From NCBI RefSeq assembly GCF_017377795.1, contig NZ_JAFRDR010000004.1:372001-436000 (forward strand): DNA of 64,000 nt, given 5' to 3'. Source of the DNA: Williamsia soli (GTDB taxonomy: Bacteria; Actinomycetota; Actinomycetes; Mycobacteriales; Mycobacteriaceae). This document shows positions 1 through 64,000 of this stretch, piece after piece. The stretch's first letter is position 1, and each line of letters begins with the position of its first letter. Made by a program: the position numbers and the translations under genes. The notes below the pieces were generated by a model. It worked only from the letters and a program-made list of their open reading frames with translations. It made no database searches and had not been told where the DNA came from.

Positions 1-753
1 GTGCAGCCGAGAACCCGTGCAGACATGTGGAACTCGCAGGTCTCATTGCTGACGGGCATGTGTGCGGGTGAACTCATGCTCGACCATGCCGTCGGCCTGC
101 TGCGAACGCTGCCCGATGCGCAGGACGGCGAGGTCGCGGCTCTGCGCACGTCGGCGGCCGCCTTAGGGGTGTCGTGGCCCGAATCGGTCTCTCCCGGGGC
201 ATTCCTGGCCGGGCTCGATCCCCAGGCCCCCACCACGCTCGCGCTGATGTCCGACGCCACCACGTTGCTCCGCGGCAGTGACTATCTCGCTCTGCTGGGG
301 GAGGTCCCGGCCGACGCGGTGACCACTCACGGCGGAATCGCCGGGGTCTATGCCCACGTCACCGCGCCGTTGCGCCGGTTGGCGGACCGTTTCGCGACGG
401 AGGTGTGTCTGGCGTTGCATGCGGGAGAACCGGTGCCCGAGTGGGTGCTCGCGGCATTGCCGACCCTGCCCGAGATCATGCGCAGTTCGGGCTCCGTTGC
501 GGGGCGGGCGGACCGGGCGGGACTCGACCTAGCCGAGGCGATCCTCCTCGCAGACCGGGTGGGCGAGACTTTCTCGGCCACCGTGCTGCACCCGAAACGA
601 GGTAAGCGCCCCGCCCAGATCTTCATTGCCGAACCCGCCGTCTTCGCGACCTGTATCGGGGACCCTGCCGAGGGCAGTCAGATCTCGGTGCGCCTGACCA
701 GTGCCGATACGCATGGTCCGAATCTGGTGTTCACAGTCGAGACTTCGCCTTGA
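1..753 (+). CDS. RNB-domain ribonuclease, C-terminal part (5' end outside window)
   Basis: This is the C-terminal 250 residues of an RNase II/RNB-family exoribonuclease of the short actinobacterial type. The stretch WNSQVSLLTGMCAGELML followed by VGLLRTLP resembles the end of the RNB catalytic domain in these proteins; a small beta-rich tail follows. The family degrades RNA 3' to 5' in the cytoplasm. The GTG at base 1 is only the window edge, so the true start lies upstream. Its 3' end overlaps the convergent CYTH/CHAD gene by 23 bp, with no room for a terminator between them. The assignment rests on remembered family similarity and no catalytic aspartates are visible in this part. Confidence 0.72.
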   Translation: MQPRTRADMWNSQVSLLTGMCAGELMLDHAVGLLRTLPDAQDGEVAALRTSAAALGVSWPESVSPGAFLAGLDPQAPTTLALMSDATTLLRGSDYLALLGEVPADAVTTHGGIAGVYAHVTAPLRRLADRFATEVCLALHAGEPVPEWVLAALPTLPEIMRSSGSVAGRADRAGLDLAEAILLADRVGETFSATVLHPKRGKRPAQIFIAEPAVFATCIGDPAEGSQISVRLTSADTHGPNLVFTVETSP

Positions 754-2272
754 GGTAATCACGCATCGCGATCTGGGCGGCCGCCTGCTCGCGGGCGTCC
801 AGACGGCCGTAGACGAAGGCGTCGGCGACCGAGATGCCGGAACCCGCGGCCAACTGAGCGAGGTGTTCGCGACTGACCTCGGCGTCGTGGAAATCGCCCA
901 GTGCAGCCTGCTCCTGCTTGGCCTGCTTTGCGATCTTGCTGTACTTCTTGGTGCCCAGGCGGTCAGCCGAATCTGTGGTGTAGCGCAACTGTTTTGCCCG
1001 TTTGCGAATGGTGTGCAACTGCTCGATCCACTCCGCGGACTCGACGGTGAGCCCTTCGAGCTTGCGCTGGGCCTTACGAACTCGCTTGGCGCTGCGTGCC
1101 ACCGCCTCGTCGAGGGCTTTCGTCGCAGTGAGATCGGAGTCGGGTCCGGGCTGTGGTTCGGCCACGGTGCTGTCGAGTTCGTTGAGCAACTCGTAATACC
1201 TGGTGGATCTGAGGTAGTCGAGCACCACCTCGACCGTGGAGCCACAGGTCTTGATCTGGTCGTCGACCAATGCCGCGATGATGGTCGCGGGCGCGGACTC
1301 ACCTTCGAGCAGGTGGCGGTTGCGTTCGAGTTGCACCTCGGCGTCGCGCGCATCACCGAGAATGCCCGCCAAGTATTTCAACTCGCCTTCGAGGTGTCCG
1401 ATCACGTCGCCGTGCAGAACTTCTGGGAACGACCGTAGGACGCTGCGGGCGCGCCGGGTCGCGACCCGCATCTGGTGCACCGAATCAGGCGCGTCGACAC
1501 GCACCAGCGGGTCCTGGGCGATGAGATGGTCACGGTGCTCGGCGAGTTCTGCGATCACCAACTCGAGCGCCGACAGCTTCTTCGCCGCCGCCGACTTTTT
1601 CGCAGCCGACCTCTTGTCTCCGTGCTTGGTCGAGTCGCTGCCGGTCGGGGTCGGTCCGATGGCGCGAGCCAGTTTCGACGCACTCGACGCGGTACGGGCG
1701 CCGCTACTGCGCAGTACCTTGTCCGCTGCTTTCAGCAACTTCTCGTCGCCTGCCACCAGTTCGAGTTCCCACTCGTTCCATGTCTGGGCGTGACCACCCG
1801 GCAACAGCGACTGGGTGGCGACGCTGTCCTCACAGAGAACGGCGAGAACCTGGCCTGCAGAATCGTGCAGTTCGGTGATCCGGCGGACGGTCGAGATCGT
1901 GGCGATAGGGGACAGCCTCCGACCGCGCACATGGACTTGGACATGGTCGGTGAGTTCGGTCGGGACCAGTACCTCGGAAAAAGGATCGGCGGCAGTTTCC
2001 AATCCGACCTGCATCTCTCGGCGTCCGGGCCCCGCGGAGGTGGCCGGGCGTTTGAGATGCCACCCTTCGTCGTGGCCGCCCTCGCGGCGTCGGAGGGTGA
2101 TCTTGTTGCCCGCGAGGTCGAGGGCGTCGGTGTCGTAGTAGGTGGCATCGAGATGCTCGACGACCGGACCGGTCACCGAATGCACCGCTTCGAGCACGGT
2201 CAGGTCCGGCACCGACGCGCCGGCGTTCAAGTCGTACTTGAGCTCGATCTCGAGGGCCTCGTGCGCGGTCAA
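731..2272 (-). CDS. CYTH and CHAD domain-containing protein
   Basis: The 513-residue protein has an N-terminal CYTH (triphosphate tunnel metalloenzyme) domain opening with the ExExK signature EIELK near residue 8, and a C-terminal CHAD domain from about residue 230 containing HQMRVATRRAR. CYTH domains bind triphosphate groups with divalent cations; CHAD is an alpha-helical polyphosphate-binding domain. The two together suggest a polyphosphate-related role, substrate unknown. A TTG start at 2272 is chosen because it follows the pip stop by one base (TGAgTTG) with AGAAAGGA upstream, and gives the same length I recall for Rv2226 (513 aa). A lysine/serine-rich linker joins the domains. It is probably co-transcribed with pip. 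Confidence 0.88.
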   Translation of the reverse strand: MTAHEALEIELKYDLNAGASVPDLTVLEAVHSVTGPVVEHLDATYYDTDALDLAGNKITLRRREGGHDEGWHLKRPATSAGPGRREMQVGLETAADPFSEVLVPTELTDHVQVHVRGRRLSPIATISTVRRITELHDSAGQVLAVLCEDSVATQSLLPGGHAQTWNEWELELVAGDEKLLKAADKVLRSSGARTASSASKLARAIGPTPTGSDSTKHGDKRSAAKKSAAAKKLSALELVIAELAEHRDHLIAQDPLVRVDAPDSVHQMRVATRRARSVLRSFPEVLHGDVIGHLEGELKYLAGILGDARDAEVQLERNRHLLEGESAPATIIAALVDDQIKTCGSTVEVVLDYLRSTRYYELLNELDSTVAEPQPGPDSDLTATKALDEAVARSAKRVRKAQRKLEGLTVESAEWIEQLHTIRKRAKQLRYTTDSADRLGTKKYSKIAKQAKQEQAALGDFHDAEVSREHLAQLAAGSGISVADAFVYGRLDAREQAAAQIAMRDYLKAKSRL

Positions 2273-2273
2273 C

Positions 2274-3254
2274 TCAGTGTCCTTTCTCAGCGGCGGCAAG
2301 ACCTGCAAAGTGGTCCGTCGCCTCGATCAGATGGTGGCGGATCCCAATCTCGAACGACGCATGCCCGGCGTCGGCCACGATGTGCAGGTCGGCGATGGGC
2401 CACGCGCGGTGCAGGTCCCACGCGCTGCGCGCGGGGCACACCACGTCGTAGCGCCCCTGCACGATGACACCGGGGATGTCTTTGATCAGGTGCGCATCGG
2501 CGAGCAGCTGTCCTTCGTCGAGGAAGCCACGATTGTAGAAGTAGTGGTTCTCGATTCCGGCGAACGCCAGTGCGTACCGATCGGAGTCCGACCCGTCGTC
2601 GTCATCGGCTTGCGGCAGAAGATAACTCGTCGACTTCTCCCAGGTCGTCCAGGCCACTGCGGCACGGGTTGCCGCAGCCCGGTCGCTGCCGGTGAGCAGT
2701 CGGTGATAGACCTCGACGAGATCATCCTCACGGTCGGCGGCCGGGATGGGCTCGAGATAGCCCTCCCAGAGATCGGGGTAGATGTTGGCAGCGCCTCCGT
2801 TGTAGTACCAATCGATCTCGCTGCGGCGCAGCAGGAAGATCCCGCGTAGCACGAGCTCGGTGACCCGCTCGGGATGCCGTTGAGCGTAGGCGAGACCGAG
2901 AGTCGAGCCCCATGAACCGCCGAAAACCTGCCAGCGGTCAATGGAGAACTCCGCGCGAAGCTTCTCCATATCGGAGATCAGATGGTCGGTGGTGTTGACC
3001 GAGAGGTCCGCGCCGTCGGCGATGTGGGGCGTGGACTTACCGCAGCCGCGCTGGTCGAAGAGGATGATCCGATAGGCGTCTGGGTTGAAGAATCGCCGTT
3101 GGGCCGGCGCGGTGCCGCCGCCCGGTCCGCCGTGCACGAAGATCGCGGGCTTACCGGCAGGGTTGCCGCTCTGTTCCCAGTAGATCTGTTGTCCGTCACC
3201 GACATCGAGGTGGCCGGCGGCAAAGGGCTCGATCGGTGGATAGAAGTCGCGCAT
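2274..3254 (-). CDS. pip: proline iminopeptidase (alpha/beta hydrolase, S33)
   Basis: A 326-residue cytosolic prolyl aminopeptidase that removes N-terminal proline from peptides. Visible motifs are the oxyanion-hole segment HGGPGGG, FDQRGCGKSTPH, the nucleophile elbow GGSWGS, the late acid region QGRYDVVCP and the catalytic histidine in DAGHASF, in the usual order. The start MRDFYPP is the normal beginning of this family; reading the frame further upstream gives sequence without family character. The stop abuts the TTG start of the CYTH/CHAD gene. A 15-bp hairpin separates it from panB, so it probably has its own promoter. In M. tuberculosis pip lies elsewhere, so its place here is a local difference. 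Confidence 0.95.
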   Translation of the reverse strand: MRDFYPPIEPFAAGHLDVGDGQQIYWEQSGNPAGKPAIFVHGGPGGGTAPAQRRFFNPDAYRIILFDQRGCGKSTPHIADGADLSVNTTDHLISDMEKLRAEFSIDRWQVFGGSWGSTLGLAYAQRHPERVTELVLRGIFLLRRSEIDWYYNGGAANIYPDLWEGYLEPIPAADREDDLVEVYHRLLTGSDRAAATRAAVAWTTWEKSTSYLLPQADDDDGSDSDRYALAFAGIENHYFYNRGFLDEGQLLADAHLIKDIPGVIVQGRYDVVCPARSAWDLHRAWPIADLHIVADAGHASFEIGIRHHLIEATDHFAGLAAAEKGH

Positions 3255-3294
3255 GTGTCCACTATGCCCGTCCCGTGGCCCACGGACCCGAAAG

Positions 3295-3345
3295 TGGTGG
3301 GTTCTGGCGACGTCGAGCAGGGTGAATGCTCGCCAGAACCCACCA
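3295..3345 (-). terminator. hairpin between panB and pip
   Basis: Perfect 15-bp arms TGGTGGGTTCTGGCG (3295-3309) and its complement (3331-3345) enclose a 21-base loop. It lies 16 bases past the panB stop on the minus strand and has no U-tract, the form often seen in high-GC actinobacteria. Inferred terminator of panB; it could also be an intergenic repeat unit. Confidence 0.6.
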
Positions 3346-3360
3346 AGATGGGGCGTATGG

Positions 3361-4227
3361 TCAGTAGCTGTGCTCGGGTCCCGGGAAGGCCCCGCGACGC
3401 ACCTCGGCGTTGTATTGTTCTGCTGCACGGCGCAACTCGCCGCCGACGTCGGCGTACCGCTTGACGAATCTGGCGGTCTTGCCGTGGGTGAAACCGGCCA
3501 TGTCCTGCCACACGAGAACCTGGGCGTCGGTTTCGTTGCCCGCGCCGATGCCGACCGTCGGGATGGTGAGCTTGCGGCTGATCTGGCCGGCGAGATCGGC
3601 GGGGACCATCTCCATGACAACGGCGAAGGCGCCCGCTTCCTGCACGGCGATCGCGTCGTTGATCAGCTGGTCACCGGCGTCGCCGCGGCCCTGAACCCGG
3701 AAGCCGCCGAGGCCGTTGACACTCTGCGGGGTGAAGCCGATGTGGGCCATGACCGGGATACCGGCAGCGGTGAGGGTCGCGATCTGATCGGCGACCCGTT
3801 CTCCACCTTCGAGCTTGACGGCGTGGGCGCCGCCTTCCTTGAAGAAGCGGATGGAGGATTCGAGGGCCTGTTGCGGGCCTGCTTCGTAGCTGCCGAAGGG
3901 CAGGTCGGCCACGACCAGCGCGTGAGGAGCGCCCTTGACGACGCCGCGGACGAGCGGAAGCAGTTCATCGATGCTGACGGGGATGGTGGTGTCGTACCCG
4001 TAGACGACGTTGGCGGCCGAATCTCCGACGAGAAGGACCGGGATCTGTGCCTCGTCGAAGATCCGAGCACTGGAAAAGTCGTAGGCGGTGAGCATGGACC
4101 ACTTTTCGCCCTCGGCCTTCATCTGGGCGAGATGGTGCACGCGGGTCACGCGGCGTCGGGGGGAATCGGCTGCGCCGGCCGAATCGTTCGCCGAATGCGC
4201 AGCACCATAAACCGAATTCTCAGACAT
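3361..4227 (-). CDS. panB: 3-methyl-2-oxobutanoate hydroxymethyltransferase
   Basis: PanB catalyses the first committed step of pantothenate and CoA synthesis: it transfers a hydroxymethyl group from 5,10-methylene-THF to alpha-ketoisovalerate to give ketopantoate. The 288-residue sequence shows the family blocks [34 protein letters not shown] (Mg-binding aspartate), [32 protein letters not shown] and [17 protein letters not shown]. The length matches the roughly 280 residues of mycobacterial PanB plus a short variable N-terminus. It is divergent from the CaeA-like gene, as in the Rv2224c/Rv2225 pair, and followed by a hairpin. Confidence 0.97.
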
Positions 4228-4393
4228 CGTTGTCTCTTTCGTGCCTCGAGTCCTGCGTCAGCAGGTACCCGGGTGGGTGGATGACCCCACCAGTCTGGCA
4301 CCGGTATCTCTGCCGGGAAACAGCAGGTAGCTGTGGAATTTGTCACATCAAGGGACGTGTTCCGCGGACTGCGGCGGCGGGCCTCGTGGCACG

Positions 4394-5986
4394 ATGTGCC
4401 TGGTGAGCAGGCGAAGGCGACCGCGGGTGCGGCGATGGTTCGGCGTGATCGGTGCTTTGCTGGTGCTGGTGCCGGCGGGGACGGCCTGCACCGAGAGCGT
4501 CGACGGGCAGCCCGAGGATGCCCCGTTCAGTGTCGGCGCCGGGCCGGCCCCGAACCTCGACCGGTTCTACGGCCAGACGATCCGCTGGGAGTCGTGTGCC
4601 GACTACGCCGACCAGGAGACGACCGGCTACCCGGAGGACCGCAGTGACTGCGCGACGATCACCGTGCCCGTGGACTACGAGAACCCCGACGGCGACGCCG
4701 CGGAGATCGCGATCTTCCGGGTCCGCGCGTCCGGTGACAAGGTGGGGTCCCTGCTGATGAATCCCGGTGGTCCCGGCGCGTCTGGAGTCGAGTTCATGGC
4801 GGGGCAGGCACAGACTTTCGGCGCTCTCGATCTCGCGGATCGATTCGACCTGATCGGCTTCGATCCTCGAGGGATCGGCAAGTCGACGCCGCAGATCCGT
4901 TGTTTCACAGCTCAGGAGCGCGATGACGAGCGAGCCGAGACGCTGGTCGACATGAGCCCGGCCGGCATCGCGAAGATCGAGGCGAAGAACAAGGCAGACG
5001 CCGACGCGTGCGCGCAGCGGGTCGGTACCGACTTTCTCGCGCACGTCGGAACGGTGGATGTGGCGAAGGACTTGGACGTGCTGAGGGCCGCGCTCGGCGA
5101 CGACCAACTCAACTACCTCGGTTATTCCTACGGCACCAGGATCGGGTCTGCGTACGCCGAGCAGTTCCCGACCAGGGTCAGGGCGATGGTCAACGACGGT
5201 GCGGTCGACCCCTCGGCGAACCCGGTCGACGAGAACATCCGGCAACTCGCCGGATTCCAGTCGACGTTCGACGCGTTCGCGGCCGACTGCATCACGCGCG
5301 GCGATTGTGCCCTCGGCGACGACCCTGCGACTGCGACCACACGGTTCCAGGAATTGACCAGGCCTCTGATCGACAAGCCCGCGCCCACGTCGGACGGCCG
5401 CCGTTTGACCTACGACGACGCGATGACCGGTGTGGCGCAGGCCATGTACTCGGGCGTGCTGTGGGAGCCGTTGCGGGAAGCGCTGACCGAACTCGAGGGC
5501 GGTCGCGGCGACACCCTGCTGCGATTGGCGGACCTCTACGAGGGACGCGACGCGGCGGGCGAGTACAGCAACAGCTCGGACGCGTTCACGGCGATCCGTT
5601 GCGTCGACGACCCGCGAGTGACCGATCAGGCCGAGATCGACCGGCTCGAGGTCGAGGGTCGACGCGCCGCTCCGTTCACCGATGACGGGCGCGGCACCGG
5701 CACGGGCGCGCGCGATGTGTGTGCATTTTGGGCCGTACCGCCCACCAGCACACCGCACGACCTGAACATCCCGAATCTGCCCACGACTGTTGTCATCTCG
5801 ACGACCAACGACCCCGCGACCCCTTACCAGGCCGGTGTCGATCTCGCAGCGCAGTTGGGGGCCCGACTGATCACTTTCGAGGGTGCTCAGCACACAGCGT
5901 CCCTGGAGGGTCACGAATGCGTCGACGACGCAGTCACCGACTACTTCGTGAATCTCACTCTGCCGGATGAGGGCCTCAAATGCTGA
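4394..5986 (+). CDS. caeA: CaeA/Hip1-like secreted serine peptidase (TAP family)
   Basis: A 530-residue cell-envelope alpha/beta hydrolase of the tripeptidyl-aminopeptidase-like group, clearly related to M. tuberculosis CaeA (Hip1, Rv2224c). A basic N-terminus and hydrophobic stretch end in GTAC, a weak lipobox, suggesting a lipoprotein. The oxyanion segment is NPGGPGASG and the triad is readable: Ser245 in GYSYGT, Asp473 in TNDPATP and His500 in AQHTAS, followed by the TAP-like C-terminal domain. ATG at 4394 is used; GTG at 4403 is an alternative, and neither has a clear ribosome site. The neighbours panB and glnA2 match the mycobacterial order, although only one of the two tandem paralogues (Rv2223c/Rv2224c) is present. 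Confidence 0.88.
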   Translation: MCLVSRRRRPRVRRWFGVIGALLVLVPAGTACTESVDGQPEDAPFSVGAGPAPNLDRFYGQTIRWESCADYADQETTGYPEDRSDCATITVPVDYENPDGDAAEIAIFRVRASGDKVGSLLMNPGGPGASGVEFMAGQAQTFGALDLADRFDLIGFDPRGIGKSTPQIRCFTAQERDDERAETLVDMSPAGIAKIEAKNKADADACAQRVGTDFLAHVGTVDVAKDLDVLRAALGDDQLNYLGYSYGTRIGSAYAEQFPTRVRAMVNDGAVDPSANPVDENIRQLAGFQSTFDAFAADCITRGDCALGDDPATATTRFQELTRPLIDKPAPTSDGRRLTYDDAMTGVAQAMYSGVLWEPLREALTELEGGRGDTLLRLADLYEGRDAAGEYSNSSDAFTAIRCVDDPRVTDQAEIDRLEVEGRRAAPFTDDGRGTGTGARDVCAFWAVPPTSTPHDLNIPNLPTTVVISTTNDPATPYQAGVDLAAQLGARLITFEGAQHTASLEGHECVDDAVTDYFVNLTLPDEGLKC

Positions 5987-6071
5987 GATTTTTGCCAGAA
6001 ATGCGCAGGATATTCTGGTTGAAGCGCGCTCGTAACATGCATTTAACAGGGCGCTCCTAGGCTCCGATGTC

Positions 6072-7415
6072 ATGGATCGCCAAAAAGAATTCGTGCTCCG
6101 GACGCTCGAAGAGCGCGACATTCGTTTTGTTCGGCTGTGGTTCACCGACGTACTCGGATATCTGAAGTCGGTTGCCATCGCGCCGGCCGAGCTCGAAGGC
6201 GCTTTCGCCGAGGGCATCGGCTTCGACGGATCCGCCATCGAGGGCTTCTCGCGGGTCTCTGAGGCGGACACCATCGCCAAGCCCGACCCTTCGACCTTCC
6301 AGATCCTGCCGTGGACGACGAGCACGGGTCGGCATCACTCCGCCAGGATGTTCTGCGACATCGTGATGCCCGACGGGGAACCGTCGTGGGCGGACTCGCG
6401 GCATGTGCTCCGCCGCCAGCTCAACAAGGCCGCCGATCAGGGCTTCAGCTGCTATGTCCATCCCGAAATCGAGTTCTTCCTGCTCAAGAATCCGCCGACC
6501 ACCGACGGTTCGGTCCCGATTCCCGCCGACAACGGCGGTTACTTCGATCAGGCCGTCCACGACTCGGCACCGAACTTCCGTCGGCACGCCATCGAGGCCC
6601 TCGAGTCCATGGGCATCTCCGTCGAGTTCTCCCACCACGAAGGAGCGCCCGGCCAGCAAGAGATCGACCTCCGCTACGCCGACGCGCTGTCGATGGCCGA
6701 CAACGTGATGACCTTCCGCTACGTGGTCAAAGAGGTCGCGATCGCGGAGAACGTCTGGGCGACGTTCATGCCGAAGCCTTTCAGCGAATACGCGGGATCG
6801 GCAATGCACACCCACATGAGCCTGTTCGAAGGCGACACCAACGCCTTCCACAACCCGGACGATCCGATGGCGCTGTCGGACACCGGCAAGCAGTTCATCG
6901 CGGGCATCCTGCATCACGCCGACGAACTGAGCGCCATCACCAACCAGTGGGTCAACAGCTATAAGCGGCTGATCCACGGTGGAGAGGCCCCGACTGCGGC
7001 CAGCTGGGGCGCCGCGAACCGTTCGGCGCTGATCCGGTTGCCGCTGTACACCCCGAACAAGGCGTCGTCGCGGCGCATCGAGGTCCGCAGCCCGGACTCG
7101 GCCTGCAACCCCTATCTGACCTTCGCGGTCCTGCTCGCCGCCGGCCTCAAGGGCATCAAAGAAGGTTACGAACTCCCCGAGCACGCCGAGGACGACGTCT
7201 TTTCGCTCACCTCGGCCGAGCGGCGGGCGATGGGTTACAAGGAACTGCCGGGCTCCTTGGCAGAGGCGCTGACCAAGATGGAGAAGTCCGAACTGGTCGC
7301 CGAGGCGGTGGGCGAGCACGTCTTCGAGTACTTCCTGCGGAACAAGTGGGCGGAGTGGACCGAATACCGTAGCCACGTGACCCCGTTCGAGCTGAAGAAC
7401 TACCTCTCGCTGTAG
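6072..7415 (+). CDS. glnA2: glutamine synthetase GlnA2
   Basis: A 447-residue type I glutamine synthetase-family enzyme, matching mycobacterial GlnA2 in length and position. Visible are the N-terminal beta-grasp segment with VRLWFTDVLGYLKSV, GFDGSAIEGFSRV, and the ATP/glutamate-site blocks HPEIEFFL, HHEGAPGQQEID, FMPKPF, GSAMHTHMSL, NSYKRLIHGGEAPT and RRIEVRSPD. At the position of the adenylylated tyrosine there is Phe377 (DDVFSLT), so GlnE should not be able to switch it off by adenylylation. The gene precedes glnE in the same direction, with 102 bases between. The true substrate may be an amine or amino acid other than ammonia, since GlnA2-type paralogues vary. Confidence 0.93.
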   Translation: MDRQKEFVLRTLEERDIRFVRLWFTDVLGYLKSVAIAPAELEGAFAEGIGFDGSAIEGFSRVSEADTIAKPDPSTFQILPWTTSTGRHHSARMFCDIVMPDGEPSWADSRHVLRRQLNKAADQGFSCYVHPEIEFFLLKNPPTTDGSVPIPADNGGYFDQAVHDSAPNFRRHAIEALESMGISVEFSHHEGAPGQQEIDLRYADALSMADNVMTFRYVVKEVAIAENVWATFMPKPFSEYAGSAMHTHMSLFEGDTNAFHNPDDPMALSDTGKQFIAGILHHADELSAITNQWVNSYKRLIHGGEAPTAASWGAANRSALIRLPLYTPNKASSRRIEVRSPDSACNPYLTFAVLLAAGLKGIKEGYELPEHAEDDVFSLTSAERRAMGYKELPGSLAEALTKMEKSELVAEAVGEHVFEYFLRNKWAEWTEYRSHVTPFELKNYLSL

Positions 7416-7517
7416 TCGCTGCGTCCCATCTGATCGCTGTCTCCCTGGCGGGAACGAGCCCGGCCGGGTTGGTGGGTTGATGGTGCTCGTCAGAACCAGA
7501 CCAGTACCTTTACATCT

Positions 7518-10500
7518 GTGACACCACCTGCGTCCCGATCTCGCGTACCCGGCGTCGGCCGGTTGGGTCTTCTCGAGTCGACCGCTCCGGATGACCTGGC
7601 CACCCTCGGTTGGAACGGAGAGAAGTGCGTCGACCTGCTGTGGTCGCTGTCGCGGGCCCCCAGCGCAGACATCGCGTTGCGTGCGCTGGTCCGATTGCGG
7701 GCGGCCGTGGGGCCCGACTGGAACGACATCGACGACCTCCTGCGGACCGATCGCCGATTCCGCGGGCGGCTGTTCGCGGTACTGGGTTCCTCAACCGCAC
7801 TGGGTGATCATCTGGTCGCCGAAACCCACGCGTGGCGGTTGCTGACCCGTGAAGACCTGCTCGATGTCGCCGAAGTGCGGAGCACGATGCTGGGCGCGGT
7901 GTCGGCACAGCCCGAAGCGGGCCATGAAGACAACGACAATTTGATCTACCGGGCAGAACTGACCGGCCCCAAAGCCGTCATCGCGCTGCGACTGGCCTAC
8001 CGCGACCTGCTGCTGCAGGTCGCTGCCCGGGATCTCGCGCCCACCGTCGAGGACGAACCCGTGCTCCGGTTCGGCGAAGTCAGCAATTTCTTGGCCGAGC
8101 TCGCCGATGCGGCACTCACCGCGGCGCTGTCGGTGGCGATCGCCGAGGTCTGCGGCGACAAACCGTTGACGGCCAGGCTTGCCGTCATCGCGATGGGCAA
8201 ATGCGGTGCACGCGAACTCAACTATGTCAGCGATGTCGACGTCATCTTCGTCAGCGAACCGGCCGATGGCCAGACCAGCCGCATCGCGGGCGAGATGATG
8301 CGAGTCGGATCGATGGCGTTCTTCGAAGTCGATGCGGCGCTACGACCGGAGGGCAAGGCCGGGGCCCTGACCCGCACCCTCGAATCCCACCTGACCTACT
8401 ACCGGCGCTGGGCCAAGACCTGGGAGTTCCAGGCGTTGCTGAAGGCCCGCCCGATGACCGGTGACATGGAGCTCGGCCGCGCCTACGTCGATGCGGTGAG
8501 CCCGATGGTGTGGGAGGCCTCCGAGCGCGAGGACTTCGTCATCGACGTGCAGGCGATGCGTCGTCGCGTCGAGGAGATGCTGCCCGAAGACCTCCGTGAG
8601 CGCGAGATCAAGCTCGGCCGGGGCGGCCTACGCGACGTCGAGTTCGCGGTCCAGCTCCTGCAGATGGTGCATGGCCGCGTGGACGAGACTCTACGGGTGA
8701 AGAGCACCGTCGAGGCGCTGACGGTCTTACGTGACGGCGGTTACATCGGTCGTGACGACGGTGCCAATCTTGTTGCCTCGTATGAGTTCTTGCGCCTACT
8801 CGAGCACTGCCTGCAGCTCCAGCGGCTCAAACGGACACACACCCTGCCCGAGTTCGACGACATCGAGGCAATGCGGTGGCTCGCTCGTGCGGCGCACATC
8901 CGGCCCACCGGCGACCTCGATGCGGGCGGCGTCCTGCGGGAAGAGATCCGCAGGCAATCCCACCGGGTCCGACGTCTGCACGAGAAGTTGTTCTATCGGC
9001 CCCTGCTCGAGGCTGTGACCCGTTTCGACAAGGACGAACTGCGACTATCCGACACCTCAGCGATCCGCCGGCTGGGGGCCCTCGGCTACGGCAAACCGGA
9101 AAATGCGCTCGGACACCTCAAGGCACTTGTCTCCGAGGCGGGCCGAAAAGGCCAGATCCAGGAGCTGTTGCTCCCGACCTTGCTCGAATGGCTCAGCCGC
9201 ACACCCGATCCCGACGCAGGATTATTGAACTACCGCAGGCTCTGTGATGCCGCGGCCGACCGGGACTGGTTCCTGCGACTGCTGCGCGACGAAGGCGTTG
9301 TCGCCGAACGGCTCATGACCGTGCTCGGAACATCGGCGTATGCTGCCGAGCTTCTGATGCGTTCGCCGGATGTGATCCGGCTGTACGCCGACGGGGCAAG
9401 GGGCCCGAAGCTCGTCGAGGTCGATCCGCAGGACGTCGTGGGCGGCATGGTCGCCTCGGCCATCCGCCAGCGCGACCTCAAGGCGTCCATCGCGGTCGCG
9501 CGTTCACATCGGCGTTTCGAACTCGCAAGGGTCGCCTCCGCGGACATCCTCGGCATGCTCGATGTACCCGAGGTCTGCCGCGCCCTGTCGCTGGTCTGGG
9601 CCGGCGTGCTCAACGCCGCCCTGACCGTCGTCACGAACGCCTCTGTTGCCGAACGTAAATCGCCCGCACCGGCCACGATGGCCGTGATCGGGATGGGCCG
9701 TCTCGGCGGCGGCGAGCTCGGCTACGGATCCGATGCCGACGTGCTCTTCGTCTGCGACCCCGTCGAGGGCGCCGACGACGCCGAAGCTGTTCGCTGGGCC
9801 AACACCATCGCCGAGCGGGTGCGGTCACTGCTCGGAACACCTAGCTCCGATCCGCCCCTCGAGGTCGACACCGGCCTGCGGCCGGAAGGACGCAACGGAC
9901 CGGTGGTGCGCACGTTGGCCGCCTACGCGGCGTACTACCAGCAGTGGGCGCAGGCGTGGGAGATCCAGGCACTGTTGCGGGCACACCAGGTCGCGGGCGA
10001 CGAAGACCTCGGACTTGCGTTCTTGCACATGGCCGATCAGATTCGTTACCCGGCGGGGGGAGTGTCCGCGGACGCGGTGCGCGAGATCCGCCGCATCAAG
10101 GCCAGGGTCGACTCGGAACGTTTACCGCGCGGCGCAGATCCGGCCACCCACACCAAACTGGGCCGCGGGGGCCTGGCCGACGTCGAATGGACCGTGCAGC
10201 TCCTTCAACTACGGCACGCACACAGGTTGCCGTCGCTGCACAACACTTCGACCCTCCAATGTCTCGACGCGATCGGTTCGGCTGAGCTGCTGGCCCAGGA
10301 CGACGTCCTCTTGCTGAAAGAGGCGTGGCTGACCGCGACCAAGGCGCGCAATGCGCTGGTCCTGGTGCGTGGCAAGCCGGTCGACCAACTACCTGCGCCC
10401 GGCAAGACGTTGCGAGCGGTGGCATTCGTCGCCGGCTGGCATGACGATGACTCGGGGGAGTTCCTGGACAACTATCTGCGGGTCACCCGCAGAGCCAAGG

Positions 10501-10529
10501 CAGTGGTTCTCAAGGTCTTCGGCGGGTGA
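7518..10529 (+). CDS. glnE: bifunctional glutamine synthetase adenylyltransferase / deadenylase
   Basis: GlnE reversibly attaches AMP to a tyrosine of glutamine synthetase, lowering its activity when nitrogen is plentiful. The 1003-residue protein contains the two duplicated nucleotidyltransferase modules: the first with [18 protein letters not shown] near residue 225, the second with [18 protein letters not shown] near residue 722. Each is followed by helical GlnD/PII-uridylyltransferase-type segments such as [18 protein letters not shown] and [18 protein letters not shown]. The GTG start begins [12 protein letters not shown]. The target in this window is GlnA1 (Tyr405). The stop overlaps the GTG start of the next gene by 4 bp, implying translational coupling. 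Confidence 0.97.
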
Positions 10530-11506
10530 AGCAGCGTCTCGCACAGCGCGGAGCTGCGTTCAAGGTCTTCTACTTCCTTGCGGTCGTGCTGGGATGGGCG
10601 TTGCTCGCCGCGGTCATCGTCGCGATCTGGTTGCACTACTACCCTGGTAAAGGGCGGGCGTCGACGGCGTTCGCCAGCGCGGTGCCCTGGTTACTGCTGG
10701 CCGCGATCCCGGCCGTGATCATCCTGGCCGTCACCAGACGCTGGATCTCCACAGCACTGGCGGTGATCCTCCTCGGCGTCGGGATCTGGACGCAGGCACC
10801 TCTGCTCAAGGCCACCGACGCGCCCGCCGGTGAGCGCATCACCGTGGTCACGTCGAACATCACTCTGGGTGAAGGCGACGTCGATGACGTCGTCGCCGAG
10901 GTGTCCTCACGCGGCGCCGACGTGCTCACGGTGCAGGAGATCACTCCGGAGGCGTTGGCCCGATTCGAGCAGACCGAACTCCGGAGCATGCTGCCGTATG
11001 AGTTCGTGGTGCCGGACAGCGGCGGAGTGGGTACGGGGATCTTCAGCCGCTTCCCGCTGCGTAATACCGCGGAGCTCAACGGCTTCGATCTCAACAATCT
11101 GCGAGCGGAGGTCGATCTGCCCGGTGCGCCGTCGACGACCGTGTACGCGGTGCATCCGATTCCCCCCTACCCGTACGATCCCGATCGGTGGGTGGGGGAG
11201 ATGAAACGCCTGCGACAGACCCTCCATTCCACGACCACCGACCGGGTGATCGTCAGTGGTGATTTCAATGCGACGTGGGACCACGCCCAGTATCGGGCGT
11301 TGCTGGAGAAGGGCTTTCGGGATGCCACCGAACAGGCCGGTGGCATGTGGAAGATGAGCTACCCGGCCGATCGCACTTTCCCGCCAGTCATCGCGATCGA
11401 TCACGTGGTCTCGCGCGGTTTCACAGCGGCAGAGTTGAACACTTTCGGGATCGGCGGCTCAGATCACCGTGGGCTTGCCGTATCTCTGGTGCCGACCGGT
11501 CGGTGA
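10526..11506 (+). CDS. membrane-anchored endonuclease/exonuclease/phosphatase-family protein
   Basis: A 326-residue protein with three hydrophobic segments in the first 100 residues and an endonuclease/exonuclease/phosphatase (EEP) domain from about residue 108, predicted to lie outside the membrane. The EEP core is visible as [25 protein letters not shown] (metal-binding glutamate), [11 protein letters not shown] (catalytic Asp/Asn) and [12 protein letters not shown] (catalytic Asp-His). Such proteins are metal-dependent phosphodiesterases or nucleases; the substrate of this one is unknown. It overlaps glnE by 4 bp (GTGA), so it is probably expressed with it, although no functional link is known. 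Confidence 0.88.
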
Positions 11507-11518
11507 GCTGCGCCGCGA

Positions 11519-12109
11519 TCAGCCCTGCGCCGACAAGATCTTGATGGCGAAAATCAGGCTGTCGCCTGCGTCGATGCCGGCGGCGGGGTTACCGGAGGCG
11601 TACCCGTCTGCCGACGTCATCGCCACCCCGACCGTGGAGCCGACCTTCTGTCCGGCGATGGCCTTCTGGAAGCCGGGAATGACACCCGTCAGTGGGAAGT
11701 CGACGGGCGAGCCGGTCTCGTAACTGCTGTCGAAGGTCGAACCGTCGCGACCGTTGACACCCACGTAGCAGACGGAGACCTCGGCCGTCTCGGGCACAAC
11801 CGCGCCGGTGCCCTCGGTCAGCGTCTGCACCTGGGTGGCGTCGACCGAGAACGGAGAGGCCACGGTGACCTTGGGCGCGGCGGAATCTGTGGAACCGGTG
11901 ACCTCGACCGACCCGGTGGTGCCCTGGAGCGTCCATTCCGGGGCGACGTCGCCCGCGGGAGCTGCGGTCGGGCAGGATTCCGCTGCGGCGGTGCTGGTGG
12001 CACCTGCGGTGGTCGACTCGGCGGCGTCCGAGGAATCGTCGGATCCGCAGGCGGCGAGGAAGAGCGCCGAGGAGGCGACGATGGTCAGGGACAGGCGCTT
12101 GAGAGTCAT
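11519..12109 (-). CDS. FKBP-type peptidyl-prolyl cis-trans isomerase lipoprotein
   Basis: A 196-residue exported prolyl isomerase. The N-terminus is a lipoprotein signal ending in the lipobox LAAC, followed by a Ser/Ala/Thr-rich spacer. The FKBP fold occupies roughly residues 90-195, with VSVCYVGVNGRDGSTFDSSY, the core VDFPLTGVIPGFQKAIAGQK and a C-terminal SLIFAIKIL strand. The aligned position within VGSTVGVAMTSADGYAS differs from well-studied FKBPs, but the FDSSY and VIPGF blocks are typical. It is probably anchored outside the membrane and helps extracytoplasmic protein folding. It converges on the EEP gene with only 12 bases between stops. Confidence 0.93.
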   Translation of the reverse strand: MTLKRLSLTIVASSALFLAACGSDDSSDAAESTTAGATSTAAAESCPTAAPAGDVAPEWTLQGTTGSVEVTGSTDSAAPKVTVASPFSVDATQVQTLTEGTGAVVPETAEVSVCYVGVNGRDGSTFDSSYETGSPVDFPLTGVIPGFQKAIAGQKVGSTVGVAMTSADGYASGNPAAGIDAGDSLIFAIKILSAQG

Positions 12110-12216
12110 GATCGCAACTTACTTGAGCGTCCGTTGCCCGAACCAATCGCAGTCCCCGGCGATAGTGTTCTCCCAGATGGCTGTCGTCGATGCGGTCCGG
12201 TGCGCGAGAGGTGAGC

Positions 12217-14226
12217 ATGTACGAGTGGTTTGACCGCACCATCGTCGATACCGGCCGCCTGCCGCTGTTCTTTCTGTTGGTCGCGTTCGTCCTGACGTTT
12301 TTGTTCATCCGGTTCAGCGTGCGCATGATCCGCGCCCAGGTGTCGTGGTGGCCGGGCAACGTGACACCCGGCGGCGTGCACATGCATCACGAGTTCTTCG
12401 GTGTGATCATGATGATGATCTCGGGGTTCTGTTTCGTCGCACTCGCCAGCTTTCACACCCCGATCGCCAACTGCGTTCTCGCCTCGATCTTCGGTATCGG
12501 CGCAGCTTTGGTTCTCGACGAGTTCGCGCTGGTGCTGCATCTGCGGGATGTGTACTGGGAGGAAGAGGGCCGTTCGTCGATCGATGCGGTGTTCGTCGCG
12601 ATCGCCGTGATCACCTTGTTCCTGATGGGTCTGCGGCCCTTCGGGTTCGGTGGCGAACTCAACGACTACGAGAATGCGCCGGATACTGCCGCCAGAGTGG
12701 TGGTGATCGTGGTGCTGGCCTTGTCGGCGGTGTTGGCGGTCATCACGCTTCTCAAAGGCAAGCTCTGGACCGGTCTGATCGGTCTGTTCGTTCTGCCGCT
12801 GCTGATCGTCGGATCCATCCGGATCGGCAGACCGGCGTCACCCTGGGCCCGGTGGCGATACAGCACCCGACCAGGGAAGCGAGAGAAGGCAATCCGCCGC
12901 GAGCAGCGTTATCGCGAGCCGATCGTTCGTTGGAAGATCGTCGTGCAGGAGGCGGTTGCGGGACGGTTCGGAATCCCGGACCACCCTGCGCCGATTCCGA
13001 TCGATGTGGTGGTGCGCGAACCGGGTGCTCGGGCCCCGAACCGAATGGCCACCGCGATCCGGTGGCGGCGCACCCGACACCGACTGGGCATGATCCCGGT
13101 CTGGCGACTTCCCGCGGTGTTGGTCTCGTTGTCCATCCTGACGGCGCTGGTCGTCACGACCGTCGACGACACGTTTGTGATCGAGGGGATGGATGCCGGT
13201 TCGACGTCGACACTTCTCGGTGTGATCGCCGGCGCCATGGCCACCCTGACGGGTCTGGTCTTCACCGCTATCACCTTGGCCATGCAATTCGGTGCCTCGC
13301 AGATCTCGGTCCGGGTGATCCCGGTGTTGCAGCAGGATCCCATCATGCGGTGGTCGATCGGAACGTTCCTGGCCACGTTCGTCTTCACCCTCATCACCGC
13401 CCTCGACATCGCCGAAGACAGCAATGACGTTCCGGCACCGGGGCTTTCGACCCTGTTGGCGCTCATTGTCACGATCTTGAGTGTCTTCATGTTCATCGCA
13501 CTCGTCGTCAAGGTGGGCAGTGTTCTGAACTCGTCGCAATTGTTGCGATGGATCGCCAACGAGGGACGCGGTGCGATACGGCGGGTGTATCCCGTCGAGG
13601 CGGCAGGCGATGCGGGCGACGAACCACCGGCGGCGGTCGAACCAGAACCCGGTTTGCACACAACCGTGATTCAGCTTCGCGAGATACCCAGTCAGGGAAG
13701 GGTGTTGATGGCGGTCGATCTGCCGAGGCTGCAACGGTTCGCCGTCGACTGGAATGTCCGCGTCGATCTGTTGATCGGCATCGGAGATTTTGTCGCGCAC
13801 AATGCCGATGTGTTCGAGGTGCATGGTCCTGGCGATCGAGTGCGACCACACCACCTGCTGGCCACCTTGCTCTTCGGGGACACGCACAGGCCTTCCGTCA
13901 GTCCAGCTGCTGCGCTGCAGTCGATCTCGGACATTGCGCTCAAGGCGCTGTCCCCGGCAATCAATGACCCCGGTCGTGCGGTGCAGGCACTCGATCACAT
14001 CGAGGATCTCCTGCTGATGCTCGCACCGCGGATGCGCGTCGACCAGAAGTACGCGTCGTTGACACTCATCGGGGGCTACCGACGTACGTGGGGACGACTT
14101 CGTCGCCGTGGGCACGGACGAGATCCGTCATTACTCGTCGAATGCGGCGCAGGTGCAGCGCCGGCTTCGCGCGCTTCTGCAGACTCTGCGGGAGCAATGT
14201 CCGCCCGACCAGCACGAACCCATTGA
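12217..14226 (+). CDS. DUF2254-family membrane protein, reading frame ends early after an apparent frameshift
   Basis: A large polytopic membrane protein built from two parts. Residues 1-220 form a multi-helix membrane module containing GGVHMHHEFFG; from about residue 300 a DUF2254 domain follows, with more helices (SILTALVVTTVDD, GVIAGAMATLTGLVF, LATFVFTLITALD) and a soluble domain. The frame is intact to RRTW, where GGGG at 14090-14093 shifts it; the last 45 residues (GRLRRRGHGRDPS onward) are out of frame. The genuine tail is encoded one base off. ATG 12217 has GAGAGGTGAGC before it and is preferred over 12190. Function is unknown. Single-base sequence error and true mutation cannot be told apart from here. 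Confidence 0.72.
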   Translation: MYEWFDRTIVDTGRLPLFFLLVAFVLTFLFIRFSVRMIRAQVSWWPGNVTPGGVHMHHEFFGVIMMMISGFCFVALASFHTPIANCVLASIFGIGAALVLDEFALVLHLRDVYWEEEGRSSIDAVFVAIAVITLFLMGLRPFGFGGELNDYENAPDTAARVVVIVVLALSAVLAVITLLKGKLWTGLIGLFVLPLLIVGSIRIGRPASPWARWRYSTRPGKREKAIRREQRYREPIVRWKIVVQEAVAGRFGIPDHPAPIPIDVVVREPGARAPNRMATAIRWRRTRHRLGMIPVWRLPAVLVSLSILTALVVTTVDDTFVIEGMDAGSTSTLLGVIAGAMATLTGLVFTAITLAMQFGASQISVRVIPVLQQDPIMRWSIGTFLATFVFTLITALDIAEDSNDVPAPGLSTLLALIVTILSVFMFIALVVKVGSVLNSSQLLRWIANEGRGAIRRVYPVEAAGDAGDEPPAAVEPEPGLHTTVIQLREIPSQGRVLMAVDLPRLQRFAVDWNVRVDLLIGIGDFVAHNADVFEVHGPGDRVRPHHLLATLLFGDTHRPSVSPAAALQSISDIALKALSPAINDPGRAVQALDHIEDLLLMLAPRMRVDQKYASLTLIGGYRRTWGRLRRRGHGRDPSLLVECGAGAAPASRASADSAGAMSARPARTH

Positions 14227-14392
14227 CAGCAGACTCCAAGCACTCGATGAGCAGGTGGAACGTGACTGGGCATCCCCGTTCGATCGATGGCTGGCCAAAG
14301 CTGCCGATCGGCAGGGGTATGGCTCTGAGGCGGGATCGTCGTCGACCCGGAAGAGGTTGATCATCAATACCGGGAATCCTTCGCAGCCGTAG
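14093..14392 (+). pseudogene. out-of-frame C-terminal tail of the DUF2254 protein
   Basis: Reading from 14093 gives DDFVAVGTDEIRHYSSN, then AAQVQRRLRALLQTL and a 99-residue frame ending at 14392. This is the typical DUF2254 ending (a D(D/E)xx..AxDEIRxY helix followed by RLL..L). Removing one G from the GGGG run at 14090-14093 joins it to the upstream frame as RTWDDFVAV. The frame has no convincing start of its own, so it is not expected to be translated unless ribosomes slip at the run. Confidence 0.75.
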
Positions 14393-14505
14393 AAATCCGT
14401 CGCGCAATTGGCGCTGCGTCTTGTGTGCATGACAAATTTATTCGCTACTGTGTATCTGCACGCCCGAAAAGCCGGAAAAATCCCTTTTCAAAGAATGGAG
14501 ATCGT

Positions 14506-15540
14506 GTGTCGCTGCCCAAGCGAGTCCTGTCGTTCGTGGTGGTTTCCGGTTTATTGGCGGTCGCGATGGCCTGCGGTGACCCAGGCGGCGGTTCGGACGT
14601 CGCGGGCCGAGGATCGATCCTCGTATATTCGGGACGGGATGAAGGTCTGGTCGCCCCGATGATCGATTTGTTCAGCGGTGAACTGGATTTCACAGTCGAC
14701 GTCGACTACACGGGCAACACCCATGCGCAGGTGGGAAGGATGCTTGCCGAAGGCGACGACACACCCGCCGAGGTTTTCTTCGGTCAAGACGCGGCGGCCC
14801 TCGGGCTGCTGGACGACAACGAGATGCTCGAGCCGTTGCCCGAGGACATCCTCGCCCTGGTCCCTGCGCGCTATCGCTCCGGTAACGGGACCTGGATCGC
14901 GACCTCGGCACGTGAGCGGGTCCTCATCTTCAACTCTGCGCGGGTGACCGACGCCCAGTTGCCGGAAGGGATCGATGGACTGCTCGATCCGCGCTGGCGA
15001 GGCCAGATCACCTACGCGCCGACGAACGCGTCGTTCCAGTCATTCGTCACCGCGCTGCGGGTGACCCGAGGCGACGAGGCGGCTCGCCGATGGCTGACAA
15101 ACTTCTTGGCCAATGACCCGATTGCTCTGCCCGACAACGGGTCCGTGGTGCAGGCCGTGACCTCTGGACAGGCAACCTTGGGGCTCACGAACCACTATTA
15201 CTGGTACCCGCTCGTCCTCGCCGGTAGCGCTTCGACAGTTGGCCTCCATCGTTTCACCGCCGGAGATCCTGGCGCCCTGGTCAACGTCGCCGGTGCTGGA
15301 GTCGTCAAGTATTCCGACAACAAACCCCAGGCAATCGAGTTCCTGCGGGAGCTGCTGTCAGAGGGCGCGCAAGCCTACTTCGCGGACGAGGCGGCCGAAT
15401 ACCCCGTGGTGTCCGGCGTGACATCGACGACCTACGAGCTGCCCCCGCTGGCAGAGGTCGCCGGCCTCGACATCGATCTCGACGAGTTGGCGTCCGTGGC
15501 CCAGACCCGGACCATGTTGTCCGAGGTGGGAATGGTGTGA
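14506..15540 (+). CDS. Fe(III) ABC transporter substrate-binding lipoprotein (FbpA/FutA type)
   Basis: A 344-residue extracellular solute-binding protein of the ferric-iron family. The start is GTG 14506 (VSLPKRVLSF) with GGAG five bases upstream; the first 23 residues are a lipoprotein signal ending in VAMAC. Family marks are LVYSGRDEGLVAPMIDLF near the N-terminus, VDYTGNTHAQV, the binding-lobe segment ALPDNGSVVQAVTSGQATL, and the paired tyrosines of LTNHYYWYPL that coordinate ferric iron in this group. No permease or ATPase gene lies within the window, so its transporter partners must be elsewhere. No clear IdeR-type iron box was seen upstream. Confidence 0.88.
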   Translation: MSLPKRVLSFVVVSGLLAVAMACGDPGGGSDVAGRGSILVYSGRDEGLVAPMIDLFSGELDFTVDVDYTGNTHAQVGRMLAEGDDTPAEVFFGQDAAALGLLDDNEMLEPLPEDILALVPARYRSGNGTWIATSARERVLIFNSARVTDAQLPEGIDGLLDPRWRGQITYAPTNASFQSFVTALRVTRGDEAARRWLTNFLANDPIALPDNGSVVQAVTSGQATLGLTNHYYWYPLVLAGSASTVGLHRFTAGDPGALVNVAGAGVVKYSDNKPQAIEFLRELLSEGAQAYFADEAAEYPVVSGVTSTTYELPPLAEVAGLDIDLDELASVAQTRTMLSEVGMV

Positions 15541-15562
15541 CCTCGGCGAAGCCACGCTGTGC

Positions 15563-16078
15563 TCAGTAGAGTTGCCGGGCCTGCAGAACGAGCCAGGGGC
15601 TGAAAGCCCATGGCGCGGCGTCGATTGCCGTGCGCAGGGCCGCCGTGTGCACCCACCGGGTTTCCACGACTTCGTCCGGATTGGGCCGGAGGTCGCCCAC
15701 CAGGTCCGATCGGTAGACAGGACAGATCTCGTTCTCGACGATTCCGGACCCGTCGACCGCGCGATACCGAAAGTCGGGCAGTGTCAGAGCGATCCGGTCG
15801 GTGTGAATACCCAATTCGAACGAGGCTCGACGCACGACCGCATCCTCCATCGCTTCTCCCGGACCGGGATGCCCGCAGAAGGAATTCGTCCAGACCCCGG
15901 GCCAGGTGCTCTTGGCCAGAGCCCGCCGCGTCACGAGGACGCGACCTTCCTCGTCGAACACATGGCACGAGAACGCAAGGTGCAGGGGAGTGGCGCCGTC
16001 GTGGACGGTCGCTTTGGGGGCAACACCGATCGGCGTGCCGTCATCGGACACCAGGACGACCTGTTCGGCGGCCTGCAT
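15563..16078 (-). CDS. idi: isopentenyl-diphosphate delta-isomerase, type I
   Basis: Idi interconverts isopentenyl and dimethylallyl diphosphate, supplying the allylic starter for isoprenoids such as menaquinone, polyprenyl phosphates and carotenoids. The 171-residue Nudix-fold protein shows the catalytic cysteine in NSFCGHP, the Nudix region GEAMEDAVVRRASFELGI, the acid motif VENEICPVY (metal and catalytic glutamate) and the C-terminal AFSPWLVLQA. Length fits type I enzymes. It stands alone between the iron-binding gene and glnA1. The crtB gene at the far end of the window is a possible downstream consumer. Confidence 0.96.
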   Translation of the reverse strand: MQAAEQVVLVSDDGTPIGVAPKATVHDGATPLHLAFSCHVFDEEGRVLVTRRALAKSTWPGVWTNSFCGHPGPGEAMEDAVVRRASFELGIHTDRIALTLPDFRYRAVDGSGIVENEICPVYRSDLVGDLRPNPDEVVETRWVHTAALRTAIDAAPWAFSPWLVLQARQLY

Positions 16079-16233
16079 ACGGTTGCACCTCTATCCGTTC
16101 GGTGATCGGTCCGGCCGTCCCATCCGGTGATCGCCCCCCTGGATACCCACCGTAGCGATGTCGGCACGCTCGTGCTCCGGGCGACTCCGTGAAGAGGTCA
16201 GTTGGCGATCCGCCGCGAGATCTGGAGAAAACA

Positions 16234-16269
16234 AATCCGCCCGCCTGGCCGAAGCCAAGCGGGCGGATT
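16234..16269 (-). terminator. Rho-independent terminator of glnA1
   Basis: Arms AATCCGCCCGC (16234-16244) and GCGGGCGGATT (16259-16269) form a perfect 11-bp stem with a 14-base loop. On the minus strand it is followed by TGTTTTC, a recognisable U-tract, about 95 bases past the glnA1 stop. Confidence 0.85.
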
Positions 16270-16286
16270 GTGTCTGGTCTACTGCA

Positions 16287-16373
16287 GATCAGACGTCCTT
16301 CGCCGGAGGCGGATCAGACGTCCTTCGCCGGAGGCGGATCAGACGTCCTTCGCCGGAGGCGGATCAGACGTCG
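16287..16373. repeat. 25-bp tandem repeat overlapping the 3' end of glnA1 (3.5 copies)
   Basis: Three identical 25-bp units (16287-16311, 16312-16336, 16337-16361) and a 12-base partial unit run into the glnA1 coding end. Each unit begins GATCAGACGTC, which on the minus strand is GACGTCTGATC, the last two codons and stop of glnA1. The repeat therefore looks like duplication of the gene's 3' end into the trailer, before the terminator. Confidence 0.95.
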
Positions 16374-17797
16374 TAGTAGAGGGAGAACTCGTACGGGTGC
16401 GGGCGGATCTGCACCGGCTCGATTTCGTTCTCACGCTTGAAGGAGATCCAGGTCTCGATCAGGTCCTCGGTGAACACCCCACCTTCGGTGAGGTATTCGT
16501 GATCTTCTTCGAGGCGGTCGATGACCGCACCGAGTGAGGTCGGGGCCTGGGGGATGCCCTTGGCCTCTTCCGGCGGGAGCTCGTAGAGGTCCTTGTCGAC
16601 AGGCTCGTGCGGCTCGATCTTGTTCTTGATGCCGTCCAGGCCGGCCATCATCATTGCGGCGAACGCCAGGTACGGGTTGCCCGAGCTGTCCGGGCAACGG
16701 AACTCGAGGCGCTTGGCCTTCGGGTTGTTGCCGGTGATCGGGATACGCACGCAGGCACTGCGGTTGCGCTGGCTGTAGACCAGGTTGATGGGTGCCTCGT
16801 AGCCGGGCACCAGACGCTTGTAGGAGTTCACGGTGGGGTTGGTGAACGCCAGCAGCGACGGCGCGTGGTGCAGGATGCCGCCGATGTAGTGGCGGGCCAG
16901 ATCCGACAGACCCGCGTAGCCGGCCTCATCGTGGAAGAGCGGCTTGCCGTCTTTCCACAGCGACTGGTGGGCGTGCATGCCCGAACCGTTGTCTCCGAAG
17001 AGCGGCTTCGGCATGAAGGTGACGGTCTTGCCGTTCTGCCATGCGGTGTTCTTCACGATGTACTTGAACAGCTGAACGTCGTCGGCTGCGTGCAGCAAGG
17101 TGTTGAACTTGTAGTTGATCTCGGCCTGTCCGGCGGTGCCGACCTCGTGGTGGCCGCGTTCGAGGATGAACCCCGCGGTCTGCAGGTTGGTCGAGATCTC
17201 GTCACGTAGGTCCACGTAGTGGTCGTACGGGGCGACCGGGAAGTAGCCACCTTTCTGGCGAACCTTGTAGCCGAGGTTCGGGCTGCCATCCGGGTTGGTC
17301 TGCGAGCCGGTGTTCCACCAGCCCGACTCCGACTCGACGCGGTAATGGGTCTCGTTGATCTCAGAACTGAACGAGACGGAGTCGAAGATGTAGAACTCGG
17401 CTTCGGCACCGAAGAAGCAGGTGTCGGCGATGCCGGTGCTGGCCAGGTAGTCCTCTGCCTTGCGCGCGATGTTGCGCGGGTCGCGGCTGTAGGCCTCGCG
17501 GGTGAACGGGTCGTGCACGAAGAAGGTCACGTTCATCGTCTTCGCTTTACGGAAAGGATCGATGCGCGCGGTCGCGGGGTCGGGCAGCAGCATCATGTCC
17601 GACTCGTCGATCGACTGGAATCCGCGGACAGACGATCCGTCGAATGCCAGTCCGTCTTCGAAGACGCTCTCATCGAACGCCGATGCCGGGATCGAGAAGT
17701 GCTGCATCACTCCCGGGAGATCACAGAACCGGATGTCGACGTATTCGACTCCCTCGGCCTTGATGCCCTCGAGCAGTTCTTCCTTTGAGTTGTACAC
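16364..17797 (-). CDS. glnA1: glutamine synthetase type I (main ammonia-assimilating enzyme)
   Basis: GlnA1 makes glutamine from glutamate, ammonia and ATP as a cytosolic dodecamer. The 477-residue sequence is nearly collinear with mycobacterial GlnA1: [76 protein letters not shown], the 240s-loop [10 protein letters not shown] and the C-terminal [12 protein letters not shown]. Tyr405 in [11 protein letters not shown] is the conserved adenylylation site for GlnE, encoded 6 kb away. The GTG start has AAGGAG 12 bases upstream. A four-half-site GlnR-like operator lies about 130-170 bases before the start, so nitrogen control of transcription is likely as well. The stop lies inside a 25-bp tandem repeat. 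Confidence 0.98.
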
Positions 17798-17927
17798 CTG
17801 CGGGTGGCTCCTTCACTTGTGCCCAATTGCTGCCAGCACCCCATGTTGATGGATGTTGCAAGGCCTGGCGATTGTCCGTCTCCACTCTAGAGTGGCGGAT
17901 CATCAACGCTGACCGTATTGACGCCAG

Positions 17928-17965
17928 GTTGCTGGCCAGATACTTCGGTGTTTCGCCTGTGTTAC
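17928..17965 (-). promoter_or_regulatory. predicted GlnR operator upstream of glnA1
   Basis: Read on the minus strand the sequence is GTAAC-n6-GAAAC-n6-GTATC-n6-GCAAC. The first pair matches the actinobacterial GlnR consensus gTnAC-n6-GaAAC exactly, and the second pair matches at four of five positions in each half with the same spacing. It lies 131-168 bases upstream of the glnA1 start in the intergenic region shared with the RDD gene. Binding is inferred, not shown. Confidence 0.62.
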
Positions 17966-18052
17966 GTACGCAAATCGCCAAGGCAACGATTGTGAGATCG
18001 GGCACCAGGACATCGCGGCGTCTCACTCTGTGCGACACCTATCATTGACGGC

Positions 18053-18520
18053 ATGGGAAGAATCACCGGATCGTGGCTGTCAGGTCCGCAGGCGGCGCTG
18101 CAAGACGGTGCCGACGTCGGCGAGTACCGCGGAGAGAAACTCGGTCTGCCCGAATCCGGCGCGGGCGCGCTGGCCTCGTCCTGGCACCGCTGTCTCGGAC
18201 TCCTCGCGGACTGGTTGATGTGTGGCGGCATCTCGCTGCTGTTCGTCCAGGACCTGCAGTCGTCGTCTCTGTCGACGGTTGTGCTGGGCGTCTGGTTCAT
18301 CATCGGCGTCGGTACCGTCACGACCTTCGGCTTCACGCCGGGACAGTTTCTGACGGGTATGCGCGTCGCCCGCGTGGACGGAGGGGAGAGGGTCGGGTTT
18401 GTGCGGGCATTGATCCGCCAGGCACTGATCGTCTTCCTGGTGCCACCGCTGATCAACGATCAGGACGGTCGCGGCATGCACGATCGGGCGACCGGTACAG
18501 CGCTCATCCGCACACGCTGA
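18053..18520 (+). CDS. RDD-family membrane protein
   Basis: A 155-residue membrane protein of the RDD family. An N-terminal soluble stretch is followed by hydrophobic helices: LGLLADWLMCGGISLLFV (containing the Arg/Asp-type opening of the family), STVVLGVWFIIGVGTVTTFG and ALIVFLVPPLI. GFTPGQFLTGMRVARVDG is the usual connecting motif and DRATGTALIRTR the usual end. Its position beside glnA1 matches Rv2219A. The family's role is not settled; some members affect ion exchange or stress tolerance. It is transcribed away from glnA1 across the GlnR-like operator region, so shared control is possible but unproven. Confidence 0.85.
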   Translation: MGRITGSWLSGPQAALQDGADVGEYRGEKLGLPESGAGALASSWHRCLGLLADWLMCGGISLLFVQDLQSSSLSTVVLGVWFIIGVGTVTTFGFTPGQFLTGMRVARVDGGERVGFVRALIRQALIVFLVPPLINDQDGRGMHDRATGTALIRTR

Positions 18521-18532
18521 TTCTCGGCACAG

Positions 18533-18595
18533 AAACACCCGTTCGGGTCATATGCACACGTCGCAACGTGTGCCTATGACCCGAACGGGTGTTTT
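18533..18595. terminator. bidirectional terminator between convergent RDD and DUF4191 genes
   Basis: A near-perfect inverted repeat about 30 bp per arm: AAACACCCGTTCGGGTCAT, then one extra base pair of mismatch, then TGCACACGT, a CGC loop, and the complements ending in GGGTGTTTTT. The plus strand ends in T5 and the minus strand in a T3 run, so both convergent transcripts can be ended here. Confidence 0.85.
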
Positions 18596-18607
18596 TGCGT
18601 GGAGGTG

Positions 18608-19345
18608 CTACCGGCGACGGGCGGTGCGCTGAATGTTGCGCATTTTCGCACCCGCAGGCATCGGGCCCTTCGGCATACCGGCGCCGGGGCCCTTGCCGCC
18701 GAGGGCCGCGAGCCGTGACTCGAGGCTGTCGATGCGGGCCTTGTTGATGTTGTTCGGCAGCTTGTTCAGGTGCCGTTCGAGTTTCTTGAGGGGCACCTGT
18801 CCCTCGTCGTTCCCGACGATCACGTCGTAGATCGGTGTGTCGCCGACCACGCGAGCGATCTTTTTCTTCTCCTGCGCGAGCAGTGTCTTGACCCGGTGTG
18901 GGGATCCCTCGCCGACGAGGATCACGCCGGGCTTGCCGATGACGCGGTGAACCGCATCGAGGTGGGTGGTGCCTGAGACGGCCTGCTTCACCCGCCACTG
19001 ACCGCGCATGTTGTCCAACGCCCAGGCGGCGGCGCCGGCCTGACCTTCGGCTTTGGTGAACACTGTCTTCTGCACCCGGCGACCGAAGATGATGAACGCG
19101 ATCAGCACACCGAGGACGATGCCGAGCGGGAGAACGAACACCAGAGAGCCGGTCAATAGACCGATCAAGACCGCGAGCCCGGTGAGCAGGACGATCGATC
19201 CGATCATCAGCGGCAGAAGCAGCTTGTCTTCTTTGCGCTGCATCTGGAATGCCTGCCACAGCTGTTTGCGGCGGGCGCGCGACGCCTCTTTACGAGCGGC
19301 TTTCGCAGCCGCCTTTGCCTCTTTGCTCGCCTTTGCCTTCGCCAT
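18608..19345 (-). CDS. DUF4191 family membrane protein
   Basis: A 245-residue protein with a lysine/alanine-rich N-terminus (MAKAKASKEAKAAAKAARKE), two adjacent transmembrane helices (PLMIGSIVLLTGLAVLIGLL and FVLPLGIVLGVLIAFIIFG) and a long cytoplasmic domain. It matches the DUF4191 family and Rv2219 in position. The start at 19345 removes an MGQYPGH extension. The tail has a GKGPGAGMPKGPMPAGAK low-complexity stretch and ends in arginines. Its function is unknown. It directly follows lipA in the same direction, with 85 bases between, and may be co-transcribed with the lipoate genes. Confidence 0.85.
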   Translation of the reverse strand: MAKAKASKEAKAAAKAARKEASRARRKQLWQAFQMQRKEDKLLLPLMIGSIVLLTGLAVLIGLLTGSLVFVLPLGIVLGVLIAFIIFGRRVQKTVFTKAEGQAGAAAWALDNMRGQWRVKQAVSGTTHLDAVHRVIGKPGVILVGEGSPHRVKTLLAQEKKKIARVVGDTPIYDVIVGNDEGQVPLKKLERHLNKLPNNINKARIDSLESRLAALGGKGPGAGMPKGPMPAGAKMRNIQRTARRR

Positions 19346-19430
19346 GTGTCCAGGATACTGGCCCACCTCAAGGCCTCGGCAGGCCGTGCCAGGTTGGGTC
19401 AGCGAAGGGCCTGCGGTCTCCGGTGGATGC

Positions 19431-20483
19431 TCAGCGAGCCAGGCGAGCCATCAACGACGATGCCTCCTGGGAGGCGTCACCACCGTCGGTCAGGTGAGAC
19501 ATCGACTCGGGGAGTTCACGCCCATGATGAGCCATCGCCTGCGCGTACAGACGTCCTGCTCGATACGACGATCGCACCAGCGGACCGGCCATGACGCCGG
19601 CGAATCCCAGATCCTCGGCGAACTTCGAATGCTCGACGAACTCTTCGGGTTTGACCCAGCGGTCCACGGGATGGTGCCGCGGCGACGGACGCAGGTACTG
19701 CGTGATGGTCAGGATGTCGCAACCGGCTTCGTGCAGGTCTGTCATCGCTTCACGAACCTCGTCCGGTGTCTCGCCCATGCCGAGGATCAGATTCGACTTG
19801 GTGACGAGTCCGTAGTCGCGGGCAGCGGTGATCACGTCGAGACTGCGTTGATACCGAAACGCGGGGCGGATCCGTTTGAAGATGCGCGGAACGGTCTCGA
19901 CGTTGTGGGCCAACACCTCGGGCCTGGACGCGAATACCTCCGCGAGCTGTTCCGGGTTGGCGTTGAAGTCGGGAATCAGCAACTCGACACCGGTGGTCGG
20001 GTTGAGCTCCTTGATGTACCGGACGGTCTCCGCGTAGAGCCAGGCGCCACCGTCGGCCAGGTCGTCGCGGGCGACGCCGGTGACGGTCGAGTAGCGCAGG
20101 CCCATGGTCACGACACTCTCGGCAACCCGCCGCGGCTCATCACGGTCGAGGTCCTCGGGCTTTCCGGTGTCGATCTGGCAGAAGTCGCACCGTCGGGTGC
20201 ACTGTTCACCGCCGATGAGGAAGGTGGCCTCGCGGTCTTCCCAGCATTCGTAGATGTTCGGGCAACCGGCCTCTTCACACACCGTGTGCAGGCCCTCGCT
20301 CTTGACCAAAGCCTTGAGTTCGGTGAACTCCGGACCCATCGTCGCGCGCGTCTTGATCCACGACGGCTTGCGCTCGATCGGCGTTTCCGCATTGCGGGCT
20401 TCGAGCCGGAGCAGTTTGCGTCCGTTGGGGCCGACCGACCCCGGGGCGCTGGACTGGGTGGGTGTGTCTTGCTGAACGGTCAC
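19431..20483 (-). CDS. lipA: lipoyl synthase
   Basis: LipA is a radical-SAM enzyme that inserts two sulfur atoms into the octanoyl group attached to E2 and H proteins, completing the lipoyl cofactor. The 350-residue sequence has both cluster sites: the auxiliary motif [12 protein letters not shown] and the radical-SAM CTRRCDFC. Other marks are ATFLIGG, DTGKP and the C-terminal RSSYRAG, which carries the serine that ligates the auxiliary cluster. Its start overlaps the lipB stop by 4 bp, so lipB-lipA are translated together. The lipoyl-bearing E2 protein is encoded two genes upstream. Confidence 0.98.
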
Positions 20484-21223
20484 TGGATCAACCCTACGCC
20501 CGTACCATCCGCTGCGACGATCTGCGGCGTTTCGACCGGAGGTGGTCGATGTTCTGTGACTTCAAGTGTGCCGTCGAGCGCGTCCGAGATGGCTTGACCG
20601 AGCAGCGGATGCACGTCCGCGACGGTGACCGAACGGCCCAATTCGACTGTGAGAGAACCGGCCCCGGCATCAGGGATACCGCACGGGATGATCGAGGTGA
20701 AGGCACTCAGGTCCGGGTCGCAGTTCACCGCGATGCCGTGCAAGGCGACGCCCCTGGCGACTCGGATGCCGATCGCACCGATCTTCCGATCCTGCCTCAC
20801 CCCGTCTCCCAGCACCCATACGCCGGACCGGCCGTCCACACGGTAGGTGTCCAGACCCAGTTGGTGGGTCACCATGATCATGGCCTCTTCGAGGCGTCGG
20901 ACGTAGTCGACGACGTCGACCGGGTGGGCCAGCGCGACGATCGGGTAGGCAACCAATTGTCCGGGTCCGTGCCACGTGAGCTTTCCGCCGCGATCGACGT
21001 CGATCACCGGTGAACCGTCCGTGGGGCGATCGGCATCCTCGGTTCGGCGTCCGGCGGTGTACACCGCGGGATGTTCGAGCAGCAGGAGTACGTCATGGTC
21101 GAGGACGCCGTCGGCGCGCTCGGTGGCCAGCCGGTGCTGCAGGTCGAAGGTGTCTTGGTACTCGACACTGCCCAACCAGCGGATCTCGAGCGGGTCGGTG
21201 GACAGACGAGCGCTGCCCATCAC
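20480..21223 (-). CDS. lipB: octanoyl-[ACP]:protein N-octanoyltransferase
   Basis: LipB moves an octanoyl group from acyl-carrier protein to the lipoyl-domain lysine, the first step of endogenous lipoate synthesis. The 247-residue protein shows the family blocks [61 protein letters not shown] (catalytic lysine) and [11 protein letters not shown] (catalytic cysteine). GTG 21223 or ATG 21220 could start it; both overlap the end of the preceding SDR39U1 gene. It overlaps lipA by 4 bp at the other end. The order E2, SDR39U1, lipB, lipA forms a tight transcription unit. Confidence 0.97.
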
Positions 21224-22113
21224 GCCTCCTTGCCCACGGCATGAGCCAGGGCTGAGTCTAAGGTCGGATGCCGGAACACGAAACCACTCTCGTTCAACAC
21301 ACCAGGTACAACGTTCTGACCCTGCAATAACATTTCATCGGCCATCTCACCGGCGGTCTTCGACAAGACCGTCGCCGGGATGGGCCATGGGGCCGGGCGG
21401 TGCACGGCGCGGCCCAATGCTCGGGTGAACTCGGCGTTGGTCACCGACACCGGCCCGCACATGTTGACCGGACCGCTGACCGGGTGATCCATGACGAACT
21501 CGAGCACCCTGACAGCGTCGGGCAGGCTGATCCATGGCAGGTACTGACGGCCACTTCCCAGCCGCCCACCCAGACCGAGCTTGAACAGCGGGCGCAGTTT
21601 GCCGAGAATCCCCCCGGAGCGGGACATCACCGGCGCAGTGCGGATGAGCGCAACCCTCGTCGCACTGGGTGCGCCGCTCAGTGCCGCGGCTTCCCAGTCG
21701 AGGGTCAGGTCCGCAAGAAATCCGGCGCCCGCAGCATCTGCCTCGGTGACCTCGGACGCCCCGGTGTCGCCGTAGTAACCGGTCGCGCTGGAACTGATGA
21801 AGGTCGGAACCTTCGCAATGCGAACGGCTTCTGCGAGTACCTGGGTGGGGATGATGCGACTGTCCCGCAACTGCTGTTTGACGTGCCCGGACCATCGGCG
21901 ATCGCCTATGCCGCGTCCGCAGAGATTGACGACGACGTCGACGCCGGCCAACGCCGCGGGATCGATCCCGAAAGACTCCGGCTCCCAATGGACCTCGTTC
22001 TCCGAGGTCGTCGGTCTGCGAACCAGCCGCAACACCTGATGGCCGGCCCCGGTGAGACTATCCACCAGGGCCGTGCCGATCAGGCCAGATGATCCCGCGA
22101 CGGCGATCCGCAT
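21220..22113 (-). CDS. TIGR01777 / SDR39U1-type NAD(P)-binding oxidoreductase
   Basis: A 297-residue extended short-chain dehydrogenase of the epimerase-like SDR39U1 family. The N-terminal Rossmann motif is [14 protein letters not shown], followed by [27 protein letters not shown] (active-site Ser and YxxG variant), and [20 protein letters not shown]. The DUF1731-like C-terminal end is present ([21 protein letters not shown]). Its natural substrate is unknown. It is placed between sucB and lipB exactly as Rv2216 in M. tuberculosis, which hints at a tie to lipoate-dependent metabolism, though none is established. Confidence 0.93.
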
Positions 22114-22116
22114 GGG

Positions 22117-23904
22117 CTACAGGCCCAAGTCCGCCTCAAACGCCGCCTCTTCCAGACGGTGCTTCACGGTGGTCAGGAACCGTCCCGCGTCGGCGCCGTC
22201 GATCAGTCGGTGATCGTAGGTCAGCGGCAGGAACGACATCGACCGCACGGCGATCGATTCGGAACCGTCATCGCCGGTGAGGACAACCGGACGCTTGACG
22301 ATCGCACCCGTGCCCAGCATCGCCGCCTGCGGCGGGACCAGGATCGGGGTGTCGAACAACGCGCCCTGACTGCCGATGTTCGTGATCGTGAAGGTGCCAC
22401 CGGTCAGATCGTCGAGCTTGAGCTTGTTGCTACGCGCTCGGCTCGCGATGTCGGCGATCGCCCGCGCCAGTCCGGCGATGGACAGATCGTCGGCGTTGTG
22501 GATCACCGGGGAGAGCAGACCCTGTTCGGTGTCGACCGCAATACCAAGATGCACCTTGGAGTAGTAGGTGATCTCCTTCGCCTGCTCGTCGATCGAGGCG
22601 TTGACGTTGGGGTGCGCCTTGAGGGCTTCCACCACGGCCTTCGCGATGAACGGGAGGAACGTCAGGTTGACCCCCTCGCTCGTCTTGAAGCCTTCCTTCG
22701 CCGCCTTGCGCAGGGTCACGATCTTGGTCATGTCGACCTCGAACACCTGCGTGAGCTGCGCGCTCTCCTGCAGCGACTCGCGGGTCTTCTTGGCGGTGAT
22801 CTGCCGGATCCGGTTGATCTTCTGCGTTGTGCCGACCAGTTGCGCCAGCTCGCGGCTGGGCGCAGCGGGTGCAGACTTCTTCTCTGCCGCAGCCGGTTCC
22901 GATGTCGACGGAGCAGGCTCGGTGGGAGCCTTCGCGGCCTCTGCCGCAGCCAGCACGTCCTGCTTACGGATACGTCCGCCGACACCGGTGCCCTTGACGG
23001 AGCTCAGGTCGACGTCGTTCTCGGCGGCCAGCTTGCGCACCAGTGGCGTCACGTAGGGGCTGGAGCCGCTGTCGTCCGACTTGGCCGCAGGCGCCGACTC
23101 TTTCTTCGGCTCGGCCTTCGCCGGCTCGGGCTTCTTGTCGGGCTCCGGCGTCTCGACCGGTGACAGTTCTTCCTTGGCCTCGGGTTCGGGCTCGGGCTCC
23201 GGTTCTGGCTCGGGTTCCGGCTGCGCTTCGGCTTTGGACTCTTCCGGTTCCGACGGTTCGACGGTCGGGGTCGCATCGGCGGAGCCGACCACGGCCAGCC
23301 GTCCGCCGACCTCGACGACGTCGTCTTCGGCCGCGACGATCTCGAGCAGCGTGCCGGCAACGGGGGACGGGATCTCGGTGTCGACCTTGTCGGTGGACAC
23401 CTCGAGGAGCGGCTCGTCGGCCTCGACGGAGTCGCCGACCTCCTTGAGCCAGCGGGTCACTGTGCCTTCGGTGACGGACTCGCCGAGTTCGGGCATGGTG
23501 ACGTCGGTGCCATCACCCGATCCGGACGACGAAGGCTTCCTCGGCTCCGGCTCCGGCTCCGGCTCCGCTGCGGGCTCCGGTTCCGCTTTCGGCTCGGCCT
23601 GCGCCTCGTCCTCGGCGGGGGCCTCGTCGGAGCTGCTCGTGTCGTCGGAGTCATCGGCGGACTCGCCGGCCTCACCGATCTGGGCCAGCTCACCGCCGAC
23701 CTCTACGACGTCGTCTTCCTGCGCGACGATCTTGGTGAGCACGCCCGAGGTGGGAGCCGGGATTTCGGTGTCGACCTTGTCGGTCGACACCTCCAACAAC
23801 GGCTCATCGGCCTCGACCGTGTCACCCTCCTGCTTGAGCCACCTGGTGACTGTGCCCTCGGTGACGCTTTCACCCAGGGCGGGCATTTGGACGGAGAAGG
23901 CCAT
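22117..23904 (-). CDS. sucB: dihydrolipoamide acyltransferase, E2 of 2-oxo acid dehydrogenase complexes
   Basis: The 595-residue E2 core enzyme has two lipoyl domains (about residues 1-78 and 125-205), each with the lipoylation motif [10 protein letters not shown] (Lys43 in the first). A peripheral-subunit-binding domain follows ([20 protein letters not shown]), then the catalytic acetyl/succinyltransferase domain ending with [16 protein letters not shown], which carries the active-site His and Asp. It corresponds to Rv2215 (dlaT), the E2 shared by pyruvate dehydrogenase and peroxynitrite reductase in M. tuberculosis. The linkers are extreme Glu-Pro repeats. ATG 23904 ([10 protein letters not shown]) is the true start; the frame upstream is not protein-like. 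The 3-base gap to SDR39U1 implies one operon with lipB-lipA. Confidence 0.96.
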
Positions 23905-24039
23905 CGTTGTCGACTCCTCGATTTCGAGATCCGGTGTGCGGTCTGAGGTCTGGGCCGGGTCGCCGGTATTGGTGACCCGGAGTGGGGGGTGGGGCGCGCC
24001 CGGTAGGGCAAACCGCCGGTTCAAACCCTACCTTCCGAG

Positions 24040-25590
24040 CTAGCCTTCGGCAGCGATCTCCTCCAGCAAGGCGTAGATGGTCCTGACCGGGACGCCGGTG
24101 CCACCCTTACCGGTATAGCCCCACGGCCCTCCGGTGTTGAAAGCAGGTCCGGCGATGTCGATGTGCGCCCACTCGACGCCGTCCGCGACGAACTCACGGA
24201 GGTAGATCCCGGCCGACAACATGCCACCCCAGCGGTGGTTGGTGACGTTGGCCAGATCGGCCACTCGGGAGTCCAGGTCGGAGCGCAGCTCATCGGGAAA
24301 CGGCATCGGCCAACCCGATTCACCCTCGGCCTGCGAAATCGCCGCGACGCGGTCTCGGAAGTCGTCGGTGCCCATCACCCCGGGGGTGCGGGTTCCGAGG
24401 GCAACCATCTGGGCTCCGGTCAGCGTCGCGGTGTCGATCAGGTAGTCCGGGTCGTCCTCGCAGGCGCGCACGATGGCGTCGGCAAGGATGAGCCTGCCCT
24501 CGGCGTCGGTGTTGATGACCTCGACAGTCTTGCCGCCGTACTGGGTCAGCACGTCGCCGGGCCGTTGCGCCGTACTCGACGGCATGTTCTCTGCCATCGG
24601 CACCGTTGCGATCACGGTGACCCCCACCTTGAGCTCGGCCGCCAGGATCGCGGTTGCGATGACCGCCGCGGCGCCACCCATGTCCGAGGTCATGTTCTCC
24701 ATCCCGGCCGCGGGTTTGATCGAGATGCCACCGGTGTCGAACGTGATGCCTTTGCCGACGAGCGCGACGGTCTTCGCCTTGCGGCCGCCGCGGTGGGTCA
24801 GCCGGACCAGACGCGGCGGGCGCGAGGAGCCTTTTCCGACACCGATGATGCCGCCGTATCCACCTTTCTCGAGGGCCACCTCGTCGAGGATCTCGACCTT
24901 GAGGCCGGCTGCCGACCCGAGGGCTTTGGCACGGTTTGCGAACTCGTCGGGATAAAGGTGGCTCGGTGGGGTGTTGACGAAGTCGCGGGCGATGGCGACT
25001 GCTCGGGCGATGGCTTCTGCGCGTTCGAGTACTGCTTTCGTGTCCTTGTCCGCCGCAGGGACCAGCAGGTGGACAGCGCCGAGGGGGGCCTTCTCCGGCG
25101 GCGTCGAACGGAACTCGTCGAACCGGTAGGCGCCGAGGAAGAATCCCTCGGCGGCGGCGGTCAAATCCGCGGTCGACAGGGTGGTGACGGCGGCGTTCAC
25201 ACCCGCCAGGCTGCGTGCTGCGACACCGACCTGCCGTCGGATGTGTTCGGCGTCATCGAGTTTTGCCGGCGCGCCGAGGCCGACGGCGAGAACCGACGTG
25301 ACGTCGAGGCCGGCAGGTGCGGGCAGTCGGGTCAGCTCTCCGGCGGACCCTTGTGCGCCGAGGGCGGCCAGCGCGGAGTCGAGGGCCGAGCCGACAGCGT
25401 CGTCGAACAGGCCCTCGCCGATGACGAGGTTCGGTGTCCCGCCACCGTCCGCCTCGTCTGCTGTGGTCAGTCCGATCACCAGGACGTCGTCGTCTTCACC
25501 GATGCCGGTGGCCAGCGACAGCTCCGGACCCAGACGACGATTCGCACTCGACTTGCTCACGTTTGTACTCCCACTCGTAGCCGTAGTCAT
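24040..25590 (-). CDS. pepA: leucyl aminopeptidase (M17)
   Basis: A 516-residue cytosolic aminopeptidase that releases N-terminal residues from peptides using two metal ions. The C-terminal catalytic domain carries [19 protein letters not shown] (metal-binding lysine and aspartate), DMGGAAAV, and the family signature [13 protein letters not shown] with its metal-binding Asp and Glu; the carbonate-binding arginine is in EGRL. The N-terminal macro-like domain (residues 30-190) is present and more variable. Length fits the family. It corresponds to Rv2213 (pepB). It lies 135 bases upstream of the E2 gene, in the same direction, and divergent from gcvT. Confidence 0.96.
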
Positions 25591-25693
25591 GCCTGCGGGT
25601 CAGCTTAGATGGCTGCCCGGTGGCGCCGGAGGGGTGCGCATCGGCAGCGGCTTCTGACGTCGTCGGGGTGCCGGGCGCGATAGCGTTGGCGCC

Positions 25694-26812
25694 ATGAGTG
25701 AAGGTGAATTGCTGGCCGGTCCCATCGAGGCGTCGCATCGCGCGCTCGGCGCAAGCTTTGCCGCGTTCGGCGGCTGGAACATGCCCGTGTCGTACGCGGG
25801 CACGGTGGCCGAACACACCGCGGTCCGGGAAGCGGTGGGCATCTTCGACGTCAGCCACCTCGGCAAGGCGTCGGTGACCGGCCCGGGCGCCGCAGATTTC
25901 GTCAACCGCGCGCTGACCAACGACCTGGGCAAGATCGAGCCCGGCAAGGCGCAATACACGATGTGCACCAACGACTCCGGCGGCGTCATCGACGACCTGA
26001 TCGCCTACTTGGTGTCGCCGGACGACGTCTTTCTGGTTCCCAACGCCGCGAATACCGCCGCAGTGGTCGCGGCCCTCGCCGCCGTCGCGCCACCGGAGAT
26101 CGAGGTGACCGACCGGCACCGCGACTTCGGGGTCATCGCCGTGCAGGGACCCAAGTCGGCGCAGGTGCTGGACGGTCTGGGTCTGCCGACCGAGATGGAG
26201 TACATGTCGTTTGTCGATGCCGAACTGGCGGTGGACGATTCGAAGTATCCGGTCAGGGTGTGCCGCACCGGTTACACCGGCGAACGTGGATACGAGTTGC
26301 TGCCGGCCTGGGATGACAGCGCGGGGGTCTTCGACGCATTGCTGACGGCGGTGACCGCCGCCGGTGGACAGCCCGCCGGTCTCGGAGCCCGGGACACCCT
26401 CCGCACCGAGATGGGCTACCCCCTGCACGGTCACGAACTGTCCGTCGACATCACCCCGGTACAGGCGCGCTGTAGCTGGGCGGTGGGCTGGAAGAAGCCG
26501 GAGTTCTTCGGCCGCGACGCACTGCTGGCGGAGAAGGAAGCGGGACCCGCTCGCCGACTGTGGGGGCTACGCGCCCTCGGCCGGGGCGTGCCGCGCGCCG
26601 ATCTGGGCGTCCTCGGTGAGGCAGGCGGCGACAGCATCGGGGTCTGCACGTCCGGTACGTTCTCGCCGACGTTGAAGACCGGTATCGCGCTGGCGCTGAT
26701 CGATTCGGCAGCCGGTGTCGTGAAGGGAGACACGGTCGTGGTCGACGTCCGTGGACGTCCGCTCGAATGTGAAATCGTGTTGCCGCCCTTCGTGACAGGA
26801 AGCACCAACTGA
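25694..26812 (+). CDS. gcvT: aminomethyltransferase, T-protein of the glycine cleavage system
   Basis: GcvT takes the aminomethyl group from the lipoylated H protein and passes the one-carbon unit to tetrahydrofolate, releasing ammonia. The 372-residue sequence has [20 protein letters not shown] at the N-terminus, [16 protein letters not shown], the folate-site region [31 protein letters not shown] and the C-terminal barrel with [15 protein letters not shown]. The ATG start has GGCGCC directly upstream and no strong ribosome site. Genes for P and H proteins are not in the window. ilvE follows 54 bases downstream in the same direction. Confidence 0.97.
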
Positions 26813-26866
26813 TCGGCGAACCCCTCGCGTCGCGGGGCACTGGAGGACGGGCGTTACGATTGTTCA

Positions 26867-27970
26867 ATGACCTTGGAGTTCGTCCGGACCGAGCACCCGC
26901 AGCCGGTGTCGCAATCGCGCCGTGCCGACATCCTGGAAGCACCGGGATTCGGTAGGCACTTCACCGACCACATGGTCGTGATCGATTACACCGCGGACAA
27001 GGGTTGGCACGACGCGAACGTGGTGCCTTACGGGCCCATCGCGCTCGACCCCTCCGCGATGGTGCTGCACTACGCGCAGGAGATCTTCGAAGGGCTCAAG
27101 GCCTACCGCCAATCCGACGGCACCATCGCCTCGTTCCGTCCAGATGCCAACGCCGCACGCTTGCAGCGTTCGGCGCGACGGCTGGCAATGCCCGAGCTGC
27201 CCACCGAGGACTTCATGGCGTCGCTGCGGGCGCTGCTCGAGGTCGACCACGAGTGGGTTCCCGCAGCCGGAGGCGAATCGTCGCTGTATCTGCGGCCGTT
27301 CATGATCGCGACCGAAGCCGGTCTCGGTGTGCGTCCGGCGAGTGAGTACCGCTATCTCTTGATCGCCTCGCCCGCCGGAGCCTACTTCCCGCGGGGCGTA
27401 CACCCCGTGAGTGTGTGGTTGTCCACCGAATACGTCCGCGCCGCGCCCGGTGGGACCGGCGCGGCCAAATTCGGCGGCAACTACGCGGCCTCCCTCCTCG
27501 CCCAGGCCCAGGCGGCCGATCACGGCTGCGATCAGGTGGTCTGGCTCGACGCCATCGAACGTCGGTTCATCGAAGAGATGGGCGGGATGAACCTGTTCTT
27601 CGTCTTCGGCTCCGGTGCCGACGCCAAATTGGTCACGCCCGAGTTGTCGGGGTCGCTGCTGCCGGGCATCACCCGTGAGTCGCTGCTGCAGCTCGCGACC
27701 GACGCCGGCTTCGACGTCACCGAGCGCAAGATCAGTGTCGAAGAGCTGCGCAAGGGTGTCGCGTCGGGAGAGATCACCGAGGTATTCGCCTGCGGAACTG
27801 CGGCGGTCATCACCCCGGTCGGGCACGTGAAGGGCGACACCGACGATTACACCATCGCGAACGGGGAGCCGGGCGAGGTGACGATGGCGCTCCGCGACAC
27901 CCTCACCGGGATCCAGCGCGGAACGTTCGCCGATACACACGGCTGGATGTCGACTCTGTACGGGAACTGA
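26867..27970 (+). CDS. ilvE: branched-chain amino acid aminotransferase
   Basis: IlvE is a PLP-dependent class IV (fold type IV) aminotransferase that performs the last step of valine, leucine and isoleucine synthesis. The 367-residue sequence shows [34 protein letters not shown], the PLP lysine in [15 protein letters not shown], the family signature around [19 protein letters not shown], and [15 protein letters not shown]. It matches Rv2210c in length (368 aa) and place. gcvT and ilvE may form a short transcription unit; an imperfect hairpin follows the stop and would end transcription before cobS. Confidence 0.98.
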
Positions 27971-28010
27971 CGCTCGTCGTCTCCGAACCGGACCTGACCC
28001 GGCAGCGCGG

Positions 28011-28067
28011 CGAGACTGCGGCGATGAAGCGGCCTACTCGGCCGATGGCTTCGTGGCGGCAGTCTCG
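28011..28067. terminator. imperfect hairpin between convergent ilvE and cobS
   Basis: CGAGACTGC (28011-28019) pairs with GCAGTCTCG (28059-28067); the stem continues inward with mismatches to GGCC/GGCC and outward through CTGACC/GGTCAG. It fills the 126-base gap between convergent genes and has no U-tract. Inferred bidirectional terminator. Confidence 0.5.
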
Positions 28068-28096
28068 GTCAGGCGACGGTTGTCACTCCGACGCCG

Positions 28097-28861
28097 TCAA
28101 CCGGCCAGCACGACGCACAGCGCGATCAAGGTGCTCAGTTCGATGAGGGAGCCGAGCACATCGCCGTTCATCCCACCGAAACGCTGCGCGCAATGGGCGC
28201 TGAACAGCCAGGCGAACAGAGTCACGACGACGACGGCGATCACACCTGGCACCGGTAGTTCAGGGCCGACCGCAAAACCTACGGCGAGCGCACCGAGTAC
28301 CCAGAACGGGATGGTCAACCGCTGGGTGCCTGCGGTGAGGCCGCCGAACTTGGAATCTGCGGCAGGAGGCAGCGTGATGCGGCAGCCGATCACCGTGACC
28401 ACTCGCGAGATGAAGCCGACGAAGATGAATGCCGCCCAGTTGTTCTCCTGCATCAGAGCGCCGTAGCCGACGGCCTGGGCGACCATCACGATCACCAAGG
28501 TCGCGGCGCCGAACGGTCCCGTTGAGCCGCTGTGCATCACTTGGTGGACTCGGGCCGGCGGACCGTAGCAACCGAGCCCGTCAGCGGTGTCGGACAGTCC
28601 GTCCAGGTGCATGCCGCGAGTCAGGACGGCGAGCAACCCGACGATGAGTAACCCGCACAGCAGTTCCGGGAGTTCGGTGTGGCCCAGCCCGAAGGCGGCG
28701 GCCGCGGCGATGGCACCGAGGACGCAACCGACCAGGGGCGTGGACCCGATGGCAGCACCGCCCAGAGAACGGTCGAAAGGCCCGGCGGGTTCGGGTACGG
28801 GCAGAATCGTCAGCCACGAGAACGCGGTCTGCGGGCCACGGATCGCGCCGCGCAGACTCAT
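28097..28861 (-). CDS. cobS: adenosylcobinamide-GDP ribazoletransferase (cobalamin synthase)
   Basis: CobS joins adenosylcobinamide-GDP with alpha-ribazole at the membrane, the last assembly step of coenzyme B12. The 254-residue polytopic membrane protein shows the N-terminal [30 protein letters not shown]-type block ([19 protein letters not shown]) with the acidic active-site residues, [14 protein letters not shown], and several helices at the C-terminal end. Its ATG overlaps the stop of the upstream cobU-cobT gene (ATGA), so the two are translationally coupled. No cobalamin riboswitch was seen upstream of the pair. Confidence 0.96.
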
Positions 28862-30612
28862 CTCTCCGGGTTCACCGACGTCGGATCCGCCGCGCCGCTG
28901 ACCGCGGCTTCGGAGAAGGTGGCCATCGAGGCAAGGGTGGCGACCGCGGACTGGACCACAGGCAACGCGGTCAGTGCGCCGCTGCCTTCGCCGAGCCGCA
29001 TCGAGAGATCCAGCAACGGTTCGAGGTCGAGTTGCCTCAGGGCGATGCTGTGTGCGGGTTCCGCGGACCGGTGACCGGCCAGCCACCATTCCCGTGCGCC
29101 CGGTGCCATGTCGTTGGCAACCAGGGCCGCGGCGGTCACCACGAGACCGTCGAGGATGACAGGCGTTCGGCGAAGGGCCGCCTGGGCGAGAAAGCCTGCC
29201 ATGGCGGCTATCTCGGCTCCGGCCACCGTGCGGAGCAGCTCCAGTGGCACCCGTGCATGAGGACGTCCCCGTCGCATACCGTCACGGACCGCGCCGGTTT
29301 TGCGGATCCATCCGTTGTCGTCGATACCGGTGCCGCGACCGACCACGACCACAGGTTCGGAATCGGTGAGCAGTCCGACGAGGATCGTCGCGGGTGTGGT
29401 GTTGCCGATCCCCATCTCGCCGGCCATCAGCAGATCGGCGCCGGAATCGATCTCCTGGTCGGCGATGGTGCGTCCGGCGGATATCGCAGCCCGGGTCTCC
29501 TCGGTGGTCAGCGCATCCTCGCGGGTGAGATCTCCGGAGCTCCTGCGAACTTTGAAACGGCTGATCGCTTCAGGGGTCTGGGCATCGACCGCGAGGTCTT
29601 CGACTCGGACCCGGGCTCCATGGACGCGTCCGAGCACGTTCACGGCCGCGCCGCCGGCGGCGAAGTTCGCGACCATCTGCGCCGTGACCTCCGGAGGGAA
29701 CGCCGACACGCCTGCTTTCGCAACGCCGTGATCCCCGGCGAAGACGACCACGGTCGGGGCTTCGAACGGGGCTGGTGGGCACACACCCTGGCAGGAGGCC
29801 ACCCAGATCGCCACCTCTTCGAGCCGGCCGAGCGAGCCCGGCGGCTTGGTGAGCTCGCCTTGCCGGTGGCGAGCTTCGATCGCCGCAGCCCGGTCGGGCG
29901 CCGCGACGAACTCGAACTGCTCGGGAAGTTCGAACTCGGTTGCTGCGCGGATGCTCTCGGGCGGCGTCGTCCCGGCTTCGGGTGCGAAGTCAGGTGTCGC
30001 CGCCGTCTCCGGCGAATCCGAGTCCGCCGTCGCATCGATGGAAGGTTCGTTCGGAACGGCGAGCGGAAGAGCTGAGGGGGAGTAGGTGTTCGCCGTGCCC
30101 AATTCGAGAACTTGTCCGGCGACGATCAGGACCACCCGGTCGCAAGCAGCAGCGATGGCGCTGTTGAGCAGGCCCAGCTGGTCCTGGAAGAGGCGGCCTG
30201 CCGGTGTCGGTGCCACCAGGGACAGGCCCACCTCAGGACTGATGATGACCAGATCACCTGTGAACTCGGACACCGCTGAGGAGATCTCGTCTATGACGCC
30301 GGACATGTCGAAGTCGTCGTCGCTCCAGCCGCCGACCGAGTCGATATGGCGGCTGACCCAGCTCCCGAGGTCGTCGACAAGGGTGGCGGTGCGCGAGTCC
30401 GAACGCAATTCGGCAGCGACGTCGCCGGTTTCGATGGTGGTCCACTCCGCTGGACGGCGGACCCGATGTTGCGCTATCCGATCCGACCACTCGGGGTCTC
30501 CGGTGGCAGGGTTTGCCGCCGTGGCCAGATACCGAACCCCGGTGTGCGGAAGAAGCCCTTCACCGAACGCTGATTTACCCGAACGAATTCCACCCAGAAC
30601 CAGAGTTCGCAT
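28858..30612 (-). CDS. cobT: CobU-CobT fusion: cobinamide kinase/guanylyltransferase + DMB phosphoribosyltransferase
   Basis: One 584-residue chain carries two nucleotide-loop activities. Residues 1-175 are CobU/CobP: the P-loop [27 protein letters not shown] (guanylylated His region) and a [13 protein letters not shown] block. After a linker of about 65 residues, residues 240-584 are Cob[54 protein letters not shown] and the C-terminal [23 protein letters not shown], which carries the catalytic glutamate. CobU activates cobinamide to the GDP form and CobT makes alpha-ribazole phosphate; CobS, encoded next, uses both products. The linker contains an Asp/Glu/Ala/Pro-rich stretch. Confidence 0.94.
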
Positions 30613-30617
30613 CCCGG

Positions 30618-31289
30618 TCAGACCGCGTCACCAGGTTTGACCTTGGGCCGCGGCGCCCGCATGAACCGCATCTGCATGGCGCGGCTGAAGCCGTACCAGC
30701 CGAGTTTGAAACCACCGTCGGTGGTGCTCGGGAATCGTTCGCGGACACGGTTGTTGAGGATCCGACCGAGTAGCACGCCGTCGATCACGAGGAAGATCAC
30801 GAAGATCAACATCAGCAGGGTGGCGTACACGGCGATGGCCGGGACGAACATCACGATGATCAGCATGATCGCGAACGGCATGAACAGCCCGGCGAAGTTG
30901 CGCCTGGAGTCGACGATGTCGCGGGCGAAACGTCGGGCCTCACCCTTGTCGCGCGGCATCAGATAACGCTCTTCGCCGTCCATCATCTTCTCGCGCTGAT
31001 CGGCCCGTTGCCGGCGGCGCGTATCCGACTGCGCCTTCTTCTCTTCCTTGCTCAGATTGGCCGAGCTGCCCTTGAGTTCTTTCTTGCGCGCTCGGGCCTC
31101 GGCCCGCGTCGTCGGGGCTGGGGCGACCGGGCCGCGGCGCCTGCCCTCGGCGTCGCGCCGTTTCGGCGTCGGTCGGCCCTTGGCCTCGGTGTACCGGCGC
31201 TTGGCCGCAGCTTCATCCACGGTCAGCGCGACGGTGGTGTCAGCCGCGTCGTCGGCGTCGACGTCGTCTTTCTTCCAGGGCAACTTCAC
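30618..31289 (-). CDS. DUF3043 family membrane protein
   Basis: A 223-residue protein with a long charged cytoplasmic N-terminus rich in Lys and Arg ([20 protein letters not shown] and following) and two neighbouring transmembrane helices ([19 protein letters not shown] and [20 protein letters not shown]), ending in a basic tail. It matches the DUF3043 family and Rv2206 in place. Function is unknown. It lies 5 bases before cobU-cobT on the same strand, so it probably heads that transcription unit, although the link to cobalamin synthesis may be only positional. Confidence 0.85.
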
Positions 31290-31349
31290 CCGTCCAGATT
31301 ATCGCGAGCGTGCGCTGCTGGAGCGGGCCACCCTTCATATACTCGGGCG

Positions 31350-32405
31350 ATGAAGGCTTTGATCGCCCCCGATTCGTTCGGCGACACCTTGACGGCCGTC
31401 GCGGCAGCCGAGGCGATCGCCGCGGGATGGACCCTCGGACGTCCCGCCGACGAGCTCTCGCTGGCTCCGCAATCCGATGGTGGGCCGGGTTTCGTGGCGG
31501 TGCTCGCCAGCCGTTTCGGAGACGTCCAGACCACGCGCGTCAGCGGTCCACTCGGTGCGATGGTCAGCGCGCACTGGCTTCTGGACCGGCGCGACGGCCG
31601 CTCCATCGCCTACATCGAGTGCGCACAGGCGTGCGGGCTGCATCAGCTCGGCGGGTCGCCGACGCCGCGGACCGCGCTCACTGCGGACACGTTCGGTGTC
31701 GGCGAACTGGTCGCAGCAGCAGTGGCGGCGGGCGCCGACCAGATCGTCGTGGGCTTGGGGGGCAGTGGCAGCACGGACGGTGGCCGCGGGTTGATCGACG
31801 GGCTCGGAGGGCTGGCGGAAGCTGCGAGACTGCTCGGGCCCGTGCAGCTGGTGGCGGCATCCGACGTCGAGAACCCGCTGCTCGGGCCGGAGGGTGCGGC
31901 CGCGGTCTTCGGCCCGCAGAAGGGGGCCGACCCCGCGACCGTCGCGATGCTGGAAGAGGGACTCGCGGACTGGGCCCAGGTGCTCTCCGGGCTGGCGGGC
32001 CGCGACATCTCGGTCGAACCGGGAGCGGGCGCCGCCGGTGGACTCGGTGCGGCTCTGCTGGCGTTGGGTGCACAGCGCGTGCCGGGGGCCACGGTGATCG
32101 CCGAGGCGACCGGGCAGGCCGAGATCATCGCCGGCGTCGACCTGGTCATCACGGGGGAGGGCAAGTGTGACGAACAAACCCTCAAGGGCAAGGTCGTGGC
32201 GGCGCTGACGGCGGCGGCGCGCGGCCGGGGCATCCCGACCATCGTGCTCGCCGGCCAGGTCGCGCTGACCCCGGCGCAGCTCGCCGAAGCCGGGATCACG
32301 CAGGCGCGGTCGATCGTCGAGGTCGCAGGATCGGTCCAGGTGGCCATGGACGACGCGGAGAACCAGCTCGAGAAGCTCGCCCGGCGGGTCGCAGAGGCCT
32401 GGTGA
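31350..32405 (+). CDS. glycerate kinase (GarK/GlxK family)
   Basis: A 351-residue kinase that phosphorylates D-glycerate, feeding it into glycolysis. The two-domain GarK fold is indicated by the opening [20 protein letters not shown], the substrate segment [27 protein letters not shown] near residue 130, [27 protein letters not shown] and [18 protein letters not shown] near the C-terminus. All are standard landmarks of the family. The start at 31350 is the only one that keeps the APDSFG opening at the N-terminus. It is divergent from DUF3043 and corresponds to Rv2205c. Confidence 0.95.
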
Positions 32406-32539
32406 TCGATCCCGGGCGCGGACGACGCGGCACGCGGGAATAGGCGGAGCAGGAGTACGGTTATAGGCGACGGAAGTTCGTATCCGATACCTGGCAACCA
32501 GGAATCGCACGCCTACGCCCCGCACACTGAGGAGAATCC

Positions 32540-32914
32540 ATGACCGCATCGAACGACACCGCTGTGCAGACCGAGACAGAAGCGCCTGCGCACGGCGTGA
32601 TTCTCACCGATGCCGCTGCTTCCAAGGCCAAGGCCCTGCGCGAGCAGGAGGGCCGTGAAGAACTCATGCTCCGTATCGCCGTCCAGCCCGGCGGCTGCGC
32701 GGGCCTGCGCTACCAGCTCTACTTCGACGACCGCAATCTCGATGGCGATCTGGTCGTGGAGTTCGACGGAGTCGGCCTCGCAGTCGATCGTATGAGCGCT
32801 CCGTATGTCATGGGAGCCAGCATCGACTTCGTAGACACCATCGAGAAGCAGGGTTTCACGATCGACAACCCGAACGCCACCGGCAGCTGCGCCTGCGGCG
32901 ACTCGTTCAACTGA
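32540..32914 (+). CDS. erpA: iron-sulfur cluster insertion protein (HesB/IscA/ErpA)
   Basis: A 124-residue A-type carrier that passes Fe-S clusters to target enzymes. The three invariant cysteines are present: one in QPGGCAGLRYQLYFDD and two in the C-terminal GSCACGDSF. The ILTDAAASKAKALREQEG opening and YVMGASIDFVD middle are typical. A GAGGAG ribosome site lies just before the ATG. It matches Rv2204c. Possible clients encoded in this window are LipA and the Rieske protein QcrA, which is inference. A strong terminator follows, so the gene is probably monocistronic. Confidence 0.96.
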   Translation: MTASNDTAVQTETEAPAHGVILTDAAASKAKALREQEGREELMLRIAVQPGGCAGLRYQLYFDDRNLDGDLVVEFDGVGLAVDRMSAPYVMGASIDFVDTIEKQGFTIDNPNATGSCACGDSFN

Positions 32915-32954
32915 CGCCTGAACCTCTCACCAGGTAGCTCGACCCCCGCACCGC

Positions 32955-32991
32955 AAGGGACCGCATCCAAGTTCTTCGGATGCGGTCCCTT
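32955..32991 (+). terminator. Rho-independent terminator of erpA
   Basis: Arms AAGGGACCGCATCC (32955-32968) and GGATGCGGTCCCTT (32978-32991) form a perfect 14-bp stem with a 9-base loop, followed by TGGTTTCGATATTC. It lies 40 bases past the erpA stop. Confidence 0.88.
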
Positions 32992-33082
32992 TGGTTTCGA
33001 TATTCTTTACGCGCGCACATCCGGTGGGGCCCACCGGGGGACACCCGGCCCCGAAGGTAGCGTTGAGCCATCTGTCAGGTGA

Positions 33083-34078
<996 letters not shown>

Positions 34079-34083
34079 ACGCC

Positions 34084-34149
34084 ACACGCGCCGCCAATAC
34101 GAAGACGCGCCACAAATATGTGGCGCGTCTTCGTATTCGTGGCGCGTGT
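34084..34149. terminator. long palindrome between convergent adoK and asnB
   Basis: A 19-bp perfect inner stem (AATACGAAGACGCGCCACA, 34096-34114, with its complement 34119-34137) around an AATA loop is flanked by a second 9-bp stem (ACACGCGCC 34084-34092 / GGCGCGTGT 34141-34149). The motif GTGGCGCGT or its complement occurs four times. Probably a bidirectional terminator; the nested design is unusual. Confidence 0.75.
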
Positions 34150-34160
34150 TCGGTGGGGGG

Positions 34161-36086
34161 TCAGAGTTTGACGGGGTAGCGGTGATCTTCGATCGCCGGG
34201 ACGATCGTGCCCTCGACGAAGATGCCGTGCCAGATCATGAACACCAGGACAGTCCACAGTCGTCGACTGTTGTCGACGGTGCCCTCGCGGTGTTCGGCCA
34301 ACATCGTGCGCACTGCATCCTTGTCGAAGATGTGGTCGGTCTGCGAGTGATCGATGGTCTGATGTGCCCAATCGTAGAGTTCGGTGCCGGCCAGCCAATG
34401 CCTCAGTGGCACAGGAAAACCCAGCTTCTTCCGGTGCAGGACGTGGGCCGGGACGATTTGCTCGAGGGCCTTACGCAGTGCGTACTTCGTGGTGCCGTGC
34501 GAGATCTTCTCGTCGAATGGCAACGCTTCCGCGACCCGCATCACCTCCGGGTCGAGGAACGGCACGCGTAGTTCGAGCGAATTGGCCATCGTGATCTTGT
34601 CCGCCTTGACGAGGATGTCCCCGCGCAGCCAGGTGAACAGGTCCAGATGCTGCATCCGGGCCACCGGATCCCAGCCCGCGGAGATCGCGTAGATGGGGGC
34701 GGTGACGTCGGTGTGAGTCCACTCGGGCCGAAAGTCCTTGAGTACCGCACGGAGTCGAGCGTCGTCGAAGCTCCTGGCGTTGCCGTAGTAGCGCTCCTCG
34801 AGGGTCATCGACCCGCGGTGCAGGAGGCTTTTGCCGCGCCTGCCCTCGGGGAGTCGGTCCGACAGGCGGCCGGCGGCAGCCCGCAGGCCACGGGGGAGTC
34901 GTTCGAAGGGCTTGAGCGACAACGGCTCCTTGTAGATCGTGTAGCCACCGAACAGTTCGTCGGCCCCTTCGCCCGAGAGCACCACCTTGACGTGCTTACG
35001 CGCTTCTCTGGCGACGAAGTACAGGGGTACCAGTGCCGGGTCGGCGACCGGATCATCCAGGTACCAGACGATCTCGGGGATCGCGGCCGCGAACTCGGCG
35101 GGACCAACCACCTTCACCACGTGCTTGGCGCCGATTGCGGCGGCCGACTCCGCAGCGACATCGACCTCGGAATACCCCTCGCGCTCGAATCCGGTGGTGA
35201 AGGTGATCAGGTCCGGGTTGTGCTTGATCGCCATGGCGGCAATGGCCGTGGAGTCGATGCCTCCGGACAAGAAGGATCCGACCGTGACGTCGGCGCGCAT
35301 GTGCTTGGCCACCGAATCCAGCAGAGCCTCGGCGATCTCGTCGTAGCGCGCCTGCTCGCTGCCCTTGGTGAAAGGGCGGACCGCGAATTGTGGCGTGAAG
35401 TAGCGGTAGACCTTCGGGAGCTGGCCGGGACGCAGTGTCGCGTAGCTGCCGGATTCGAGCCGCCTGATGCCCGCGTGCAGCGTTTCCGGCTCCGGAACGT
35501 ACTGCAGGACGGTGTAGTGCTCGATGGCGCGGTTGTCGAGTGCGTCGGTGACGCCGACCCTGTCGATCAACTCCAGCAGGCTCTTCTTCTCGCTACCGAA
35601 GACCGTGCCGCCCGACCCCGACGCGATGAAGAGCGGCTTGATCCCGAACGGATCGCGAGCGAGGAACAGCGAACGCTCGACGGTGTCCCAGAGGGCGAAC
35701 GCGAACATCCCGCGCAGTCGCGACACCGCGTCCGGACCCCAGTGATGGAAGGCGGCGACGATCGCTTCGCCGTCCCCTTCGGTGCGGAACTCGGCGCCCT
35801 CGTCGCGAGCCAACTGGGCCCGGATCTCGAGGTAGTTGTAGATCTCGCCGTTGAAGACCAGTGCGTACCGCTCAGGGGTCTCTGGAGGGCCCCAGCGCAG
35901 CGGCTGGTGTGAATGCTCGATGTCGATGATCGAGAGCCTGTTGAAACCGAAGACGACGTCGTCGTCGTTCCAGGTTCCCGGCTCATCCGGACCGCGGTGG
36001 CGCATGCAATGCGATGCCGCGGCCATGAGTTCGGCTGATTCTCCCGCTGACGCGTCGCTGGACAACAGACCTAGCAGACCACACAC
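34161..36086 (-). CDS. asnB: asparagine synthase (glutamine-hydrolysing)
   Basis: A 641-residue class B asparagine synthetase: an N-terminal glutaminase domain frees ammonia from glutamine and a C-terminal domain amidates aspartate using ATP. GTG 36086 is chosen because it places the catalytic cysteine at position 2 (VCGLLGLLSSD), which must be freed by removal of the initiator; GAGG precedes it. Glutaminase marks are MRHRGPDEPGTW and VFNGEIYNYLEIR. The synthetase domain has the PP-loop SFLSGGIDSTAIAAMA and SGEGADELFGGY. Mycobacterial AsnB-type proteins have been linked to amidation of cell-wall meso-diaminopimelate, so a wall role is an alternative to asparagine supply. Confidence 0.96.
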   Translation of the reverse strand: MCGLLGLLSSDASAGESAELMAAASHCMRHRGPDEPGTWNDDDVVFGFNRLSIIDIEHSHQPLRWGPPETPERYALVFNGEIYNYLEIRAQLARDEGAEFRTEGDGEAIVAAFHHWGPDAVSRLRGMFAFALWDTVERSLFLARDPFGIKPLFIASGSGGTVFGSEKKSLLELIDRVGVTDALDNRAIEHYTVLQYVPEPETLHAGIRRLESGSYATLRPGQLPKVYRYFTPQFAVRPFTKGSEQARYDEIAEALLDSVAKHMRADVTVGSFLSGGIDSTAIAAMAIKHNPDLITFTTGFEREGYSEVDVAAESAAAIGAKHVVKVVGPAEFAAAIPEIVWYLDDPVADPALVPLYFVAREARKHVKVVLSGEGADELFGGYTIYKEPLSLKPFERLPRGLRAAAGRLSDRLPEGRRGKSLLHRGSMTLEERYYGNARSFDDARLRAVLKDFRPEWTHTDVTAPIYAISAGWDPVARMQHLDLFTWLRGDILVKADKITMANSLELRVPFLDPEVMRVAEALPFDEKISHGTTKYALRKALEQIVPAHVLHRKKLGFPVPLRHWLAGTELYDWAHQTIDHSQTDHIFDKDAVRTMLAEHREGTVDNSRRLWTVLVFMIWHGIFVEGTIVPAIEDHRYPVKL

Positions 36087-36321
36087 GAAAAATGCCTCGA
36101 TTCGTCCTGGGAGAACACGCGGAACACGCCCGAGTATGCCGCAATCAGGGGTTGCTCTGCCCGTCCGGCCTGCCAAGGGGTGGACCAAGAACCCGGGCGA
36201 CGGCGCGTTCGCAACCCAACTACGAATGTTGCTGTCGCTTGGTCTACGCTGCGTAGTACACGAGCTACCAATCGTGGGTGGCTGTGTGGCTGTTTCCAGT
36301 CAGAGGGCAGGGTAGGAAGGC

Positions 36322-37392
36322 GTGAAATTGGCACACGGTGGGCGACCTCCGGCATCGGCTACGCGTCAGCACCGCGGACGTCGAATCAAGCAAGTCAGCG
36401 CAGCCTTCTTTCTAGGCGTCGGCGCTCTTGTGTTGTCGAGCTGCAGCGCTGAAGAAGCATTGCGGTTCGGCTGGCCCAAGGGCATCACGCCTGAGGCAGA
36501 AGACATGCGGCACCTCTGGACGTGGTCGGTCATCGCCGCCCTCGTGATGGGTGTTCTGGTGTGGGGTCTCACGTTCTGGACCGTCACCTTTCACCGCAAG
36601 AAGCCCGGTGGTGACGAGTTCCCCCGGCAGACGGCATACAACGTCCCGTTGGAGTTGACCTACACGGCCATCCCCTTCGTGATCATCGCGGTCCTGTTCT
36701 ACTTCACGATCATCGTGCAGAACGATGTCGAGGGTAAGCAGCCCAATCCCGATGTCGTCGTGGACGTCACCGCCTTCCAGTGGAACTGGAAGTTCGGATA
36801 TCGCACCGTGACCAAGGCGGACGGCAAGGTCTACAACGGATTCGAGAAGGACGGCAGCCCGTACGACGCACAGGTCGCCGAGCCCGATCCGACCGAGGAA
36901 GAGGAAGCGCACAGCGCTCCAGACGACCAGAAGAACAACGTTCGCAACTACCTGAAGTTCGACAAGATCGAGACGATCGGTACCTCTGATGAGATCCCGG
37001 TGCTCGTATTGCCGACCGGTAAGCGGATCGAGTTCGAGATCGCTGCGGCCGACGTCATCCACTCCTTCTGGGTGCCTGAGTTCCTGTTCAAGCGCGACGT
37101 GCTGCCTTTCCCGAAGCAGAACCACACGGACAACCGTTTCCAGGTCAGCTCCATCGATCGTGAAGGCGCCTTTGTCGGCCGGTGTGCCGAGATGTGCGGC
37201 ACCTACCACTCGATGATGAACTTCGAGGTCCGTGCGGTGAGCCCGGATCAGTTCGAGGACTACATCGACTTCCGTGAGGCCAACCCGAACGCGACGAATG
37301 CTCAGGCGCTCGAATCGATCGGACAGACGCCGACGGCGATCACGACCAAGCCCTTTGATACCAAACGCGGCACCCAGACAGCGTCGAACTAG
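36322..37392 (+). CDS. ctaC: cytochrome c oxidase subunit II
   Basis: Subunit II of the aa3 oxidase, which receives electrons from cytochrome cc of the bc1 complex through the CuA centre. The 356-residue precursor has a lipoprotein-type signal ending in LSSC, two transmembrane helices ([20 protein letters not shown] and [18 protein letters not shown]), the aromatic patch FQWNWKFGY and the CuA ligands in [11 protein letters not shown] and [15 protein letters not shown] Glu/Asp-rich insertion near residue 195 is typical of actinobacterial subunit II. GTG 36322 is used. ctaF follows after 18 bases. The catalytic subunit gene ctaD is not in the window. Confidence 0.97.
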
Positions 37393-37410
37393 TCAGCCAG
37401 GAGCTACGAG

Positions 37411-37827
37411 ATGAGAATTGAAGCGCGGCTCTTCGAGATCCTTACCGGGTTCTTCTTCCTGGTGGCGGTCGCGTACGGACTGGCCACCGGATTGACGAGC
37501 AAGAATGTCGAGTGGGTCGGTGTGACAGGTCTGGTCATGACAGGTGGCCTGACCTTGATCATCGGAACCTACTTCCGTTTCGTGGCCCGCCGGGTGGACA
37601 TCCGCCCAGAAGACTACGAAGACGCTGAGGTGGCCGACGGATCAGGCGAATTGGGCTTCTTCAGCGCAGGCAGCTGGTGGCCGGTGCTGATCGCTCTCGG
37701 CGCCGCGACTTTCGCTGTCGCGCTGGCCATGGCGAACTTCTGGCTCGTGGCATTCGCTGCGGTCTGCATCATCGGTGCAGTGGCCGGGCTGGTCTTCGAG
37801 TACCACGTCGGGCCTGAGAAGCACTGA
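37411..37827 (+). CDS. ctaF: cytochrome c oxidase subunit IV
   Basis: A 138-residue membrane protein of the actinobacterial subunit IV family, with four hydrophobic helices in two pairs: [19 protein letters not shown] and [19 protein letters not shown], then [20 protein letters not shown] and [20 protein letters not shown]. The motif [20 protein letters not shown] between the pairs is characteristic. It is part of the aa3 oxidase within the bc1-aa3 supercomplex. The gene has GGAG upstream and lies directly behind ctaC. A hairpin after the stop also covers the start of the next gene. Confidence 0.96.
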
Positions 37828-37839
37828 TACACGCACCCT

Positions 37840-37888
37840 CTCAGCTCCCAGGTCTGCACCTCGACGTGCAGCACACCTGGGAGCTGAG
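37840..37888 (+). terminator. hairpin after ctaF that contains the aac(2') start codon
   Basis: A perfect 14-bp stem (CTCAGCTCCCAGGT 37840-37853 with its complement 37875-37888) encloses a second 6-bp stem (CTGCAC 37854-37859 / GTGCAG 37866-37871). The GTG start of the next gene is the first codon of the inner 3' arm. There is no U-tract. It may terminate ctaCF or control translation of the downstream gene. Confidence 0.65.
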
Positions 37889-38381
37889 TGCTGTCCGGGC
37901 CACCGAGCTCAGAGCGCTCTTGGACCTGGCGTTCGCAGGCGACTTCGCCGACACAGACTATGACCACGCCCTCGGTGGGGTGCACGTGTTCGTCACCGAC
38001 GCCGCCGGCACGATGGTCGGGCACGCCGCGGTTGTCGCCCGGTCGATGATGATCGACCGCGCGCCACGCCGAGTCGGCTATGTGGAAGCCGTCGCTGTGG
38101 ATCCGGGCCGGCAACATCAGGGGATCGGCGATCAACTGATGACCGCGATCGAGCGAGTCATCGTGGGGGCCTACGACTTCGGTGCCCTCAGTGCCAGCCA
38201 GGCCGGACTGCGGTTGTACCGCTCTCACGGGTGGCGCCCCTGGGAGGGGACGGTGTCGGCGATGACACCAACGGGGGTGATTTCGACGCCCGACGACGCG
38301 GACAGCGTATTCGTCTTCGGGGGTCCTCAGCCTGCCATCGGTGAGCTGACGTGTGATTGGCGCTCAGGCGACCTCTGGTGA
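37866..38381 (+). CDS. aac(2'): aminoglycoside 2'-N-acetyltransferase, AAC(2')-I type (GNAT)
   Basis: A 171-residue GNAT acetyltransferase that closely follows the chromosomal AAC(2')-I enzymes of mycobacteria (M. tuberculosis AAC(2')-Ic is about 181 aa). Corresponding blocks include AFAGDFADTDYDHALGGVH near the N-terminus, GHAAVVARSM, GYVEAVAVDP, the acetyl-CoA loop GRQHQGIGDQL, GALSASQAGLRLYRSHGW, SDDADSVFVF-type tail and the C-terminal CDWRSGDLW. Such enzymes acetylate the 2'-amino group of kanamycin-class aminoglycosides; mycobacterial ones may also have a native envelope-related substrate. GTG 37866 is the only usual start after an in-frame stop at 37815. It has no ribosome site and lies inside a strong hairpin. 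M. tuberculosis aac lies elsewhere, so this location is a difference. Confidence 0.85.
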   Translation: MQHTWELSAVRATELRALLDLAFAGDFADTDYDHALGGVHVFVTDAAGTMVGHAAVVARSMMIDRAPRRVGYVEAVAVDPGRQHQGIGDQLMTAIERVIVGAYDFGALSASQAGLRLYRSHGWRPWEGTVSAMTPTGVISTPDDADSVFVFGGPQPAIGELTCDWRSGDLW

Positions 38382-38412
38382 CCTTCTCGCCTGAGCGGGT
38401 CCTTGGACTCCC

Positions 38413-38868
38413 TCAGGTCGACGCTGCGCAGGAGACCATGTGCAGCAGTGGAAACGGACGCCCGTCGGCGTCGATCTCAGACCGTCCGACGGTCACGAAA
38501 CCGTGGCGCCGATAAAAAGCGACCGCATCGGGGTTCTGTTCGTTGACATCGAGCTCAAGTCGCGGGATTCGGTCGAGCGCCTCGCCGAGGAGCGCGCCAC
38601 CTATGCCTCGGCCGCGGTGGTTGTCGTCGATGAAGAGCATCTCGAGCCTGTTGCCGTCGGTACCCGAGAACCCGACGGCCCGACCACCGGTTCTGGCGAC
38701 GCGTAATGTGACCGCCGGGAGGTAACTGTCGGCCACCTTCGGCGCGTAGAAAGCGATGTCATCGTGCGTCAGGAACCCATGGGTGGATTCAACTGAGCGC
38801 CTCCAGATCCTGGCAAGCGCGGGAAACTCTGCCGGGTCGTGACAGCTGACAATTTCGATGGTGCTCAC
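38413..38868 (-). CDS. GNAT family N-acetyltransferase
   Basis: A 151-residue acetyltransferase of the small GNAT type. The acetyl-CoA binding motif is LFIDDNHRGRGIGGALLGEA, followed by LELDVNEQNPDAVAFYRRHGF, the usual second half of the fold. GTG 38868 (VSTIEIVSCHD) is chosen; the reading frame further upstream runs through an intergenic tandem repeat and gives Pro/Arg/Cys-rich sequence that is not protein-like. The substrate is not known; the pattern resembles amino-group acetyltransferases of the YjgM/PhnO sort. It converges on aac(2') with 31 bases between stops. Confidence 0.85.
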   Translation of the reverse strand: MSTIEIVSCHDPAEFPALARIWRRSVESTHGFLTHDDIAFYAPKVADSYLPAVTLRVARTGGRAVGFSGTDGNRLEMLFIDDNHRGRGIGGALLGEALDRIPRLELDVNEQNPDAVAFYRRHGFVTVGRSEIDADGRPFPLLHMVSCAAST

Positions 38869-38885
38869 GAATGCACAAGAGTAAC

Positions 38886-38941
38886 AACGGCACGGTCGGC
38901 GTGCATAACGGCACGGTCGGCAGCTGAAACGGCACGGTCGA
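38886..38941. repeat. 21-bp tandem repeat, three copies, between GNAT and qcrB genes
   Basis: The core AACGGCACGGTCG occurs at 38886, 38907 and 38928, exactly 21 bases apart; the 7-base spacers differ (CGTGCAT after the first copy, CAGCTGA after the second). It lies just upstream of the minus-strand GNAT gene. A related 21-bp array with core CGGCACGCTCAAC (minus strand) occurs at 59108-59170. Confidence 0.9.
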
Positions 38942-38984
38942 CGTGGGGGAGGGGAGCGCCCGTCTTCCGTAGGCCGGGGACAAA

Positions 38985-39017
38985 AAAGACCGGCCTGCAG
39001 AGTGCAGACCGGTCTTT
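38985..39017 (-). terminator. Rho-independent terminator of the qcr operon
   Basis: AAAGACCGG (38985-38993) and CCGGTCTTT (39009-39017) form a 9-bp stem with extra inner pairing CTGCA/TGCAG. On the minus strand it is followed by TTTGTCC after the stem, giving a run of six T. It lies 15 bases past the qcrB stop. Confidence 0.88.
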
Positions 39018-39031
39018 CTCTCATGTACTGA

Positions 39032-40648
39032 TCAGTCGATGAACGGGTCTCCGCCACGCTTCTGGAGTTCGCGCAAAGCCTCGTGCTCCTTGTGGTGAGC
39101 CTTGGCTTCGAGCTCCACGTTCTTCTGCTGCTCCTCGGGAGGGTCGGCCAGCATCAGCGAGCCGGTACCGGGGGCACCTGCGGATCCGAGCTTGTTCATT
39201 CGCTTGGGCAGAGCCGCACCCTCGTACGGCAGCGGGATCGGGTGGCCATGGTCGTCGACCGGCCCGAGTGGCTGGTGCAGCTCGATGAACTCACCGTGCG
39301 GCAGGCGCATGATGATGCCCGTTTCGATGCCGTGTTCCAGCACGAACCGGTCACTGCGCTGCAGGGCGAGAGCCCACCGGTAAGCGATGTAGTAGGCGAG
39401 TGGCGGGATGATGATCAACCCGATACGACCCATCCACGTGGTCGCGTTGAGGGATACATGGAACTTCAACGCGATGATGTCGTTCATACACGAGATCGTC
39501 AGGATGATGTAGAACGAGATCGCCATTGCGCCGATACCGGTACGCACCGGTACGTCGCGCGGACGCTGCAACAGGTTGTGGTGCGCCGTGTCGCCGGTCA
39601 GTCGCTTCTCGATGAATGGATAGGCGAAGAGTATTCCGAACACGATGCTCAGGACCACAACCACCCAGAAGATGGCTGGGATCGTGTACGCGTTGCCGAA
39701 GTAGATCTCCCAGGCCGGCATCAGTCGGGCCAGACCGTCTGTCCACATCATGTAGATGTCAGGCTGAGAACCTGCGGACACGTGTGCCGGGTTGTACGGT
39801 CCGAGCACCCAGACCGGGTTGATCTGCAGCACGCCGGCCATGATCGCCAGGATGCCGAAGGTGACCGCGAAGAACGCACCGGACTTGACCGCGAAGACCG
39901 GGAGGATGCGAACACCGACCACGTTCTTCTCCGTGCGGCCCGGGCCGGGGAACTGGGTGTGCTTCTGGTACCAGACCAGCGCCAGGTGGGCACCGATCAG
40001 AGCCAGGATGATTCCTGGGAACAGCAGCACGTGCAGGATGTAGAGCCTCGGGATGATGATGTCGCCGGGGAACTGGCCTCCGAAGAGTGCCCAGTGGATC
40101 CAGGTGCCCACCACGGGGATACCGAGGACGATGCCCGACATGGCGGCGCGGACGCCGGTGCCCGACAGCAGGTCGTCGGGGAGCGAGTATCCGAAGAAGC
40201 CCTCGAACATCGCCAGCACCAGCAGGAAGCAGCCGATGATCCAGTTGGCCTCACGCGGACGCCGGAAGGCGCCGGTGAAGAAGATGCGGGCCATGTGAAT
40301 GATGATCGACGCCGCGAACAGCAGGGCTGCCCAGTGGTGGATCTGGCGGACGAAGAGCCCACCGCGCACCTCGAAGGAGATGTTCAGTGTCGTCTCGTAG
40401 GCCTTTGTCATCATGACGCCGTTGAGCGGTTCGTAGGCACCGTTGTAAGTGACCTCGGACATCGACGGATCGAAGAAGAACGTCAGATAGACGCCCGAGA
40501 TCAGCAAGATCACGAAGCTGTAGAGGGCGATCTCACCGAGGAGGAATGACCAATGGGTCGGGAAGACCTTGTTGATCTGACGGCGCATACCTGCCGCGAG
40601 GTGATACCGAGAATCTACTTCCTCGGCCTGCTGTCCGATCTTGCTCAT
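39032..40648 (-). CDS. qcrB: cytochrome bc1 complex cytochrome b subunit
   Basis: The 538-residue cytochrome b of the menaquinol:cytochrome c oxidoreductase spans the membrane with eight helices and carries two b hemes and both quinol sites. Visible blocks are [20 protein letters not shown] (heme histidines), [32 protein letters not shown], the second histidine pair region [21 protein letters not shown], and the Qo-site region [20 protein letters not shown], the actinobacterial PEWY-loop variant. A long charged cytoplasmic C-terminal tail is typical of the order. QcrB is the target of telacebec (Q203) in mycobacteria. The start overlaps the qcrA stop (ATGA). Confidence 0.98.
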
Positions 40649-41817
40649 GGTCGATCCTTCCCCTTCCCGCGTTCCCAGAACGCGGGGCCTACGGGTTCGA
40701 TGAAGTCGCCGGCGGCCACCATGAAGCCCTGCTCGTTGACCGTGATCGGCAGCTGCGCGAGCGAGCGTGCAGCTGGGCCGAAGATGGGCTTGCCGTATTC
40801 AAGGGCGTCGAACTGTGACTGGTGGCACGGGCACAAAATACGGTTCGTTTGCTGCTCGAACAGTGAAGTCGGGCAACCGAGGTGCGAGCAGACCTTCGTG
40901 TAGGCGTAGTAATCGCCGTAGTTGAAGCTCTCCTGGCCCTGACGCTTGATCGCTTTGGCAGCGTCGTTGGGGCGAAGGCGGATCAGCATGACGGGGTTGC
41001 TGATATAACGCAGGCCTTCGATCAACTTGTGCCGTGATTCTTCGGTCTCGCCGGTGCCGTCCGAAACCCGCCACGGGAACACGGTCTCCATACCACCGGC
41101 GTCGATGTCCTCGGGACGTACCAGCACGACGGACATCGGATTACCGGTGTCGCGGCGTAGGAAGATGGTCTCGTTCGGGTTCTCCGGGGGGTTGTAGATC
41201 GGTGACCAGCCCGTGTGCCACAGGGGCGAGTTCTTACCCTCGGCCCAGGGGTTCTTGATGATGCCGCCGAGGAGCGCAACCACGCCGGTGACCGCGAAGG
41301 TTCCGAGACCGAAGAGTCCGGCGCCGATGATCATCTTGCGTCGCGGCAGGGTCGAGGTGTTCAACGAATCGCCCAGCTCGGCGACGATCGTCTTCTTGTC
41401 GGTCTCGTTGGAGCCACCGTCGTGACGGTCCTGGACCGAGATCTCCTCGGGGATGAACTTCTTCGTGAACTGCACGGCGCCGATGCCGATTGCGAGAATC
41501 GACAGACCGAAGGTGATGCCGAGCAGCGGGGTGTTCAGGAGGTAGGCCCGGTAGTTGTCGCCTCCGGGCATCACGAACTCCCATTGGTTGAACAGGAAGA
41601 TCACGAAGCAGGCGATGGCCGAGATGCCCGAGAGGGCGAACCAGAAGGCGACGCTGCGCTCAGCGCGCTTCTCGGCCTTGGTACCCGGCTCGGGGAACCG
41701 CTCGCGGCGATGGATGACCTCTACGCCGTCGAGGTTGGTACCGAGTTTGACCAGCTCATCGTTGGTCATCGCATCGAGCTCGTCCTGGGTGGGAGCTGCC
41801 TTTTGTTGATCACTCAT
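40645..41817 (-). CDS. qcrA: cytochrome bc1 complex Rieske iron-sulfur subunit
   Basis: A 390-residue Rieske protein of the actinobacterial type with three N-terminal transmembrane helices ([40 protein letters not shown] and [19 protein letters not shown]) where most bacteria have one. The [2Fe-2S] ligands are in [14 protein letters not shown] and [10 protein letters not shown]. The start at 41817 ([13 protein letters not shown]) overlaps the qcrC stop as ATGA; the longer frame upstream runs through qcrC. It shuttles electrons from quinol at QcrB to the diheme QcrC. The start also overlaps into qcrB at the other end, so the qcrCAB genes are tightly coupled. Confidence 0.97.
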
Positions 41818-42737
41818 GTTCGAGATCCCATCCACATCGCGGCGGCGACCACAGCCACTACGCCGATGACCCACATCGCCATGCCCTCGGATACCGGGCC
41901 GAACCCGCCGAGCCCGTATCCACCGGGGTTGCCCGAGGTGGTTGCGTACTTGACATAACCGATTATGTCGCGTTTTTCCTGATCCGTCAGTTGCCGGTCG
42001 GAGAACTTGGGCATGTTCTGCGGGCCGGTCAGCATGGCGGTGTATATCTCTTGCTCGTTCGGGGCGTCCAGCGCGGGGGCGAACTTGCCCGACGAGAGGG
42101 CGCCACCACGACCGGTGAAGTTGTGGCACGAGGCGCAGTTGAGGCGGAACAGTTCGCTACCACGGCCGATGTTGTCGCCGCGCAGCTCGCCCTGCTCGAT
42201 GACGGGATACCCGTCTTTGAAGATCACGTTGCCTTCGGCGTCCTTGGCGTAGACGACCTGGGGTCCGCCACCGACCGACTGGATGTACGCACCGAGCTGG
42301 TCGATCTGAGCCTGCGTGAACTTGGCCGGCTTGCGCACGATCTGCGCCTCGCCGCGAACGGCGGGCATGCGGCCCGACGAGACCTGGAAGTACACGGCTG
42401 CGTCACCGACGCCGACGAGGGACGGACCGCGTTCGGCCACGCCTTCGAGGTTCGCGCCGTGGCACGTGATGCACGACGTCTCGTAGAGCTTCTTGCCGTC
42501 CTGGATGAGTGCCGCGCTGGACTCGCTGTCGGCCTTGGCGACCTGCGGGTCCGGCGTGATTGCACTCGCCAGACCACCTGCGACGACGAGTCCGGCCAAC
42601 AGCAGCAAGATTCCTGATGCGCGACGGCGCAGTTTGCGACGCGACTTGGCTTTCTTCGCGTCTATCCGGCCTGCACCCTCGCTCAGGGTGCCCGGGGCCG
42701 AATCCCCGGGTGAGGTGGGTGGGGGAGATGAACTCAT
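41814..42737 (-). CDS. qcrC: cytochrome bc1 complex diheme cytochrome c subunit
   Basis: A 307-residue membrane-anchored diheme cytochrome c that links the bc1 complex directly to the aa3 oxidase, replacing a soluble cytochrome c. The two heme sites are CITCHG near residue 95 and CASCHN near residue 205, with methionine ligand regions RMPAVRGEA and [10 protein letters not shown]. An N-terminal basic/hydrophobic segment ([20 protein letters not shown]) and a C-terminal helix anchor it. Compared with M. tuberculosis QcrC (about 280 aa) the N-terminus is longer, with a Ser/Pro-rich first 20 residues; a later start is possible. ctaE lies 58 bases upstream. Confidence 0.97.
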
Positions 42738-42795
42738 CTGTATCTCTCTGCTTAGCGGACTGACTTTGCCTGGGCTGAAGATCGGTCTCGGCGCG

Positions 42796-43407
42796 TTACC
42801 GGATGAAGTAGATGGTTGCGAACAGTGCGATCCACACGATGTCGACGAAGTGCCAGTAGTACGACACGACGATCGCAGCGGTTGCCTGCGCCGGGGTGAA
42901 CTTGCTGAGCCTCGTACGGATCAGCAGGAACACGAAGGCGACGAGTCCACCGATGACGTGTAGGCCGTGGAAGCCGGTGGTGATGTAGAAGACCGACCCG
43001 TAGGCGCTCGACGAGAGCGTGGTGCCCTCGTGGACCAGGTGGTAGTACTCGTACGCCTGTCCGGCGACGAAGATCGCGCCCATGATCAGGGTGATCGTGT
43101 ACCACCGGCGAAGGCCGAACACATCGCCGCGCTCCGCGGCGAACACACCGAGCTGGCAGGTGACCGAGGACAGGATCAACACCGTTGTCACGGGGATCGC
43201 CAAGGTCAGATTGAGCTCGGTGGGCTCCATCGGCCAGTTGCCGTAGTTTCCGGCCCGCGCGACGAAGTACATCGCGAATAGTCCGGCAAAGAACATCAGC
43301 TCGCTCGAAAGCCACACAATCGTGCCGACGCTGACCATGTTGGGTCGGTTCAGCGAGTGCACGCGCTGGGTGATAGCTGATCCTGTGGGTGCTGCAGCGC
43401 TAGTCAC
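42796..43407 (-). CDS. ctaE: cytochrome c oxidase subunit III
   Basis: A 203-residue, five-helix subunit III of the aa3 oxidase. Typical blocks are [20 protein letters not shown] at the first helix, [39 protein letters not shown] and [18 protein letters not shown], ending with [20 protein letters not shown]. Length agrees with the short actinobacterial form. It is the first gene of the ctaE-qcrC-qcrA-qcrB unit, which is the standard arrangement in Mycobacteriales and reflects the fixed bc1-aa3 supercomplex. Confidence 0.98.
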
Positions 43408-43556
43408 CCCAGAAGTATGACGGTTCGTAGTAACCCCTGACTACTTGGGTCCAGGTTTTTTTTCGGGCGGATACGCAGACCCTGGTAGGGGGCGGCAAAA
43501 CCCCAGGATTCGGCGTGTCCCGGACATGCCAAACCGGCACCTGGGAGGCTGATGGG

Positions 43557-44018
43557 GTGGCACGTGACGTGAACGGGAACCCGATCGAGGCATCGCGGTG
43601 GAAGCAGTGGACCTCGCGACTGGGTGGCAACCGAAAGCCCAACGCGGAGTTGTCCGTCGACGATCCGGAGCTGGTCGTCACTGCGGAGAGTTTTGACGAC
43701 AGTGTCGCCGCGTCGACGACGTTGTCCGATTCGGCATGGCGCGAAGACGAGCAGTCGGTCCTGCGCCATATTTTGGTCGTGCCTCCCGGCGCTGTTCAGA
43801 AGGCCGTCGAGCTGGCGGCGCAGGACCATTATCGACGTGTCCCGGTGCCGGCCCAGGCGTCCAGGGGGATCGATGTCGAGGGTGAGTTGTTCGCGCTTGC
43901 CCGGGTGCAGCTGATCGATGCCCTGCACGTATCGCAGGAACGGTCGCGGATGGCCGGATTGGCGCAGCGGCACGGTGGCACGGTGCTGGCCTGGCAGGTG
44001 TTGCAGCCACCTCGATAG
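43557..44018 (+). CDS. conserved hypothetical protein upstream of trpD
   Basis: A 153-residue soluble protein that I do not recognise. GTG 43557 (VARDVNGNPIEASRWKQW) has a good GGGAGG site nine bases before it and is preferred to an upstream start. The sequence has no signal peptide, membrane segment or cysteines. Residues 60-150 read like a compact alpha/beta domain: QSVLRHILVVPPGAVQKAVELAA, then VPAQASRGIDVEGELFALAR and ending in GTVLAWQVLQPPR. It is divergent from ctaE and ends 10 bases before trpD, so it may be co-transcribed with trpD. It has no counterpart that I recall between Rv2193 and Rv2192c. Confidence 0.75.
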   Translation: MARDVNGNPIEASRWKQWTSRLGGNRKPNAELSVDDPELVVTAESFDDSVAASTTLSDSAWREDEQSVLRHILVVPPGAVQKAVELAAQDHYRRVPVPAQASRGIDVEGELFALARVQLIDALHVSQERSRMAGLAQRHGGTVLAWQVLQPPR

Positions 44019-44028
44019 GCTCTGGGCC

Positions 44029-45081
44029 GTGACCCATTCCGATGCGCAGGCCCGCACGTGGCCATTGATACTCGGTGCCCTCTCCGCCGGCCATGATCTC
44101 GACGTGGCCGATGCGGAGTGGGCGATGAACGAGATCATGTCCGACAGTGCCACCTCGGCCCAGATCGCGGCGTTCGGGGTGGCACTGAAGATCAAGGGTC
44201 CGGTCTCGGCGGAACTGCGTGGTCTGGCGGCGGGGATGCTCAGTCACTCCACCGTCGTACCGACCTCGGTTCCTTGCATCGACATCGTCGGGACGGGCGG
44301 GGACCGGTCCAACACGGTGAACATCTCCACCATGACCGCTGTCGTGGTGGCAGCGGCCGGGGTACCCGTCGTGAAACACGGGAACCGCGCAGCGTCCTCC
44401 AAGAGTGGCGGCGCCGACGTCCTCGAGGCCCTGGGCGTCAAGATCTCCCTGACCGCCGATGGTGTCGCCCGGTGCGTCGAGCAACTCGGTATCGGGTTCT
44501 GCTTCGCTCCGGTCTTTCACCCCGCTTTGCGCTTCACCGCTGCGGCCCGCAAGGAGATCGGTATCCCCACCGTCTTCAACGTCCTCGGGCCGCTCACGAA
44601 CCCGGCTCAGCCGAGTAGCGGGCTGGTCGGATGCGCATTCGCTGATCTCGCGCCGGTCCTCGCGCAGATCTTTGCCGAGCGCGGACATTCGGTGTTGGTG
44701 GTGCGCGGTGATGACGGTCTCGATGAACTGACCACAACCGCGACGTCGACGGTGTGGCAGGTCGCGGGCGGCACAGTACGCAGGCAGGTGGTCGACCCGA
44801 CCACCATCGGGCTGGCCCGCGTCGAACTGTCGGCCCTGCAGGGCGCCGATGCCGAATACAACGCCCGGGTCGCCCACGAGCTGTTCTCCGGGATGACCGG
44901 TCCGGTGCGCGACGCTGTATTGCTGAACGCGGCAGGGGCATTGACTGCCTACCGGCCCCGCCCCGACATCGATCTCCACATACAACTGCGGGAGCAACTG
45001 ACCGTGGCGGCCGCTGCCATCGATTCAGGTGCTGCAACGGCACTGCTGGCCGACTGGGTGCGGCTGAGCAACTCTCTGTAG
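44029..45081 (+). CDS. trpD: anthranilate phosphoribosyltransferase
   Basis: TrpD joins anthranilate to PRPP in the second step of tryptophan synthesis. The 350-residue sequence has the N-terminal helical domain (AEWAMNEIMSDSATSAQIAAF), the PRPP-binding CIDIVGTGGDRSNTVNIST, VVKHGNRAASSKSGGADVLEA, the anthranilate-site HPALRF and FNVLGPLTNPA, and RGDDGLDELTT. GTG 44029 (VTHSDAQARTW) is chosen; the frame upstream overlaps the preceding gene and is not protein-like. It corresponds to Rv2192c. Other trp genes are not nearby. It converges on the AsnC-type gene with four bases between stops. Confidence 0.97.
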   Translation: MTHSDAQARTWPLILGALSAGHDLDVADAEWAMNEIMSDSATSAQIAAFGVALKIKGPVSAELRGLAAGMLSHSTVVPTSVPCIDIVGTGGDRSNTVNISTMTAVVVAAAGVPVVKHGNRAASSKSGGADVLEALGVKISLTADGVARCVEQLGIGFCFAPVFHPALRFTAAARKEIGIPTVFNVLGPLTNPAQPSSGLVGCAFADLAPVLAQIFAERGHSVLVVRGDDGLDELTTTATSTVWQVAGGTVRRQVVDPTTIGLARVELSALQGADAEYNARVAHELFSGMTGPVRDAVLLNAAGALTAYRPRPDIDLHIQLREQLTVAAAAIDSGAATALLADWVRLSNSL

Positions 45082-45085
45082 AGGT

Positions 45086-45361
45086 CTATTCGCCGATCGA
45101 GAAGCCCGCGTCGATGTCGGCGCTCGAATAGCTCTTGAAGGCGATGTGCGTCGCGCTGTGCTTGACGCCGGGCAGCCGGTTGATGCCCGCGGTGACGACG
45201 TCGGCGATGTCGCTGTGTTCGCGGACCCGGATCTTGGCGATGAGGTCGACGTCACCCGCGCACGAGAACACCTCTGTGACCCCGGCGATGTCGGCCACCG
45301 CCTGCGCGGTCTCCGGGATCTGATGAACATCGGTCTGGATCAGGACGATCGCGGTAATCAT
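45086..45361 (-). CDS. Lrp/AsnC-type ligand-binding domain protein (stand-alone RAM)
   Basis: A 91-residue protein consisting only of the effector-binding (RAM) domain of Lrp/AsnC regulators, with no DNA-binding helix-turn-helix. The beta-alpha-beta-beta-alpha-beta pattern reads ITAIVLIQTDVHQIPETAQA, VADIAGVTEVFSCAGDVDLI, AKIRVREHSDIADVVTAGIN and RLPGVKHSATHIAFKSY. Stand-alone RAM proteins bind amino acids and may pair with full regulators. The start overlaps the stop of the DnaQ/GIY-YIG gene by 4 bp, so it is translated after it. A functional tie between them is not obvious. Confidence 0.9.
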   Translation of the reverse strand: MITAIVLIQTDVHQIPETAQAVADIAGVTEVFSCAGDVDLIAKIRVREHSDIADVVTAGINRLPGVKHSATHIAFKSYSSADIDAGFSIGE

Positions 45362-47226
45362 GCGTCCAGACTAGTGCCGCGAGATGCCGGTGTGCGGGGG
45401 CCGGCGGCCCCGCCGCGGTGCGACAGGACGGGCACTGGCACGGGTGCTGGAGAGCTCCTTCGCCCGGGGGAATCGTGTTCCGCGGTCTCCCGCAGGGTTC
45501 GGTGGGCCGAGCCGACCATCTCCCGCCACTGTGTCCAGCGGGCGCCACCATGCAGTGGAAGGCTCAGACCGCTTGTGGCGCAAACGATCCTGACGCCGGG
45601 TGTGGTCAGCCAGCGATAAATCAGCGCCACTTCCTCGTGCGGGGCGCCGTGGAGTGGGCCGGGGTCGGGGATCACGGTCTCGGCGGCAGCCGCGAGCGCG
45701 GCGACAACAGGCATCGGCGGGACCCCGCGCGCTGCGACACCCGCACTGGCCAGGCGGCCGTGGCGGATCACGGCGAGTTCCCAGCCGCCGCTGCCGTCCG
45801 GACCCGCCGCCACCAGTTCGGATATCCGGGCGAGGGCGGCCAGTCGTTGACACCGTTCGAGTTGTCCCACCAACTGGTCGAGTCGGTCACGCAACCGCGC
45901 CGCGTTCTCGAAGAGTTCGGCGTCCGACAACGCCATGAGGCGATCGAGGGCAGCGCGGACGGGGGTATCGGTCCGTCCGGTGAGCAGGCCGGCGGTGATC
46001 TCGGCGCGGGAGGAGTATTGCGGCGCTGACAACGGCGTCGCCGTCGCGCCGTGACATCCGCCGACCAGTCGGCGCCCGTCCGGGCCGACCTCGCACGTGT
46101 GACTACCACCGGCCTTCAGGGCGGTTCGGCAGGTCCGGAGCCCACAGCTCTCGGCGATGAGGTCGGCGACGTCGTAAGCGACCGCCCTCGAACGGAAGGG
46201 ACCCAGAGCGACCGCGGACGCGTTGCGGCTGATCTTGAGCCGGGGGAAGGCCTCGTCGGTGAGGCAGATCCACCACCCGAGGTGGGGGAATTTGGATCGT
46301 CGGTTGTACGGCGGCGCGTGAGCGCCGAGCAGTCGCAGTTCGCGAACGCCCGCCTCGAGTCGGTGTGCGCATTCGACGTGATCGACCCGGGTGGCCAGCG
46401 CGACCATCTCTTTGATGCGCGTACGGCTCTCCGAGCCGGTGAAATAGCTGCGCACCCGTCGTCGCAGATCCACAGCCGTACCCACGTACAGGACCTCGTC
46501 CGAGGGACCTCGGAACATGTAGATACCTGGGCCAGGCGGCAAATGTTCTGCCAGTACTCGTTTGTCACGGGTCTCCTTGGGTACCCCGGGCAAATAATCG
46601 AGGAGATCGCGAAAGGATTCGACGCCCAGATTCCCCACGCGTTCGAACAAGCGGTGCATCACCTCGACGGTGGCGCGGGCGTCGTCAAGGGCTCGATGGG
46701 TCGGCCGCGTCTGGACCCGGAACAGATAGGCCAGCGCGGACAACTTCACAGTGGGTGCTTCGTCCTTGGTCAGTACGCGGCGGGCCAACTTCACGGTGCA
46801 CAGCACCCGACGGAATGGCCAGGGGTGGCCCATGGCGGTGGCAGCGGCTCGAAGGAACCCGGTGTCGAAGCCGGCGTTGTGAGCGACGATGACCGCGTCC
46901 TTGGCGAACTCGAGGAACGCCGGGAGTACCTCTTCGATCGTGGGCGCTTGATAGACCATGGCCTCGGTGATCCCGGTCAGCCGAACGATGTGTGGCGGAA
47001 TCCCGCGCTGCGGGTCCACGAGGGTGGCGAACTCGCCGATCAGCTCACCGCCGCGCACCTTCACCGCTCCTATCTCCGTGATGCGGTCGTGGGCCGAACT
47101 GCCGCCCGTGGTCTCCAGATCAACCACTACGAACGTGATGGACCGCAGCGGCGCGTCGTCCGGGTGGCTCAGCGCGGGATCTTCGAACGAGAGCTGAGTC
47201 CCATTGGCCTCATCGGTAACACTCAC
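45358..47226 (-). CDS. DEDD exonuclease fused to GIY-YIG (UvrC-like) domain
   Basis: A 622-residue fusion in the place of Rv2191. The N-terminal 200 residues are a DnaQ-type 3'-5' exonuclease: FVVVDLETTGGSSAHDRI (ExoI), VAHNAGFDTGFLRAA (ExoII) and THRALDDARATVEV (ExoIII, DEDDh). A GIY-YIG nuclease domain like the UvrC N-terminus follows at about 225-310 (GPGIYMFRGPSDEVLYVGTAVDLRRRV), then a UvrC-like region with RTDTPVRAALDRLMALS. The UvrC endonuclease C-terminal and HhH domains are absent. A DNA-repair role is likely, similar to Cho. GTG 47226 is used because TAGTGT sits 7 bases upstream, fitting a leaderless start; GTG 47295 would give the 645 aa I recall for Rv2191. Confidence 0.9.
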   Translation of the reverse strand: MSVTDEANGTQLSFEDPALSHPDDAPLRSITFVVVDLETTGGSSAHDRITEIGAVKVRGGELIGEFATLVDPQRGIPPHIVRLTGITEAMVYQAPTIEEVLPAFLEFAKDAVIVAHNAGFDTGFLRAAATAMGHPWPFRRVLCTVKLARRVLTKDEAPTVKLSALAYLFRVQTRPTHRALDDARATVEVMHRLFERVGNLGVESFRDLLDYLPGVPKETRDKRVLAEHLPPGPGIYMFRGPSDEVLYVGTAVDLRRRVRSYFTGSESRTRIKEMVALATRVDHVECAHRLEAGVRELRLLGAHAPPYNRRSKFPHLGWWICLTDEAFPRLKISRNASAVALGPFRSRAVAYDVADLIAESCGLRTCRTALKAGGSHTCEVGPDGRRLVGGCHGATATPLSAPQYSSRAEITAGLLTGRTDTPVRAALDRLMALSDAELFENAARLRDRLDQLVGQLERCQRLAALARISELVAAGPDGSGGWELAVIRHGRLASAGVAARGVPPMPVVAALAAAAETVIPDPGPLHGAPHEEVALIYRWLTTPGVRIVCATSGLSLPLHGGARWTQWREMVGSAHRTLRETAEHDSPGRRSSPAPVPVPVLSHRGGAAGPRTPASRGTSLDA

Positions 47227-47380
47227 CCCACGAACACTAGTTCGAAGCTCTGACACATACACGCGCACCGCGCTGTGGGCGGTGATCCGGGCCACGCGTA
47301 CGCCGTCGTGACAGCGACCGAAAAGGGTTGTCGGACGGTGCCGCTAGCGTCCGGGGCAATGGATCAAAAGTTGGCGATCC

Positions 47381-47414
47381 GGCCTCAGGGAAAACCCTGA
47401 GGGCCCCCTAAGAG
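47381..47414 (+). promoter_or_regulatory. two small hairpins in the leader of the 93-residue gene
   Basis: CCTCAGGG (47383-47390) pairs with CCCTGAGG (47395-47402) around AAAA, and CCCCT pairs with AGGGG directly after (about 47405-47416). They lie 30-60 bases before the ATG at 47446. No known riboswitch class was recognised. They could form a structured 5' leader. Confidence 0.35.
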
Positions 47415-47445
47415 GGGTCGGCGACCGAATGAGACGGAGATCACA

Positions 47446-47727
47446 ATGCTTCTGGACTGCAGCACCTGCCCGGGCCGACACATCGCCTGCGACGACTGCA
47501 TGATGACCGTTTTTTTGGGGCCTGTCGGGGTCCCGAGCAGCAAGAACTCCGAAGTTCGCTGTGATGAATTCGTTATTGACGACGCGGCCAACATCGACGC
47601 GGCCATCGCACTGTTCAGTGCGGCCGGCATGTTGTCGAAGGCTGACACACACGATCACGTTCGTCGGATCAACGCAGGTAAGGCCCCATTAGTTCCCGAA
47701 GAAGGGGCTCATTTGTGGGCCATGTGA
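47446..47727 (+). CDS. small conserved hypothetical protein with four N-terminal cysteines
   Basis: A 93-residue soluble protein that I do not recognise by function. The first 20 residues hold four cysteines, LDCSTCPGRHIACDDCM, arranged C-x2-C-x7-C-x2-C, a spacing suited to zinc or an Fe-S cluster. A middle segment DEFVIDDAANIDAAIALFSA looks helical, and the C-terminal part is RINAGKAPLVPEEGAHLW. GGAG lies about eight bases before the ATG. It is divergent from the DnaQ/GIY-YIG gene and upstream of the c-di-AMP riboswitch and NlpC gene. Base use is like its neighbours, so there is no sign of recent transfer. Confidence 0.72.
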   Translation: MLLDCSTCPGRHIACDDCMMTVFLGPVGVPSSKNSEVRCDEFVIDDAANIDAAIALFSAAGMLSKADTHDHVRRINAGKAPLVPEEGAHLWAM

Positions 47728-47837
47728 GGCGACACGCCGCAGGCTCCTCTGTCGTCCCCCTAGTGGACACGGGCCACCACCGTTTCGTAACCTTCCTGAG
47801 ACCTTACGAAAGCGTCCCCTCCAACCGGAGAGGATCG

Positions 47838-48008
47838 TGAGGTCGCCGCTCAATCACCTACCAAGGTGAGCCGGGGAACCACTGATGTCGACCACAAGTC
47901 ACATCCGGGGTGAATCCCACCGGACCCTGAGGCCGAAAGGATCTCGGGGTTCAACGGGTAGGGCCATCTTCCGGCCCGAATCCGACAGCTAACCCGGTCG
48001 GCGGACAG
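47838..48008 (+). ncRNA. c-di-AMP riboswitch (ydaO/yuaA class)
   Basis: The conserved blocks of the ydaO element occur in order: GAGCCGGGGAACCA near 47870, CCGGGGTGAATCCC near 47907, and CCCGAATCCGACAGCTAACC near 47975-47994. Closing P1 is CGCCG (47844-47848) with CGGCG (47999-48003). It is followed by AAGGAG and the GTG of the NlpC/P60 gene. These elements usually turn expression off when c-di-AMP is high, and in actinobacteria they often precede cell-wall hydrolases. Confidence 0.92.
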
Positions 48009-48033
48009 GGAAGAAACAAGGAGACCTCGCTTC

Positions 48034-48612
48034 GTGGCGAAACATCGTTTGCAACAGCCGAACCGCGGCATGAAAAGTGCCCGTGGCGCATTGATCGCCG
48101 GTTCCATCACGCTCGGCGCAATGGGGATGGCAGCTGCACCGGCCATGGCCGCACCGATCACCGTCCCAGGCGTCGGAACATTCGACATCCCGGGCGTGAC
48201 CGAGGGTCAGATCCCGAATGAACTCAAGCCCCAGAACATCCTGCCGCAGGCCGCTGCTCCGCAGGCGAAGCCCGTCGGCCAGATCGCTGCCGACGCCGCC
48301 GTGAGCAAGATCGGTTCGCCGTACGTCTACGGCGCCGCAGGCCCGGATGCCTTCGACTGCTCCGGCCTCGTCTACTGGTCGCATCAGCAGGCCGGACAGA
48401 ACATCCCGCGTGACAGCTACGGCCAGCTCGGTGGCGGCACCAGCGTGAGCGCTGCCGACGCACAGCCCGGCGACGTCGTCATCTACAACGGTGGCGGACA
48501 CGCCGGCATCTACATCGGCGGCGGCCAGGTCGTGCATTCCTCGACCGAGGGTGTGCCCGTGGCGAAGATGGGTCTCAACGACCAGTCGGTCCTCGACATT
48601 CGTCGCTACTGA
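48034..48612 (+). CDS. secreted NlpC/P60 endopeptidase under c-di-AMP riboswitch
   Basis: A 192-residue exported peptidoglycan hydrolase. The signal peptide (ARGALIAGSITLGAMGMAAA) has a likely cleavage after AMA. A proline-rich spacer follows, then the NlpC/P60 domain with the catalytic cysteine in DAFDCSGLVYWSH, the histidine in GGHAGIYIGGG and a third polar residue in QVVHSST. The domain cuts D-glutamyl to diaminopimelate links in stem peptides. There is no coiled-coil or SH3 region, unlike the next gene. The GTG start has AAGGAG ten bases before it, just after the riboswitch, so c-di-AMP should control this gene. A terminator follows. Confidence 0.95.
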   Translation: MAKHRLQQPNRGMKSARGALIAGSITLGAMGMAAAPAMAAPITVPGVGTFDIPGVTEGQIPNELKPQNILPQAAAPQAKPVGQIAADAAVSKIGSPYVYGAAGPDAFDCSGLVYWSHQQAGQNIPRDSYGQLGGGTSVSAADAQPGDVVIYNGGGHAGIYIGGGQVVHSSTEGVPVAKMGLNDQSVLDIRRY

Positions 48613-48631
48613 GCGACAACAATTGAACACG

Positions 48632-48677
48632 GCCACTTGGGCGGGATCGCTGATCACAGCGGACCCGCCCAAGTGGC
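48632..48677 (+). terminator. terminator hairpin after the first NlpC/P60 gene
   Basis: Perfect 14-bp arms GCCACTTGGGCGGG (48632-48645) and CCCGCCCAAGTGGC (48664-48677) enclose a loop with a further CGCTG/CAGCG stem. TTCC follows, with no long U-tract. It separates the riboswitch-controlled gene from the second hydrolase. Confidence 0.8.
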
Positions 48678-48824
48678 TTCCGGGCCGGGTCCTCGAGCGG
48701 GGGCGCGCCGATAGCGACGTCGCCGCCGCGGAGGGCTGTGTAGCCTGGCCGGGTTGGGGTGGGTGCTGAATTGTCACGGCCCGCGCGAGCGGGCCCGCTG
48801 CAGGTATTGAGGAGTTACATCGTC

Positions 48825-49868
48825 GTGGTGCGTGTTCGATATGTCGCCGTGATGCGGACACTGATCGCCGCCGTTGTGCTGGCGCTGGCGGTTGCCCTGG
48901 GGGCGGGCGTACCGGCGGGTGCCGAACCCGGTCCTCGGAGCCCAGACGACATGCTCACCGAGTACAAGTCCCTCGGTCGTGAGGCAGAGCAGGCCACCGA
49001 AGCCATCCACAGCACAACAATCGAACTGACCAAGCAACGTGAGGCGGTCGCGGCAGCCACGACGGAGGCCGCCGCCGCAGACCAGACCCTCGCGGATCTG
49101 AAGAAGCAGGCAGAAGGGCTGCAGGGTGCTGTCGACGCCCTGGTCAATGCCAGCTACAAAGGCGCCCGGGTCAACCGGTTGTACGCCGTACTCGTCAGCG
49201 ACTCACCGCAATCCCTGCTCGATCAGATGTCCGGCCTCGAGATGGTGTCCCGTCAGACCGTCGACGACGTCCGCACGTTCACGCTCGCGAACGAGAAGGC
49301 GGAGGCGGCCAAGAAGTTGGCCGACGACACCAAGGCGAAGGCCGAGGCGGCGGTCGCGACCGCGGAGAAGACCAGCGCCGACCTGCAGGCCAAACAGAGT
49401 GAGCGGGTATTCAAGGCCACCGAGATCAGAGCGATGTACGAGGCCCTCACCGGAAAGCAGCTCGCCGAGCTCGCGGGCCCCAAGATCGAGTTCAACGCCG
49501 CGATGCTTCCCAAGGGCACCGCGCCCGAGGTCATCGCAGTGCGGGCCGCACTCACCCGGATCGGTGATCCGTACGTATGGGGTGCCACCGGGCCGGACCA
49601 GTTCGACTGCTCAGGTCTGATGGTGTGGGCGTACAAGCAGGCGGGCAAGACCCTGCCGCGGTCGAGCCAGGCCCAGTTGGCGGGCGGCACCGCCGTCGAC
49701 AGGAACGACATGCGCCCGGGCGACCTGATCATCTACTACCCCGACGCCACGCACGTCGGTATGTACGTCGGCAACGGGTACGTCATCCACGCCTCCACCT
49801 TCGGCGTGCCGGTCAAGGTCGAATCGGTCGATGGTGCCGGCCCGTTCAACTCGGCCCGCCGGTACTGA
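48825..49868 (+). CDS. NlpC/P60 endopeptidase with N-terminal coiled coil (RipA-like)
   Basis: A 347-residue exported hydrolase corresponding to Rv2190c. A signal peptide (LIAAVVLALAVALGAGVPAGA) is followed by a long alpha-helical coiled-coil region (about residues 40-200, rich in Ala, Glu and Lys), as in RipA, which controls activity or septal placement. The C-terminal NlpC/P60 domain has the catalytic DQFDCSGLMVWAYKQ, histidine in ATHVGMYVGNG and HAS as third site. GTG 48825 has TTGAGGAG 10 bases upstream; GTG 48828 or ATG 48852 are alternatives. Eight bases separate its stop from the next gene, so they are probably co-transcribed. Confidence 0.93.
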   Translation: MVRVRYVAVMRTLIAAVVLALAVALGAGVPAGAEPGPRSPDDMLTEYKSLGREAEQATEAIHSTTIELTKQREAVAAATTEAAAADQTLADLKKQAEGLQGAVDALVNASYKGARVNRLYAVLVSDSPQSLLDQMSGLEMVSRQTVDDVRTFTLANEKAEAAKKLADDTKAKAEAAVATAEKTSADLQAKQSERVFKATEIRAMYEALTGKQLAELAGPKIEFNAAMLPKGTAPEVIAVRAALTRIGDPYVWGATGPDQFDCSGLMVWAYKQAGKTLPRSSQAQLAGGTAVDRNDMRPGDLIIYYPDATHVGMYVGNGYVIHASTFGVPVKVESVDGAGPFNSARRY

Positions 49869-49876
49869 AACCCACG

Positions 49877-51280
49877 GTGCGAAAACCTTCCACGCCAGAG
49901 AACGAGCAGGGCGGTGCCCGCCGTGGGCGCCGGTGGGTATGGGTTGTGGTGGCCATTGCCGTCATCGTGGCCGTTGCGGTCACGCTCACTGTCACACTCA
50001 CGGGCTCCGGCGCAGACAGCGGTACGCAGACGCGAGAGAGCACGCCGCGGCCACAGAATCCGTTTGAAGAGGCCCGCACCCTGGGAGTTTCGCAAGTTCT
50101 GGCGGACTACAGTGCCGCTCTGCGCGACGGCGATGCGGCGACAGCGGACGCGGCGCTGGACGAGTCGGCGACGGAGATCCTGCGGGATCGCACCCGACGA
50201 TCCGCGGAGGGAATCGGTGATCTGCCGATCTCCACCTTCGAATATCGCTTGTCGAGCACGCGTGGCCCTGAACGGCTGGTGCCCCCCGAGTTGCAGGCTC
50301 GACTCGACGCCCAGGGCAGCAGCGACTCGTGGGTGGCGCCGGTGCAGTTGCGATACGCCTATGAGGGCATCGACAGCGCTCCCGTGGTGCTCGAGGTGCC
50401 GATGGTGATGGCGAGGTACCCCGACGGCTGGAAGATCGTCGCCGACTCCGGGCCCCTGTTCGGTGAGCCGGGTCCGGCAGGCCAGGTCTGGCAATACGAT
50501 GAGCCTGCTGCCAGGCCGGTGAGCACTCCGCCAAGCAAGTCGCTCGTGCTGACTAACGGCGCCTCACCGTTGACCGACGAGCTGGCGGGACTGCTGCCCG
50601 CGGCCACCGAGTCGGTGACAGGCTTCTGGGGTACGAGGTGGGCCCAGGGTGCCGGCGTGATCGTTGCGGGCTCCGACGAGGAGTTCGCATCCATCGCCGG
50701 TTCGAGCCAGGCGGATGCCGACGCTGCCGCGGCGGTGACCATCTTCGGCTCCATCGATCCCGCGGGACCGACCGCGCTGGGTCAACGGGTCGTGTTCACT
50801 CCACAAGCGGCCGGGCTCGATCCGAACACTCTCGCCGTCGTGTTGCGGCACGAGCTGTTCCACGTCGCCGCACGGACCGCTACCGCAGCAGCCGTTCCGG
50901 TGTGGGTCACCGAAGGCGTTGCCGAGTACGTGGGCAGACGTGGAACCTACACCCGACTCGAGCAGGCCGCCCCTGCGCTGGCCGCGGAGATCGCCGCGAA
51001 CGGTGCGCCCGCCGATCTCCCGGCCGATGCGAACTTCGCACCGAGCAATCCCGATGCCGCGCTCGCGTACCAGTCCGCCTGGTCGGTCGCGGCGTTCATC
51101 GCCGACACCTACGGTGATGACAAACTCAAGCGCTTCTACGTCGCACTGGCCGGTGCCGACCAGCCGACCGACCCGGCTCTCGTAATCACCGCGCAGAACA
51201 CCGCGGCGCAGATAGTGCTCGACACCTCGCGCGATGATCTGGTCAGCCAGTGGCGCGCCTGGCTCGGCCGGCAGGTCTGA
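49877..51280 (+). CDS. membrane-anchored zinc metalloprotease-like protein
   Basis: A 467-residue protein with one N-terminal membrane segment (WVWVVVAIAVIVAVAVTLTV), a spacer, and an extracytoplasmic domain. Around residue 324 it has HELFH in LRHELFHVAARTA, an HExxH zinc site, and 20-25 residues later VWVTEGVAEYVG, which fits the gluzincin pattern with a glutamate as third ligand (peptidase MA-like). The middle region (residues 60-240) resembles the NTF2-like domain often found in such proteins. The target is unknown. It follows the RipA-like gene after 8 bases and precedes pimB, so it probably belongs to the envelope programme. GTG 49877 avoids overlap with the hydrolase. Confidence 0.82.
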   Translation: MRKPSTPENEQGGARRGRRWVWVVVAIAVIVAVAVTLTVTLTGSGADSGTQTRESTPRPQNPFEEARTLGVSQVLADYSAALRDGDAATADAALDESATEILRDRTRRSAEGIGDLPISTFEYRLSSTRGPERLVPPELQARLDAQGSSDSWVAPVQLRYAYEGIDSAPVVLEVPMVMARYPDGWKIVADSGPLFGEPGPAGQVWQYDEPAARPVSTPPSKSLVLTNGASPLTDELAGLLPAATESVTGFWGTRWAQGAGVIVAGSDEEFASIAGSSQADADAAAAVTIFGSIDPAGPTALGQRVVFTPQAAGLDPNTLAVVLRHELFHVAARTATAAAVPVWVTEGVAEYVGRRGTYTRLEQAAPALAAEIAANGAPADLPADANFAPSNPDAALAYQSAWSVAAFIADTYGDDKLKRFYVALAGADQPTDPALVITAQNTAAQIVLDTSRDDLVSQWRAWLGRQV

Positions 51281-51298
51281 CGCAGCTACGGTGGGCCA

Positions 51299-52423
51299 AT
51301 GCATCGGACGCTGTTGGTCACCAACGACTTTCCGCCCCGGCAGGGCGGCATCCAGTCGTACCTGCAGAATTTGGTCGACCGTCTGCCTGCCGGCGAGATC
51401 ATCGTCTACGCGCCGAGATGGCGTGGTGACAGCCACGTGCGTTTCGACAAGGAGCAGCCCTACGAGGTCGTACGGCACCCCACCACGCTGATGATTCCGA
51501 CGCCGATCGTCGCTCACAGGGCAGCCGAACTCGTTCGCGCACACCAGGTGGACACTGTCTGGTTCGGTGCGGCGGCTCCGCTCGCGACCCTGGCGGGAAC
51601 CGTGCGCCGTGCGGGTGCGAGCCGGGTCGTCGCGAGTACGCATGGTCACGAAGTTGGTTGGTCGATGCTCCCGCTTGCCCGGCAGACGCTGGGCACGATC
51701 GGGCGTGGCACCGACGTCATCACGTACGTCAGCACCTATACCCGTGGCCGGTTCGCGGCCGCTTTCGGCCCGCGTGCGGCACTGGAACACCTGCCTCCCG
51801 GCGTCGACGTCGACCGGTTCAGGCCCGATCCGGTTGCGCGACAGAACTTTCGGGAGCGTCACGGACTGGGCGGGGCTCCGACCATCCTCTGCTTGTCACG
51901 ACTGGTTCCGCGCAAGGGCCAAGACATGTTGATCCGGGCATTGCCCGAGGTACGCGCGCAAATCGACGGCGCAGTCCTGATGATTGTCGGGGGCGGGCCC
52001 GATCAGCGTCGATTGCGTGAACTGGCGGCCGCGACCGGGGTGGCCGATCACGTCGTCTTCACCGGATCTGTGCCCGCCGACGAACTCGCCGGGTACCACA
52101 ACATCGCCGACGTGTTCGCGATGCCTGCCAGGACCCGCGGTCGTGGGCTCGACGTCGAGGGGCTCGGAATCGTCTACTTGGAGGCGTCCTCGACGGGGAT
52201 ACCGGTGATCGCCGGTGACTCGGGCGGGGCACCGGAGACCGTTCGACCGGGTGAGACCGGACTCGTGGTCGACGGCCGATCGCTTCCGGAGCTGGTCGAG
52301 GCGCTCACGACCATTCTCGGCAATCGCGAACTGGCCGAATCGATGGGGCGGGCAGGCCGCGAGTGGGTGCAGTCGCGGTGGCGGTGGGAGCACATGTCGT
52401 CGCGGCTCGCGCAGCTGCTGTGA
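51299..52423 (+). CDS. pimB: GDP-mannose-dependent PIM mannosyltransferase (GT4)
   Basis: PimB' adds the second mannose to phosphatidyl-inositol monomannoside on the cytoplasmic face, an early step towards PIMs, lipomannan and lipoarabinomannan. The 374-residue GT4 protein has the family opening LLVTNDFPPRQGGIQSYLQN, GHEVGWSMLPLARQT, VSTYTRGRFAAAFGP, the GDP-binding LSRLVPRKGQDMLIRALPEV and the EGLGIVYLEASSTGIPVIAG EX7E-type motif. It matches Rv2188c. In M. tuberculosis fadD15 follows; here two SRPBCC genes follow directly, so fadD15 has been lost or moved. Confidence 0.95.
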   Translation: MHRTLLVTNDFPPRQGGIQSYLQNLVDRLPAGEIIVYAPRWRGDSHVRFDKEQPYEVVRHPTTLMIPTPIVAHRAAELVRAHQVDTVWFGAAAPLATLAGTVRRAGASRVVASTHGHEVGWSMLPLARQTLGTIGRGTDVITYVSTYTRGRFAAAFGPRAALEHLPPGVDVDRFRPDPVARQNFRERHGLGGAPTILCLSRLVPRKGQDMLIRALPEVRAQIDGAVLMIVGGGPDQRRLRELAAATGVADHVVFTGSVPADELAGYHNIADVFAMPARTRGRGLDVEGLGIVYLEASSTGIPVIAGDSGGAPETVRPGETGLVVDGRSLPELVEALTTILGNRELAESMGRAGREWVQSRWRWEHMSSRLAQLL

Positions 52424-52490
52424 CCTCTGGATACCGGAACAAGTAAGGGTTTGTGATGGGCGTGCCGGGTCGATATGTGAAGCTAATGCG

Positions 52491-52919
52491 GTGACCAGAA
52501 TTCAGGTTGCCGACCAGACGTTTGTCGCGGCGCCCGCAGAATCGGCGACGGAGCTGATCTCCGACCGCGCGAACTGGCGTCGCTGGTGGCCGGACCTGCA
52601 GTTGACCGTCGTCGAGAATCGAGCCGAGCAGGGAGTGCGCTGGAAGGTGAGTGGCCCGCTGAACGGAACCACCGAGCTCTGGCTGGAACCGGTGCTCGAT
52701 GGGTTCGTGCTCCACTACTTCTTGCATGCGGAACCGACATCGCAGTTGCCGACCGAGCCCCGCGCACTGATGACCGAGGTCGGCAAGATCAATCATCGTC
52801 GGCGTGTTGCCGGTCGTGCGATGTCGTTCGAGGTGAAAGACCGACTGGAGGCCAGTCGCCATGTCGGGGGACCGGCGGCAGGAGAGGGCGGAGTCGCGGC
52901 ATCCGGGGGTGCCAGATGA
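52491..52919 (+). CDS. SRPBCC-fold protein, polyketide cyclase/dehydrase-like
   Basis: A 142-residue START-like (SRPBCC) protein. The fold is indicated by TFVAAPAESATELISDRANW, RRWWPDLQLTVVENRAEQG, RWKVSGPLNGTTELWLEPV and FVLHYFLHAEP, then a C-terminal helix. These proteins form a hydrophobic cavity and bind lipids or other hydrophobic ligands. It corresponds in position to Rv2186c or Rv2185c. The end is a glycine/alanine-rich tail of about 20 residues. Its stop overlaps the next ATG (ATGA), so the two SRPBCC proteins are made together and may act as a pair. The ligand is unknown. Confidence 0.85.
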   Translation: MTRIQVADQTFVAAPAESATELISDRANWRRWWPDLQLTVVENRAEQGVRWKVSGPLNGTTELWLEPVLDGFVLHYFLHAEPTSQLPTEPRALMTEVGKINHRRRVAGRAMSFEVKDRLEASRHVGGPAAGEGGVAASGGAR

Positions 52920-53353
52920 CGGATCGCACTGAGCAGTCCATCGTCATCAACGCCGATGCGCAGGCCATCATGTCGGTCATCGCCGATTTCGAACAGTATC
53001 CGAAGTGGGTCTCGGCCGCCCGTGACGTCCAGGTGACGGTTCCCGGTGCGTCAGGTCGGGCCCGGCAGGTCCGGTTCGTCTTGGATGCCGGTGTCCTCAA
53101 GGACAACTACGAGTTGAGCTACGACTGGTCGACAGACGGCAATTCGGTGACCTGGGATCTGGTCAGCAGCGATCTGCAGACTGCCCAACACGGGCGTTAC
53201 CAGCTGGTGCAGCAAGCCCCCGGGTCGACGAAGGTCACCTATGAGCTCAGCGTCAGTCTTTCCATCCCGATGATCGGCCAGCTCAAGCGTCGGGCTGAGA
53301 AGGCGATCACGGACGCAGCGCTCAAAGAACTCAAGAAGAGGGTCGAAGGCTGA
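52916..53353 (+). CDS. SRPBCC-fold protein, polyketide cyclase/dehydrase-like
   Basis: A 145-residue START-like protein with a clearer family pattern than its partner: QSIVINADAQAIMSVIADFE, QYPKWVSAARDVQVTVPG, LDAGVLKDNYELSYDW, VSSDLQTAQHGRYQLVQQAP and the C-terminal LKRRAEKAITDAALKELKKR helix that packs over the cavity. It resembles the lipid-binding coenzyme Q10/COQ10-like branch of the superfamily. The ATG overlaps the previous stop and its own stop TGA overlaps the proposed CTG start of the ArsA-like gene. It corresponds to Rv2185c. Confidence 0.9.
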   Translation: MTDRTEQSIVINADAQAIMSVIADFEQYPKWVSAARDVQVTVPGASGRARQVRFVLDAGVLKDNYELSYDWSTDGNSVTWDLVSSDLQTAQHGRYQLVQQAPGSTKVTYELSVSLSIPMIGQLKRRAEKAITDAALKELKKRVEG

Positions 53354-54603
53354 TCGATCTAGCGCCCATCCACCTCGTACTCGGTGCGGGCGGGGCGGGA
53401 ACCACCACGGTCGCGGCGGCCGGCGCCGCCGGCGACCGGGAGGCTCGTCGCACCGGCCGTCGGGGAAAGACCTTGCTCGTAACGCTGGACAGGTTCCACT
53501 CGGCGGCGACTGTATTCGGTGTCTTTTCTGTTCCGGGAGAACCCGTTCCGGCCTCGCAGCAAGTTGATCTGCTCGAACTCGACACGATGGCGATGCTCGA
53601 GGACACCTGGGGGACGGTGCGCTCGGCACTGGCTGCCGGCGAGTTGACGGGTACCGGTGTGCCCGGGGTAGGTGCTTTACTCGCAGGACTCGATCCCGAA
53701 GAGGTGCTGGGCCTACCCGGCGTCGAATCGCTGCTGGCCCTGCGCCGGATCAGGGATGAGGCGGCGTCGGGGTCATGGTCGCGGGTCGTGGTGGACCTGT
53801 CGGGCGGAACTGACCCATTCGAGTTGTTGCGTGTTCCGCAGATGGTTTCCGACACCATCGAGAGGCTGTGGCCGAGGCACCGGCGACTGGCGGCGTCGGC
53901 AGACAATGCCCGCATAGCCAGGGTCGTCGCGGTGCTCGACGAGCTCGTCCGTGACTGCGCGGATGTCGACGAACTGCTGTTCGACACCGCCGGCGTCGAT
54001 GTTCATCTCGTGGTCGGCGCCGATCGCCACGGGGTGGCGACAGCGGAGCGAGCACTCTCGGTGCTGCAGGTGATGGGACTCCCGCTCAGTACCGTGCTGG
54101 CCAATCGTGTTCTCCCGGAGAATCTCTCACCTGCGACGACAGGCGTCGGTGCGACGGGGCCGGCCGCGTGGTGGGATGAGCAGCTCGGTGTCCAGGCCGC
54201 TGCCGTCGAACGGATTCGGGACATCACCTCGGGTGCCGAATTCATAAGCCTGCCATGGCTTTCGGAGCCGATCGACTCGGTGTTGACGTTGCGGCGCCTT
54301 GGGGTGCGTATCGGGTCGCGGCAGATGGACACAGTGGGGCCGCAAGCGGCCAAGGTCGAGCGCGAATCGGGTTCAGGGGTCGATTCGATCTACCGGATGA
54401 GCTGGAGACAGGCGCTTCCGGACCCCTCGGGGCTGCAATTGGGTCGCAGCGGTGACGATCTGATGATCACCGTGAGTGGAGTGCGCAGGCGGGTGCGACT
54501 ACCGTCGGTGCTGCGTCGATGTCTGGTCTTGGGAGCCCAGTGGGACGGCGGGGTACTGACGGTTCGATTTCGCCCTGACCCCGGTCTCTGGCCCGAGACG
54601 TAG
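53350..54603 (+). CDS. ArsA-like P-loop protein with degenerate Walker A and probable CTG start
   Basis: A 417-residue protein of the ArsA/GET3 ATPase superfamily, in the place of Rv2184c. The fold is suggested by VLGAGGAGTTTVAAAG, then LLVTLDRFHSAATVFGV (switch I region), LFDTAGVDVHLVVGADRHG and LPLSTVLANRVLPENL. The Walker A has A13 and T18 where GKGGVGKTT has its two lysines, so ATP hydrolysis is doubtful. No ATG, GTG or TTG lies before the P-loop in this frame after the preceding stop; CTG 53350 overlaps that stop as CTGA. The first usual start is TTG 53473, which would cut off the P-loop. Function is unknown; a role as a membrane-protein or lipid-associated NTPase is inference. Confidence 0.75.
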   Translation: MIDLAPIHLVLGAGGAGTTTVAAAGAAGDREARRTGRRGKTLLVTLDRFHSAATVFGVFSVPGEPVPASQQVDLLELDTMAMLEDTWGTVRSALAAGELTGTGVPGVGALLAGLDPEEVLGLPGVESLLALRRIRDEAASGSWSRVVVDLSGGTDPFELLRVPQMVSDTIERLWPRHRRLAASADNARIARVVAVLDELVRDCADVDELLFDTAGVDVHLVVGADRHGVATAERALSVLQVMGLPLSTVLANRVLPENLSPATTGVGATGPAAWWDEQLGVQAAAVERIRDITSGAEFISLPWLSEPIDSVLTLRRLGVRIGSRQMDTVGPQAAKVERESGSGVDSIYRMSWRQALPDPSGLQLGRSGDDLMITVSGVRRRVRLPSVLRRCLVLGAQWDGGVLTVRFRPDPGLWPET

Positions 54604-54676
54604 CAGATAGGTAACAATGACGGGCATCGCATGAGCCACCCGACCGTGAAGGCAGCGTGAACGAGAGAAGGCCGGC

Positions 54677-55117
54677 TTGACCCATCAGCATGGCGGTGAC
54701 GCAGACGGTGCTCGGTCAGGCTCGGATGCCGAGGCCTGGCGTGCCCTCATCCTCGGCGTCCTCGAGCGTTTCGACGCGCTGGCGGCAGGCCTACTCGGCG
54801 AGGGCGGCGTGCGAACCGGCGAATCCGGTGGTCGGGCAGGCGCCCGAGGTGGACCCGGGCCACCGACCGACTTCGCCGGACAGGCGCGGATCGCCCTCGA
54901 CGGGATCATCGAAGAGGCAGGTGAACTGCTGTGGCAGATTCTGGGACAGCTGATCGCGATCTTGGAGGCGATCCAGGCTGCGCTGGAGCAGGTGATCGGT
55001 GCAGGCGCGGCGGCGCCCGCGCCTCGCTCGCCGGGTGAGACCGGGCGCGATGCGGCGTATCAACCCATCACAGTTCGCTTCGAACCCGTACGTGACGACG
55101 GCGTGGACAGGACGTGA
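54677..55117 (+). CDS. conserved hypothetical protein (Rv2183c-like)
   Basis: A 146-residue protein I do not recognise by function. TTG 54677 has AGAGAAGG seven bases upstream. The N-terminal part is acidic and low in complexity, with a helical stretch WRALILGVLERFDALAAGLL, a Gly/Pro-rich linker (residues 45-70), and a second amphipathic helix ELLWQILGQLIAILEAIQAA that may touch membrane. It corresponds in place and size to Rv2183c. Its stop overlaps the next GTG (GTGA). The flanking genes act on lipid or sugar precursors of the envelope, so a scaffold role there is conceivable, but nothing in the sequence shows it. Confidence 0.68.
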   Translation: MTHQHGGDADGARSGSDAEAWRALILGVLERFDALAAGLLGEGGVRTGESGGRAGARGGPGPPTDFAGQARIALDGIIEEAGELLWQILGQLIAILEAIQAALEQVIGAGAAAPAPRSPGETGRDAAYQPITVRFEPVRDDGVDRT

Positions 55118-56121
55118 GCGCCGCACCCCGGCACGGCGCGGGTAGAGGGGACATGGCCGTCGGTATCGACATCGGCGGGACGAGCATCCGGGCGGCAGTC
55201 GTCGACGAGAACGGCCAGGTGCTCGACACCGTCCGGTCTCAGACCCCCACGACGGCGACTGCGCTCGAGAGCTGTCTCGACTGGACCGTCGCCGAACTGG
55301 CAGAACGCTGGACGGTGACGGCGGTCGGACTCGCAGTGGCCGGATTTCTCACCACCGACCGGCAGGTGATCCGGTTCTCTCCGCATCTGCCGTGGCGCGA
55401 GGCCCGCGTCGCCGAGGAGATGACGGCCCGAATCGGCCTTCCCGTGTTCTGCGAGCATGACGCGAACGCCGCAGCGGTGGCCGAATATCATTTCGGAGCG
55501 GCCGCCCGCGGTCACAACACCCTGGTCATCGCGATCGGCACCGGTATCGGTGCCGGATTGCTCCTCGACGGTGAGATCTACCGCGGGAGTTTCGGCGTCG
55601 CCCCCGAACTCGGACACCTGCGCGTGATGCCCGACGGCAGGCCGTGCTCGTGCGGAAAGTTCGGATGCTGGGAACGATATTGCAGCGGTACGGCACTGGT
55701 GGACACCGTCGTCGAGCTGATCGCGGACGGCGGCATGTGGAACAGCCAGCTCGCCCGGGAGATCACCGACGATCCCGGTTCGCTGACCGGTCGCCGGATC
55801 GCTGCGGCCGCCCATGACGGCGACGCGCTCGCGTTGGCGGCGTTTGCCGAGTTCGCCCGCTGGCTCGGGCTGGGGCTCGCGATGGTGTGCGACGTCTTCG
55901 ATCCCGATCTCGTGGTCTTGGCCGGGGGCGTGGGGTCGTCCTCAGGGCTTTATCTCGACGAGGCCCGGGAGCACTACTCGGCGTTGCTGACCGGAGCAGG
56001 ACACCGGCGGATGGCACGCATCCGCGGAACCCAGCTCGGAGAGGCGGCGGGAATGATCGGTGCCGCTCAGATCGCCAGGATGGGGGCCAGGGCTGTGACG
56101 GACCAGCGCCCGGGTGGGTAA
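55114..56121 (+). CDS. ROK-family kinase, glucokinase-like
   Basis: A 335-residue ROK protein. The ATP-binding opening GIDIGGTSIRAAVVDENG, the active-site FCEHDANAAAVAEYHFG, GTGIGAGLLLDGEIYRG, PELGHLRV and the zinc motif CSCGKFGCWE are all present, as in glucokinases and other ROK sugar kinases; there is no N-terminal DNA-binding domain. It most likely phosphorylates glucose or a related sugar. GTG 55114 overlaps the preceding stop; ATG 55153 with GAGGGG directly before it is an equally good start and would remove 13 residues. In M. tuberculosis no ROK gene lies between Rv2183c and Rv2182c as far as I recall. Confidence 0.9.
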   Translation: MSAAPRHGAGRGDMAVGIDIGGTSIRAAVVDENGQVLDTVRSQTPTTATALESCLDWTVAELAERWTVTAVGLAVAGFLTTDRQVIRFSPHLPWREARVAEEMTARIGLPVFCEHDANAAAVAEYHFGAAARGHNTLVIAIGTGIGAGLLLDGEIYRGSFGVAPELGHLRVMPDGRPCSCGKFGCWERYCSGTALVDTVVELIADGGMWNSQLAREITDDPGSLTGRRIAAAAHDGDALALAAFAEFARWLGLGLAMVCDVFDPDLVVLAGGVGSSSGLYLDEAREHYSALLTGAGHRRMARIRGTQLGEAAGMIGAAQIARMGARAVTDQRPGG

Positions 56122-56189
56122 AGTTCTCGGCGTATGTGGTGTCGGCAACAGCGGCGGGGCGTTTGTGGCTCGTCAGAGAGTGAGAAGAC

Positions 56190-56900
56190 ATGTGGTACTG
56201 GGTCTTCAAATACATCCTGATGGGACCTGCCCTGCGGGCCCTGGGTCGGCCGAAGGTCGAAGGGCTGGAGAACATCCCGGCCAAAGGTCCGGCAATTCTC
56301 GCCAGTAATCACCTCGCGGTCGTCGACAGCTTCTACCTTCCGCTGATGGTGCCGCGCCGGATGTACTTCCTCGCCAAGAGTGAGTACTTCACCGGCACCG
56401 GTGCCAAGGGCGCGTTCCAGCGGTGGTTCTTCAATGCCTCGAGTCAGATCCCGATCGACCGCACCGGCGCCGACGCCGCGGCCGGTGCGCTCGTGTCGGC
56501 TCGTCGCAAACTCGACGTCGGTGATCTGATGGCGATGTATCCCGAGGGCACCCGGTCTCCGGACGGTCGGCTGTACAAGGGCAAGACCGGCCTGGCGCGG
56601 ATCGCGATGGAATGCGGTGTCCCGGTGATCCCCGTGGCGATGATCGGGACGAGTGAACTGAATCCGCCCGGCACCACGATCCCGCGCCTTGGTCGCATCA
56701 CCGTGAAGATCGGGAAGCCGCTCGACTTCAGCCGCTACGAGGGCATGGAGGGCAACAGGTTCATCGAACGCGCGGTCACCGACGAGATCATGTACGAGCT
56801 CATGCACTTGAGCGGGCAGCAGTACGTCGACGTCTACGCCGCGACACTCAAAGAGCAGCCGGCCGCCGAACCGGTGACCGAGACGCCCCCGGCGGCCTGA
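56190..56900 (+). CDS. 1-acyl-sn-glycerol-3-phosphate acyltransferase (PlsC-like)
   Basis: A 236-residue membrane-associated acyltransferase in the place of Rv2182c. The four acyltransferase blocks are visible: SNHLAVVDSFYLP (H-x4-D catalytic pair), the KSEYFTGTGAKGAFQRWFF region, DLMAMYPEGTRSPDG (EGTR substrate site) and VPVIPVAMIG. It would place an acyl chain on lysophosphatidate or a related glycolipid; in this order such an enzyme may also acylate PIM precursors, which is inference. ATG 56190 has GAGAAGA upstream. The next gene starts seven bases after its stop. Confidence 0.92.
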   Translation: MWYWVFKYILMGPALRALGRPKVEGLENIPAKGPAILASNHLAVVDSFYLPLMVPRRMYFLAKSEYFTGTGAKGAFQRWFFNASSQIPIDRTGADAAAGALVSARRKLDVGDLMAMYPEGTRSPDGRLYKGKTGLARIAMECGVPVIPVAMIGTSELNPPGTTIPRLGRITVKIGKPLDFSRYEGMEGNRFIERAVTDEIMYELMHLSGQQYVDVYAATLKEQPAAEPVTETPPAA

Positions 56901-56907
56901 CCCGCCG

Positions 56908-57399
56908 GTGCGCTACTTCTACGACTGCGAGTTCATCGAGGACGGCCGCACGATCGAGTTGGTCTCGATCGGGATGGTCGCCGAGGACGGCCGTGAGTTC
57001 TACGCCGTGTCAACAGAATTCGACCCTGATCGGGCCGGCCAATGGGTGCGGACGAACGTTCTGCCCAAGCTCCCGTCGCCGGCGTCGAAGGCATGGCGCT
57101 CTCGCGCCCGGATCAAGGAAGACCTGCTCGAGTTCGTGAACGCCGGACCCGGGACCATCGAGCTGTGGGCCTGGGTCGGCGCGTACGACCACGTGGTCCT
57201 ATGCCAGCTGTGGGGTCCGATGACGGCGCTGCCCAGAGAACTCCCGCGCTACACGCGTGAGTTGCGGCAGCATTGGGAATGCAGCGGGCGCCCCGAGTTG
57301 CCCGCTGCGCCCAAGGATGCGCACGACGCGCTGGCAGACGCACGGCACAACCTCAACAAGTGGCTCGCCATCGAGAATTCGGTGAACCGGCCGCAGTGA
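56908..57399 (+). CDS. 3'-5' exoribonuclease (RNase AS family)
   Basis: A 163-residue DEDDh exonuclease in the place of Rv2179c, the founder of RNase AS, which removes poly(A). The motifs are RYFYDCEFIEDGRTIELVSI (Asp/Glu pair of ExoI), WAWVGAYDHVVL (ExoII) and KDAHDALADARHNLNKW (ExoIII His-Asp). GTG 56908 lies seven bases behind the acyltransferase stop. It is a compact single-domain enzyme and should work as a homodimer with magnesium. It probably belongs to the same transcript as the acyltransferase. Confidence 0.94.
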   Translation: MRYFYDCEFIEDGRTIELVSIGMVAEDGREFYAVSTEFDPDRAGQWVRTNVLPKLPSPASKAWRSRARIKEDLLEFVNAGPGTIELWAWVGAYDHVVLCQLWGPMTALPRELPRYTRELRQHWECSGRPELPAAPKDAHDALADARHNLNKWLAIENSVNRPQ

Positions 57400-57439
57400 T
57401 CCGGGCATGAATTGGGTTCGGATGTCGGCGGGGCATTAG

Positions 57440-58852
<1,413 letters not shown>

Positions 58853-59231
58853 TCGCGGGTTAACTGAGTGCGCTCGGGCCTGGTTTGGTCGGGCCGGGTT
58901 TTTGCCGGGTCGGGTTTTGGGGTTTGGTTCTTGTCTCACCAGCTGTGTTTTTTCGCTCCGCTTCGCTACGCGGGGCGTGCGGCCCTTTATCGCGTGCTCT
59001 TCCTCCGTCGACTCAGTCGCTGCGCTCCCTCGCTCCTCCGTCCAGAGCACGCGGGCCGCACGCGGGCGGGGCGAGTTCGCCTTGCTCACCGCCCTAGGTG
59101 GCCTTCCGTTGAGCGTGCCGATATCACCGTTGAGCGTGCCGAAACAGCCGTTGAGCGTGCCGAAACAGCACGGTCGGCGGTCAGATCGGCACGGCCGTCG
59201 ACCCGCGAGCGAAGCGAGCCAAGGACACGTC
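58853..59231. other. 379-base non-coding stretch with long hairpin and 21-bp repeats
   Basis: Between convergent aroG and the SDR gene. A long imperfect hairpin is formed by GCGTGCGGCCC (58975-58985) plus GCGTGCTCT (58992-59000) with AGAGCACGC (59044-59052) plus GGGCCGCACGC (59053-59063), around a 43-base loop. Further right lie three 21-bp repeats. No open frame here looks like a protein, and no known RNA family was recognised. Confidence 0.6.
59108..59170. repeat. 21-bp tandem repeat, three copies
   Basis: Units start at 59108, 59129 and 59150 with GTTGAGCGTGCCGA and differ only in the last seven bases (TATCACC, AACAGCC, AACAGCA). On the minus strand the core is CGGCACGCTCAAC, which resembles CGGCACGGTCGGC of the array at 38886-38941 with the same 21-base period. 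Confidence 0.92.
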
Positions 59232-60014
59232 TCAGTCCTTGACCAGGCCACCGTCGACCACGAGGTTCTGTCCGGTCACCGCACGAGACCACGGTGACGC
59301 GAAGAACAGGACAGCATCTGCGAACTCCTGTGGTGTGGTGACACGTCGTAGCGGAGTGCTCTCGGCGATCAGATCGAACACCGCTTCCGGAGTCGCGGAA
59401 CTGGCATCGGTGGTGCGGAGCAATCCGCCGGAGACCATGTTGACGGTGATGCCCTCCGGTCCGAGATCCGCGGACAGGGTGCGGGTCAACGCCAGCAACG
59501 CAGCCTTGGCCGCGGTGTAATCGTGGTACGGGACCACCGGGTTCTGAACGAGGTTGGTACCGATGGTGATGATGCGGCCGAAACCCGCTTCGCGCATGCC
59601 CGGCAAGGCCGCCTGGGTGGTGTGTAGTGCGGCGGCGACGCTGCCCTTCAGTTGCGCATCGAAGTCCGGCCACGTGATCGTGTCGGCTTTCGGCCGGCCG
59701 TCACCGTTGAACGAGAAGTCGACGAGGGCGTTGTTGACGACGGTGGTGATCGGTGAGCCGAAATGCGCTCGCGCAGCGTCGAACAGGGCGGCCACCGACT
59801 CGGGTTCGGTGACATCTGCGCCGACGGCAAGTGCCTGATCGGAGCCGAGTTCGGCGACGAGGGACTCCGCGGCATCCTTGCTTCGCAGATAGTTGATGAC
59901 CACCTTCGCGCCCTGGGTGGCAAACCCCCTTGTGATCGACTGGCCGAGCCCACGGGCCCCGCCGGTGATCAGCACGATCTGCTGTTCGATGGATTGCGCG
60001 TTCTTCGACGGCAT
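59232..60014 (-). CDS. short-chain dehydrogenase/reductase under TPP control (3-oxoacyl-ACP reductase-like)
   Basis: A 260-residue classical SDR. The cofactor motif is ITGGARGLGQSITRGFA, with ADVTEPESV (NADPH-side Asp) and VVNNALVDFSF; the catalytic set is the Ser region GTNLVQNPVVPYHDYTAAKAA trimmed to Tyr and Lys in YTAAK. PLRRVTTPQEFADAVLFFAS is the usual C-terminal part, ending TGQNLVVDGGLVKD. It is of the FabG/pteridine-reductase-like type and the substrate is unknown. ATG 60014 is chosen because GGAGGG is nine bases before it; the ATG at 60023 touches that site. A TPP riboswitch precedes it, so a part in thiamine supply or precursor recycling is likely. Confidence 0.9.
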   Translation of the reverse strand: MPSKNAQSIEQQIVLITGGARGLGQSITRGFATQGAKVVINYLRSKDAAESLVAELGSDQALAVGADVTEPESVAALFDAARAHFGSPITTVVNNALVDFSFNGDGRPKADTITWPDFDAQLKGSVAAALHTTQAALPGMREAGFGRIITIGTNLVQNPVVPYHDYTAAKAALLALTRTLSADLGPEGITVNMVSGGLLRTTDASSATPEAVFDLIAESTPLRRVTTPQEFADAVLFFASPWSRAVTGQNLVVDGGLVKD

Positions 60015-60021
60015 GATGGAC

Positions 60022-60098
60022 ATCCCTCCGCCAGTACTAACTGGTCAGGTTCAGCGGGTCTGATCTCAGCCGAGAGGATTCGGCACCCCGTGTCGCCA
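60022..60098 (-). ncRNA. TPP (thi-element) riboswitch upstream of the SDR gene
   Basis: On the minus strand the conserved blocks occur in order: ACGGGGTGCC, CTGAGA, ACCCGCTGAACCTGA and GTTAGTACTGGCGGAGGGA. The 3' part contains the ribosome site GGAGGG of the SDR gene, nine bases from its ATG, so thiamine pyrophosphate binding should hide the site and block translation. No separate terminator stem was seen, in agreement with translational control. Confidence 0.95.
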
Positions 60099-60131
60099 AC
60101 AATCAGATCACAGGAGCGGGCTTGCGCGGAC

Positions 60132-60152
60132 GTCGGGCACCGGGTGCCCGAC
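60132..60152 (-). terminator. hairpin after pknL
   Basis: GTCGGGCAC (60132-60140) pairs with GTGCCCGAC (60144-60152) around CGG. It lies 27 bases past the pknL stop and before the TPP riboswitch. There is no U-tract. Inferred terminator that keeps the SDR gene independent of pknL. Confidence 0.55.
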
Positions 60153-60178
60153 AATTCGCTGCTCGAAACGCCCCGAAG

Positions 60179-62407
<2,229 letters not shown>

Positions 62408-62593
62408 AGGCGTCAGATCCTTTCGCGGCCGGACAGGTGGGCAGATTTACGAGTCCACAGTAGCGACGCCCGGTCTAGAAACGATCACGAGCGCGGGTGT
62501 GTACGGACGAAGCGGAGTGGAGTTCGGCGTTTTCCCGGTCGGACAGGGGGAGCGACTCGACTGCACACCGGCCCGCTCGGTAGTGTCACCTGC

Positions 62594-62959
62594 GTGGGTT
62601 CCGTACCGCTCTCAGAAGACACGCTGCCTGCTGACACAGAGGTTTTGTCCGTGTCCCAGGTTTCCTCCCGAATGGGCTTTTCCAACAGCAAGGTCCTCAA
62701 TCTGATCACCGATGAGCGCCTGCTCGCGGTGCGCCGTGACGGACAGGTCGCCATCCCGGCGCTGTTCTTCGACGGCCCGGAGATCACCAAGCACCTCGTC
62801 GGCTTGATCAAAGTGCTGTTCGACGGCGGGTTCAGCCGCGACGAGGCCATGAGATGGCTGTTCGAGGTCCATGATGACCTGGGCATCTGCCCGGCGGAGG
62901 CGCTGCACGGGCACCAGGCACGCGAGATGGTGCGCCGCGCCCAGGCCGAGGCTTTCTAG
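62594..62959 (+). CDS. Rv2175c-like DNA-binding protein, probable PknL substrate
   Basis: A 121-residue winged-helix-type protein. The sequence SVSQVSSRMGFSNSKVLNLI is the helix-turn-helix, followed by RLLAVRRDGQVAIPALFFDG and HLVGLIKVLFDGGFSRDEAM, ending ALHGHQAREMVRRAQAEAF. In M. tuberculosis Rv2175c binds DNA and is phosphorylated by PknL on an N-terminal threonine; here SEDTLPADTEV offers two threonines in the right place. GTG 62594 fits family length. It is divergent from pknL, and its stop TAG overlaps the crtB stop as a shared CTAG. Targets in the genome are unknown. Confidence 0.9.
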   Translation: MGSVPLSEDTLPADTEVLSVSQVSSRMGFSNSKVLNLITDERLLAVRRDGQVAIPALFFDGPEITKHLVGLIKVLFDGGFSRDEAMRWLFEVHDDLGICPAEALHGHQAREMVRRAQAEAF

Positions 62960-63858
62960 CAGCGTCCGCCGCGCACCAGAGCCGCGGCGATGTGGCCCAT
63001 CCGGGCCGGTTTCGACAGGCGGGCTCGCTGCGTCAGGACGCGGTAACCGTCTTGTTCGACTTGATCGAGGATGGCTCGGTACATCGTCAGTGCGGCCCTG
63101 ATCCCGGGTCTGCTGGCGGGGGCCAACAGGGCGATTCCGGGCTCCGCGAGCCGATACTCGGCGCGGGTGATGGCGATCAGATGCGCCAACGCCCGACGCA
63201 GCTGCGGAGGTACCTGCCCGTTGCGACGGCACCGTCGGAGCATTGCTCCATCCACCCCGAACGTGGCGAGTTCATCGGTCGGCAGATAGATACGGCCGCG
63301 GTCGAGGTCTTCCCCGGCGTCGCGGATGAAGTTGGTGAGCTGAAAGGCGTCGCCCAGCGCCCGCGCTGCCGGCATCGCACTCGCGACCTCCCCGACTGTT
63401 CCCAGGATGGGCAGCATCTGTAACCCGATCACGCTCGCCGACCCGTACATGTATTCGCGTAACTGTTCCATCGACCGGTAGGTGGCCACGTGCAGGTCGC
63501 TGTCGGGGAGGTCCATCCGCATGGATCGCAGGAAGGCGTCGAAATACTCGTGGGGGATCCCGAACGCGGCCGAGGTATCGGCGACGGCCAGCACCTCGAG
63601 GTGTTGTGCTCTGTGGTCGGGATTCTCCAGCGCGGCGTGCAGGTCTGCCTCGATGTCGTCGAGCCGACCCAGCCGATCCGGCCCGGTCGTCGTGTCGACG
63701 ATGTCGTCGACCATTCGCGCGAACCCATAGAGTGCGTAGACGCCGCGGCGCCGTGCCGGAGAAAGCAATTGGGTTCCGCGATAATAGGTGCGCCCGTGAA
63801 TCGCGATGAGTTGTTCACAGTGCGCGTAGGCCGTCTCGAGGCGGGTGCCGGCCGTCAT
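62956..63858 (-). CDS. crtB: phytoene/squalene synthase family protein
   Basis: A 300-residue trans-isoprenyl diphosphate synthase that condenses two geranylgeranyl diphosphates head-to-head to phytoene, the first carotenoid step. The two aspartate-rich magnesium sites are present: MVDDIVDTT near residue 50 and NFIRDAGEDLDRGRIYLP near residue 170, with the RTYYRGTQLLSPARRRGVYA opening and LGDAFQLTNF. No desaturase (crtI) or cyclase is visible in the window. The start overlaps the upstream membrane-protein stop (ATGA), so both are translated together; the stop shares CTAG with the Rv2175c-like gene. M. tuberculosis lacks crtB at this place (idsA2 and mptA only). Confidence 0.92.
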   Translation of the reverse strand: MTAGTRLETAYAHCEQLIAIHGRTYYRGTQLLSPARRRGVYALYGFARMVDDIVDTTTGPDRLGRLDDIEADLHAALENPDHRAQHLEVLAVADTSAAFGIPHEYFDAFLRSMRMDLPDSDLHVATYRSMEQLREYMYGSASVIGLQMLPILGTVGEVASAMPAARALGDAFQLTNFIRDAGEDLDRGRIYLPTDELATFGVDGAMLRRCRRNGQVPPQLRRALAHLIAITRAEYRLAEPGIALLAPASRPGIRAALTMYRAILDQVEQDGYRVLTQRARLSKPARMGHIAAALVRGGRC

Positions 63859-64000
63859 GAGGCAGGATCCGCGCCGTCGGCGGACCGACCGCGGGTCAAC
63901 CGCCGGATCCGCAGGGGATCGCGCCGCACCAGGGACCAGCCGGCGAGCGCCGAGAGAGCAATCGCGACGATCACATCGGTGATCTCGTACATGAAGATGT
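63855..64000 (-). CDS. C-terminal end of an integral membrane protein, possibly MptA
   Basis: Only the last 47 residues are in the window: a hydrophobic helix (MYEITDVIVAIALSALAGW) followed by a basic stretch (RRDPLRIRRLTRG) and stop, overlapping crtB by 4 bp. In M. tuberculosis the gene at this position is mptA (Rv2174), a GT-C alpha-1,6-mannosyltransferase that ends in membrane helices, so MptA is the best guess from synteny. A small lycopene-cyclase-type membrane protein of a carotenoid operon is the main alternative. Confidence 0.5.
   Translation of the reverse strand, partial: IFMYEITDVIVAIALSALAGWSLVRRDPLRIRRLTRGRSADGADPAS

Follow-up and report, generated by a model that had tools for sequence, protein, structure and literature searches.

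A TPP riboswitch precedes the gene of a candidate thiamin-salvage dehydrogenase in Williamsia soli and many of its relatives

TenA is the usual enzyme of pyrimidine salvage, and both TenA and YlmB act hydrolytically, whereas the route proposed here would combine oxidative cleavage with reduction. Like that proposed route, TenA and YlmB lead from pyrimidines of thiamin breakdown to HMP (PMC10470507). TPP-controlled sodium:solute symporter (SSF) proteins, named ThiV, are proposed to be HMP importers in SAR11 (PMC11452348, PMC10881298). None of the papers searched mentions oarX together with thiamin. This gene, said to encode a THI-element-controlled oxidoreductase resembling 3-oxoacyl-ACP reductases, was reportedly noted by Rodionov et al. 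in 2002 and is not known to have been linked there to a flavin monooxygenase partner or a thiC pattern, and it is likely that the link between the dehydrogenase described here and the riboswitch has been noticed before.

The window, by which we mean the whole analysed stretch of 64,000 nucleotides from Williamsia soli (contig NZ_JAFRDR010000004.1), contains a short-chain dehydrogenase (SDR) gene with a TPP riboswitch directly in front of it. The features are as follows.

60006..60100, minus strand: TPP riboswitch aptamer (RF00059), covariance model score 64.4 bits over model positions 1-105, E 2.5e-10
60024..60029, minus strand: Shine-Dalgarno (SD) sequence GGAGGG within the final block of conserved aptamer sequence, read from the sequence and the aptamer alignment
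59232..60014, minus strand: SDR gene, 260 aa, NCBIfam NF006393 (PRK08642), score 440.1 bits (cut-off 292), start picked by SD spacing
60021..60023, minus strand: second in-frame ATG, immediately next to the SD and judged from the sequence not to be the start

As in described RF00059 riboswitches, the match (60100-60006, minus strand) spans the full model and exceeds the gathering score (64.4 against 54.3 bits); the E value refers to a search of the entire window with 4227 Rfam families. The original prediction had placed a TPP riboswitch on the minus strand ahead of the SDR gene, with all four blocks of the thi element and a ribosome site in the last of them, and the RF00059 search that it proposed bears this out: the conserved blocks CUGAGA, ACCC, GAACCUGA and GGCGGAGGGA are all found, and the last of them holds GGAGGG (60029-60024). 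To judge from this sequence match, the element is practically certain to be a genuine TPP riboswitch. Energy folding alone does not distinguish the aptamer from shuffled sequences (z 0.19), whereas the covariance model does separate it. The element differs from other RF00059 riboswitches in preceding a gene without an assigned thiamin function and in carrying the SD inside the aptamer. A gap of 9 nt separates the SD from the SDR start ATG at 60014, and the ATG at 60023 was rejected as a start since it directly adjoins the SD. Because the SD is part of the last block, and so of the ligand-binding fold, the anatomy suggests direct occlusion of the ribosome upon TPP binding. When TPP is scarce the aptamer would be open, the SD free and the SDR translated, and when TPP is bound the last block and helix P1 would cover the SD and translation would halt. 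Simple scans of 59950-60300 found no sigma-70-like promoter and no T-run terminator. A perfect palindrome, GTCGGGCACC-C-GGTGCCCGAC, is present at 60132-60152 (minus strand) between the end of an upstream kinase-like ORF and the riboswitch, and could be a terminator or an operator.

Among solved structures the SDR comes closest to other SDRs, with scores of about 115 bits. SDR sequence motifs include a catalytic Ser and a catalytic Asn. Among 36 aligned orthologues the classical motifs TGxxxGxG and YxxxK are present, with T17, G18, G22 and G24 invariant and Y166 and K170 in 36/36, and the position of the catalytic Ser is occupied by Thr in 35 and by Ser in one. The usual catalytic Asn is absent, and position 125, which aligns with the INV-motif Asn of 2ew8, holds S in 12 orthologues, T in 10, V in 5, I in 4, A in 3, C in one and G in one; Q121 was considered for this role and discarded, as the same alignment places the Asn at 125. 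Also invariant in the 36 orthologues are R21, R107, Q121, N154, H164, D165 and R200. By their sequences the orthologues are a distinct SDR subfamily, and by analogy the invariant R21 suggests use of NADP(H). Since the catalytic Asn is missing, the direction of the reaction cannot safely be read from the sequence.

Comparisons with public genomes show that the association of the riboswitch with the SDR is conserved, although not universal. Of 520 related stretches the best 80 served as SDR loci; these share 68-96% identity and derive from actinobacteria, from alpha-, beta- and gammaproteobacteria and, in a few cases, from other records. Genome scans with RF00059, in which matches were assigned to loci by coordinates, covered 63 of these 80 loci (best 80 of 520), and in 47 of the 63 a TPP match is present on the same strand within about 260 nt upstream of the SDR. 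In one further locus, L073, the match is at the head of an operon that contains the SDR, and in four (L034, L065, L075 and L078, from Achromobacter and Schauerella) it precedes a divergent symporter gene instead of the SDR. The remaining 11 of the 63 scanned loci, seven of them from Xanthomonadaceae, have no TPP match near the SDR. Outside the genome scans, 16 of the other 17 loci are negative for the TPP pattern and one (L047) is positive; three of these 17 (L017, L032 and L044) were scanned directly with RF00059 and gave no match.

A denser sample is provided by the family to which the window organism belongs, for which 301 genomes of completeness at least 90 were taken from a larger group. 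The SDR is present in 102 of the 301, and 80 of these SDR genomes, namely all 51 that lack ThiC and 29 of the 51 that have it, were examined for the riboswitch. A TPP match upstream of the SDR is found in 75 of the 80, two of the 75 falling under the gathering score. For this count about 30 rows from the lower part of the match table were checked by eye against ten SDR genes initially without a match, and direct scans of those ten gave a TPP match in five and none in five. The orthologue count that the original prediction had proposed as a check thus shows that the majority keep the element (47/63 loci; 75/80 family genomes). With RF00059 above its threshold as well, the sequence-based grounds on which that prediction could have failed were not encountered.

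Several other arrangements accompany these loci. In L018, L051, L053, L056 and L081 the SSF symporter gene and the SDR are divergent with two back-to-back TPP riboswitches between about -500 and -50 of the SDR, and in L034, L065, L075 and L078 the same divergent pair has a single riboswitch, in the same range and on the symporter side only. Two consecutive TPP matches precede one SDR gene of a family genome (G254:C34 131648-131740 and 131941-132035, minus strand), possibly as a tandem riboswitch. Locus L070 is labelled Sporosarcina, yet its neighbouring ORFs are by eye high-GC and actinobacterial, so that mislabelling or contamination is possible; because of this doubt Bacillota are not counted among the hosts. 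Four viral-labelled contigs from a viral contig collection (L198-L201) carry SDR relatives of 58-88% identity, two of them matched over only about 107 residues, and these are perhaps host DNA or cargo.

Known thiamin genes share operons with the SDR in other replicons. Nine of the 16 SDR-bearing plasmid records were read, and five of the nine regions, all alphaproteobacterial, have the order TPP-thiM-thiE-thiD-SDR: in the Neorhizobium and Gemmobacter plasmids thiM-thiE-thiD-SDR is annotated in this order with the TPP riboswitch ahead of thiM, and in three Rhizobium plasmids the order is recognised by homology. Three of the nine regions, two from Pseudochrobactrum and one from Rhodococcus, have the order TPP-SDR-LLM, in which LLM is the partner flavin monooxygenase described below, and the ninth, a Caballeronia plasmid, has an SDR with neither a TPP match nor a partner. 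Arthrobacter sp. H14 (L073) combines the two orders in one run, TPP-thiM-thiE-thiD-SDR-LLM. Membership of a thiamin salvage operon under TPP control is therefore found in five plasmids and one Arthrobacter, and not in the window, and the SDR and LLM sit with thiamin salvage genes in two phyla. The proposal that the SDR is an uncharacterised enzyme of the thiamin pathway or its salvage gains support from these orthologues under TPP control in thiM-thiE-thiD operons, and further support from the greater frequency of the SDR in genomes without thiC, kinship being ignored. The SDR had also been described as lone, which holds for the window and for some other lineages and fails elsewhere, where its partners are thi, transporter or monooxygenase genes.

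LLM is an FMN monooxygenase of the NtaA/DmoA family (NtaA/CmoJ-type, TIGR03860), two examples of which, at 510 and 539 bits, exceed the model's cut-off of 280. It lies directly downstream of the SDR in 41 of the 80 loci (best 80 of 520), a count that includes L049, in which it is cut by the contig end, and L073, in which the match is split over two frames and the gene is possibly broken or misread. In one locus (L042) the SDR-LLM pair has no TPP match. Three genomes of the genus Dietzia, one of them Dietzia massiliensis, carry LLM (73% identity) apart from the SDR and with its own TPP riboswitch of 68.5-69.6 bits, which argues that LLM belongs in its own right to the TPP regulon that it shares with the SDR. 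Solved structures nearest to LLM include those of YtnJ, of the nitrilotriacetate, EDTA and dimethyl-sulfide monooxygenases, of DszA and of riboflavin lyase; an alkane monooxygenase and a hexachlorobenzene dehalogenase are also in this group. Several of the enzymes oxidise a carbon that adjoins N or S and thereby free a carbonyl, and riboflavin lyase acts in this manner on a vitamin. Riboflavin lyase, NtaA and YtnJ (PDB 5w48, 3sdo and 1tvl) were identified as relatives of LLM by sequence. The titles and abstracts listed by a literature search contained no description of an SDR-LLM module. In two Pseudochrobactrum plasmids (L189 and L197) a gene for acetolactate synthase, itself a TPP enzyme, is located close to TPP-SDR-LLM.

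Transporter genes are also found nearby. An SSF gene is present in 23 of the 80 SDR loci (best 80 of 520) and is preceded by a same-strand TPP match in 22/22 of the SSF loci that were scanned, and in a single Cryobacterium locus a gene of the NMT1/THI5 type (ThiY-like) lies close to a TPP match. These SSF genes resemble the TPP-controlled ThiV of SAR11 (PMC11452348) at the level of the family. The SSF protein of L018 passes the Pfam SSF model (73 against 23 bits) and falls below the TIGR00813 cut-off (100 against 184 bits).

The co-occurrence of the SDR with the two halves of thiamin synthesis was followed in a set of 45 SDR genomes; the SDR has the TPP pattern in 43 of them and lacks it in two, both from Luteimonas. 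ThiG and the TMP-TENI (ThiE) family are each present in 45/45 and ThiC in 33/45, one of the 33 (G031) having only a fragment of about 54 residues. Within the 301 family genomes, 51 have the SDR without ThiC, 51 have both, 28 have neither and 171 have ThiC alone, such that ThiC is missing from 51/102 genomes with the SDR against 28/199 without it (Fisher p 6e-11, kinship ignored). A single genus contributes 31 of the 51 SDR genomes that lack ThiC, and five other genera are mixed. An LLM orthologue accompanies the SDR in 43/51 genomes lacking ThiC against 10/29 having it (p 1.4e-5, kinship ignored) and in 18/20 of the former after removal of the dominant genus; eight of the 51 have no LLM orthologue. 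The best SDR tree requires at least 18 changes of ThiC state, with 13 of its 75 inner branches well supported, and an independent-pairs test of ThiC against LLM on this tree is not significant (six supported pairs, median p 1). The ThiC pattern supports, without proving, a supply of pyrimidine by the SDR and LLM.

The window genome presents a simpler picture. The original prediction noted no thi gene near the SDR, and tblastn at E 1e-5 agrees, finding none of thiM, thiE, thiD, LLM or SSF in the window. The genome has three TPP matches, that of the SDR and two on another contig, one of them with a thiE homologue on one side and, on the other, an ORF resembling thiO by eye, and the second just upstream of thiC with 49.8 bits, under the cut-off. 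The sole ThiC match of the genome and the thiE-like and thiD-like genes are on that same contig, and because of these genes the organism probably makes thiamin, with the SDR as an addition. No LLM orthologue at E 1e-150 is found in the window genome or in the eight genomes of its own genus that were searched. The best LLM match in the window genome, at 47-48% identity, was set aside, as Rhodococcus sp. P-2 has similar matches (49-51%) in addition to an LLM of its own. Of the parts of the module the window genome thus has the SDR only, with thiC kept. The SDRs nearest to that of the window, among the best 80 of 520 relatives, have 93-96% identity and come from Williamsia records.

Gene content and context make it very probable that the SDR serves thiamin salvage, and it probably works on the pyrimidine side of thiamin. 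A plausible scenario is that an SDR of the NADP(H) type turns 4-amino-5-formyl-2-methylpyrimidine into HMP, which would feed ThiD and ThiE; we infer both substrate and reaction and offer this step tentatively. Where LLM is present, it would oxidatively cleave a pyrimidine-CH2-N or -CH2-S compound, such as a thiamin breakdown product or a thiaminase adduct, and so free the aldehyde, and the substrate could be imported by the TPP-controlled SSF symporter or a ThiY-type system. Taken as a whole, a TPP-switched SDR that reduces the pyrimidine aldehyde to HMP, with LLM as the source of the aldehyde where present, is the best explanation available to us, and we consider it about evenly poised between right and wrong. 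More speculatively still, the SDR and LLM, with an SSF or ThiY-type importer, might constitute an undescribed TPP-controlled oxidative route from CH2-N and CH2-S pyrimidine compounds (thiaminase-I adducts, damaged thiamin) to HMP, letting many soil and plant-associated bacteria drop thiC and keep thiazole synthesis.

Other roles for the SDR can be weighed against this scenario. The presence of thiM in the SDR operons, where it is the first gene of thiM-thiE-thiD-SDR, makes a thiazole substrate possible, for example with the SDR reducing the aldehyde of 5-(2-hydroxyethyl)-4-methylthiazole to the alcohol for ThiM; this is unlikely, as ThiG is present in 45/45 SDR genomes and it is ThiC that is missing, in 12, and the SSF neighbours and the one ThiY-like (NMT1) gene are of kinds linked to HMP (PMC11452348, PMC10881298). 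A similarly unlikely role for the SDR and LLM is one in damage control, in which damaged thiamin, or a trapped intermediate (hydroxyethyl-thiamin, for example), would be cleared or repaired and no precursor supplied. TPP control and the occurrence of the SDR in genomes that keep ThiC, that of the window included, agree with such a function, as does the cleavage of C-N and C-S bonds by relatives of LLM, but it predicts neither enrichment in thiC-lacking genomes nor operons with ThiD, ThiE and ThiM.

A reversal of the two steps, with the SDR oxidising an alcohol to the carbonyl and LLM then inserting oxygen in a Baeyer-Villiger type of reaction, appears rather improbable. In its favour, SDRs catalyse reversible reactions and there are luciferase-like monooxygenases that act in this way, but the invariant R21 suggests by analogy NADP(H), and hence reduction, and most LLM family members with solved structures are dealkylases and desulfurases. 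The notion of a FabG-like fatty-acid reductase that lies behind a riboswitch by chance derives from the NF006393 name, 3-oxoacyl-ACP reductase, and is most improbable: the SDR scores 133.3 bits against the cut-off of 297.75 for the FabG model TIGR01830, linkage of the SDR to TPP riboswitches is seen repeatedly, across two phyla and within thi operons, and the gene contexts found lend the name no support. The TIGR01830 score and these contexts led us to reject a FabG role.

With the proposed salvage role, an orphan gene under riboswitch control would acquire a pathway, partners and a class of substrate that can be tested. If the proposal is correct, thiC-lacking genomes scored as thiamin or HMP auxotrophs may have an extra salvage route, which would matter for how vitamin B1 is exchanged within soil and marine communities, and new names would be needed for two families, annotated as a fatty-acid reductase and a generic flavin oxidoreductase.

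Elsewhere in the window we note a c-di-AMP riboswitch (RF00379) at 47837-48018 on the plus strand, with 74.2 bits. The ORF just after it (48034-48612) appears by eye to encode a small secreted protein of the NlpC/P60 type, and a c-di-AMP riboswitch before a gene of this type is an ordinary arrangement in actinobacteria.
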